Position numbers and translations under genes: made by a program. Positions 1 through 38,660 of a stretch of 38,660 nt of DNA are shown here, in pieces. Source of the DNA: Campylobacteraceae bacterium (lineage in GTDB: Bacteria; Campylobacterota; Campylobacteria; Campylobacterales; BB28). A model generated the notes under the pieces. That model was not told the origin of the DNA. It was given only the letters and a program-made list of their open reading frames with translations, and made no database searches. Each line of letters begins with the position of its first letter. The first letter of the stretch is position 1. Location: assembly GCA_016744535.1 (NCBI GenBank), contig JADGEE010000017.1, positions 1-38,660 on the forward strand. Direction: 5' to 3'.

Positions 1-376
1 GCTCACTATTATATAGACTTAAATAGTCAATTAAAAGTGGTCTAGGACCTATAAAACTCATATCACCTTTTAACACATTAAAAAGTTGTGGTAATTCATC
101 TAAACTCAAAGTTCTTATTATTTTTCCAATACCTTTAAGTCGTAACTCATCAGATAGTAAATTTCCATTTTCATCTTTTTCATTTGTCATCGTTCTAAAT
201 TTATATATATTAAAAATTTTCTCATTTAAAGTAGGTCTTGATTGAATAAAAAATATTGGCTTTCCTATTTTTATTAAAATCAAAAGAGATATTATTAAAA
301 TTATTGGAGAGAATAAAATTATTAAAATAAGTGCTAAGAGTTTATCAACTAAGGGTTTAAAAAAATTTTTATACAA
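1..376 (-). CDS. pglC: PglC-like phosphoglycosyltransferase (partial, runs off left edge)
   Basis: This gene codes for a monotopic bacterial sugar transferase that moves a phospho-sugar onto undecaprenyl phosphate at the inner membrane, the first step of N-glycan or surface polysaccharide assembly. About 125 codons are visible. A hydrophobic re-entrant segment at about residues 9-33 is followed by YKFRTM (about 62-67), the catalytic [18 protein letters not shown] stretch with its Asp-Glu pair (about 93-110) and GPRPLL. The order and spacing match Campylobacter PglC closely. Translation appears to start at a TTG (376-374). A TAA lies in frame a few codons upstream, no ATG or GTG is available, and AAGGAT sits just ahead, overlapping the end of maf. 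Only 2 bases separate it from the maf stop, so it is probably the last gene of the minus-strand operon. The C-terminus lies outside the window. Related WcaJ/WbaP-type enzymes with other sugar specificities cannot be excluded. Confidence 0.82.
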
Positions 377-378
377 AA

Positions 379-936
379 TTACATCCTTTTAAAATCTATT
401 ATCTCTTTTAATCGTTCAATACAAAGTCCCATAGCAGTTGATTCATAACCATTTACTTCTTTAATATACTTCTTTGCAAAACCCTCAACCATAATTCCAC
501 CAGCTTTTCCTTGCCATAACTCTGATTCTAAATACTCATTTAAATCATCTTCATTAAATTTATTAAATAAGTATTCAGTAGAGCTAGTGTCAATCATCTC
601 TTTATCCATACTTTTATAAATCATACAAGTGATAATTGAGACTTTACTTCCACTTTGAAGTTCTAAAAGTCTCTTTGCATCTTCATAATTTTTAGCTTTT
701 CTAAGAATTTTATTATCTACGCTTACAACTGTATCAGCTACTAAAATAGGCATTTCAAAACCATATCTATTTAAGGCATCTTGAAATTTACCATAAGTAG
801 CCAAATATACAAACTCTCTAGCCTCTTTTGAACTAATACTCTCCTCATCAAAATTACAAGAAGATTGAATAAATTCAATTTTAGAATCTTTTAAAAGTTT
901 ACCTCTTGTAGATGAGCTTGAACATAATCTTAGCAT
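379..936 (-). CDS. maf: Maf family nucleoside triphosphate pyrophosphatase
   Basis: The product is a 185-residue cytoplasmic Maf/Ham1-fold pyrophosphatase that hydrolyses non-canonical or modified nucleoside triphosphates to monophosphates. The N-terminal substrate loop LCSSSSTR (residues 4-11) stands where the family usually has LASxSPRR, so the Pro-Arg pair is altered. The catalytic ADTVV (about 67-71) is intact, and the C-terminal [14 protein letters not shown] block is typical. Length is normal for the family. Its ATG overlaps the stop codon of the upstream membrane-protein gene by one base (TAATG), so translation is probably coupled. pglC follows after 2 bases. Base specificity (Maf or YhdE/YceF type) cannot be read from the sequence. 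Confidence 0.9.
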
Positions 937-1427
937 TAAAAACCTCTAAGAGTTATACCAAAATAGAGTGCAAATAACCCAAGAATTATATTTAATGGAA
1001 TTAAATATTTTGGCAATAAAGACAACTCTTTTTTTGTTTTTTCTAAATCACCTGATACAAATGCTTTCTCGGCTTTATCTCTTTTAATATAAATATATAT
1101 AAAAATTATAGTCATAATGGTCCAAATAGCCTCTTTTATATGTACTATCATATAAAGTTCAGTTCCTTTAAATCCCATTCCAATCGCCATAAAAACAGCT
1201 GTTATTATTAATAAAACAATAGCAGGAATAACTAAATTAAAAAAACTTTTTAGTATCTCTAGCGTCCTTGCTAATTTAATTTTTGGTTCACTTATATTTT
1301 GCATAGCGTAATGTACACTAAACCTTACTACTATCATTCCACCTATCCATATAATTGCACTCAAAACGTGAAAAAATATAATATATTTTGAGTAATTAAT
1401 AAAAATATCTGTCATTAAATCTTTCAA
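936..1427 (-). CDS. CopD-like four-helix membrane protein
   Basis: This is a 163-residue integral membrane protein with about four hydrophobic helices (roughly residues 14-34, 64-86, 93-115, 138-160). Helix 1 contains HVLSAIIWIGGM, which resembles the His- and Gly-rich first helix of CopD/DUF2269-like and HemJ-like proteins, where the His may bind heme or copper. No soluble domain or signal peptide is visible. It lies 17 bases downstream of the diguanylate cyclase gene and overlaps maf by one base, so it is part of a minus-strand operon with functionally unrelated neighbours. The function is unknown; assignment to the CopD superfamily is a judgement from helix pattern and motif only. Confidence 0.7.
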   Translation of the reverse strand: MKDLMTDIFINYSKYIIFFHVLSAIIWIGGMIVVRFSVHYAMQNISEPKIKLARTLEILKSFFNLVIPAIVLLIITAVFMAIGMGFKGTELYMIVHIKEAIWTIMTIIFIYIYIKRDKAEKAFVSGDLEKTKKELSLLPKYLIPLNIILGLFALYFGITLRGF

Positions 1428-1444
1428 ACTTTATCCTTTATTTT

Positions 1445-2722
1445 TTATAACTCTACTTCGCCATCCATTTCAACTCTATTTCTGCCATTCTCTTTTGCAA
1501 CATATAACATTTTATCTGCATTATTTAAAAAATCATCAAAATTTTTACCTAAAATTGAAGATATTCCAAAGCTTGTTGTAAAATTTATAGTTTGCTTATC
1601 ACTTGTATGACAAGGTGTATTTTGAATTTTTTTTCTAAAATTATCCATTGCCATAAAAACTTTCTCTTTTTCTATATTTTCAAATAAAATTGCAAACTCT
1701 TCACCACCAAGTCGTGAAGGAATCATGTATTTTCTCTCAAAAGTAGTTTTTAATAATTCTGACATTAATTTTAAAACATCATCTCCAGCACTATGTCCAT
1801 AAGTGTCATTTACTTTTTTAAAAAAATCTATATCCATCATAACAACTGTTAAATTTTTATTTCTCTTTTTTGCATTTTTATAAATTTTTCCACCATTATC
1901 AAAAAAGAATCTTCTATTATACATTTTAGTTAAATAATCACGATTTGCTAAATCATTAATAGCTTCTATGTTTAAAATATTTTCTATACTCTGTTCAACT
2001 CTACAGTGAAACTCTTCTGCTTCAAAAGGTTTTATTAAAAAATCATTTGCTCCATTTTTAAGAAATTGAACTGATAGTTTACCACTATCACTTCCTGAAA
2101 TTCCAATAATTGCTATTTGTTCTTTATTATATTTTTCTCTAATTTGTGAAATTAATTCAAATCCATCCATTTTTGGCATATTATAATCTGTAATTACTAA
2201 TTTCACATTTGAATTTTGTTTAAGAGTTACCAAGGCATCAACTCCATCTTTAGCCTCTATTATATTATAATTTCTCTCTAATAAAAAATTTTTAATTACA
2301 AATCTTGCAGTTGCAGAATCATCAACTACCAATATATCTATACTTTTATTTTTATAAATTCTATCTATTAATTTAACGGCATAATTAATATCATCAATTT
2401 TCTCCGTAATAACATAACCTAAAATATGTTCAGAAAGAAGTCTCTTTCTGGTATCTTTATTAAGAGAACTTGTCATTACAATTACAGGTATCCTCTTTTT
2501 AGCTAAATACTTAATAACTTCTCCATCTGGATCATCTGGAAGATTGAGTCCCGAGAGTGCTACTAAAAATTTCATATCACTCTCTTCTAAATAAAAAATT
2601 GCCTCCTCATAATTTTTTGCTATCACTACATTACAATTTAAGTTCTCTTGTAATTTATACTTTACAACAGCTGCTAAAGTAGAACTATCCTCAACTACTA
2701 ATATATTAAATCTAATATCCAT
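1445..2722 (-). CDS. REC-REC-GGDEF response regulator (diguanylate cyclase, PleD-like)
   Basis: This 425-residue cytoplasmic regulator has two receiver domains and a diguanylate cyclase domain that would make c-di-GMP from two GTP. Receiver 1 (about 6-120) has the acidic pair ED at 11-12 but lacks the phospho-acceptor: Gly58 stands where the Asp of the DxxxP motif should be. Receiver 2 (about 128-240) is canonical, with VVDDS, Asp179 in TDYNMP, and KPF. The GGDEF domain (about 265-425) has GGEEF at 339-343, so the active site looks intact. The inhibitory RxxD site is RKYM at 330-333, so classical product inhibition is probably lost. The start ATG has AGAGGG upstream, and a TATAAT-like box lies at 2748-2753 on the minus strand. 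It appears to head the operon with the CopD-like gene, maf and pglC. Confidence 0.92.
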   Translation of the reverse strand: MDIRFNILVVEDSSTLAAVVKYKLQENLNCNVVIAKNYEEAIFYLEESDMKFLVALSGLNLPDDPDGEVIKYLAKKRIPVIVMTSSLNKDTRKRLLSEHILGYVITEKIDDINYAVKLIDRIYKNKSIDILVVDDSATARFVIKNFLLERNYNIIEAKDGVDALVTLKQNSNVKLVITDYNMPKMDGFELISQIREKYNKEQIAIIGISGSDSGKLSVQFLKNGANDFLIKPFEAEEFHCRVEQSIENILNIEAINDLANRDYLTKMYNRRFFFDNGGKIYKNAKKRNKNLTVVMMDIDFFKKVNDTYGHSAGDDVLKLMSELLKTTFERKYMIPSRLGGEEFAILFENIEKEKVFMAMDNFRKKIQNTPCHTSDKQTINFTTSFGISSILGKNFDDFLNNADKMLYVAKENGRNRVEMDGEVEL

Positions 2723-2937
2723 ATTAAAATACCCTCTTATTTTATTAATTATATTTTCTTATCTGTATTGTAGTAAAAGTTAATTATATTTTTATTTAAA
2801 AAAGAGAGTGTTTTATATTTTTTAACTATATGTTATGTTTTTATAAATATTTATGTTAATGTAATTTTTAGTTGGATTAAATTAAAATATTTCTCCTAAT
2901 GACAGTAAATATAAAATACCTTAAAGGATAAATCATC

Positions 2938-3351
2938 ATATACAATATAATACATATCATTCACATATACGCTGTTTTCATTTATGGAGGATTTTTAATA
3001 GTAGATAATCTTTTTATGATCAAAATGAAAGAGAGCTTAAATCCAGATGAGACTATAAAAGCACGAGAAGCTATTATGAAGAATGTACGAAAAGTCGTAC
3101 CTAATGCTCTGTTAATAGCTGTGGCTACTGGTATCTATATGTTTATAGAAGTTTTTGGAGAGATTAGTTCAGATGGATTGAGCTATTTTCAGATAGTTTT
3201 ATCTATTAAAGCATTTTTTGGTTTGTGGCTAGGGATTAGAGGCTTTAATCAAAAGTTTTTTAAGATAAATCCTTGGCTTTTCACCTCTCATCTTTTTCCA
3301 TTTATTATAGTTTTATTACTTATTTTGTTATCACAGGTTATGTATCTCTAA
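2938..3351 (+). CDS. Small four-helix membrane protein with a non-standard start
   Basis: The first ATG in frame is at 3016 and would give 111 residues. The open frame continues upstream to a TAA at 2929-2931 and encodes a convincing first membrane helix containing HIIHIYAVFIYGGFLIVDN, but it has no ATG, GTG or TTG. A ribosome site AAAGGA (2923-2928) lies 9 bases before an ATA codon at 2938, which looks like a mutated or non-canonical ATG and would give 137 residues with about four helices. The charged linker with KMKESLNPDE and REAIMK between helices 1 and 2, and the loop with NQKFFKINPW before the last helix, suggest a conserved small integral membrane protein. I do not recognise the function; the layout resembles CopD-like or heme-binding four-helix proteins. 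No signal for an operon partner is visible. If the ATA is not used, the gene is either 5'-truncated or a pseudogene. Confidence 0.6.
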   Translation: MYNIIHIIHIYAVFIYGGFLIVDNLFMIKMKESLNPDETIKAREAIMKNVRKVVPNALLIAVATGIYMFIEVFGEISSDGLSYFQIVLSIKAFFGLWLGIRGFNQKFFKINPWLFTSHLFPFIIVLLLILLSQVMYL

Positions 3352-3368
3352 GAGTATAAAAATCTCAT

Positions 3369-4043
3369 TTAACTCTCTTTAACTTCCTCTTTTAAATTAT
3401 TCATAAATTCTCTATAAGTATGACGATTAAAAATATACTCTTTTGCATTAAATATAGTCTCTAATTGGATATGCCAAAGAGTTGAAAAATTTTCATCACT
3501 TCTAACTTTGCATAAATCTTTTTGCAATTTAGAGTTTAACTTTGCTAACTCTTTAGAATATTTGACATAATCTTTTAATATTTTAGTTGATATACCAATT
3601 TCATTAAATTTTTGAATTAATTTTAAAATTGATAAATCTTTATCACTAAATTTATTCTCATCAATTGGTATGATAATCTCCTCTTTTATTAAATTATTTA
3701 ACTCTTTTCCACTAATAGAAGATTTTATTAATAATTCATTTTTTGTATACTCATCTTTATTTGAGCCAATCAGAGATTCAAGTAGAGGCATAAGCATTAA
3801 AGTTGAAGTTGAAAAAGATGTATTTTTATTTTCTAAAATCTCTTTTAATTTAGAGATAGAACAGTTAAACTCCTGTTGCATATATTTTATATATTTTAAT
3901 AACTCTAAATGCTCACTATTGTATAGATGTACATTTGTTTTTAATTTTTCAGCATTTGGTAATAATCCCTCTTTTATATAATAGAGTATAGTTGATTTTG
4001 GTATTTGAGATAATTTAACTAATTCAGACATTTTATATTTCAT
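3369..4043 (-). CDS. MerR family transcriptional regulator
   Basis: This 224-residue DNA-binding protein starts with a MerR winged helix (about 1-70), with KMSELVKLSQIPKSTILYYI as the helix-turn-helix and KEGLLP plus VHLYN forming the wing. A helical dimerisation region follows. Residues about 95-165 may form a second helix-turn-helix-like unit (KNELLIKSSISGKELNNLI). No cysteine cluster typical of metal- or redox-sensing MerR proteins is visible: the only Cys residues are in the NCSIS and LCKVR segments. The gene is divergent from the AhpD-like gene, with a 19-bp inverted repeat between them, so the likely target is its own intergenic region. The effector is unknown. Confidence 0.85.
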   Translation of the reverse strand: MKYKMSELVKLSQIPKSTILYYIKEGLLPNAEKLKTNVHLYNSEHLELLKYIKYMQQEFNCSISKLKEILENKNTSFSTSTLMLMPLLESLIGSNKDEYTKNELLIKSSISGKELNNLIKEEIIIPIDENKFSDKDLSILKLIQKFNEIGISTKILKDYVKYSKELAKLNSKLQKDLCKVRSDENFSTLWHIQLETIFNAKEYIFNRHTYREFMNNLKEEVKES

Positions 4044-4092
4044 ATAATCCTCTTATATTTTATTAAGTAAATATTTTCTATAATTCAAAAAG

Positions 4093-4111
4093 TGTAAAGT
4101 AATACTTAACA
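4093..4111. promoter_or_regulatory. Inverted repeat, candidate operator between the MerR and AhpD-like genes
   Basis: TGTAAAGTA-A-TACTTAACA pairs 8 of 9 positions around a single central base. It lies in the 122-bp divergent intergenic region between the MerR regulator and the AhpD-like gene, about 26 bases upstream of a TATAAC box (4138-4143) that could be the -10 of the plus-strand gene. Binding by the MerR protein is an inference from position. Confidence 0.45.
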
Positions 4112-4165
4112 TTTTTTATTTCGATTCTTTATCTAATTATAACTTAAATATTAAAAAGGAAAAAA

Positions 4166-4693
4166 ATGGCACATATTAAATTACCTGAACTTGAAGAGAT
4201 GACACCCGAAATTCAGAACAGAGCAAGAGAAATTTTAGAAAAGAGTGGAAAACTAGGTGATATTTTTAAATTAATGGCTCTACACGAACCAGTATATTTT
4301 GCAACTGATGCGATGGTTCAAGGATATTTATTAAATGAAACTCTACTCCCATACTCAACAAAAGAGAGTATAGCTTTACTTGTTTCAATTGAAAATGGTT
4401 GTAAAATGTGTGTAGATGTGCATAAAAGTATTGCAAAAATGCTTGGACTAAGTGAAGAGAGAATTAACCAAATATTAGAAGGAATCGATGCAATTGATAC
4501 AGATAATAGAGAGAAAAGTCTACTTCGTTTTTGTGTAAAAGCATCTAAAAAAGATAATTATAAAATTCTAAAAGATGAGATTGATAATTTAAAATTACTT
4601 GGTTATAGTGATAAAGAGATAGTAGAAGCTGTAGCAATTACAGGATATTTTAATTATATTAATACACTTTCAAATGTATTTGGATTGAGCTAA
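4166..4693 (+). CDS. AhpD-like carboxymuconolactone decarboxylase family protein
   Basis: This 175-residue cytoplasmic all-helical protein belongs to the CMD/AhpD family. Its signature is ENGCKMCVDVHK: Glu76, the redox pair Cys79 and Cys82 (CxxC), and His86, which in AhpD form the thiol-dependent peroxidase relay. This favours an alkylhydroperoxidase-like or disulfide reductase activity over decarboxylation. The substrate and electron donor are unknown, and no ahpC or lpd gene is nearby. It has a purine-rich AAAAAGGAAAAAA ribosome site before the ATG and diverges from a MerR-type regulator that may control it. It is followed by the moaC promoter, so it is probably monocistronic. Confidence 0.85.
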   Translation: MAHIKLPELEEMTPEIQNRAREILEKSGKLGDIFKLMALHEPVYFATDAMVQGYLLNETLLPYSTKESIALLVSIENGCKMCVDVHKSIAKMLGLSEERINQILEGIDAIDTDNREKSLLRFCVKASKKDNYKILKDEIDNLKLLGYSDKEIVEAVAITGYFNYINTLSNVFGLS

Positions 4694-4728
4694 AAATTTA
4701 AATTTAAAAATATAAAAGAGACAATAAA

Positions 4729-4737
4729 TGATATAAT
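4729..4737 (+). promoter_or_regulatory. Extended -10 promoter element upstream of moaC
   Basis: TGATATAAT is a perfect extended -10 (TGnTATAAT), 25 bases ahead of the moaC ATG at 4763 and upstream of AAGGAGAG. The upstream region is A/T-rich without a clear -35, as is usual for housekeeping promoters in Campylobacterota. Confidence 0.6.
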
Positions 4738-4762
4738 TTCGCAATAGTTTTTAAGGAGAGAT

Positions 4763-5233
4763 ATGAATTTAACACATTTAGACGAACAAGATAGACCTAA
4801 AATGGTTGATGTTGGAGCTAAAAATGACACTGTCCGAACAGCCGTTGCAAGTGGTATTATTAAAATGTCAAAAGATGCTTATGAAGCAGTAGTTCAAAAT
4901 ACGGCTAAAAAAGGACCCGTTTTACAAACTGCTGTTGTGGCTTCTATTATGGGAACAAAAAAGACAAGTGAATTAATACCAATGTGTCACCCTTTAATAT
5001 TAACTTCAATTAATTGTGATATAGAAGAGTATCCACAAGAGTGCAGTTTTAAACTTTTTTTAACAGTTAAATTAAAAGGTAAAACAGGCGTTGAGATGGA
5101 AGCATTGACAGGAGTTAGCATAGGACTTTTAACAATTTATGATATGGTTAAAGCGATTGATAAAGGGATGATTATAGAAAATATTCAATTAGAGAAAAAG
5201 AGTGGAGGTAAAAACGGTGATTTCACTAGATGA
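4763..5233 (+). CDS. moaC: Cyclic pyranopterin monophosphate synthase MoaC
   Basis: MoaC converts the 3',8-cyclo-GTP made by MoaA into cyclic pyranopterin monophosphate in molybdenum cofactor synthesis. At 156 residues it has the normal length. The N-terminal region with [18 protein letters not shown], the [16 protein letters not shown] block (with the conserved His of CHPL) and the C-terminal [11 protein letters not shown] carry the family's active-site residues. A strong AAGGAGAG ribosome site precedes the ATG. The end overlaps the following DUF493 gene by 17 bases, suggesting translational coupling. No other moa or moe genes are in the window. Confidence 0.96.
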
Positions 5234-5477
5234 TAAAAAATTAGAGTTAAATTTTCCTTGCGAGTGGGAATATCGACTAATTGGAGAATTTAAAGAGAAT
5301 ATAGAAATCGCAGTTTTTGAAATTATAGATAAAAAATATCAATTAAAAGCATCAAAAGTTAGCAAAAAAGGTAAATATAAAAGTTTTAGTATAAAAATTG
5401 ACGTTAAAAGTGATGAAGAGAGAGTTGCTATTTTTGAAAAATTAAAAAAACATAGTGATATAAAAATGGTTTTATAA
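5217..5477 (+). CDS. DUF493 (YbeD-like) family protein
   Basis: This small protein of 86 residues has a ferredoxin-like alternating strand and helix pattern: hydrophobic strands around [11 protein letters not shown] and [13 protein letters not shown], then a final helix and strand ending IKMVL. It resembles DUF493/HP0495/YbeD proteins, which have an ACT-like fold and no settled function. I place the start at the GTG at 5217, because GGAGG (5204-5208) lies 8 bases upstream; a GTG at 5202 is in frame but would put the ribosome site inside the coding region. It overlaps the moaC stop by 17 bases. It converges on hrcA with only about 10 bases between stops. Confidence 0.75.
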
Positions 5478-5487
5478 AAAATTTATT

Positions 5488-6273
5488 TTAAACTTTGACG
5501 GCTTTATTAAAAAAATTTTCAAAATCTCTTGACAAATGCCCAATTGAGATAAGTTTTGCTTTTCTCTCTTCGATTAGAGCATCTTGTTTAATCAACATAT
5601 ACTCTTTTGAAATAAAATTTAACCCATTCTCAACCCTATCAATTAAAGAACCATCAATTGAATTAAGAAAAAAACGCTCATCAACCATTTCATTGTGATA
5701 CATCTCTAAAAGCTCTCTCTCTCCAGCTCTTTGAATCTCATCACTTAAAAAATCATCAATTTTTTTACTTAAGTTAAATGCTCCAACTTGATTACAAATC
5801 TGCTTTAAATCATTTAAATCAAGCCCTAACAAACCTTGTAGAAATCTCTCTAGTGCATTTGAATACTCAACTACAACTTCACCCTCACTAAAAATTAAAA
5901 GTAGATATTTATCTCTTACATTAATAGTTTCAACTAAATTATTCTCTTTTATAAATTTAGCTATAAAAAAAATATTTTCATCTTCAGCTGACTCTTTTAA
6001 ATTATCTACACTTGATATATTTATATTATTTAGTGGTACTAAAATACTTTTCCAATAACTCTTTAGGGCTGAATTTGTCGGTATTCTTCCACTACTAATA
6101 TGTATTTGCATTAAAAATCCACCATCTTCAAGCTTTTTAAAATAACTTCTAATAGTTGAAGATGAAATTTTAATATGCAATTTAGTTTTTAGCTGTTCTG
6201 AACCAATTGGTTCAGGAGTCTTCAAGTATTCTCTTATAATATTTTCTAAAATTAAACTCTTTTTATCAATCAT
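5488..6273 (-). CDS. hrcA: Heat-inducible transcription repressor HrcA
   Basis: HrcA represses heat-shock genes by binding CIRCE operators and is kept active by GroEL. The 261-residue product starts with a winged helix (about 1-75: SLILENIIREYLKTPEPIGS, then SSSTIRSYFKKLEDGGFL and HISSGRIPT), followed by the GAF-like and dimerisation regions expected for the family. I choose the ATG at 6273 over the in-frame ATG at 6288: the upstream one has no ribosome site, while GGTGAG precedes the 6273 codon and a CIRCE element ends just before it. The gene stands alone; grpE and dnaK, its usual neighbours, are absent, and it converges on the DUF493 gene. The upstream sites indicate autoregulation. Confidence 0.9.
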   Translation of the reverse strand: MIDKKSLILENIIREYLKTPEPIGSEQLKTKLHIKISSSTIRSYFKKLEDGGFLMQIHISSGRIPTNSALKSYWKSILVPLNNINISSVDNLKESAEDENIFFIAKFIKENNLVETINVRDKYLLLIFSEGEVVVEYSNALERFLQGLLGLDLNDLKQICNQVGAFNLSKKIDDFLSDEIQRAGERELLEMYHNEMVDERFFLNSIDGSLIDRVENGLNFISKEYMLIKQDALIEERKAKLISIGHLSRDFENFFNKAVKV

Positions 6274-6274
6274 T

Positions 6275-6301
6275 TTAGCACTCACCATATTTAATTGCTA
6301 A
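6275..6301 (-). promoter_or_regulatory. CIRCE operator (HrcA binding site)
   Basis: TTAGCACTC, then exactly 9 bases, then AATTGCTAA. The left half is a perfect match to the CIRCE consensus (TTAGCACTC-N9-GAGTGCTAA) and the right half matches 7 of 9. It covers the predicted transcription start and Shine-Dalgarno region of hrcA, so HrcA bound here would block its own expression. Confidence 0.88.
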
Positions 6302-6305
6302 TAGT

Positions 6306-6335
6306 ATTATACAAAATTGAGTGAATAGTTGTCAA
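6306..6335 (-). promoter_or_regulatory. Consensus sigma-70 promoter of hrcA
   Basis: Reading the minus strand, TTGACA (6335-6330) is followed by an 18-base spacer and TATAAT (6311-6306). Both hexamers match the consensus fully. The predicted start near 6299 falls inside the CIRCE element. A perfect -35 box is unusual for this phylum, where most housekeeping promoters rely on the -10. Confidence 0.8.
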
Positions 6336-6371
6336 GTTTTTTAATTTATTAATAATTAATTAATTTTTTAG

Positions 6372-6377
6372 TAGAAT
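6372..6377 (+). promoter_or_regulatory. Candidate -10 box for rplY
   Basis: TAGAAT lies 33 bases before the rplY ATG, behind a T-rich stretch (AATTTTTTAG), as in typical Campylobacterota promoters. The assignment is weak because this AT-rich DNA offers many near matches. Confidence 0.35.
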
Positions 6378-6410
6378 AAGTGTCTTAAAAAATTTAATAA
6401 AAGGTAAAAA

Positions 6411-6947
6411 ATGTTAGAAGGTATTATTAGAGATAGTATTGAAAGAGCTAATACTAAAAAGCTTAGAAAAGATGGTTATCTAATAGCTAATATTTACGGA
6501 AAAAAAGTTGAAAATATAAGCTGTGCGTTTAAAACAAATGAATTTATTAAAATGGTTAAAAATAAAACAACTTTAACATTTCCTGTAAAAGTTGAAGACA
6601 AAGAGTTTGAAGTTGTAATTCAAGAGTATCAAAAAGATCCACTTACTGGTAATCTTAAACATATTGATTTGCTTGTTTCTCAAAAAGGTGTAGAAAATTA
6701 TTTTTATATTCCAGTAACAACTGTTGGAGTTCCAGTTGGAGTTAAAAATAAAGGTCTTTTAGCTCTTCATAGAAAAAGAATAAAAGTTAAATCAACACCT
6801 GAAAATCTTCCTGCTAAATTTGAATTAAATGTTGAATCACTTAATGTTGATGAATCAATTTTAATCAGAGATTTAAAATTCCCTGAAAATGTTAAATGTT
6901 ATTTAAATCCTAGTATTGCTGTTGTTGGAGTTATTAAAGTTAAATAA
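6411..6947 (+). CDS. rplY: 50S ribosomal protein L25 (Ctc type)
   Basis: L25 binds 5S rRNA in the large subunit. The 178-residue form has the N-terminal L25 beta-barrel (about 1-90, including [14 protein letters not shown] and [21 protein letters not shown]) and the extra C-terminal TL5/Ctc domain (about 95-178) with [18 protein letters not shown]. The ATG is preceded by AAAAGG. Its stop overlaps the pth start by one base (TAATG), so the two genes are translationally coupled, a common pairing in bacteria. It diverges from hrcA. Confidence 0.96.
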
Positions 6948-7537
6948 TGTTAATTATCGGTCTTGGTAATATTGGACAAAAGTATGAAAATACTAGACAC
7001 AATATAGGGTTTATGGTTATTGATTATTTAATTAAAAATATTCAAAACACTACAATAAATAAATCTGCTTTTAAAGGGGAGCTTTTTAAAGCTCCCGATT
7101 TTTTTCTATTAAAACCTCACACTTTTATGAATCTATCTGGTGAGAGTGCTATTGCTGTAAAAAACTTTTATAAAATTAATGAAGTTATAGTAATCCACGA
7201 CGATATAGATTTAGAATTTGGTGCAATTAAGTTTAAATTAGGTGGTTCAAGTGGCGGACATAATGGTTTAAAATCACTTGATTCTAATATAGGTAATAAT
7301 TATATTAGAGTTAGAATAGGGGTTGGAAAACCAGAATATAGAAGTGAAGTTGTAAGTTTTGTCTTAAATCAATTTAATGAAATAGAACAAAAACATCTAC
7401 CTGAACTTATCAAAAAATCTGCTGAAGCCACAATAGAGTTATTAAATAAGCCATTAAATTTAATTGCCTCAAAATATTCTCAAAAAAGAATAAAAAAAAT
7501 TGATGAAAAAAATTGTATTAACAACACTGAATGCTAG
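6947..7537 (+). CDS. pth: Peptidyl-tRNA hydrolase
   Basis: Pth cleaves peptidyl-tRNAs released from stalled ribosomes. In this 196-residue protein the N-terminal GLGNIGQKYENTRHNIGF carries the substrate-binding Asn8 and catalytic His18. The KPHTFMNLSGES loop, HDDIDLEFG (catalytic Asp) and GGSSGGHNGLKSL follow in the expected order. The C-terminal tail is a few residues longer than usual and lysine-rich, and it overlaps the start of the radical SAM gene by 35 bases. That long overlap suggests the tail may be a recent extension caused by loss of an earlier stop, but there is no sign of disruption to the fold. Confidence 0.96.
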   Translation: MLIIGLGNIGQKYENTRHNIGFMVIDYLIKNIQNTTINKSAFKGELFKAPDFFLLKPHTFMNLSGESAIAVKNFYKINEVIVIHDDIDLEFGAIKFKLGGSSGGHNGLKSLDSNIGNNYIRVRIGVGKPEYRSEVVSFVLNQFNEIEQKHLPELIKKSAEATIELLNKPLNLIASKYSQKRIKKIDEKNCINNTEC

Positions 7538-9017
7538 ATATACTCACTCTGCTATTGGTCTTCGCTATTTACTTGCAAATTTAAAAGAGTTTGAGAGTAA
7601 TGCCACTATTTTAGAGTTTACAATTAATGAGAATATTTCGGATGTTGCAGAAAAAATATTAAAATTAAAACCAAAAATTATTGGGATAGGTGTTTATATT
7701 TGGAACGCTTTAGAGGTTCAAAAATTAATCGAAATAATTAAAAAAGTTTCTCCTCAAACTATAATAGTTTTAGGTGGAGCTGAAGTTAGTTATGAGCCTT
7801 TTAGAGTAAATTTTGATTTAGCTGATTATATTATTAGTGGTGAGGGTGAATTATCTTTTTATGAGTTGTGTAAAAATATATTAAGTAATAATCCACCAAA
7901 AGATAGAGTATTTAAAATAACTCAAATTTCACTAGATAAAATTAAGTTACCTTATAAATATTATAGTGACGAAGATGTAAAGAATCGCTATATTTATGTA
8001 GAGGCATCAAGAGGATGTCCGTACTTATGTGAATTTTGCCTCTCTTCGATTGAAAAAGGTGTTAGATATTTTGATATTAAAAAGTTATTAAGTGAATTTG
8101 AAATACTTTGGCAAAGAGGAGTTAGAAGTTTTAAATTTATAGATAGAACATTTAATTTAAATATAAAAGTAGCAAATAAGTTATTAGATTTTTTTTTAGC
8201 AAAAGAGTCTCCATATTTTTTACATTTTGAAGTAATTCCTGATAATTTTCCTATAAGCTTAAGAGATAAAATCGCTAAATTTCCACCAGCATCACTTCAA
8301 CTTGAAGTGGGAATTCAAACTTTAAATTCAAAAATAGCCCTAAATATTAGCCGTAAAATTAAATTAGATAGAATAAAAGATAATTTAGAGTTTTTAGATA
8401 AAAATACAAATGCACATATGCACTTAGATTTAATTGTAGGATTACCAAATGAATCAATTGAAAGCTTTGGAAATAATTTAAATTTACTAACTTCAATTAC
8501 AGATTCTGAAATTCAAATAGGAATCTTAAAAAAATTATCAGGAACTACAATATCAAGACACGATATTGATTATCAAATGCTATATTCCGATACTCCTCCT
8601 TATGAAATTTTACAAAATAATTTAATTAGTTATGAAAAAATGCAAAAGATGAAACGATTTGCTAGATTTTGGGATTTAACTTATAATAGTGGAAATTTTA
8701 AAAAAACTATAATTTTATTATGGGAAGATAGCAATGTTTTTAGTGGTTTTTATAAATTTAGTAAGTGGATTTACTCTAAAACTGATTCAACTTGGCAAAT
8801 ATCTCTAAATAGATTATCTGAATATATCTTTGAGTATTTAACAAAAGAGTGTCAAAAAGATGATGATTTTATAGCAAATTTAATACTTGAAGATATTATG
8901 AAAATAAGCGGTCGAAAAATTCCACCATTTTTAAGAAAATATAATTTAGATATAAAAAAATATGAAAAGAGAGAGTTATCAAATATAAATAAGCGACAAA
9001 TGAAGCATATCAAATAA
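7503..9017 (+). CDS. B12-binding radical SAM protein (DUF4080 type)
   Basis: This 504-residue protein has an N-terminal cobalamin-binding Rossmann domain (about 1-140, with LGGAEVSYEP and YIISGEGE), a radical SAM barrel with the CxxxCxxC cluster as CPYLCEFC (Cys172, 176, 179), and a C-terminal helical DUF4080-like region. It should use a 4Fe-4S cluster, SAM and possibly cobalamin; the substrate is unknown. I choose the ATG at 7503; the TTG just before it at 7500 is a poorer start. It overlaps pth by 35 bases on the same strand and is followed by a 150-bp gap containing an inverted repeat, so it probably ends the rplY-pth operon. Confidence 0.85.
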   Translation: MKKIVLTTLNARYTHSAIGLRYLLANLKEFESNATILEFTINENISDVAEKILKLKPKIIGIGVYIWNALEVQKLIEIIKKVSPQTIIVLGGAEVSYEPFRVNFDLADYIISGEGELSFYELCKNILSNNPPKDRVFKITQISLDKIKLPYKYYSDEDVKNRYIYVEASRGCPYLCEFCLSSIEKGVRYFDIKKLLSEFEILWQRGVRSFKFIDRTFNLNIKVANKLLDFFLAKESPYFLHFEVIPDNFPISLRDKIAKFPPASLQLEVGIQTLNSKIALNISRKIKLDRIKDNLEFLDKNTNAHMHLDLIVGLPNESIESFGNNLNLLTSITDSEIQIGILKKLSGTTISRHDIDYQMLYSDTPPYEILQNNLISYEKMQKMKRFARFWDLTYNSGNFKKTIILLWEDSNVFSGFYKFSKWIYSKTDSTWQISLNRLSEYIFEYLTKECQKDDDFIANLILEDIMKISGRKIPPFLRKYNLDIKKYEKRELSNINKRQMKHIK

Positions 9018-9026
9018 ATAATAGAG

Positions 9027-9081
9027 AAAAATGATTAAAGGATACAACGCCATTTATTATCTATTTTAAATAATCATTTTT
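9027..9081. repeat. Perfect 11-bp inverted repeat in the intergenic region
   Basis: AAAAATGATTA (9027-9037) is repeated inverted as TAATCATTTTT (9071-9081), with 33 bases between the arms. The inner sequence also has GATA and TATC that could pair. Lying just after the radical SAM stop and ending in T5, it could form a weak long-looped terminator or structured 3' end. The AT-rich arms make chance a real possibility. Confidence 0.35.
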
Positions 9082-9169
9082 AGTTCAGATTCTTCTCCAA
9101 CTCCAATTTAAAGAAAGTGCTAAATAAGATTAACTTAGTTACAATTTAATTAAAAAAAGGTAGTCCATT

Positions 9170-9622
9170 ATGAGAAAATTATTTTTTTTAATGATTAGTG
9201 TTTTTACGAGTTTTGCTAGTAATGATTTAATTATAAAAAGTAGTCAGTGTAGCGTAGATATAACTATGAATAAATTAGAGAATAGCTTAATAGATAGAAA
9301 TTTAACTATATTTGCTAGAATTGACCATAAACAAAATGCAACTGATGTTAATATGACTCTAAGAGATAATGAAGTTATAATTTTTGGAAATCCAAAAGCT
9401 GGAACTAAAATTATGCAAAAAGATGCTTTAACTGGACTCGATTTACCACTTAAAATATTAGTTTATAAAGACGCAAAACTTCAAACAAGAATAGCTTATC
9501 ATAATCCAAAAAAATGGAGTAAAAATTATAATTTAAAAGATTGTAAAATAGTTGATAAAGTAACTACTATATTAGATAAAATAACAAAAGAAGTTATCTC
9601 AACTCCTTGCGGTAGAAAATAA
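9170..9622 (+). CDS. Secreted DUF302 domain protein
   Basis: The 150-residue product has a short signal peptide (about 1-16, KLFFLMISVFTSFAS) and a DUF302 domain: an amphipathic helix (SVDITMNKLENSLIDRNLTIFARIDH), a strand with NEVIIFGNPKAGTKIMQ, and the PLKILVYKD segment. DUF302 proteins are small periplasmic or membrane-facing proteins found with redox and sulfur metabolism genes; no reaction is established. Two Cys residues near the N-terminus (SSQCS) and the ends of the mature domain (KDCKI, TPCGRK) could form a disulfide. A plain AAAGGTAG ribosome site precedes the ATG. It is the first gene of the nine-gene run that continues to 17140. Confidence 0.75.
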   Translation: MRKLFFLMISVFTSFASNDLIIKSSQCSVDITMNKLENSLIDRNLTIFARIDHKQNATDVNMTLRDNEVIIFGNPKAGTKIMQKDALTGLDLPLKILVYKDAKLQTRIAYHNPKKWSKNYNLKDCKIVDKVTTILDKITKEVISTPCGRK

Positions 9623-9633
9623 GAAAGGTTTCA

Positions 9634-10953
9634 ATGTTAAAAGATATTTTTCCACTTAGTTTAATTATTTCACTTAGATTTTTAGGGCTTTTTATTGTAT
9701 TGCCTATACTTTCAGTTTATGCGTTAGAGTTAGAGGGTTCAAATGAGTTTTTAGTTGGTATTGTAATTGGAGGTTACGCACTAACTCAAATGATTTTTCA
9801 AGTACCGTTTGGAATGCTTAGTGATAAAATAGGCAGAAAAGTTACTATATTTATCGGTTTAGTTATTTTTGCAATAGGTTCAGTTATTTGTGCTATTAGT
9901 GATGATATTTATATGTTGTTACTTGGTAGATTACTACAAGGTGCTGGTGCAATTGGAGCGGTTGTAAGTGCAATGATAAGTGATTTTGTACCTGAAGAGA
10001 CTAGGGCGAAAGCTATGGCTATAATGGGAGGAAGTATTGCAGGGGCTTTTGCAATTGCAATGTTTGCAGGTCCTGTAATTGGTGGTTATTACGGGGTTGA
10101 TAAACTATTTATTTTAACAACTATTTTAGTTTTTATATCGATTCTAATTTTACTATTTAAAGTTCCAAATCCTCCAAAAGTAATCTATACTTTTAGTGAA
10201 AATAACTCCAATTTAAAAGATATTTTAAAAGATATAAATTTAATTAAAATGAATATCACTAACTTTTTACAAAAGGGGTTAATGTCTCTTACATTTTTAA
10301 TTATTCCAATATTTTTAACAAAAGAGTTTGGATGGGAGAAGAGTGAACTTTTTAAAGTATATCTTCCTGCACTAATTTTAGGAGTAATTGCAATGGCACC
10401 CTCTGCGATTTTAGCAGAAAAAAAAGGTAAATATAGAGAAGTTTTAATCGCAGGTATAATATTTTTTCTAATTTCATTTTTAATTATAGGTTTTAGCCAT
10501 AATGAGATATTATTTGTAATAGGTATAACTCTCTTTTTTATTGGATTTAATGTACACGAACCAATTATGCAATCACTCACTTCAAAATTGGCAAAAGCTC
10601 ATCAAAGAGGGAGTGCTTTAGGGGTTTTTAACTCATTTGGTTATTTTGGAACTTTTATAGGTGGACTTATTGGGGCTAGTTATATTAAATATGGTGACTT
10701 GACAATTTTATCTTACTCAATAATCGTAATAGCTATTGGTTGGATTATTTTAATAGCTAAAATGGAAAATCCATCTAAGAGAAAAAATTTATATATTGAT
10801 TTAAAAGATATTAATAAAGATAAAATTAGTGGCTTAAATGTAGTTAAGGGGATAATTGAGCATTACATCAATGAGAGTGAAAATAGAGTAATTATCAAAT
10901 ATAATGAAGATATAATCGAAGAAAAAGAGATAAAGGAATTTTTTAATGGGTAA
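9634..10953 (+). CDS. MFS exporter, YajR-like with C-terminal soluble domain
   Basis: This 439-residue major facilitator has 12 predicted helices and the drug:H+ antiporter motif A loop GMLSDKIGRK (residues 60-69) between helices 2 and 3. LGRLLQGAGAIGAVVSAMISD (around 95-115) corresponds to helix 4. Its sequence resembles E. coli YajR, including a C-terminal cytoplasmic segment (about 380-439: LNVVKGIIEHYINESENRV then IIEEKEIKEFF) with the pattern of YajR's small YAM domain. The substrate is unknown. It lies 11 bases after the DUF302 gene and overlaps the SiaA-like gene by 8 bases. Confidence 0.82.
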   Translation: MLKDIFPLSLIISLRFLGLFIVLPILSVYALELEGSNEFLVGIVIGGYALTQMIFQVPFGMLSDKIGRKVTIFIGLVIFAIGSVICAISDDIYMLLLGRLLQGAGAIGAVVSAMISDFVPEETRAKAMAIMGGSIAGAFAIAMFAGPVIGGYYGVDKLFILTTILVFISILILLFKVPNPPKVIYTFSENNSNLKDILKDINLIKMNITNFLQKGLMSLTFLIIPIFLTKEFGWEKSELFKVYLPALILGVIAMAPSAILAEKKGKYREVLIAGIIFFLISFLIIGFSHNEILFVIGITLFFIGFNVHEPIMQSLTSKLAKAHQRGSALGVFNSFGYFGTFIGGLIGASYIKYGDLTILSYSIIVIAIGWIILIAKMENPSKRKNLYIDLKDINKDKISGLNVVKGIIEHYINESENRVIIKYNEDIIEEKEIKEFFNG

Positions 10954-12628
10954 ACTTTTAGATATAAAATTAAAAAAGTTTTTCTCTTTTTTAATTTTTT
11001 GTCTTTTTATAGGATTAGGAATCACTTTTTATCTATTACACGATATGTATACTCTATCAAAAAAATTAAATATTTTAGAAAATAATAGATACGAACTTAC
11101 TCAAAAAGCAGATATATTAAGGCAAAGTTCTGATGATTTAACTAGATTTGCAAGAACTTATGTTGTAACAGGAGATGATATTTATAGGCAAAATTATTTT
11201 GAAATATTAGATATAAGAGATGGTAAACTAGAAGCTCCAAAAAACTACAATGCTATTTATTGGGATTTTGAAAAAGAGTTAAGAGAAAAAAGACATCCAT
11301 CTAAATTAAAAAAAATCTCTCTAAGGGATATTCTTAAAAAAATGCCTTATAGTAAATATGAATTTGATAAATTAAAAGAGGCTGAAAATAATTCAAATGA
11401 GTTAGTAAATCTTGAAGTTAAAGCATTTAAGGCAATGCTTGGAAAATCAAAAAATCAAAAGTTGGCTATAGAACTTATGCACTCAAAAGATTATCATAGT
11501 GCAAAACAGAAAATTATGCTACCTATTGATGAGTTTTTAGTATCTATTCAAAATAGAACAAACAAAGATATAACAAAATTAACAAACTTAAGAGAGACAG
11601 AACTTAATATTATAATAGCTCTATATACAGTATTTTTAATACTGTTTTTTATTTTAATGTATGTGCTTAAATTAAAAATATTGCAACCTGTGGATTTTTT
11701 GGTTCAATCAATAAATAGATTTATTAACAATCCTGATATAAAATTAAAAAAACATAAATTTTATAATGATGAGATAGGAGTTATGTCCAATTCATTTTTT
11801 TCAATGAATTCTAAAATAGTTGATAGAACACGAGAGCTTAAAAATATTAATACTCAAATTTCAAAGTCTATTGATTTTGCATCTATTATTCAACAAACAT
11901 TTAATTATAAAGAAGAGGCAATAAAGTATTTTTTCAATGAATATTTTATAATATTAAAACAAAAAGATACAGTCGGAGGAGATATTGTTTTATTTGAAAA
12001 GCTAAATAGTAATGAGTGTTTGCTTATGAATATAGATTGTACAAGCCACGGAGTACCTGGGGCTTTTGTAACTATGATAGTAAAAACACTACAAAGACAA
12101 ATTATAAAAGAGATAAAAAACCTACAAAATATTAGTCCTTCAGATATTTTAATAAAATTTAATTATGAGATAAAACATCTTTTAGAACAGACTAAAAAAT
12201 CTTCAAAATCAAATGTAGGATTTGATGGACAAGTTTTATACTATAATAAAATTACAAAAATTTTAAAATTTGCTAGTGCTAGAAATGATATAATAATCTC
12301 TTCAAATAATGAAGTTAAAAGAATTAGAGGAGATAGACACTCTGTAGGTTATAAAGATAGTAATGAAAAATTTAAGTTTAAAGAGCATACTTTTAAAATT
12401 CAATCAGACACAAATATTTATGTTTATAGTGATGGATTTACAGACCAACTTGGTGGAAAAAAATCTCTTCCATTTGGAAATAGAAGAACCTTAAATTTAA
12501 TTCAAAACTGTCAAAATTTAGATATGAATCTACAAAAAGAGTATTTATTAAATACACTTACTGAATATAAAAATAAAGAACAACAAAATGATGATATATC
12601 GTTTATTGGATTAAAAATAAAAGGATAA
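10946..12628 (+). CDS. SiaA-like membrane PP2C (SpoIIE-type) phosphatase
   Basis: This 560-residue membrane-bound sensor phosphatase has TM1 at about 12-31, a helical periplasmic region of about 190 residues, TM2 at about 220-243, a HAMP-like linker (about 245-300) and a PP2C/SpoIIE catalytic domain (about 325-560). The metal-binding Asp residues look intact: VGGD at 343-346, DCTSHGVPGAF starting at Asp364, SDG at 495-497, and the final NDD at 548-550. In Pseudomonas aeruginosa SiaA dephosphorylates SiaC, which then activates the cyclase SiaD; here a SiaC-like gene follows after 4 bases. The 8-base overlap with the MFS gene and tight packing suggest an operon. The kinase SiaB and a SiaD-type cyclase are not adjacent. 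The periplasmic ligand is unknown. Confidence 0.85.
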   Translation: MGKLLDIKLKKFFSFLIFCLFIGLGITFYLLHDMYTLSKKLNILENNRYELTQKADILRQSSDDLTRFARTYVVTGDDIYRQNYFEILDIRDGKLEAPKNYNAIYWDFEKELREKRHPSKLKKISLRDILKKMPYSKYEFDKLKEAENNSNELVNLEVKAFKAMLGKSKNQKLAIELMHSKDYHSAKQKIMLPIDEFLVSIQNRTNKDITKLTNLRETELNIIIALYTVFLILFFILMYVLKLKILQPVDFLVQSINRFINNPDIKLKKHKFYNDEIGVMSNSFFSMNSKIVDRTRELKNINTQISKSIDFASIIQQTFNYKEEAIKYFFNEYFIILKQKDTVGGDIVLFEKLNSNECLLMNIDCTSHGVPGAFVTMIVKTLQRQIIKEIKNLQNISPSDILIKFNYEIKHLLEQTKKSSKSNVGFDGQVLYYNKITKILKFASARNDIIISSNNEVKRIRGDRHSVGYKDSNEKFKFKEHTFKIQSDTNIYVYSDGFTDQLGGKKSLPFGNRRTLNLIQNCQNLDMNLQKEYLLNTLTEYKNKEQQNDDISFIGLKIKG

Positions 12629-12632
12629 AGAT

Positions 12633-13013
12633 ATGGAAAATTTAAATATTAAAAAAACAGATTCTTCCCCACAAATAGATATGAATGCTTTAAGTGGTCT
12701 AATAGATATAGTGGGTGATAGTTATCCTGAAGATAGTTTTGTGTTTTATGAAAATATTAATAGTTGGGTTGAAGAGTATTTTAAATCAGCACAAAAAATT
12801 ACGAAAATAAATTTTGAATTAAATTATATAAACTCTAGTAGTTTTAAAGTATTCTTTGATATGTTTGTTCTGTTTGATGAAGCTAGAAAAAAAGGAAATA
12901 ATATAGAAATAAATTGGATTTATGATGAGGAGAATGATGTATCTCAAGAGATAGGAGAAGATTTTATTTTAGATTTTAAAAATTTAAATATTAATCTTAT
13001 TGTTAAACATTAA
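12633..13013 (+). CDS. SiaC-like regulatory phosphoprotein (DUF1987)
   Basis: A 126-residue cytoplasmic protein of the SiaC/DUF1987 family. The hallmark GDSYPEDSF (about 28-36), the YINSSSFKVFFDMF helix start (about 65-78) and INWIYDEENDVSQEIGEDF (about 93-111) align well from memory with P. aeruginosa SiaC, in which the corresponding NTSS carries the regulatory phospho-Thr68. Here that position is Ser68. The family acts as a phospho-switch between a SiaB-type kinase and SiaA-type phosphatase, and the unphosphorylated form binds and activates a GGDEF cyclase. Its partner phosphatase lies directly upstream, but the target is not evident in this operon. A peroxidase gene follows 19 bases later. 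Confidence 0.82.
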   Translation: MENLNIKKTDSSPQIDMNALSGLIDIVGDSYPEDSFVFYENINSWVEEYFKSAQKITKINFELNYINSSSFKVFFDMFVLFDEARKKGNNIEINWIYDEENDVSQEIGEDFILDFKNLNINLIVKH

Positions 13014-13032
13014 TAAATAGTTAGGAGGGGTT

Positions 13033-13968
13033 ATGAGTAGTAAATTTTTAAAGTTAGTGCTAATTCTATTTTTAGTTAATTCATTAAGTGGTGAGGATCT
13101 GTTTTTACCTCTACCACAAAATATAAAACATAATACAAAAAAAGCAAAACTTGGTAAAAAACTTTTTTTAGATGTAAGGCTTTCAGGAGATGAGACTATC
13201 TCTTGTGCCACTTGTCATTCACTTCAAAATTATGGTGTTGATGGATTAAAAACTTCATTCGGAATTCGTGGGCAAAAAGGTTCTATAAATGCACCAACTG
13301 TTTATAATTCAGAGTATAACTTTGTGCAATTTTGGGATGGAAGAGCTAAAAATTTACACGAACAAGCAAAAGGGCCTATCGTAAATCCAATTGAGATGGA
13401 TAGTAGCTTTGAAAAAGTTGTTTTAAAATTATCTAAAGATAACAGCTATAAGAAAGAGTTTAATGAAATTTATAGTGATGGAATTACAATAGAAAATATT
13501 GTTAATGCGATAGCTGAATTTGAAAAGACTCTTATAACTCCAAATTCAAAATTTGATAAATTTTTAAGAAAAGAGATAACTTTAAGTAAAGAGGAAGCAG
13601 AAGGATTTAAACTTTTTAAATCAAAAGGTTGTATAGCTTGTCATAATGGAATAAATATTGGTGGAAATCTATTTCAAAAAATCGGAATTTTTGGTAAATT
13701 TAAGAAAGATGAAAATGTACAAACACACGATTTAGGAAGATTTAATGTTACAAAAAAAGAGTATGATAAATTTTATTTTAAAGTTCCAAGTTTAAGAAAT
13801 ATTGCTAAAACAGCTCCATACTTTCACGATGGTTCAATTAAAACATTAAATGAAGCTGTAAAAAAGATGGCTTATCATCAATTGGGAAGGTTTTTAAAAA
13901 AAGATGAAATTGATAAAATAGTTAAATTTTTACACACTTTAACAGGGGAGATAAATGAAACGGAGTAA
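13033..13968 (+). CDS. Periplasmic di-heme cytochrome c peroxidase (CCP/MauG family)
   Basis: The 311-residue product has a signal peptide (about 1-20) and two c-type heme sites, CATCH at 58-62 and CIACH at 200-204. It also has the family's FWDGRAKNLHEQA and PSLRNIAKTAPYFHDGS blocks. Met279 in VKKMAYHQLG is a candidate axial ligand of the high-potential heme. These enzymes reduce hydrogen peroxide to water in the periplasm with electrons from cytochrome c. An unusually strong ribosome site, AGGAGGGG, precedes the ATG, so this gene may be translated more strongly than its neighbours. It overlaps the following kinase gene by 14 bases. MauG-type oxidation of another substrate is less likely given the standard length and context. 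Confidence 0.93.
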   Translation: MSSKFLKLVLILFLVNSLSGEDLFLPLPQNIKHNTKKAKLGKKLFLDVRLSGDETISCATCHSLQNYGVDGLKTSFGIRGQKGSINAPTVYNSEYNFVQFWDGRAKNLHEQAKGPIVNPIEMDSSFEKVVLKLSKDNSYKKEFNEIYSDGITIENIVNAIAEFEKTLITPNSKFDKFLRKEITLSKEEAEGFKLFKSKGCIACHNGINIGGNLFQKIGIFGKFKKDENVQTHDLGRFNVTKKEYDKFYFKVPSLRNIAKTAPYFHDGSIKTLNEAVKKMAYHQLGRFLKKDEIDKIVKFLHTLTGEINETE

Positions 13969-15589
13969 AAAATTTATAACTCTAATTTCGCTTTTACCAA
14001 TTTTTGCCATAATTGTTGGATTTACTTATTACTATTTTAATTCTACTTTAGAGAAGATGAAAAATCAAGCTCAGATACTCTTAGTTGTGCAAAATTTAAA
14101 ACTTGCAAATCAAGAGATAGAAAATGTTTTTAAATTAAAATTAAACTATTTAAATTATGATTTGATAGTAGATAAGTTAGGGGATTTTGAAAAAAATTTA
14201 TATACTCTTGAAAATGATAAAAAATTATCACTTAAACTTTTAAATAAAAATATAGATAAAAAGCTATCTCATTTGAGTAAAATTTATGCAGATAGAAAAA
14301 ATAATATTGAAAAATATAAATCTACAACAGCAGTTGTAAATAACTCAATTAGATATATATTTGATTTACATAATAATTTGCATAATTTTATGTTTAAGGT
14401 TGATGATAAAAAGTTAAATTCAATTATGCAAATTTCAAATAATGTAATTGCACTTTTCACATTTGCGAATTTCGATAAGAAAATAAATATAGATAGATTA
14501 AAAGAAGTAGTATTAAGCATTAATAATGAATTTAAACAAGATAGTGAAATCTATGAGATAGTTGAAGCTCTAAAACTTCACTCAAATTTAATAATAGAGA
14601 ATGCCAAAGTTATTCAAGATATATATAAACAAGATAGCCAATTAGAGATGAGAGAGAATATTGATAATTTATATCAACTATTAATTAACTACTTTAGAGA
14701 TAATGGAATTTGGCAAGGTATTATAAATAATATATTATTTGTACTAGTATTTGTTTTATTAATAAGTGTTACTATTATTTTTATAAAAGAGGAGAAGTTA
14801 AAACGAAAAATTCAAGAGTTAAATCTTTCACTAGAAGAGAGAATAAGAGAAGAAATTCAAAAACAAAAAGAGAAAGATGAAATTATACTCCAACAGACAA
14901 AAGTTACTGCAATGGGTGAAATGGCTAGAAATATTGCTCACCAATGGAGACAACCACTAAATGCAACAGCACTAATTTTACAAGATATTTATGTATCTTA
15001 TGAAGATGGAGAGTTGGATTTAGAGTATATCCAACGCTCTGAAAAAGATGCTATGAAACAGATTCAATTTATGTCTCAAACTATTGATAGTTTTAGAACT
15101 CTATTTGAATCAAGTGAAGGAGTTAATGAATTTAATTTAGAGGTAACTATCAATAAAACTATGAATTTTTTAAATGCCTCAATGCAAAGTCATAGTATTC
15201 AAATTAAAAAAAATCTAATAGATGATATTATAGTTTGTGGCTCCCCTGATGAATTTTCACAAGTTGTTCTAAATATTTTAAATAATGCAAAAGATGCACT
15301 AATAGAAAAAAATATTTTAAACGCAAAAATAGAGATTGATGTTTCAAAAGATGAAAATAGTACAACTATTATATTTAAAGATAATGCAGGTGGAATTGAT
15401 AAAGAGATAATTGATAAAATTTTTGAGCCATATTTTACTACAAGAGACCAAGGAAAAGGTGTTGGAATGGGACTTTATATGTCAAAAGTAATAGTAGAGA
15501 AAAATATGAAAGGTAAATTATTAGTTACAAATTCCGATGAGGGAGCAGAATTTAAAATTGTGTTACCCATTATTAAAAAAAACGATTAA
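13955..15589 (+). CDS. Membrane sensor histidine kinase
   Basis: This 544-residue kinase has TM1 (about 7-27), a long helical periplasmic sensor region (about 30-255, rich in Lys, Asn and Leu, possibly of the DAHL or four-helix type), TM2 (about 256-277), a coiled coil (about 283-315) and the kinase core. The phospho-acceptor is His329 in HQWRQPLN, and the ATP-binding domain has NILNNAKDA (from about 440), DNAGG (476-480), EPYFTT and GVGMGLYMS. No response regulator gene is adjacent, so its partner is elsewhere. It overlaps the end of the peroxidase gene by 14 bases, which suggests that the pair is co-expressed. The signal is unknown; a link to peroxide or redox state is only an inference from context. 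Confidence 0.92.
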   Translation: MKRSKKFITLISLLPIFAIIVGFTYYYFNSTLEKMKNQAQILLVVQNLKLANQEIENVFKLKLNYLNYDLIVDKLGDFEKNLYTLENDKKLSLKLLNKNIDKKLSHLSKIYADRKNNIEKYKSTTAVVNNSIRYIFDLHNNLHNFMFKVDDKKLNSIMQISNNVIALFTFANFDKKINIDRLKEVVLSINNEFKQDSEIYEIVEALKLHSNLIIENAKVIQDIYKQDSQLEMRENIDNLYQLLINYFRDNGIWQGIINNILFVLVFVLLISVTIIFIKEEKLKRKIQELNLSLEERIREEIQKQKEKDEIILQQTKVTAMGEMARNIAHQWRQPLNATALILQDIYVSYEDGELDLEYIQRSEKDAMKQIQFMSQTIDSFRTLFESSEGVNEFNLEVTINKTMNFLNASMQSHSIQIKKNLIDDIIVCGSPDEFSQVVLNILNNAKDALIEKNILNAKIEIDVSKDENSTTIIFKDNAGGIDKEIIDKIFEPYFTTRDQGKGVGMGLYMSKVIVEKNMKGKLLVTNSDEGAEFKIVLPIIKKND

Positions 15590-15597
15590 GGTAAATA

Positions 15598-16065
15598 ATG
15601 GCAAGATGGCGAAATATTAAAAATTCACCTAAAATTACAAATTCACAAATGAAAGATGAAAATATTAAAATACCCTCTTTTTGGCAGAGATTAAAAGCTT
15701 TTTTAATTGACTTTTTTATGATATATGTTCCTTTAATTTATTTTTTTGGATATGTTGTATTTGATGGTAAAGATGATTTTAACTCAAATGAGTTAGCACC
15801 ATTTTTAGTTGTTTTAGTCTATGGATTGATAACCGTTATATTTTGGGTTAAAAATGGTCAAACCCCTGGGAAAAAAGCATTTGAGATGAGAGTTGTAGAT
15901 GCTAAAACGCATAAATTAATCTCTTTTCCAAAAGCTGTTTTTAGATTTATTATGTTTCTGTTTTCAGCTACTATCTTAATTGGAGTCATTATGCCTCTAA
16001 TGAGAAAAGATAAAAAAGCACTACACGATTTAATATCAGCAACTGTTGTAACATATGATAAATAG
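15598..16065 (+). CDS. RDD family membrane protein
   Basis: A 155-residue membrane protein of the RDD family: FWQRLKAFLIDFFMIY with the eponymous Arg31 and Asp38 in helix 1, a second helix (about 73-92), the short motif NGQTPGKKAFEMRVVD, and a third helix ending in the RKDKKALHDLISATVV segment. RDD proteins are small integral membrane proteins of unsettled function; some act in ion exchange. It lies 8 bases after the kinase gene and overlaps the next MFS gene by 11 bases. Confidence 0.88.
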   Translation: MARWRNIKNSPKITNSQMKDENIKIPSFWQRLKAFLIDFFMIYVPLIYFFGYVVFDGKDDFNSNELAPFLVVLVYGLITVIFWVKNGQTPGKKAFEMRVVDAKTHKLISFPKAVFRFIMFLFSATILIGVIMPLMRKDKKALHDLISATVVTYDK

Positions 16066-17140
16066 ATTCTTTAAAGATATTTCTGCATTTTTCTTTTTCT
16101 ATTTTGCTTCAATTGCAGTTTATATTATATTTATGCCAAAAGTTTTAAATGATTTAGGATATAGTCCAACTCAAATAGGAGTAGTTTTTGCAATTTTACC
16201 ACTTATTAGATTCTTAACTCCATTTTTCTTTCTGAAAAAATTTAAATTGAATCAAAAACTATTTATTACAGCCTCAATTTTAAATATAATTGGTGTTGGT
16301 TCATTTTTCTTTACAATGGAGTATTTTTATCTATTTATGATTAGTAATATTTTTTTTGGAATTGGAATGAGTCTAACTCTTCCTTATATTGAAACTATAT
16401 CTTTAGCAAAACTCAAAGAAAATTACGGTAAATCAAGACTCTATGGCTCAATTGGATTTATGTTAATAACTCTTGTTTTAGCTAAATTTTTAACTCCAAC
16501 TCTAGGAATTATTTATCTTCTGATTTCAGTTATAATTGTCTCTATTTTTGGGTTTTTAGTCTCAAAAGCTGAAGATAAAATAGAAAAAAAAGAGGAGAGT
16601 CACGAAAAATTTTCAATGCTAACTCACTGGCAACTATGGGTTAGTATGTTTTTAATGCAAGTAGCATTTGGCTCTTTTTATAACTTCTTTACAATTTATG
16701 CCACAGATAGAAGTATAGATTTAGAGATGGTTAGTTATTTATGGGCTTTTGGAATTATTTGTGAAATTATAATGTTAAATTATCAAGCCCCACTCTTAAA
16801 AAAATTCTCTCTTTTATCTATCATAAAATTTACTATAATCATCACTACACTTAGATGGTTTTTAGTCTTTATGTTCCCAACTTCACTACCTATATATTTT
16901 ATATCTCAAAGCTTACACGCATTTAGTTTTGCCCTGTATCACACAGCAACACTTAGCTATATCTATTCACTTTATAAAAATAAACAGTTAGCAAACCAGT
17001 TCTTTTATGGATTCTCTTATGGTTTAGGTGGATTTATCGGGGCATTACTTGCAGGACAATTATATGGAGATTATCTATTTTTATCTTCAGCAATTATAAC
17101 TTTTATAGCGTGGGTTATTTTGGGGAAAAAGTCATATTAA
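16055..17140 (+). CDS. MFS transporter, PPP/HcaT-like
   Basis: This 361-residue, 12-helix carrier belongs to the MFS_1-like/PPP group exemplified by E. coli HcaT (phenylpropionate permease): a short N-terminus, FYFASIAVYIIFMPKVLND in helix 1, GYSPTQIGVVFAILPLIRF in helix 2, and YGKSRLYGSIGFM at the helix 4-5 loop. The substrate cannot be read from sequence. It is the last gene of the plus-strand run. Its stop codon shares the palindromic TTAA with the cysS stop on the other strand, so the two converging genes overlap by four bases. Confidence 0.8.
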   Translation: MINRFFKDISAFFFFYFASIAVYIIFMPKVLNDLGYSPTQIGVVFAILPLIRFLTPFFFLKKFKLNQKLFITASILNIIGVGSFFFTMEYFYLFMISNIFFGIGMSLTLPYIETISLAKLKENYGKSRLYGSIGFMLITLVLAKFLTPTLGIIYLLISVIIVSIFGFLVSKAEDKIEKKEESHEKFSMLTHWQLWVSMFLMQVAFGSFYNFFTIYATDRSIDLEMVSYLWAFGIICEIIMLNYQAPLLKKFSLLSIIKFTIIITTLRWFLVFMFPTSLPIYFISQSLHAFSFALYHTATLSYIYSLYKNKQLANQFFYGFSYGLGGFIGALLAGQLYGDYLFLSSAIITFIAWVILGKKSY

Positions 17141-18540
17141 ACTTTCTCCCATAAAGTGTCTTGTGGTGTATCCATAATATTTACATTAAGTTTTAAAATC
17201 TCTTCACGAATAGAATCAGCTAACTCATAATTTTTATCTTTTTTAGCTTGATTTCTATTTTCTATTAAGTCTTCTATTTTTGCTTTATCCTCTTTTGTAA
17301 CTCCTATTTGAAAATACTCATAAGCATCTTTACCTCCTACACCTAAGAGTCTATCTATTAAATTTATATTAGAGATAATTTTTTGCTTAGTTACTTTATC
17401 TTTAGGTGTTTTATCTAAAAATTCATTATATTCACTTATCATCTCTTCAATTGACGCTAAAGCCAAAGATATATTTAAATCATCGCTTAAATCATTTAAA
17501 ATTTTATCTTTAAAGTTTTTATCTATATTCTCTTTATTTACTCCGTAAACTCTCTTTTTAAGTCGATATAATTTATCTAATCGCTTTTTAGAATTTAATA
17601 AATCCTCTTCATTAAAATGTAAATCGACTCGATAGTGAATTGATAGTAGATAGAATCTTAAAATCTCTCCATCATAAGAATCTAGTGCATCTTTGATAAA
17701 AAAACTATTACCTAAAGATTTACTCATCTTTTCGCCATTAATATTTACAAAACCATTGTGCATCCAATATTTTGCAATCTCTTGATTATTTGCACAACGA
17801 CTTTGAGTTGCTTCATTTTCATGATGAGGAAACAGTAAATCTGCACCACCACAATGAATATCAACTGCAAACTCTTGGTTTTTATCATTTAAATATTTAT
17901 CTATCATCGCACTACACTCTAAGTGCCAACCTGGGCGACCTTCACCAAAAGGAGAATCAAAAAATATCTCATCATCTTTAGTTTTTGCTTTCCATAAAAC
18001 AAAATCTTTAAAGTTCTTTTTTTGAGTATTTACCTCAACTCTATTTTCTGTCTCATTCTCATTTTGGATTCTATTGCTTATAGTTAAATATTTTTCATCT
18101 TTAGTTGTATTAAAATATATATCGCCACTTTCAACTTTATAAGCAAAATTTTTATCTATTAAAGTTTGAATTAATTCAAACATCTCTTTTAAAGTTTCAG
18201 TAGCTAGTGGCTCAATATCCGCTCTTAATACATTTAATTTTCCCATATCTTCTAAATATCTGTCTATATAGTGTTTTGTTAAAGTTATATAGTCTTGATT
18301 ATTTTCTTTTGCTTTTGCAATAATTTTGTCATCAATATCAGTAAAGTTTTTAACAAAAGTAACTCTATATTTTAATTCACTCAAAACTCTTCTAAGTAAA
18401 TCAAACGCGATTGAACTTCTAGCGTGACCTAAGTGAGCGTCATCATAAACAGTTGCACCACAAACATAAATTTTAACTTCTCTATTTTTAATGGGAATAA
18501 AATCAATTTTTTCTCTTATTTGAGAATTGTATATTTTCAT
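17137..18540 (-). CDS. cysS: Cysteinyl-tRNA synthetase
   Basis: CysRS attaches cysteine to tRNA-Cys. The 467-residue class I enzyme shows the zinc ligand Cys27 (VCGATVYDDAH), HLGH at 36-39 (HIGH signature), GWHLECSAM, FPHHENEATQS with further zinc ligands, and KMSKSLGNS (KMSKS loop). The C-terminal helical DALR-like region is present. Length is normal. It converges with the upstream MFS gene and reads in the same direction as the 64-residue gene upstream, 37 bases away. Confidence 0.97.
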   Translation of the reverse strand: MKIYNSQIREKIDFIPIKNREVKIYVCGATVYDDAHLGHARSSIAFDLLRRVLSELKYRVTFVKNFTDIDDKIIAKAKENNQDYITLTKHYIDRYLEDMGKLNVLRADIEPLATETLKEMFELIQTLIDKNFAYKVESGDIYFNTTKDEKYLTISNRIQNENETENRVEVNTQKKNFKDFVLWKAKTKDDEIFFDSPFGEGRPGWHLECSAMIDKYLNDKNQEFAVDIHCGGADLLFPHHENEATQSRCANNQEIAKYWMHNGFVNINGEKMSKSLGNSFFIKDALDSYDGEILRFYLLSIHYRVDLHFNEEDLLNSKKRLDKLYRLKKRVYGVNKENIDKNFKDKILNDLSDDLNISLALASIEEMISEYNEFLDKTPKDKVTKQKIISNINLIDRLLGVGGKDAYEYFQIGVTKEDKAKIEDLIENRNQAKKDKNYELADSIREEILKLNVNIMDTPQDTLWEKV

Positions 18541-18577
18541 AATTAACCCTTGATATTTTTTATTTTATTTTACTGTA

Positions 18578-18772
18578 TTAATCCATAAGTTCTATAATTT
18601 CATCAAGATTTTTTCTTAAATCATCAAGTATCAAACCAAATCCTATTATATCTTTTTGACGAACTTGATAGTTATCTAAACTTGTATATAAAACCATATT
18701 TACTATAAAATCCATTTTATCATGTAACACATTTAACTTATCACTTGCATTTAATTCATTTTCTTTACTCAT
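18578..18772 (-). CDS. Small helical protein of unknown function (64 aa)
   Basis: I do not recognise this protein. It is 64 residues, mostly helical and rich in Leu, Asp and Asn, with hydrophobic stretches DFIVNMVLYTSL and DIIGFGLILDDL and no signal peptide or metal motif. The ATG is preceded by AAAGAGGTG at good spacing, which supports real translation. It diverges from the 88-residue gene at 18926, and the 153 bases between them hold two palindromes. The cysS start lies 37 bases downstream, so the two may be co-transcribed. Confidence 0.55.
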   Translation of the reverse strand: MSKENELNASDKLNVLHDKMDFIVNMVLYTSLDNYQVRQKDIIGFGLILDDLRKNLDEIIELMD

Positions 18773-18807
18773 TTTACACCTCTTTTTAATTTTTTATTAA
18801 ATCAATA

Positions 18808-18827
18808 TTACTAAATTATTTTAGTAA
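18808..18827. promoter_or_regulatory. 20-bp palindrome, candidate operator
   Basis: TTACTAAA-TTAT-TTTAGTAA is a perfect 8-bp inverted repeat around 4 bases. It lies 36 bases before the start of the 64-residue gene, where its promoter should be, in the region shared with the divergent 88-residue gene. AT-rich palindromes arise often by chance, so the role is inferred. Confidence 0.4.
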
Positions 18828-18845
18828 AGTAAATATTTTTAATAA

Positions 18846-18861
18846 AATAATACATATTATT
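18846..18861. promoter_or_regulatory. 16-bp palindrome, candidate operator
   Basis: AATAATA-CA-TATTATT is a perfect 7-bp inverted repeat in the same divergent intergenic region, 18 bases from the first palindrome. Its sequence is different from the first, so if both are operators they are not simple repeats of one site. Confidence 0.3.
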
Positions 18862-18925
18862 AATTAAGTATTTTAATTTAAGTGAAAAAAAAGTAATATC
18901 AGACCACTATTAATGGGGCTTTAAT

Positions 18926-19192
18926 ATGAAAAAATCAAAAATAAATTTAGATAACATAACTAATATCACAGATATAAATGTAAAAGATATTGCAAATCAA
19001 TTTGGATTAAGTGCGAAAGAGTTTTATATATTTATGAATAGTGCAAGTGAAAAAATAAACTATATGAAAAAGAATAATCCAAAAGATTATGAGTTAAGAC
19101 TACTCGGAGGAGTATGTAAAGCAAATGATATTAGTATCAATGAATTAATTAAAATGATAGCACTTTATAAAATACAGAAAAAAAAGATTTGA
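18926..19192 (+). CDS. Small protein of unknown function (88 aa)
   Basis: I do not recognise this protein. It is 88 residues and basic, with a segment VKDIANQFGLSAKEFYIFMN (about 19-38) that has the spacing of a helix-turn-helix, then YELRLLGGVCKANDISINELIKMIALYK. A DNA-binding role is possible but unproven. The ribosome site is weak (TGGGGCTTTAAT), which lowers confidence. It diverges from the 64-residue gene and converges on the MNT gene, leaving only 5 bases between stops. Confidence 0.5.
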   Translation: MKKSKINLDNITNITDINVKDIANQFGLSAKEFYIFMNSASEKINYMKKNNPKDYELRLLGGVCKANDISINELIKMIALYKIQKKKI

Positions 19193-19197
19193 AGATA

Positions 19198-19527
19198 TTA
19201 AAACCACTCTTTTTCATATAAAACTTCACCTTTTGTTCGTACATCGTATAGTGTAGTATTTATCAAATTCTCATCGCTATGATTTATATAATATTCATTA
19301 TCTACAACTAAAATATCTTTTGCTACTTTAATATCTTTTAATAAATTTCTAATTTTTCTCTTCTCTTTAATTTTTGATATAACTTTATTTTCTACAATAC
19401 ATAAGTCTATATCACTTTGTTCATTTGGTGTTCCATAAGCATAACTTCCAAATAGTATAATTTTGCTAGGATTAAGAGGTTTTAATCTTTCAATAACTAT
19501 AAGTTTAATTTTTTTTATATCTAGCAT
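19198..19527 (-). CDS. MNT-type nucleotidyltransferase, orphan
   Basis: This 109-residue minimal nucleotidyltransferase has GSYAYGTPNEQSDIDL: Gly27-Ser28 and the metal-binding pair Asp39 and Asp41 (GSx10DxD), with a third acidic residue Asp71 in AKDILVVD. Catalytic residues look intact. MNT proteins are usually antitoxins that AMPylate HEPN toxins, with the two genes adjacent. Here there is no HEPN gene on either side. Its start follows the murJ stop by 19 bases with AGTAGGAGTAA as ribosome site, so it is probably co-transcribed with murJ. Confidence 0.85.
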   Translation of the reverse strand: MLDIKKIKLIVIERLKPLNPSKIILFGSYAYGTPNEQSDIDLCIVENKVISKIKEKRKIRNLLKDIKVAKDILVVDNEYYINHSDENLINTTLYDVRTKGEVLYEKEWF

Positions 19528-19546
19528 TTTTTATTACTCCTACTTC

Positions 19547-20953
19547 TCATATACTAAAAAACTTCAAAAATATATAAATAATTCCAACTTCAACTCCTAA
19601 TAAAAGCAATAATAAAAGTATCTTTTTTTTATCATAAATTATATTTAAAAAGTTCTCTTTTCCAAACTCTTTGACTGTGAGCCAAAATAGAACAAATCCA
19701 CTTAAGCTACTAGCTAATGCAAGTCCAATTCCACCAAATGGATAAATTAATACAAGTGATAAAATAATATTAAAAATAAGCGAAATTGATGAAATTTTTG
19801 CTGAAATTAACTGTTTATGATTTGAATATAACCATAAAGAAAATATTTTTGCTAATCCAAAGGGAATGAGACCGATTAAATACATAGATAGAATTATGCT
19901 TGTATTAATTGTATCATTTCGCACAAATTCACCTCTCTCAAATAATAACCAAGTAATCTCACTGCTTAACATTATCCCACCAACACTAGAAATTGAGAGT
20001 AAAAATAGTAAAATCCAAAAACTATTTTTTAAATATTTTTTTGCTTTTGTTTCATCTTTTAATTTTATAGCTTTTGCAATAGTTGGAAAAAGTGCAGTAG
20101 AGATAGCAATTGCAAATAGTGCTAAAGGTAGTTGAAAAATTCTATTAGCATAATAAAGATAACTAATAGTTCCACTGGCTAAAAATGAAGCTAAATAAGT
20201 ATCTATAAAAGCTGAAATTTGAGCGGTAGAGTTTCCGATAATTGCAGGAAAAAAGTTTTTATTAAATCTTTTAATATCATTTTTTATTTTAGAGGCTTTT
20301 GTTTTTGTACTTTTAAATCCAACAGTGAAAATTTTACATAAGTTTAACTTTTTTAATACAAAAATATGAATTAAAACTTGTAGAAATCCACCAACTAAAA
20401 CACTATAACTTAAATACTCTATAATCTCTATTTTTTCTAAATGTTGTGAAATTAGTAGAGCTGTTATGAGTGAAAGATTTAAAAGTGCTGTTGAAAAAGC
20501 TGTCGTGGCAAAGTGGTTTTTATATTGCAAAAGAGTGCCTAAAAAAGTTACAATAAATATAAAATCTAAATAGTAAAAATTAATCGCTACAAACTTTGAA
20601 GCAATTGTTATAATTTCGTCAGAGAAGCCAAAAGCTATTAATTTAGTGGCAATTGGTGCAAAAATTGTTATAATTATCGAAATCAAAAATATAATCATTA
20701 CAAATCGTATAAATATTTTTGTAGCAAATGCCGATTTGTAACCAGAGTTGATGAAAGATGGTAAAAATGTTTGAGTAAATGCACCTTCTGCAAATATACG
20801 ACGAAAAAGATTAGGTAGCTTAAATGCTACAAAAAAGATATCGCTATATATATTTGCACCTAAAATTGAAGCAGTTAACAAATCTCGAAAGAATCCCAAT
20901 ATTCTTGATATTAAGATTCCAACACTATTTGTAAAAATTGCTTTTATTAGCAT
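19547..20953 (-). CDS. murJ: Lipid II flippase MurJ (MviN)
   Basis: MurJ flips lipid II across the inner membrane for peptidoglycan synthesis. The 468-residue protein has about 14 hydrophobic helices, the N-terminal TNSVGILISRILGFFRDLLT block and FKLPNLFRRIFAEGAFTQTF, which carry the conserved Arg and Glu/Asp residues lining the central cavity. Length is slightly below the usual ~510. GAGGGT precedes the start. It diverges from fapA within 85 bases and the orphan MNT gene follows in the same direction. Confidence 0.95.
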   Translation of the reverse strand: MLIKAIFTNSVGILISRILGFFRDLLTASILGANIYSDIFFVAFKLPNLFRRIFAEGAFTQTFLPSFINSGYKSAFATKIFIRFVMIIFLISIIITIFAPIATKLIAFGFSDEIITIASKFVAINFYYLDFIFIVTFLGTLLQYKNHFATTAFSTALLNLSLITALLISQHLEKIEIIEYLSYSVLVGGFLQVLIHIFVLKKLNLCKIFTVGFKSTKTKASKIKNDIKRFNKNFFPAIIGNSTAQISAFIDTYLASFLASGTISYLYYANRIFQLPLALFAIAISTALFPTIAKAIKLKDETKAKKYLKNSFWILLFLLSISSVGGIMLSSEITWLLFERGEFVRNDTINTSIILSMYLIGLIPFGLAKIFSLWLYSNHKQLISAKISSISLIFNIILSLVLIYPFGGIGLALASSLSGFVLFWLTVKEFGKENFLNIIYDKKKILLLLLLLGVEVGIIYIFLKFFSI

Positions 20954-20971
20954 TTACCCTCTTTTATTTAA

Positions 20972-20979
20972 ATTATAAT
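20972..20979. promoter_or_regulatory. Overlapping -10 boxes for murJ and fapA
   Basis: ATTATAAT contains TATAAT for the plus strand (20974-20979, towards fapA) and, read on the minus strand, TATAAT at 20977-20972 (towards murJ). The two divergent genes are only 85 bases apart, so their promoters could share bases and exclude each other. This is an inference from sequence; TATAAT-like strings are frequent here. Confidence 0.35.
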
Positions 20980-21020
20980 GATATTTTAACTAAAAAGATA
21001 TTAAAATTATTGGAGTTATT

Positions 21021-21038
21021 ATGGTAAAGGATTTTTAA
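21021..21038 (+). CDS. Five-codon leader ORF directly before fapA
   Basis: ATG GTA AAG GAT TTT TAA, with TGGAG 5 bases upstream, ends immediately before the fapA ATG (the TAA is adjacent to it). It could couple fapA translation to leader termination. The fapA gene also has AAAGGA within this leader as its own ribosome site, so the ORF may be incidental. Confidence 0.25.
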   Translation: MVKDF

Positions 21039-22937
21039 ATGGGAACTAAAGAAGTTACTAAAGATAAGAACCAAGAAGAGGAGCTTTTTACACCATATGT
21101 GATTAAGTGTGAAGACATTGTAAAAGAGATAAGAAATGCTTCAAAAGTTCACAGAGTTCCAAGAAACGAAATTGATTTTGATATTATCTCATTTGTCACT
21201 TACATAAGAACAACAGAACATCAAAAAAAAGAGGGTGAGTGGACGGAAGTTGATGGAGAAATTTTAAAAAAATTTAAAGATGAAAAATTTTTAGTTTTAA
21301 GTGACCTTGATGTAAAACAGATTTATGAAATTAGAATAAGACCAATTGATCCAGAAGAATGCAAAGTAGATGTTGTAATAACAGCTAATAAAATTTTTAC
21401 AAGAGTTTCAGCTATTATAAAAGCTAGTTCTAACCTCGAATACTCCCCTGAATTATACTCAAAATTAGTTGAAAATTTAAATAAGAAAAAAATTAAAATT
21501 GGTATTTTAGTTGGACTTTTTGATGATAATATGAGAAATAATTTAAAAGATTTAATTTTAAAATTAAAAGAAGAAATTCATTTAAAAGAGGATTTCAGAG
21601 TTAAAATGTGTGAGTGTATTGACCCTATTCAACCAATTGATGATGTATTGGTTCAACACTATAAAAATAAAAATGAGAAAATAGATGAGCACGGGAGAGT
21701 AGATTACTCAAATAGAGATTTTCTTTTCACTGTTGTTCAAGCTGAACTTTTAATGGAATATGTAAAACCAAAACTTGGAAGAGGTGGAAGAAACTGTAAA
21801 GGTAAATTTATTCCTGTTGCAGAGCCTAAAACTGAACATTTAGATGATTTAAAATTTAATATTACTGATAAGATAGAGAAAAAAGAGGACGATGACTCTA
21901 TTGTATGGATTTCAAAAGCAAATGGATATGTAGATTTTGAGGGTGGAACTTACGATATTTCAGATAAATTAGATGTAGATGAAGTTAGCTTTAAAAAAAC
22001 TGGCTCAATTAACGCTGGTGAAGATACTGATATTAAAATAAATGTTAAAGAGAAAGGTGATATGAGTGATGCCATTGGCTCTGGTGTTAAAGTTACTGTA
22101 GCTGAAGCAAATATTCAAGGAAGTGTAGGCGACGGAGCTGAAGTTAATGGTGGAATTATAAAAGTTGGTGGACAAACTCACGGAAATAGCATTATCACAG
22201 CAGATAAGGCTGAAATTAATATTCACAAAGGCTTTGTAAAAGCAAAAGATGTAAAAATAACTAGACTTGAAAATGGAAGAGTTGAGGGAGAAGTAGTTAG
22301 AATATCTGAAGCTATTGGAGGTGAGGTTCGAGCAAAAGAGATATATATTGATACTGTAAAATCACACTCTATTTTTAAAGCTTCAAGATTAATTGATATT
22401 AAAAAAATTGTAGGTGATGATAATAAATTTGTAGTAGATCCATTAGCACTTAGTACAGATGCAAATTTAATTGCTAATATTAAAACTGCTATTGGTCATT
22501 TGAAAAAAGATATCGATATGTTAGAGAAAAAATATGCCCTAAAAACAAAAGATATTCAAACTACTCTAAAAGCTGCTGATATTGTTAAAAAAAGAATAGC
22601 TCAATCTAAAGCTGAAGGTAGTAAACCTGAAATCGGCGATATTATGAAGTTAAAACAGTATCAAAGTATGATAAATGATCTGAAATCAACAAAAGAACAA
22701 GCTAATCAAAAACAAGAAAAACTTAATAAACTTCAAGCTGACTTAGATAAAATTCAAGAAGCTATTTTTGATGCAAGAATTATTAATAATGATAGTTGGA
22801 ATGGATTTAACTCAATAAAATTTGAATTAGTTAATCCAGATAGAGAGATAGAACACACTCCAAGAGGATATGAGAGAGAGATAAGATTGATTTATGATGA
22901 AGATAGTGATGATTTTAAAATAGAGACAGAGAGTTAA
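21039..22937 (+). CDS. fapA: FapA/DUF342 polymer-forming protein
   Basis: The 632-residue protein has an N-terminal FapA domain (about 30-270, including EYSPELYSKLVENLNKKKIKIGILVGLFD and the FLFTVVQAELLMEYVKPKLGRGGRN segment), a right-handed beta-helix of short turns (about 285-460: TDIKINVKEKGDMSDAIGSG, then VKVTVAEANIQGSVGDGAEV) and a C-terminal coiled coil (about 480-590). DUF342/FapA proteins are reported to affect flagellar placement and polar assembly; the exact role is unsettled. It starts the fapA-ruvA-ddl run, with ruvA 2 bases downstream. Confidence 0.85.
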   Translation: MGTKEVTKDKNQEEELFTPYVIKCEDIVKEIRNASKVHRVPRNEIDFDIISFVTYIRTTEHQKKEGEWTEVDGEILKKFKDEKFLVLSDLDVKQIYEIRIRPIDPEECKVDVVITANKIFTRVSAIIKASSNLEYSPELYSKLVENLNKKKIKIGILVGLFDDNMRNNLKDLILKLKEEIHLKEDFRVKMCECIDPIQPIDDVLVQHYKNKNEKIDEHGRVDYSNRDFLFTVVQAELLMEYVKPKLGRGGRNCKGKFIPVAEPKTEHLDDLKFNITDKIEKKEDDDSIVWISKANGYVDFEGGTYDISDKLDVDEVSFKKTGSINAGEDTDIKINVKEKGDMSDAIGSGVKVTVAEANIQGSVGDGAEVNGGIIKVGGQTHGNSIITADKAEINIHKGFVKAKDVKITRLENGRVEGEVVRISEAIGGEVRAKEIYIDTVKSHSIFKASRLIDIKKIVGDDNKFVVDPLALSTDANLIANIKTAIGHLKKDIDMLEKKYALKTKDIQTTLKAADIVKKRIAQSKAEGSKPEIGDIMKLKQYQSMINDLKSTKEQANQKQEKLNKLQADLDKIQEAIFDARIINNDSWNGFNSIKFELVNPDREIEHTPRGYEREIRLIYDEDSDDFKIETES

Positions 22938-22939
22938 AG

Positions 22940-23500
22940 TTGATTATTGGAATTAAAGGAAAAGTTGAACATAAAGATTTAACAAAAGTTCACTTAGAAG
23001 TAAATGGATTAATTTATAAAGTTTTTACTTCGATTAATTGTAGTGCTAATATTAAAGAAAACGAAGAAGTAAAACTTCATACAACTTTTATTGTTAGAGA
23101 AGATTCACAATCACTTTATGGATTTATTGATATTAACGAAAAAAAGATGTTTGATACACTTATCAAAATAAGTGGAGTTGGACCAAAAGTTGGGATTGCT
23201 GTATGTTCAACTTTTTTACCCGATATTTTTGCCAAAATAATAGCACTTAAAGATACAAAACTTTTAACAAAAGTTCCCGGAATTGGCTTAAAAGGTGCAA
23301 ATAAGATTCTATTAGAGTTAAGCGATTTTCAAATTCAAACTTCAAATGAGCAAAACTCATCATTTAATGAAGCAACTCAAGCCCTTGAAGCGTTAGGATT
23401 TAAAAAAGATTTAATTTTAAAAGTTCTTCAAAACTGTGATGCAAGTGATACTTCAAGTCTCGTAAAAGAGGCTCTACAAAAGATTCAAAAAACAAGGTAA
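22940..23500 (+). CDS. ruvA: Holliday junction DNA helicase subunit RuvA
   Basis: RuvA binds four-way junctions and recruits RuvB for branch migration. The 186-residue protein has an OB domain (about 1-62, IIGIKGKVEHKDL), helix-hairpin-helix motifs (LIKISGVGPKVGIAV and LLTKVPGIGLKGANKILLEL) and the C-terminal RuvB-binding domain (about 140-186, ATQALEALGFKK). The start is a TTG at 22940, because the family always begins near MI-G-x-x-G and no ATG is available there; AGAGAG lies just upstream inside fapA. ddl follows after 6 bases. Confidence 0.95.
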   Translation: MIIGIKGKVEHKDLTKVHLEVNGLIYKVFTSINCSANIKENEEVKLHTTFIVREDSQSLYGFIDINEKKMFDTLIKISGVGPKVGIAVCSTFLPDIFAKIIALKDTKLLTKVPGIGLKGANKILLELSDFQIQTSNEQNSSFNEATQALEALGFKKDLILKVLQNCDASDTSSLVKEALQKIQKTR

Positions 23501-23506
23501 TTATCA

Positions 23507-24553
23507 ATGAAATTAGCAATTATTTTTGGTGGTGTTAGTTTTGAACACGAAATTAGCATAGTAAGTGCAATTGCACTAAAAGATGTTTTAAAATTTGAAT
23601 TAATATATATTTTTTTAAATGAAAATAGAGAATTTTATTTAATTCCAACTGATACTATAAAATCAAATCTATTTAGTAGTGGAGAGTATAAAAAATTTTC
23701 AAAATTAACTCTTAAGCAAGGTGGCTTTTATGAAAATAAAAAGAGTCTCTTTAAAACTAGAAAAGAGTTAGTAAATTTTGATGTAACCTTAAATTTAGTT
23801 CACGGAGGTGATGGTGAAGATGGAAAATTAGCATCTCTATTTGAATTTATGAATATCGACTTTATAGGTCCTAGAATCCAAGCTAGTGTTTTGAGTTTTA
23901 ATAAACACTTAACAAAGCTTTATGCTAGAGATATAGCTGTTTCAACTGTTCCATATCAACTATTAAATATAAACGATAAGAGAGATTTAGATTTTGACTA
24001 TCCTATAATTATAAAACCTCTTAGTTTAGGTAGTTCTATTGGTGTTAGTGTAGCTTCAACTCCAGAGGAGTTTGATTATGGGCTTGATGTAGCTTTTGAA
24101 TTTGATAATAATATTTTAATTGAACCATTTTTAGAGGATTTAAGAGAGTTTAATGTGGCAGGTTTTAGAGCTGATAAATTTGTCTTTTCGAAAATTGAAG
24201 AGCCAACTAAAAACTCAAAAATTTTAGATTTTGATAAAAAATATATGGATTTTGGACGAACAGAGGCTACTTTAAGTAAAGTTAATGAGAGTTTAGAACT
24301 TAGTCTAAAAGAGGAGTTTGCAAAAGTCTATAATACTCTTTTTGAGGGTGCTTTAATTAGATGTGATTTTTTCTATCATAATAATAGAATCTACTTAAAT
24401 GAAATCAATCCAATCCCAGGGAGTATGGCAAATTATCTATTTGATGATTTTAATAGCGTTATTGAAACTTTAGCAAATTATTTGCCAAAAAGTAAAAAAA
24501 TAGAAATTGATTATAAATATATAAACTCTATTCAATCGGCTAAGGGAAAATAG
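23507..24553 (+). CDS. ddl: D-alanine--D-alanine ligase
   Basis: Ddl joins two D-Ala residues for the peptidoglycan stem using ATP. The 348-residue ATP-grasp enzyme shows the N-terminal FGGVSFEHEISIVSA, HGGDGEDG, the ATP-binding IIKPLSLGSSIGVSVA, and C-terminal YLNEINPIPGSMANYLFDD with the metal and substrate ligands. Whether it is the A or B form is not clear. It converges with the TPR-like gene at 24569, 15 bases between stops, with no strong hairpin there. Confidence 0.95.
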   Translation: MKLAIIFGGVSFEHEISIVSAIALKDVLKFELIYIFLNENREFYLIPTDTIKSNLFSSGEYKKFSKLTLKQGGFYENKKSLFKTRKELVNFDVTLNLVHGGDGEDGKLASLFEFMNIDFIGPRIQASVLSFNKHLTKLYARDIAVSTVPYQLLNINDKRDLDFDYPIIIKPLSLGSSIGVSVASTPEEFDYGLDVAFEFDNNILIEPFLEDLREFNVAGFRADKFVFSKIEEPTKNSKILDFDKKYMDFGRTEATLSKVNESLELSLKEEFAKVYNTLFEGALIRCDFFYHNNRIYLNEINPIPGSMANYLFDDFNSVIETLANYLPKSKKIEIDYKYINSIQSAKGK

Positions 24554-24568
24554 CGAAGTAATTAAAAA

Positions 24569-25048
24569 TTATTTATTTATTTTTCCAACTTCTTCATAAA
24601 GTTCTATAAATTTATCATAAGCATCTTTCGCACTTTTAGATAACTCATCATCAGTAAAGACATTAGAATTTAATTTTTTATATTTTCCTATCATAATTTC
24701 ACAAATCATTTTAACTCTTATTCTATCAGCTTTTGTTATTTCATCTTGTTCAGCAATCTCTCCTATATCAATTAAATACTCATTTGCCTCATCTATATAT
24801 TTTAAAAACTTTAGTGATAATTTACTTTGAGTTAATATTGTAAAAGCTAATTTATTATATCTATCTTTATCTAATGCATTTTGAGCTAAAGTTGATGATT
24901 CTTCAAAATCTCCCATCATATAGTAAAATTTAGCTGATAGAGCATCTTGATAAGATGAGTTAAATATAAAGTAAATTACCATAAATCCCATTATAAATAG
25001 TGATACACCACTCACAATAACTCTTGAAAAAGTTTTATTTGATAGCAT
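24569..25048 (-). CDS. Membrane-anchored helical (TPR-like) protein
   Basis: A 159-residue protein with one N-terminal membrane helix (about 9-31) followed by an all-helical domain. AKFYYMMGDFEESSTLAQNALDKDRYNKLAFTI has the spacing of a TPR repeat, and the rest continues as paired helices. Its active side is probably periplasmic. No catalytic motif is visible. It overlaps the DUF374 acyltransferase gene by 14 bases, and that tight link (acyltransferase then anchored TPR protein) suggests a shared envelope role, but I do not recognise a named family. Confidence 0.6.
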   Translation of the reverse strand: MLSNKTFSRVIVSGVSLFIMGFMVIYFIFNSSYQDALSAKFYYMMGDFEESSTLAQNALDKDRYNKLAFTILTQSKLSLKFLKYIDEANEYLIDIGEIAEQDEITKADRIRVKMICEIMIGKYKKLNSNVFTDDELSKSAKDAYDKFIELYEEVGKINK

Positions 25049-25655
25049 TTTTTAAAAGCCTCTCTCTTATATAAATTTTAGCTTCTGCATCACTTAAGTG
25101 ATTGATACTAAATGGCTCACTAGCAAAAAATTCAATTGTAGAGAATGGTTTAGGAATTATAAATCTATCCCAGCTTTTAAATTGCCAATACTTATCAGGC
25201 TTATAATTAAAAGTAACTATTTTAGCATTACTCTTTCTTGCCATTGCTACAATTCCATTTGCGACGGAGTGTCTGGGTCCTTTTGGACCATCAGGAGAGA
25301 GAGCAACATCTGAACCTTCTCTTAATCTTTTAATTGCAAGTAAAAGCACTCTTACAGCACCTTTTCTACTTGAGCCTCGAATTGAGTTAAATTTAAAAAA
25401 TTTAATTAATTTTGAAATTGCTTCACCATCGGAATGTTCACTTATCATCGCATATACACTTTTGTTTCTAACTTTTTTATATAAAAACGGTTGCATTAAA
25501 AGTTCTCCGTGCCATAGTGCAATAATTAGTGGCTCATCTGGTAAAGTATTAGGAGTAAAAAATTTTTTTTTAGAGGTAAAGTAGATAAATTTTATTAAAA
25601 AATATCCAATAATAGGTAGTAAAAGAGTTGAAACTCTTTTTTTAATTGCTTTAAT
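25035..25655 (-). CDS. DUF374 lysophospholipid acyltransferase-like protein, ATT start
   Basis: DUF374 proteins belong to the acyltransferase superfamily and probably acylate a lipid at the inner membrane. The first ATG in frame (25496) would remove the N-terminal membrane segment and the catalytic WHG block. The frame continues upstream through LWHGELLMQPF, DEPLIIA and the helix LLLPIIGYFLIKFIYF, in good agreement with DUF374 proteins. An in-frame TGA precedes it, and no ATG, GTG or TTG lies between. AAAGG (25667-25663) stands 7 bases before an ATT at 25655, 2 bases after the miaB stop, which I take as the start (206 residues). SPDGPKGPRHSVANGIVAMA and the C-terminal KYWQFKSWDRF are typical. 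It overlaps the TPR-like gene by 14 bases. Confidence 0.8.
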   Translation of the reverse strand: MKAIKKRVSTLLLPIIGYFLIKFIYFTSKKKFFTPNTLPDEPLIIALWHGELLMQPFLYKKVRNKSVYAMISEHSDGEAISKLIKFFKFNSIRGSSRKGAVRVLLLAIKRLREGSDVALSPDGPKGPRHSVANGIVAMARKSNAKIVTFNYKPDKYWQFKSWDRFIIPKPFSTIEFFASEPFSINHLSDAEAKIYIRERLLKNAIK

Positions 25656-25657
25656 AT

Positions 25658-26953
25658 TTAAGCCTTTAGTATAGCTTCAAGTGAGTGTCTATGTGAAGTT
25701 GTAATTTTAACTTTGCCAAACTCTCCAATTAAATTTGAATTATCTGATTTAACTTTTACTAAATAGTTATTATTACTTCTTCCAACTAAATAACCACTAT
25801 CATTTAAATGCTCAAATAAGACTATATACTCTTTTGAGATTTTTGACGCATTCACTTTATCTACTATGGTATCATTTAAATTTTGTAAATAAGTCAATCT
25901 TTGACTTGCTATCTCTTTAGTAATCTGATTAGTAAAATTCTCAGCCTCTGTATTTGGACGAGATGAGTAGACAAAGCTAAATATTTGAGAAAATTCAACT
26001 TGTTTCATGACATCAATTGTATCTAAGAAATCATCTTCACTTTCATTTGGAAAACCAACAATAATATCAGTACTAATTGCAACTTCAGGTGAAGCCTTTT
26101 TTAATTTAAATGCTCTATCTAAAAACCACTCTTTAGTATAACCTCTTTTCATCTCTTTTAAGAGTTTAGTTGAGCCACTTTGCAAAGGCATATGCATAGA
26201 TTTTGCTATTTTTTGATTTTTACTAAACTCATCAATAAATTCATCATCCATGTGAAGTGGGTGAGGAGATGTAAATCTAACTCTCTCAATCCCATTTACT
26301 TCACTAACTCTATTTAATAATTCAGTGAAATTTATTTTATCTTTACTTTGAGAAAATCTTCTACCATAATTATTTACATTTTGTCCTAAGAGTAAAATCT
26401 CTTTAGCTCCGCTATCAACAGCTCTTTTTACTTCATCAATAATAAGTTTTGGTGGAATTGAAACTTCCTCACCACGAGTAGAGGGAACTATACAAAAGGT
26501 ACATTTTTTATCACAACCGATAGATATATTTATATTTGCTTTTAAATTATTTGAGCGAAAATCCTTAAATGGATATGTAGATTCATCATAGTTTATATCA
26601 ATTTCAACAGATTTTGGAGTATTTATAACTTTTGATATTTTTGAAATATTTCTAGCACCCAGTACAAAATCAACAAAAGGGGCTTTTTTTAAAATCTCTT
26701 CTCCTAAGTGACTTGCAGTACATCCACAAACACCTATTTTTGCATTCTCTTTTTTCTTTTTATTAAATTGTCCTAATTCACTAAATAATTTATGAACAGG
26801 TTTTTCTCTAACACTACAAGTGTTTATTAAAATTAAATCAGCTTCTTTGAAATCTTTAGTAGGAGAGTAAGAGTGGCTAAGTTCAGCTATGATATGTTCA
26901 CTATCTCGAACATTCATAGCACAACCTAGAGTTTCAATGAAAATTTTTTTCAT
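25658..26953 (-). CDS. miaB: tRNA-2-methylthio-N6-dimethylallyladenosine synthase MiaB
   Basis: MiaB is a radical SAM methylthiotransferase that methylthiolates i6A37 in tRNAs reading UNN codons. The 431-residue enzyme has the MTTase domain with three iron-sulfur Cys (Cys11, Cys46, Cys78), the radical SAM motif GCDKKCTFC (Cys147, 151, 154), the SxHxPLQSGS-like [14 protein letters not shown] motif and a C-terminal TRAM domain. Its start overlaps the HP0268-like gene by 4 bases, and the acyltransferase gene begins 2 bases after its stop. No miaA lies in the window. Confidence 0.96.
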
Positions 26954-27192
26954 AAAATATGCACTTCATACATATAATTACCCTCATCAAGTCCATATTT
27001 TACATCTCTAAAATATACACTATATCCTAAATTTTCAAAATACTCTACAAATTCAATCATTGTTTTATGAGAGTTTTCTCTATCAAAATATAAAATTTTT
27101 TGACCATCTTTTTTTACATTTTCAACTAGTTCATCTAATTGAATTGTTTTTGGAGTCTCATTTAACTCTTTTCTTGCTATTTTTAGTTCCAT
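26950..27192 (-). CDS. HP0268-family small protein (putative nuclease)
   Basis: An 80-residue protein similar to Helicobacter pylori HP0268, for which endonuclease activity was reported. The alternating pattern [30 protein letters not shown] and YMYEVHIL matches the family. I choose the ATG at 27192: TAGGAGTAAAT lies just before it, while an in-frame ATG 5 codons upstream would put that ribosome site inside the coding sequence. It overlaps miaB by 4 bases and seems to lead the miaB operon. The family is typical of Campylobacterota. Confidence 0.8.
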
Positions 27193-27305
27193 ATTTACTC
27201 CTATCACAAATTTATAATTATAAAATAAAAATACCTGCGATTATATCATAGAGAGACTTAAAAGCTTTTGGATAGGTCTAAAACTTTATAATTAAACTTA
27301 ATTAT

Positions 27306-27346
27306 CACTAAAAAGTCACAATTTATATAAAATTTGCTAAAATAAA
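27306..27346 (+). repeat. 41-bp repeat upstream of the first recombinase gene (copy 1)
   Basis: This copy begins CACTAAAAAGTCACA and continues with a TTTATATAA arm, an AATTTGC spacer and a TAAAATAAA arm. It matches copy 2 (28384-28424) at 37 of 41 bases. It contains an extended -10-like TGCTAAAAT (27335-27343) and lies 29 bases before the TTG start, so it may be the promoter. The two arms are an imperfect inverted repeat (7 of 9). Confidence 0.75.
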
Positions 27347-27375
27347 ATAAAAGCTTTATTAAGAAAGGTGCTGTT

Positions 27376-28305
27376 TTGAAAATTGAAAAAGCGATGGAAG
27401 ATTTTATATCTCACTCTATTTATGAAAAAAGTTTAAGTCCTAAAACTATAAAGGCTTATAAGATAGATTTAAACCAATTTCAACTATTTATTAAGGATGA
27501 GGATATTCAAAACTTACAAGATATTGATAAAAATATTTTGAGAAAATTTTTGAAACATATCTCAAATGCAAAACCAAAAACTATTAAAAGAAAGATTACA
27601 GTTATAAAAATAATGTTTAATTATTTTGAGTTTGAAGATATTATTATGGTAAACCCATTTAGAAAAATGAAGATAAATATAAAAGAGACTAAAGAGTTAC
27701 CAAAAATTGCAGATTTAAAAGAGACTAAAAAACTCTTATCTTATCTATATAAAAAAAAGAGTAGTTATGACAATAGAGAAGTTCCTAGTTATAAAGCTTT
27801 AGTTAGAGATATTGCAATAATAGAAGTTTTATTCTCAACAGGAGCTAGAGTTTTTGAAGTATGCGAACTTCCAAAAAAAAATATGAGTTTTTCAAAATGG
27901 AGTGTAGTATTCTTTGGTAAAGGCTCAAAAGAACGCTCTATTCCAATAGTACATAATGAAGTAAAAGAGATTTTAAAAGAGTATGCAAATTTATTTAAAG
28001 ATGAATTAGAAAATAACGATTACTTTTTTATAAATCGTATTAATAATAAAATTTCAGATCAATCTGTGAGATTTATGTTAAAAAAACACTCAATGAAGGC
28101 AAATTTAAAAGAGGTTTTAACTCCTCATATGTTTAGACACTCTCTTGCTACAACACTTCTTGAAAAAGGAGTTGATATTCGATATATTCAACATATTTTG
28201 GGTCATAGCTCAATATCTACTACTGAAATTTATACAAAAGTTTCAGATAAAATTCAAAGAAAAATTTTATTAAAACATCCTAGAAAAAATTTTATAGATG
28301 AATAG
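27376..28305 (+). CDS. Tyrosine recombinase, Xer-like (copy 1)
   Basis: A 309-residue site-specific recombinase of XerC/XerD-like length. It has an N-terminal SAM-like DNA-binding domain (about 1-90, LSPKTIKAYKIDLNQFQLFI) and a C-terminal catalytic domain. The full active set is present: Arg158 (TGARVFEVCEL), Lys182 (GKGSKERSIP), His251 and Arg254 (HMFRH), His277 (LGHSS) and Tyr286 (IYTK). The start is TTG with AAAGG upstream. No phage or transposon genes flank it, so a chromosome-dimer-resolution (Xer) role is possible; it is shorter than H. pylori XerH (about 360). It is duplicated by the next gene, about 77% identical without gaps across about 307 residues. Confidence 0.9.
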   Translation: MKIEKAMEDFISHSIYEKSLSPKTIKAYKIDLNQFQLFIKDEDIQNLQDIDKNILRKFLKHISNAKPKTIKRKITVIKIMFNYFEFEDIIMVNPFRKMKINIKETKELPKIADLKETKKLLSYLYKKKSSYDNREVPSYKALVRDIAIIEVLFSTGARVFEVCELPKKNMSFSKWSVVFFGKGSKERSIPIVHNEVKEILKEYANLFKDELENNDYFFINRINNKISDQSVRFMLKKHSMKANLKEVLTPHMFRHSLATTLLEKGVDIRYIQHILGHSSISTTEIYTKVSDKIQRKILLKHPRKNFIDE

Positions 28306-28343
28306 ATGTGTATTTAAGAGTAGTAAAGCTAATATTATTAACA

Positions 28344-28373
28344 AGGGAACTATATAAATCTATAAAGTTCCCT
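28344..28373 (+). terminator. Hairpin between the two recombinase genes
   Basis: AGGGAACT (28344-28351) pairs with AGTTCCCT (28366-28373), then one mismatch and 4 more pairs around loop AATC. It is the most GC-rich stem in this region and lies 39 bases after the first recombinase stop. There is no T-run after it, so it is a terminator-like or RNA-stability hairpin rather than a proven terminator. Confidence 0.45.
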
Positions 28374-28383
28374 ACTTAAAGTT

Positions 28384-28424
28384 CACTAAAAAGTCACATT
28401 TTATATTAAATTTGATAATATAAA
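28384..28424 (+). repeat. 41-bp repeat upstream of the second recombinase gene (copy 2), with perfect inverted arms
   Basis: This copy begins CACTAAAAAGTCACA. TTTATATTA (28400-28408), spacer AATTTGA (7 bases) and TAATATAAA (28416-28424) form a perfect 9-bp inverted repeat. The layout resembles the arms and short core of a Xer/dif-type site, but it also contains an extended -10-like TGATAATAT (28413-28421), so a promoter with operator is equally possible. It lies 26 bases before the second recombinase ATG. Confidence 0.7.
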
Positions 28425-28450
28425 TAAAAAAAATTATAAGGGTTATTGTA

Positions 28451-29398
28451 ATGAAAATTGAAAAAGCGATAGAAGAGTTTATATCTAACTCTATGTATGA
28501 AAAAAAATTAAATCCAAAGACTATAAAGGCTTATAAAATAGATTTAAATCAATTTCAACTATTTATTAAAACTCAAAATATTCAAAGTTTAAAAGATATT
28601 GATAAAAATGTTTTAAAAAAATTTTTGGGACATATTTCACACGCAAAACCAAAAACTATTAAAAGAAAAGTTACAGTTATAAAAACTATGTTTAACTATT
28701 TTGAGTTTAAAGATACTATTGTAGTAAACCCTTTTAGAAAAATGAAAATAAACATAGAAGAGGCTAACGAGTTACCAAAAACTGCTGATTTAAATGAAGT
28801 AAAAAAATTATTATCTTATTTATATGCAAAAAAGAGAGACTTTTCTAATAAAGAAGTTTATAGTTATAAAGCATTAGTTAGAGATATTGCAATAATAGAG
28901 ATGCTTTTTTCAACAGGGGCTAGAGTATTTGAAATATGTGAACTTACACAAGAAGATGTAAATCTTTCAAAGTGGAATATAAAATTTTTTAGTAAAAGTT
29001 CAAAAGAACGCTCTATTCAAATAGTTCATGATGAGGTGAAAGATATTTTAAAAGAGTATGCAACTTTATTTAAATATGAATTAGAAAATAGTGAATATTT
29101 TTTTATAAATAGAATTAATAATGGAATTTCAGATCAATCTATTAGATTTATGTTAAAAAAACACTCTATTGATGCAAATTTAAAACAAGTTTTAACTCCT
29201 CATATGTTTAGACATACTTTGGCTACACTACTTCTTGAACAAGGTGTTGATGTTAGACATATTCAAGATATTTTAGGACATAGCTCAATTTCTACTACTG
29301 AAATGTATACAAAAATTACAGATAAAACTCAAAAAAAAGTTTTACTAAAACATCCTCGAAAAAACTTTATAGTTACTGATAATATAGAAAACACTTAA
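28451..29398 (+). CDS. Tyrosine recombinase, Xer-like (copy 2)
   Basis: This 315-residue paralogue of the preceding gene is identical in layout, with Arg158, Lys182, His251, Arg254, His277 and Tyr286 all conserved. The beta-hairpin that presents the lysine has changed from GKGSKERSIP to SKSSKERSIQ, losing both glycines, and two Cys-flanking segments have diverged. Identity to copy 1 is about 77% over about 307 gap-free residues (counted by hand); divergence is spread across the protein, as expected for an old rather than recent duplication. The ORF is intact. The two could act as a XerC/XerD-like heterodimer or have separate sites. Confidence 0.9.
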   Translation: MKIEKAIEEFISNSMYEKKLNPKTIKAYKIDLNQFQLFIKTQNIQSLKDIDKNVLKKFLGHISHAKPKTIKRKVTVIKTMFNYFEFKDTIVVNPFRKMKINIEEANELPKTADLNEVKKLLSYLYAKKRDFSNKEVYSYKALVRDIAIIEMLFSTGARVFEICELTQEDVNLSKWNIKFFSKSSKERSIQIVHDEVKDILKEYATLFKYELENSEYFFINRINNGISDQSIRFMLKKHSIDANLKQVLTPHMFRHTLATLLLEQGVDVRHIQDILGHSSISTTEMYTKITDKTQKKVLLKHPRKNFIVTDNIENT

Positions 29399-29403
29399 TC
29401 AAA

Positions 29404-29440
29404 AAGTCATTTTTTTTTACTATAATTAAAAAAATGACTT
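29404..29440. repeat. 37-bp palindrome upstream of glgA, enclosing a -10 box
   Basis: AAGTCATTTTTTT (29404-29416) and AAAAAAATGACTT (29428-29440) are a perfect 13-bp inverted repeat with an 11-base centre containing TATAAT (29421-29426), a plausible -10 for glgA. The palindrome could end transcription of the second recombinase or be an operator. Its AAAAAGTCA (29401-29409) repeats the motif at 27310 and 28388. Confidence 0.55.
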
Positions 29441-29458
29441 AAAACTTAAAGGTTTAAT

Positions 29459-30934
29459 ATGAAAGTGTTAATAGTGAGCTCAGAAGTTTATCCATTTGCA
29501 AAAACTGGTGGTTTAGCCGATGTAATTGGGGCTTTACCAAAAGAGTTAAAAAATCAAAACATTGATGTTAGAGTTGTAATGCCACTATATTCAATTATAG
29601 ATAAGAAAAAATATAACTTAAAACCACTAGAGGGTGCTTTGGGTGTACCGCTTGGTATAATGGGTGAGCTTTGGTGCGAAGTTTATGAAGCTAAATTACC
29701 AAATTCAAATGTATTAATTTATTTTATTGAGTATGAAGCTTTTTTTAATAGAGATGGAATTTATAATGATAAAAATGGAGATGGGTTTTTAGATAATGCT
29801 ACTAGATTTATATTTTTTTCTCGTGCCTCTTTACAACTTAGCAAAAAACTTCACTTTAAACCTAATGTAATTCATATTAATGATTGGCAAAGTGCTCCTG
29901 TTACCACTTTTCTAAACTCTATTTATAAATATGATGAGTATTTTAGAGATACAGCCTCACTATTATCAATTCATAATATGCAGTATCAAGGAAACTTTGA
30001 TAAGAGAGTTATGGATATTTTAAGTGTAGGGTGGGAGCATTTCAACTCTTGGGAGTTAGAGTATTACGATAGAGTAAATTTATTAAAAGGTGCAATTTAT
30101 ACAGCAAATATTATAACAACTGTAAGTAAAAAATATGCCCACGAGATACAGAGTAGTGATTTTGGATATATGCTTGATGGTGTCATAAGAGATAGAAATA
30201 GAGATACTTTTGGAGTTTTAAATGGAGTTGATTATCAAGAGTGGAATCCAAAAACAGATAAATATTTAAAAGTAAATTATAGAGTAAATAACTTATATGG
30301 TAAAATCGCTTGTAAAGAAGATTTGCAAACTATCTTTAGATTAGAAATAAATAAAAATATCCCAATAATAGGAATGGTTACAAGATTGGTTGAGCAAAAA
30401 GGGATTGATATTGTAAAAAATATAATTGAGAGAGTCTTAAATTTAAATATTCAAATTATATTAATTGGAAGCGGTGATTCTTACTATCAAGAGTTTTTCA
30501 AAAATTTAGCCAATAAAAGAGTAAATTTTAAATGCTTTATCGGTTATAGTGATGAGTTAGCACATAAAGTTGAGGCTGGAAGTGATTTTTTCTTAATGCC
30601 ATCACGATTTGAGCCTTGTGGGCTTAATCAAATGTATAGCTTAAAATATGGAACACTTCCAATAGTCAGAGCAGTTGGTGGACTGGAAGATACAATTGAA
30701 AATTTTAATGAAACAACAAATACTGGAGATGGTTTTAAATTTTATGATTTAAATGAAGATTCTCTTTATAATACAATAGGTTGGGCTTTACATACTTATT
30801 ACAATAATAAAAATGGTATGAGAAGTTTAATCCAAAATGCAATGATTAAAGAGTTTAGTTGGGAAAAATCAGCAAAAGAGTATATAAAACTTTATGAGTT
30901 AGCAATTCAAAAAAAAATTAGTAAAAATTTATAA
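29459..30934 (+). CDS. glgA: Glycogen synthase GlgA
   Basis: GlgA extends alpha-1,4-glucan from ADP-glucose. The 491-residue GT5 enzyme starts MKVLIVSSEVYPFAKTGGLADV with the nucleotide-sugar-binding KTGGL at 15-19. HINDWQSAPVT, GYMLDGV, the GVLNGVDYQEWNP block, MVTRLVEQKGIDI and PSRFEPCGLNQMYSLKYGT follow in normal order. It heads a run with a dehydrogenase and a flavoprotein (12 bases, then an 8-base overlap). No glgC or glgB lies in the window. Confidence 0.95.
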   Translation: MKVLIVSSEVYPFAKTGGLADVIGALPKELKNQNIDVRVVMPLYSIIDKKKYNLKPLEGALGVPLGIMGELWCEVYEAKLPNSNVLIYFIEYEAFFNRDGIYNDKNGDGFLDNATRFIFFSRASLQLSKKLHFKPNVIHINDWQSAPVTTFLNSIYKYDEYFRDTASLLSIHNMQYQGNFDKRVMDILSVGWEHFNSWELEYYDRVNLLKGAIYTANIITTVSKKYAHEIQSSDFGYMLDGVIRDRNRDTFGVLNGVDYQEWNPKTDKYLKVNYRVNNLYGKIACKEDLQTIFRLEINKNIPIIGMVTRLVEQKGIDIVKNIIERVLNLNIQIILIGSGDSYYQEFFKNLANKRVNFKCFIGYSDELAHKVEAGSDFFLMPSRFEPCGLNQMYSLKYGTLPIVRAVGGLEDTIENFNETTNTGDGFKFYDLNEDSLYNTIGWALHTYYNNKNGMRSLIQNAMIKEFSWEKSAKEYIKLYELAIQKKISKNL

Positions 30935-30946
30935 GGAATATGTAAA

Positions 30947-31879
30947 ATGAAAATAGCAATTTTAGACGCAAAAACTTTGGGAAAAGATGTCTCTTTAGAT
31001 GAATTTAATAAATTGGGTGAGTTATCTATTTATGATGTTACAAAACCAAATGAGACAAAAAGACGATTAGAAGATATTGATATTGTAGTTACAAATAAAG
31101 TTGTAATTGATAAAGAGATGATGGATTGTTCTAATAAATTAAAATTGATATGTGTAGCTGCTACTGGAATGAATAACATAGATTTAGAGTATGCAAAAGA
31201 GAAGGGAATTATTGTTAAAAATATAGCTGGTTATTCAACAGCTAGTGTTGTTCAACTTACTTTTTCTATGGCTTTTTATCTAATGGGTCATTTAAAATAT
31301 TATGATAATTATGTAAAAGATAAAAAATGGGAAGATAGTGATATATTTACTCATTTAGGTAGAGCATTTTTTGAATTAAAAGGTAAAAAATGGGGAGTTA
31401 TAGGTCTTGGAACAATTGGGATTGAGGTTGCAAATATTGCTAAAGCTTTTGGTTGTGAAGTTGAATATTACTCTAGTAGTGGAAAAAACCATAATCCAAA
31501 CTTTAAAAGAGTTGGTTTAGATAAACTCTTAAAAGAGTCTGATGTTATCTCTATTCACGCACCGTTAAATATTGATACAAAAAATTTACTAAATTTTGAA
31601 AATTTACAATTTTTAAAAGATGGAGCAATACTTCTTAATTTAGGTAGAGGTGGAATTATTAATGAGCTTGATTTAGCAAAAGCAATTGATTCAAAAAATA
31701 TTTTTGTAGGACTTGATGTGCTTGAACACGAACCAATAAAAGGGTATCATCCATTAAATATAGTTGAAAATAGAGATAAATTATTTATAACTCCTCATAT
31801 AGGTTGGGCTAGTTATGAAGCAAGAGTTAGATTAGTTGATGGGATTATTAAAAATATTCAAGAGTTTTTAAATGGATAA
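30947..31879 (+). CDS. D-2-hydroxyacid dehydrogenase
   Basis: This 310-residue member of the D-isomer-specific 2-hydroxyacid dehydrogenase family (HprA/glycerate dehydrogenase-like) has the Rossmann GLGTIG at 153-158, Arg234 (NLGRGGIIN), Glu262 (EHEP) and His284 (TPHIGW) as catalytic residues. The nucleotide-binding strand ends YYSSSGKN with Ser in place of the usual Asp or Glu, so NADPH may be accepted; this is an inference. The likely reaction is reversible reduction of a 2-oxo acid such as hydroxypyruvate or glyoxylate. It overlaps the flavoprotein gene by 8 bases. Confidence 0.88.
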   Translation: MKIAILDAKTLGKDVSLDEFNKLGELSIYDVTKPNETKRRLEDIDIVVTNKVVIDKEMMDCSNKLKLICVAATGMNNIDLEYAKEKGIIVKNIAGYSTASVVQLTFSMAFYLMGHLKYYDNYVKDKKWEDSDIFTHLGRAFFELKGKKWGVIGLGTIGIEVANIAKAFGCEVEYYSSSGKNHNPNFKRVGLDKLLKESDVISIHAPLNIDTKNLLNFENLQFLKDGAILLNLGRGGIINELDLAKAIDSKNIFVGLDVLEHEPIKGYHPLNIVENRDKLFITPHIGWASYEARVRLVDGIIKNIQEFLNG

Positions 31880-33386
31880 TTTCGATATTTTGATTATTGG
31901 AAGTGGAGGAGCTGGATTAACTTCTGCCTTAAGTGCTTATAAAAAGGGCTTAAAAATTGGAGTTGTAAGTAAATCTTATCCAAATAATTCCCAAAGTGCT
32001 ATGGCACAAGGCGGAATAAACGCATCAATATCAGAGAGTGATTCAATTGAGGAACATATCAAAGATACTTTAAAATCTGCAAAAGGATTAGGAGATAGAA
32101 AGGTAATTGAACTACTTTGTAAGGAAGCACCTAAAGTTATAGAGTGGCTTGATTCTATTGGAGTGCCATTTAGTAGAATAGATAGTAATATTGCCCAAAG
32201 ACAATTAGGTGGAACAGAACAAAAGAGAGCTTGTTATGCAGAGGATTACACAGGTTTAAAGATACTTCAGACACTAATAGATAATGTAATAAATAGAGAT
32301 ATTATTCTCTTAAATAATAGGTTCTTATTAGATTTAATTAGCAAAAATTCTAAAATTATTGGAGTTAAACTTTTAAATATAGAAAACTTAGAAATAGAAG
32401 TAATAAAAGCTAAAAGTGTAATTCTTGCAACTGGTGGATATAGTAAAATTTATGGAGAGTATTCAACCAATTCAAAAGATGCAGTAGGAAGTGGAATAAA
32501 TATTGCATTAAAAGCAGGTTGTAAAATTTCAAATATGGAATTTATCCAATTTCATCCAACAGCCCTAAAGAGTAGTTCAATTTTAATAAGTGAGAGTGCA
32601 AGAGGAGAGGGAGGAGTTTTAATAAATTCTGATGGTGCAAGATTCGTAGATGAGTTATCAACTAGAGATGAGGTGGCAAGGGCAATATATTTACAAATGC
32701 AAAAAAATAAAAGTGTTTTTTTAGACTTACGAAAATTAGATAAAAATTTCTTAATGGAAAATTTACCACAAGAGATAAAATTAGCAAAACTTTATGAAAA
32801 TATTGATGTATTTACTGAACCAATTCCTATTAAGCCTTCAGCCCACTACTCTATTGGTGGAATTGATGTTAATTTAAAATGTGAAACTAATATAGATGGA
32901 TTATACGCTGTTGGAGAGTGCAGTAATGCAAAAGTTCACGGTGCTAATAGATTAGGTGGAAATTCGCTATTAGAGATTATTGTTTTTGGTTTAATTGCAG
33001 GTGAGAGTGCAAAAGAGTATATAAAAGATAAAAATTTTAATAATTTTGAAATTAGAGATTATAAAAATAGTGATTTTATAGATGAGTTATTAAAAGATAA
33101 TTCAGATAACAATAAAAATTTTTATGAAGAGAAACATAAATTAAGTAAATTACTTTATGAAAAAGTAGGATTATTCAGAGATGAAGTTAATTTAAAAGAA
33201 GCATTAAATTATGTTGAAAATATCAATTTAAGTGAATTTAGCATTAAAGATAAAAACAGAATTTTTAATACTGAATTAGTTGAATTTATTGAATTTAAAA
33301 ATATGATAGAGATTACAAAAGTTGTAATAAAATCAGCTATTGAGAGAAAAGAATCAATAGGTGTTCATTTTAGGAGTGATGGTTAA
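31872..33386 (+). CDS. FAD-dependent succinate dehydrogenase/fumarate reductase-like flavoprotein
   Basis: A 504-residue flavoprotein of the SdhA/FrdA/NadB family. It has the N-terminal FAD-binding GSGGAGL (residues 10-16), the AMAQGGINASI histidine-free attachment region, QLGGTEQKRACYAEDYTGL, IQFHPTAL, SARGEGGVL, HYSIGGIDVN and GANRLGGNSLLEI. The block with RACYAEDYTG resembles fumarate reductase (CYAADxTG) more than L-aspartate oxidase (which has GHSxRRxxHA), so I prefer a soluble fumarate reductase or succinate dehydrogenase-like oxidoreductase to NadB. It is shorter than complex II flavoproteins, and no iron-sulfur or membrane subunit follows. It converges on the histidine kinase gene. 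Confidence 0.82.
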   Translation: MDNFDILIIGSGGAGLTSALSAYKKGLKIGVVSKSYPNNSQSAMAQGGINASISESDSIEEHIKDTLKSAKGLGDRKVIELLCKEAPKVIEWLDSIGVPFSRIDSNIAQRQLGGTEQKRACYAEDYTGLKILQTLIDNVINRDIILLNNRFLLDLISKNSKIIGVKLLNIENLEIEVIKAKSVILATGGYSKIYGEYSTNSKDAVGSGINIALKAGCKISNMEFIQFHPTALKSSSILISESARGEGGVLINSDGARFVDELSTRDEVARAIYLQMQKNKSVFLDLRKLDKNFLMENLPQEIKLAKLYENIDVFTEPIPIKPSAHYSIGGIDVNLKCETNIDGLYAVGECSNAKVHGANRLGGNSLLEIIVFGLIAGESAKEYIKDKNFNNFEIRDYKNSDFIDELLKDNSDNNKNFYEEKHKLSKLLYEKVGLFRDEVNLKEALNYVENINLSEFSIKDKNRIFNTELVEFIEFKNMIEITKVVIKSAIERKESIGVHFRSDG

Positions 33387-33389
33387 ATT

Positions 33390-34982
33390 TTAGATTGCTA
33401 GAGGAAGTTCAACTATAAAACAAGCTCCAAAGTAATGTTTATTTTCAAGACTAAATTCTCTATTTTCAGCATAAATAGTTCCATTCATATTATCAATAAT
33501 TATGGATTTTGACATATAAAGTCCAATTCCTGTTCCTTTGCCTTGTTCTTTAGTTGTAAAGTATGGATTAAAAATTTTATCTATTATATCTTCTTGGATT
33601 CCATCTCCACTATCATAAATTTCTAAAATTACTTTATTTAAAGTAATTTTTGTTTTAATAAAAATTACTTTTTTACTTTTATATATTAAAATATCTTTAG
33701 CATTAGAGAGTATATTTAAAATAACTTGTTCAAACTCATTAGAAAAACCAAAAACTTTAATATCACTATCGATGTTTTCAACTATTTTAATAGAGTGATA
33801 TTTAAAAGAGCTTTTTATTAAATCTAGTGATGATTCTATTGTAGATTTTATTTTAAAAAATTTTTTATTTCTGTTTGGTTTGAAAAAATTTCTAAAATCA
33901 TCTATCATATGAGACATTTTTTGAATTACATTTTCACCTTTTTGCATTCTATCTTTTATAAAATCATCATTTAATCTATTTTGAAAAGTAGCAATTTCAA
34001 ATGAACTTAAAATAAGTCCTAATTCATTTAATGGCTGTCTCCATTGATGTGCAATATTTCCTATCATTTCACCCATTTGTGCAAGACGAGCTTGTTGAAA
34101 CATCACTTTATCTTTTTGTCGACTCTTTTCGAGTTCTTCTTTTACTCTTATTTCAAGTGACTCATTTAATTTTTTTAATTCTCTTGTTTTATCTTTTATT
34201 TTAATTTCAAGTGATTCATTTAATTTTTTTAACTCTTCTTCTTTTTTATCTACTTTTAACTTATAATCATTAAAAATTTTATGAATTGCTTTTGAAAAAA
34301 TTAGTGAAACTATAATACTTAAGATTATGAAAAAAAACATTATTGATATAAAAGTCTCTATCTCATTATTAATTCTCTCTTTTGCTAATCCCTCTTTTTT
34401 TATAACTACATCATTTATCTTATTTATATATATTGTAGCTCCTATAACCCAATCCCAATCTTTTAAATATAAAGCAAAACTAACTTTTGGGACTATCTCT
34501 TTAGTATCTATTTTTTTCCATCTATAATCTATATATCCGCCATTTTTTAACTTACTAGTTTGTATAATTTTTTGAATAACTTTTTTTCCGTGTGTAGTAT
34601 TAAGTTCAGAAACATTATTTCCTACTTTTTTAAATGGATAGTATATAATTGATTTTTTAGTATTAAAAATAAAGAAATAGCCATCTTTCAAAAAATTTAT
34701 TTTAGAAACTCTATCTTTTATCTCTTTTTTTAACTCTTCCTCTTCTAATTTATTTTTAATTTTCTCTTTTTTATATTGAATATACTCTAAAATTTCACTA
34801 ACTCTACTTTTTAAAGTTACTTTTTGAGAATATATATAATCTTCTTTTAATTTTTTTAAATCTAATTTTAAATTTTTTTCTTGCATAGAGATGAAAACAT
34901 AGCCCATAGATAGACTTAATATAATAATTAACTTAATTGAGCTTATAAGATTTAAGTTTGCAATATTACTCTCTTTTAACAT
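33390..34982 (-). CDS. Cache-domain sensor histidine kinase
   Basis: This 530-residue kinase has TM1 (about 14-33), a periplasmic single-Cache (sCache_2-like) sensor (about 40-200, with LKDGYFFIFNTKKSIIYYPF), TM2 (about 209-230), a coiled coil (about 240-290), and a kinase core with His312 (AHQWRQPLNE), NILSNAKD, SGDGIQEDI, EQGKGTGIGLYMS. The coiled coil holds a duplicated KKLNESLEI unit with an 18-residue period. It starts 27 bases after the leuC stop on the same strand, so it may be co-transcribed with leuC. No response regulator is adjacent. The ligand of the Cache domain (often a small organic acid) is unknown. Confidence 0.92.
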   Translation of the reverse strand: MLKESNIANLNLISSIKLIIILSLSMGYVFISMQEKNLKLDLKKLKEDYIYSQKVTLKSRVSEILEYIQYKKEKIKNKLEEEELKKEIKDRVSKINFLKDGYFFIFNTKKSIIYYPFKKVGNNVSELNTTHGKKVIQKIIQTSKLKNGGYIDYRWKKIDTKEIVPKVSFALYLKDWDWVIGATIYINKINDVVIKKEGLAKERINNEIETFISIMFFFIILSIIVSLIFSKAIHKIFNDYKLKVDKKEEELKKLNESLEIKIKDKTRELKKLNESLEIRVKEELEKSRQKDKVMFQQARLAQMGEMIGNIAHQWRQPLNELGLILSSFEIATFQNRLNDDFIKDRMQKGENVIQKMSHMIDDFRNFFKPNRNKKFFKIKSTIESSLDLIKSSFKYHSIKIVENIDSDIKVFGFSNEFEQVILNILSNAKDILIYKSKKVIFIKTKITLNKVILEIYDSGDGIQEDIIDKIFNPYFTTKEQGKGTGIGLYMSKSIIIDNMNGTIYAENREFSLENKHYFGACFIVELPLAI

Positions 34983-35009
34983 CTCTATTCCATTTTATTT
35001 AAATTTATA

Positions 35010-36272
35010 TTAACTTCTAGGGTCTGATATTTTTCCCTCTATTGCACTTATTGCGGCTACTGCTGTATTTGCTAAGTAGACTTCTGAACTTCTAGCTCCC
35101 ATTCTTCCTACAAAGTTTCTATTTGTAGTAGATATACAAACTTCATTGTCTCCTAAAATTCCCATATATCCACCAAGACAAGCACCACAAGTAGGATTTG
35201 AAACTACTGCACCAGCATCTACTAAAATATCAATATATCCAAGTTTTGTAGCTTCTCGTAAAATTTTTTGAGTTCCAGGAGTTACAATTAATCTCACATC
35301 AGAGTGAACTTTTTTATCTTTTAGTATTTCAGATGCAATTTTTAAATCACTTAATCTTCCATTTGTACAGCTTCCAATAAATGCTTGATCAATTTTAATA
35401 TCATCTTTAACAGCTTGACTGATAGAGTGTCCATTTGATGGTAAAAATGGGTAAGCAATTACAGGTTCTAGTTTATTTACATCAATTTCAATAGTCTTAA
35501 TATAATTTGCATCTTCATCAGAGTAGTGAAATTTTGGTTCAGCTCTTAATTCTCTTGCATTTAAAAACTCTTTTGTAATATCATCAACTGCCACAATTCC
35601 ATTTTTAGCTCCAGCCTCAATCGCCATATTACAAAGTGAAAATCTATCATCCATACTTAGGTATTGTATCGCATCACCTGTAAATTCAAGAGTTTGATAT
35701 AATGCCCCATCAACTCCAATTAAGCGAATTATTTCTAAAATTAAATCTTTTCCTGTAATATGCTCTGCTGGTTTACCTTTGAATATTACTTTAATTGATT
35801 CTGGTATTTTAAACCAATTTGTGCCAGTTATCATTGCAAATGCTAAATCAGTTGAACCCATTCCAGTGGCAAATGCTCCTAAAGCTCCATGTGTACAAGT
35901 ATGGCTATCTGCTCCGATAATTACATCTCCTGATAATACTAATCCTTTTTCAGGTAGTAATGCGTGTTCAATTCCCATATCTTTTTCATCAAAAAAGTGT
36001 TTTAAATTATGTTTTTTTGCAAAATTTCTTGAAATTTTAGCTTGATTTGCACTTGCAATATCTTTTGCAGGGATGAAGTGGTCAAGTACAATTGAGAAGT
36101 TATTAGGTTTTTCTAAAGCCTTAGCACCGCTCTCTTCAAAAGCTTTAATTGAAATTGGGGTTGTAATATCATTTCCAATTACCATATCAATTTCACATCT
36201 AATTATCTCTCCAGCTTTTACTTCTCTACCGATATGTTCTGAAAATATTTTTTCTGTAATAGTTTGTCCCAT
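35010..36272 (-). CDS. leuC: 3-isopropylmalate dehydratase large subunit LeuC
   Basis: LeuC and LeuD isomerise 2-isopropylmalate to 3-isopropylmalate in leucine synthesis. At 420 residues this is the shorter, archaeal-like HACN-type subunit. It has the 4Fe-4S Cys at 302 (SCTNGR), 362 and 365 (TCGACLGG), GADSHTCTHGALGAFATGMGS and the NRNFVGRMG signature. A GAGGTATATATATT ribosome site precedes the ATG. No leuD, leuA or leuB lies next to it; a histidine kinase follows instead. Homoaconitase-type substrate use cannot be excluded. Confidence 0.93.
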   Translation of the reverse strand: MGQTITEKIFSEHIGREVKAGEIIRCEIDMVIGNDITTPISIKAFEESGAKALEKPNNFSIVLDHFIPAKDIASANQAKISRNFAKKHNLKHFFDEKDMGIEHALLPEKGLVLSGDVIIGADSHTCTHGALGAFATGMGSTDLAFAMITGTNWFKIPESIKVIFKGKPAEHITGKDLILEIIRLIGVDGALYQTLEFTGDAIQYLSMDDRFSLCNMAIEAGAKNGIVAVDDITKEFLNARELRAEPKFHYSDEDANYIKTIEIDVNKLEPVIAYPFLPSNGHSISQAVKDDIKIDQAFIGSCTNGRLSDLKIASEILKDKKVHSDVRLIVTPGTQKILREATKLGYIDILVDAGAVVSNPTCGACLGGYMGILGDNEVCISTTNRNFVGRMGARSSEVYLANTAVAAISAIEGKISDPRS

Positions 36273-36379
36273 AATATATATACCTCATTATAGTTTTTTG
36301 ACAGATTTTAACAAAAATTTAATAAATTAAAGGTTTAATTGTAGTTTGAAAAGTAGTTAAAAAAGATTAGAAAAGAAAA

Positions 36380-36393
36380 AAGACTATAGTCTT
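36380..36393 (-). terminator. Terminator overlapping the rpsU stop codon
   Basis: Reading the minus strand, AAGACTATAGTCTT is a perfect palindrome (stem AAGAC, loop TATA, stem GTCTT) overlapping the rpsU stop TAG and followed by TTTTCTTTTC. The stem is short, but the T-rich tail fits an intrinsic terminator. Confidence 0.45.
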
Positions 36394-36596
36394 GATTCGT
36401 ATCTTCTAAGCATATATAATCTTTTAAGAAGTTTCTTTCTAGCGTTGATTTTCTGTTTCTTTCTCTTTTCAGTAGCAGTTTCGTAGAATCTTCTAGCTCT
36501 CGCTTCTGTTACGATTAAGTTTCTATCAACTTGTTTTTTGAATCTTCTATAAGCTTCTTCAAAACCTTCATTGTCTTTTACTTTAATACCAGGCAT
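36384..36596 (-). CDS. rpsU: 30S ribosomal protein S21
   Basis: S21 is a small basic protein of the 30S platform that aids initiation. The 70-residue sequence [20 protein letters not shown], then [25 protein letters not shown] is typical. Upstream the minus strand has ACGGGGTGATG as ribosome site and TAGAAT as a candidate -10. It has its own promoter and probable terminator, so it is likely monocistronic. Confidence 0.96.
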
Positions 36597-36665
36597 TATT
36601 ACATCACCCCGTTTCTTTTTTAATTTTTAGGAGAGCATTCTAGCTAAATTTTATTTAAGATATAT

Positions 36666-37958
36666 TTAAAAATCATATCTTGCATTGAAAAACCATCTAT
36701 TTAACTCACCCTCACTTCCATTTTCAAGCTCTCTTAAAGCTTTAATAAACTCTACTCCAAATTGAGTATTCTCTATTGGAGTCCAAAGTAGATTTATATG
36801 ATAAGATTGTAATCTCTTATTTACACTACTAGGAACTATATTTAAATTATTCTCACTCTCTAATGATGAATAATTTATATTTGAGCGAAGTTTATCACTC
36901 CACCAATGTTGATACGCTAGGTGTCCACCTATCATTGTATTAAGTGAAATTTTTCCATTAATATCTATATTAGCTGAATTAAATGCGTTCCAAAACGCAT
37001 ATCTACCAACAGCGTTACCATAAACAAATCCAAAACGAAAATTATCAAATCCAGTAGTTTTTATTTTACCTGCAATATGAACAGCACTACCTATTTTATT
37101 ATCTTTAATATCTCCAACAGCTTTATCATTTTTTATTTGACGAATAATAGTAGAAATTGACCCAACACCTAACCTTCCTTTTCTAACATATTTAGCTATG
37201 AAATCAGGTAATTTATCATCATCAGGTGCAACTCTCTTACCATCGCTTTTTGTTAATGTACTCTCTGGAGATTCTAGTGCTATGTGAAAATTTCCTTTTT
37301 TTAACTTTTTAGTCCATCTTAGAACTGGTTGTCTAATGTGTATAACATCTACTGGAGATCGAAGAGTATCACTATTTCCAACTCCCATAAAAGTAGAAAA
37401 AGTTTGACCTATTGTAAAATTGTTTATATTTATATAAGCGTGTCTAAGTCTTGGTTGATGTGGAGTTACAACTCTCTCACTTCCTAAACTTCCTGCAAAA
37501 TCAGTTTCGACTAAAGCTTGAAGAATTCCATAATCAGTAGGAGTTCTAGTCTTTAGCCAAAATCTTGTATCTCTTGCACTAAAATTAAGTTGATCATTTT
37601 CTCCATCTTCATTAATAGGAATACTCCCTGCTACAAAACTTAAATCACTTGCACTATTTCCACCACCTACACTAGGAGAGTTTTGCATAATATCAATTAC
37701 AACTCTACCGCCTATACTCAAAGTTGTATCAGCATTTTTAAGTTCAAGTATTCCCTTAGATTTTGGCATATTTTGAAATTTTTCTTTAACTTTTACCTCT
37801 ATCTCTTTACTTATTTTAGTCTCTTGAAGTTGTTCTAAAAAGTTAATTCTCTCTATTAATTTCTGTGTTTGAGATTTTAACTCGGCTAACTCTTGATTTA
37901 TATCATTTGCATATATTAGTGATGATAAAAAAAATAGTGTTATAAGTGATTTTTTCAT
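36666..37958 (-). CDS. DcaP-type outer membrane porin
   Basis: A 430-residue outer membrane protein: signal peptide (about 1-17, ending SLIYA), a short coiled coil (about 20-62, NQELAELKSQTQKLIERINF) and a beta-barrel with alternating hydrophobic strands ending in a C-terminal Phe (FNARYDF), as needed for barrel assembly. FSARDTRFWLKTRTPTDYG and TIGQTFSTFMG match DcaP-type trimeric transporters, which import dicarboxylic or aromatic acids; the substrate here is unknown. It overlaps the upstream cytochrome lipoprotein gene by 4 bases. Confidence 0.85.
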   Translation of the reverse strand: MKKSLITLFFLSSLIYANDINQELAELKSQTQKLIERINFLEQLQETKISKEIEVKVKEKFQNMPKSKGILELKNADTTLSIGGRVVIDIMQNSPSVGGGNSASDLSFVAGSIPINEDGENDQLNFSARDTRFWLKTRTPTDYGILQALVETDFAGSLGSERVVTPHQPRLRHAYININNFTIGQTFSTFMGVGNSDTLRSPVDVIHIRQPVLRWTKKLKKGNFHIALESPESTLTKSDGKRVAPDDDKLPDFIAKYVRKGRLGVGSISTIIRQIKNDKAVGDIKDNKIGSAVHIAGKIKTTGFDNFRFGFVYGNAVGRYAFWNAFNSANIDINGKISLNTMIGGHLAYQHWWSDKLRSNINYSSLESENNLNIVPSSVNKRLQSYHINLLWTPIENTQFGVEFIKALRELENGSEGELNRWFFNARYDF

Positions 37959-38440
37959 TCTACACCTTTTGTAGAAGCTTTTCTAAATTTTTGATGACAA
38001 CTATTACAAGTAGCTACTAATTTATTTATACCACCTTTAATCTCTTTAATACGATAATTATTTGCAATATTTTCTAACTCTGAAGCATTATTTCCTAACT
38101 CTTTTGTTAATTTCATAAACTCTTTTAATTCTATATTGTTTAATTTTAATTCACTTGACATAGATTCTATTTTTTGAACATCTCCCTCAATGCTAAGGGC
38201 AATCTGGGCAATCTCTTTTGTGTGTTGAACTCTTAACTCATCTCTCTCTAATTCACTATAAAAGCGTTCAAAAACTAAATTATTAAGCTCGTGCATAATT
38301 CCTTTTAATTTCATACTTCCTAATTCGTGCATTGTTGGGTTAGGATTTTTTGTAAGTTGAGGAAATTCATCTTTTGAGGCACATCCAATAAATAAAAACA
38401 TAAAAATATTCATTATTAAAAAGATACTTTTTTTTAACAT
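37955..38440 (-). CDS. Cytochrome c'-like lipoprotein
   Basis: A 161-residue lipoprotein: signal peptide with lipobox FLFIGC (Cys20), a four-helix region (about 40-140) and a C-terminal heme site CNSCH at 145-149, followed by QKFRK. The single CxxCH close to the C-terminus is the class II (cytochrome c'/c-556) arrangement. It should sit on the periplasmic side of a membrane and carry electrons or bind NO or other ligands. Its stop overlaps the porin start by 4 bases, so the two are co-translated, a pairing that links this heme protein to uptake of the porin's substrate by inference only. Confidence 0.85.
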   Translation of the reverse strand: MLKKSIFLIMNIFMFLFIGCASKDEFPQLTKNPNPTMHELGSMKLKGIMHELNNLVFERFYSELERDELRVQHTKEIAQIALSIEGDVQKIESMSSELKLNNIELKEFMKLTKELGNNASELENIANNYRIKEIKGGINKLVATCNSCHQKFRKASTKGVE

Positions 38441-38583
38441 TCTCTATAACCTTTTTTATTTTGAAATTAAAAAAAACTATAACACAATCAAAGTATATAA
38501 ATAGTAAAAATAGAGGAGGAAGTATTTTGTTATTTTTTGCCAACTATAAGAAACTTTAAAATTAATACTTTTATCAAAATAAA

Positions 38584-38639
38584 GTGAAATAACCATTATA
38601 ATTAAAGAGCTTAAAACAATAAAAACAAGGTTATTTCAC
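38584..38639 (+). promoter_or_regulatory. Long-range inverted repeat around a promoter at the right edge
   Basis: GTGAAATAACC (38584-38594) recurs inverted as GGTTATTTCAC (38629-38639), a perfect 11-bp repeat with 34 bases between. The enclosed stretch has TATAAT (38597-38602), so the upstream arm sits at about -20 and the downstream arm overlaps the AAGG ribosome site and abuts the ATG at 38641. This layout fits a repressor operator pair or an mRNA-level switch. Confidence 0.45.
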
Positions 38640-38640
38640 A

Positions 38641-38660
38641 ATGAAAATCATAACATTAAT
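38641..38660 (+). CDS. Start of an unidentified gene (partial)
   Basis: ATG AAA ATC ATA ACA TTA follows an ACAAGG ribosome site and a TATAAT box at 38597. Only six codons are inside the window, so the product cannot be named; the beginning MKIITL would suit a signal peptide or membrane start. The long inverted repeat in front suggests regulation. Confidence 0.45.

Follow-up and report, generated by a model that had tools for sequence, protein, structure and literature searches.

The DNA analysed here (the window) is a stretch of 38,660 nucleotides from a 3.02-Mb draft genome of the Campylobacterales, which is divided over 174 contigs and is 99.98% complete. Two genes for tyrosine recombinases lie head to tail on its forward strand, xer1 (27376–28305; 309 amino acids, TTG start) and xer2 (28451–29398; 315 amino acids, ATG start), and glgA directly follows the second. 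Both reading frames are intact and their products are 76–77% identical, in agreement with the original prediction of two intact tandem recombinases sharing about 77% of their residues. Each protein comprises an integrase catalytic domain (PF00589, Phage_integrase; 2e-36 in Xer1 and 3e-33 in Xer2) and a SAM-like N-terminal domain (PF02899, 3e-11 in Xer1). The catalytic R-K-H-R-H-Y set of the tyrosine recombinases is complete in both, consisting of R158, K182, H251, R254, H277, and Y286 in Xer1 and Xer2 alike.

Each gene is preceded by a 41-bp element, located at 27306–27346 (+ strand; 31-bp core CACTAAAAAGTCACAATTTATATAAAATTTG) and 28384–28424 (+ strand; 31-bp core CACTAAAAAGTCACATTTTATATTAAATTTG) and ending 29 bp ahead of the xer1 start and 26 bp ahead of the xer2 start. 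The two copies follow the consensus CACTAAAAAGTCACA[A/T]TTTATAT[A/T]AAATTTG and agree at 37 of 41 positions; the earlier description of the element, including its distance of 26–29 bp from each gene, held up on alignment. A search of the genome for further copies, which had been suggested along with it, placed the 30-bp core, with three or fewer mismatches, at just these two positions (control, 0), and a scan with a 24-bp core added one three-mismatch place in this genome and one in the sister species, the chance level indicated by the control. When the two units are compared in register, 1–4 of every 10 bases match up to 27295, 7 of 10 at 27296–27305, then 10, 9, 9, and 8 of 10 across the element, followed by 3–6 of 10 in the stretch leading to the start codon. 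Because its flanks are poorly matched, the element is an island of conservation, not merely the edge of a duplication. Synonymous sites, with pS = 0.31, would predict 69% identity, which the element exceeds at 37/41 (P = 0.001); its excess over fourfold sites, which are 80% identical, is borderline (P = 0.04–0.07).

The element of copy 1 includes a promoter-like site (27315–27343, + strand) of the form GTCACA–17 bp–TG.TAAAAT, which scored 9/12 in a consensus scan, has TG before its second hexamer, and ends 32 nt ahead of the xer1 start, leaving a short 5′ leader. The scan as a whole performed at chance (14 sites found, 17 expected), and the main argument for a putative promoter here is its position. 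An imperfect palindrome of 20 bp (27317–27336 in copy 1) has 8 of 10 pairs matched in each copy, a match that 0.2% of positions in the window attain. The copies disagree in the −10 hexamer (TAAAAT/TAATAT) but hardly at all upstream of it, which resembles a site for protein binding more than it does a core promoter on its own. The favored role for the element is that of a promoter/operator, to which the recombinase itself may bind.

Two predicted hairpins lie in the intergenic regions. The first, AGGGAACTATATAAATCTATAAAGTTCCCT (28344–28373, + strand), between xer1 and the second element, has an RNA fold z of −2.3 to −3.3 and no T-run; it is likely the 3′ end of the xer1 transcript and may act as a terminator. 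The second, between xer2 and glgA (29404–29440; fold z = −4.3), is a perfect 13-bp inverted repeat, AAGTCATTTTTTT/AAAAAAATGACTT, with an 11-nt loop, one of two such repeats in the window. It bears on the claim that the nonamer AAAAAGTCA bounds each gene as a possible target of the enzymes. The nonamer does occur at 27310, 28388, and 29401, as described. Its third copy resembles the elements in nothing beyond the nine bases, and its last six bases fall within the separate inverted repeat, which also takes in a TATAAT just before glgA. A third site or third copy of the element is rejected on this lack of further likeness and on the count of the nonamer (five in the window against 2.0 expected, with at least five in 4 of 100 shuffles). 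The 29404–29440 repeat is likely part of a terminator/glgA promoter region and not the boundary of a recombination unit.

Duplication and unequal divergence

The two recombinases are each other's nearest relatives, with tree support of 100/100, and homology between the units begins just before the element; a tandem duplication that included the upstream element, as originally proposed, is borne out by both observations. Recent gene conversion between the copies was considered and rejected, as no block of lowered dS was found. Before the duplication, changes had already occurred at 16 columns near-invariant among 20 Arcobacteraceae-type relatives, e.g., RVSE to RVFE adjoining the catalytic arginine.

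The ratio dN/dS between the copies is 0.34, and it ranges from 0.19 to 0.39 in each of six segments. Of the columns that do not vary among five relatives, eight are changed in copy 2 and one in copy 1, and those changed in copy 2 include both clade-invariant glycines of the GKG motif. Judged by these substitution patterns, both copies are under purifying selection and copy 2 changes faster. The suggestion that neither copy has decayed is therefore upheld by the catalytic residues and the overall dN/dS, but the constraint on the two is unequal. Copy 2 does have SKSSK in place of GKGSK in the β-hairpin, but it retains a lysine where the catalytic hairpin lysine aligns, which leaves the proposed effect on cutting order speculative. 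The loss of the glycines and the eight-to-one asymmetry would also fit a redundant duplicate, in which xer1 keeps the ancestral function while xer2 drifts without a separate role. Since xer2 has no frameshift or stop, retains its catalytic set, and shows low dN/dS along the whole gene, any loss of constraint would be at most partial, and simple redundancy seems improbable.

Recombinase clade and invertible cassettes

In a maximum likelihood tree, the pair is sister to recombinases of the Arcobacteraceae (support 98/96) within a larger clade that includes sequences from Clostridia, Bacteroidales, and archaea (100/97), and the XerC, miaB-linked Xer, and XerH proteins of the Campylobacterales lie apart. 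Against the XerC/XerD models TIGR02224/TIGR02225, the proteins scored 225/215 and 198/195 bits, below the cut-offs of 335/330; no XerH match was found in this genome at E ≤ 1e-15. Despite the nearness of the pair to miaB, the tree rejected an origin from the miaB-linked Xer found in XerCD-type families; that Xer comes after miaB-DUF374-TM, whereas the pair sits on the opposite side, past hp0268. By its placement in the tree, the pair belongs to this larger clade and is neither XerC/XerD nor XerH.

Its nearest kin, the Arcobacteraceae recombinases, occur singly at each locus and are 47–56% identical to it; no relative above 56% identity was found, nor any relative in phages at the DNA level. 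Among 399 Campylobacterales genomes searched, 13, this one included, carry a clade member at E ≤ 1e-60. The 12 others encode proteins 47–54% identical to the pair, one per locus with two or three in some genomes, and none has an adjacent tandem pair, the arrangement for which a search of related genomes had been suggested. The closest comparisons, WP_026806287.1 of pAFAEC and WP_105918336.1 of pACRY43158/pM830MA, share 50–56% identity over their full length, the domain layout, and the clade, yet these cassette recombinases stand alone and have no 41-bp element, whereas the window enzymes are paired, each with its element. The XerC/XerD and dif system of the Sulfurimonas/Sulfurovum type resembles the pair in protein length (~300 amino acids), SAM-like N-terminal domain, RKHRHY residues, and the use of two enzymes, but its two enzymes, deep paralogues, are encoded at separate loci, unlike these younger tandem duplicates from another clade. 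XerH/difH of the Campylobacterota belongs to the same superfamily and likewise has a site-like element adjoining the recombinase gene; XerH is longer (350–360 amino acids) and ~24–28% identical to the pair, and its gene is terminus-proximal in relatives. XerS/difSL is similar as a module of recombinase and site, but it differs in family (≤105 bits against a cut-off of 267) and in site.

Most relatives of the pair have an ATAAT-N5-ATTAT site 2–50 nt past the recombinase stop codon and an exact inverted copy 1.7–5 kb away, the two enclosing a pair of convergent genes. This form of the site holds across clade enzymes that are only 45% identical, and in some clade members a site lies upstream of the recombinase gene. 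A two-gene segment of 3,458 bp is shared by the Aliarcobacter cryaerophilus plasmids pACRY43158 and pM830MA at 99.9% identity, in opposite orientations within collinear flanks; the segment (L139:6969–10426 and L140:969–4425) lies between AATAATAGGATATTATA sites, adjoining a relative of the window recombinases. Homologous gene pairs in opposite order are also present in G026 and L051. On this natural evidence, the cassette-linked relatives are DNA invertases.

Several features of these cassettes were observed in passing. In the Clostridiales genome COT-073 (RQYD01000045.1, L055:3575–6700), a relative of the pair is followed by a convergent Thoeris pair, ThsB (TIR) and ThsA (SIR2-STALD), bounded by inverted sites, apparently an invertible defense system; a literature search found no published account of one. 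At L051:4974–4997, L139:6969–6985, and L055:4491–4519, the inversion sites hold AGGA or AAGGA just before the start codon of the proximal gene, and the site seems to double as a ribosome-binding site. In the archaeon Methanoflexus mossambicus (L057:142–1054), the gene for a clade member lies between inverted 16-bp sites, TTAATAAAGGATAACT, and may be able to invert.

No inverted ATAAT-N5-ATTAT pair and no convergent cassette were found anywhere in the window, and the 12 clade-type sites in the genome were all single, with no two on one contig (17 in the control). The absence of an inverted site pair from window and genome suggests that the pair has lost its usual cassette, its natural substrate being elsewhere or diverged. 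One candidate substrate is the element itself. The two 31-bp elements might be core recombination sites in direct orientation, represented in a 28-bp form as AAGTCACAATT-TATATA-AAATTTGCTAA and AAGTCACATTT-TATATT-AAATTTGATAA. Exchange between the two would release xer1 on a circle of 1,078 bp, making each site and its gene a small excisable or insertable cassette, although the differing centers would stop these two sites from recombining together. Their size of 28–31 bp and imperfect dyad fit an Xer site, as do their confinement to these two places and the upstream sites of some clade members; in addition, sites adjoin the recombinase gene in XerS/difSL and in most XerH/difH modules (PMC5357621, PMC2731167). 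The element is nevertheless unlike the sites of the clade, no further site rises above chance in the genome or the sister species, and its location also suits a promoter. Moreover, active direct sites would delete xer1, yet both genes have persisted to a divergence of 77% identity. A site function for the elements is possible but doubtful.

Chromosome position and dimer resolution

This genome contains no XerH match and no other Xer-like enzyme, its remaining integrases being mobile-element types or fragments. The difH motif TGAAAAC-N3-A-N-TTTTCA (PMC2731167, PMC3325230) has no exact match in it, and one-mismatch matches fell below the control rate. Most Campylobacterales families carry XerH or XerCD. 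In a genome without XerH, difH, or XerCD, the pair, as the sole Xer-like candidate, might have taken over the resolution of chromosome dimers, as two recombinases from one ancestor with the element as their dif.

The position of the locus argues against this. In each of the 16 near-complete relatives compared, the flanking genes miaB (left) and leuC (right) fall no farther than ~27% from a record end, whereas xerH lies at 47–56% of the record in 10 of 12; the region of the pair is thus probably origin-proximal and far from the terminus, a reading that assumes records beginning near dnaA, an assumption that the xerH positions support. The GC skew of the window has no switch at the locus and, in this draft assembly, mostly tracks gene orientation. 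A link of the pair to the terminus, as had been suggested, is disfavored by these positions. Furthermore, the sister species G001 (88% complete) has phage-type integrases but no Xer-like gene, the relatives G038 and G052 have no Xer at all, and a dif would be expected as one single copy and not as two in tandem. Despite the otherwise empty Xer complement of a nearly complete genome, replacement of XerH/XerCD by the pair is unlikely. Less likely still is a more elaborate arrangement, in which a chromosome devoid of XerH/XerCD would be served by a home-grown two-recombinase system derived from a duplicated mobile invertase, with linked direct sites kept from recombining by their TATATA and TATATT centers.

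The block hp0268-miaB-DUF374-TM protein is conserved across the Campylobacterales (L148, L150, L152, L160, L163, and others). In XerCD-type families an Xer gene comes after it, and both this genome and the sister species keep the block without that Xer; in the sister species, nusA lies beyond hp0268. A species tree from four linked proteins did not resolve the sister family. No PF00589 match was found in the Campylobacterales genomes G038, a single contig, G052, and G002, which leaves no recombinase of this family to account for dimer resolution in them.

A duplicated recombinase unit

The best explanation of the locus, to which a probability of roughly 55% is assigned, is an old tandem duplication of an invertase-type recombinase, probably acquired laterally, together with its own promoter/operator, such that each gene is served by its own element. 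The duplicated unit would consist of the 41-bp promoter/operator and the recombinase gene. Transcription of each gene would start from its element, using the −35-like GTCACA, the 17-bp spacer, and the extended −10, and the imperfect palindrome would probably bind a dimeric regulator or the recombinase itself, the latter amounting to autoregulation. With complete active sites, both enzymes would presumably carry out strand exchange at short sites with two arms. Copy 1 would be the conserved member and copy 2 the faster-evolving one, subfunctional or relaxed. These functional proposals for the pair are drawn from sequence.

Current thinking derives two-recombinase systems, such as XerC/XerD, from ancestors with a single recombinase. 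The pair described here is possibly another such derivation from one ancestor, and none of the relatives found is arranged in tandem. The clade to which it belongs is of interest in its own right, as its members invert modules of two genes, one of them a Thoeris defense pair of a Clostridiales genome. For observing or testing the step from one recombinase to two, a tandem pair that is intact yet unequal, in a genome with no further Xer, would be well suited.
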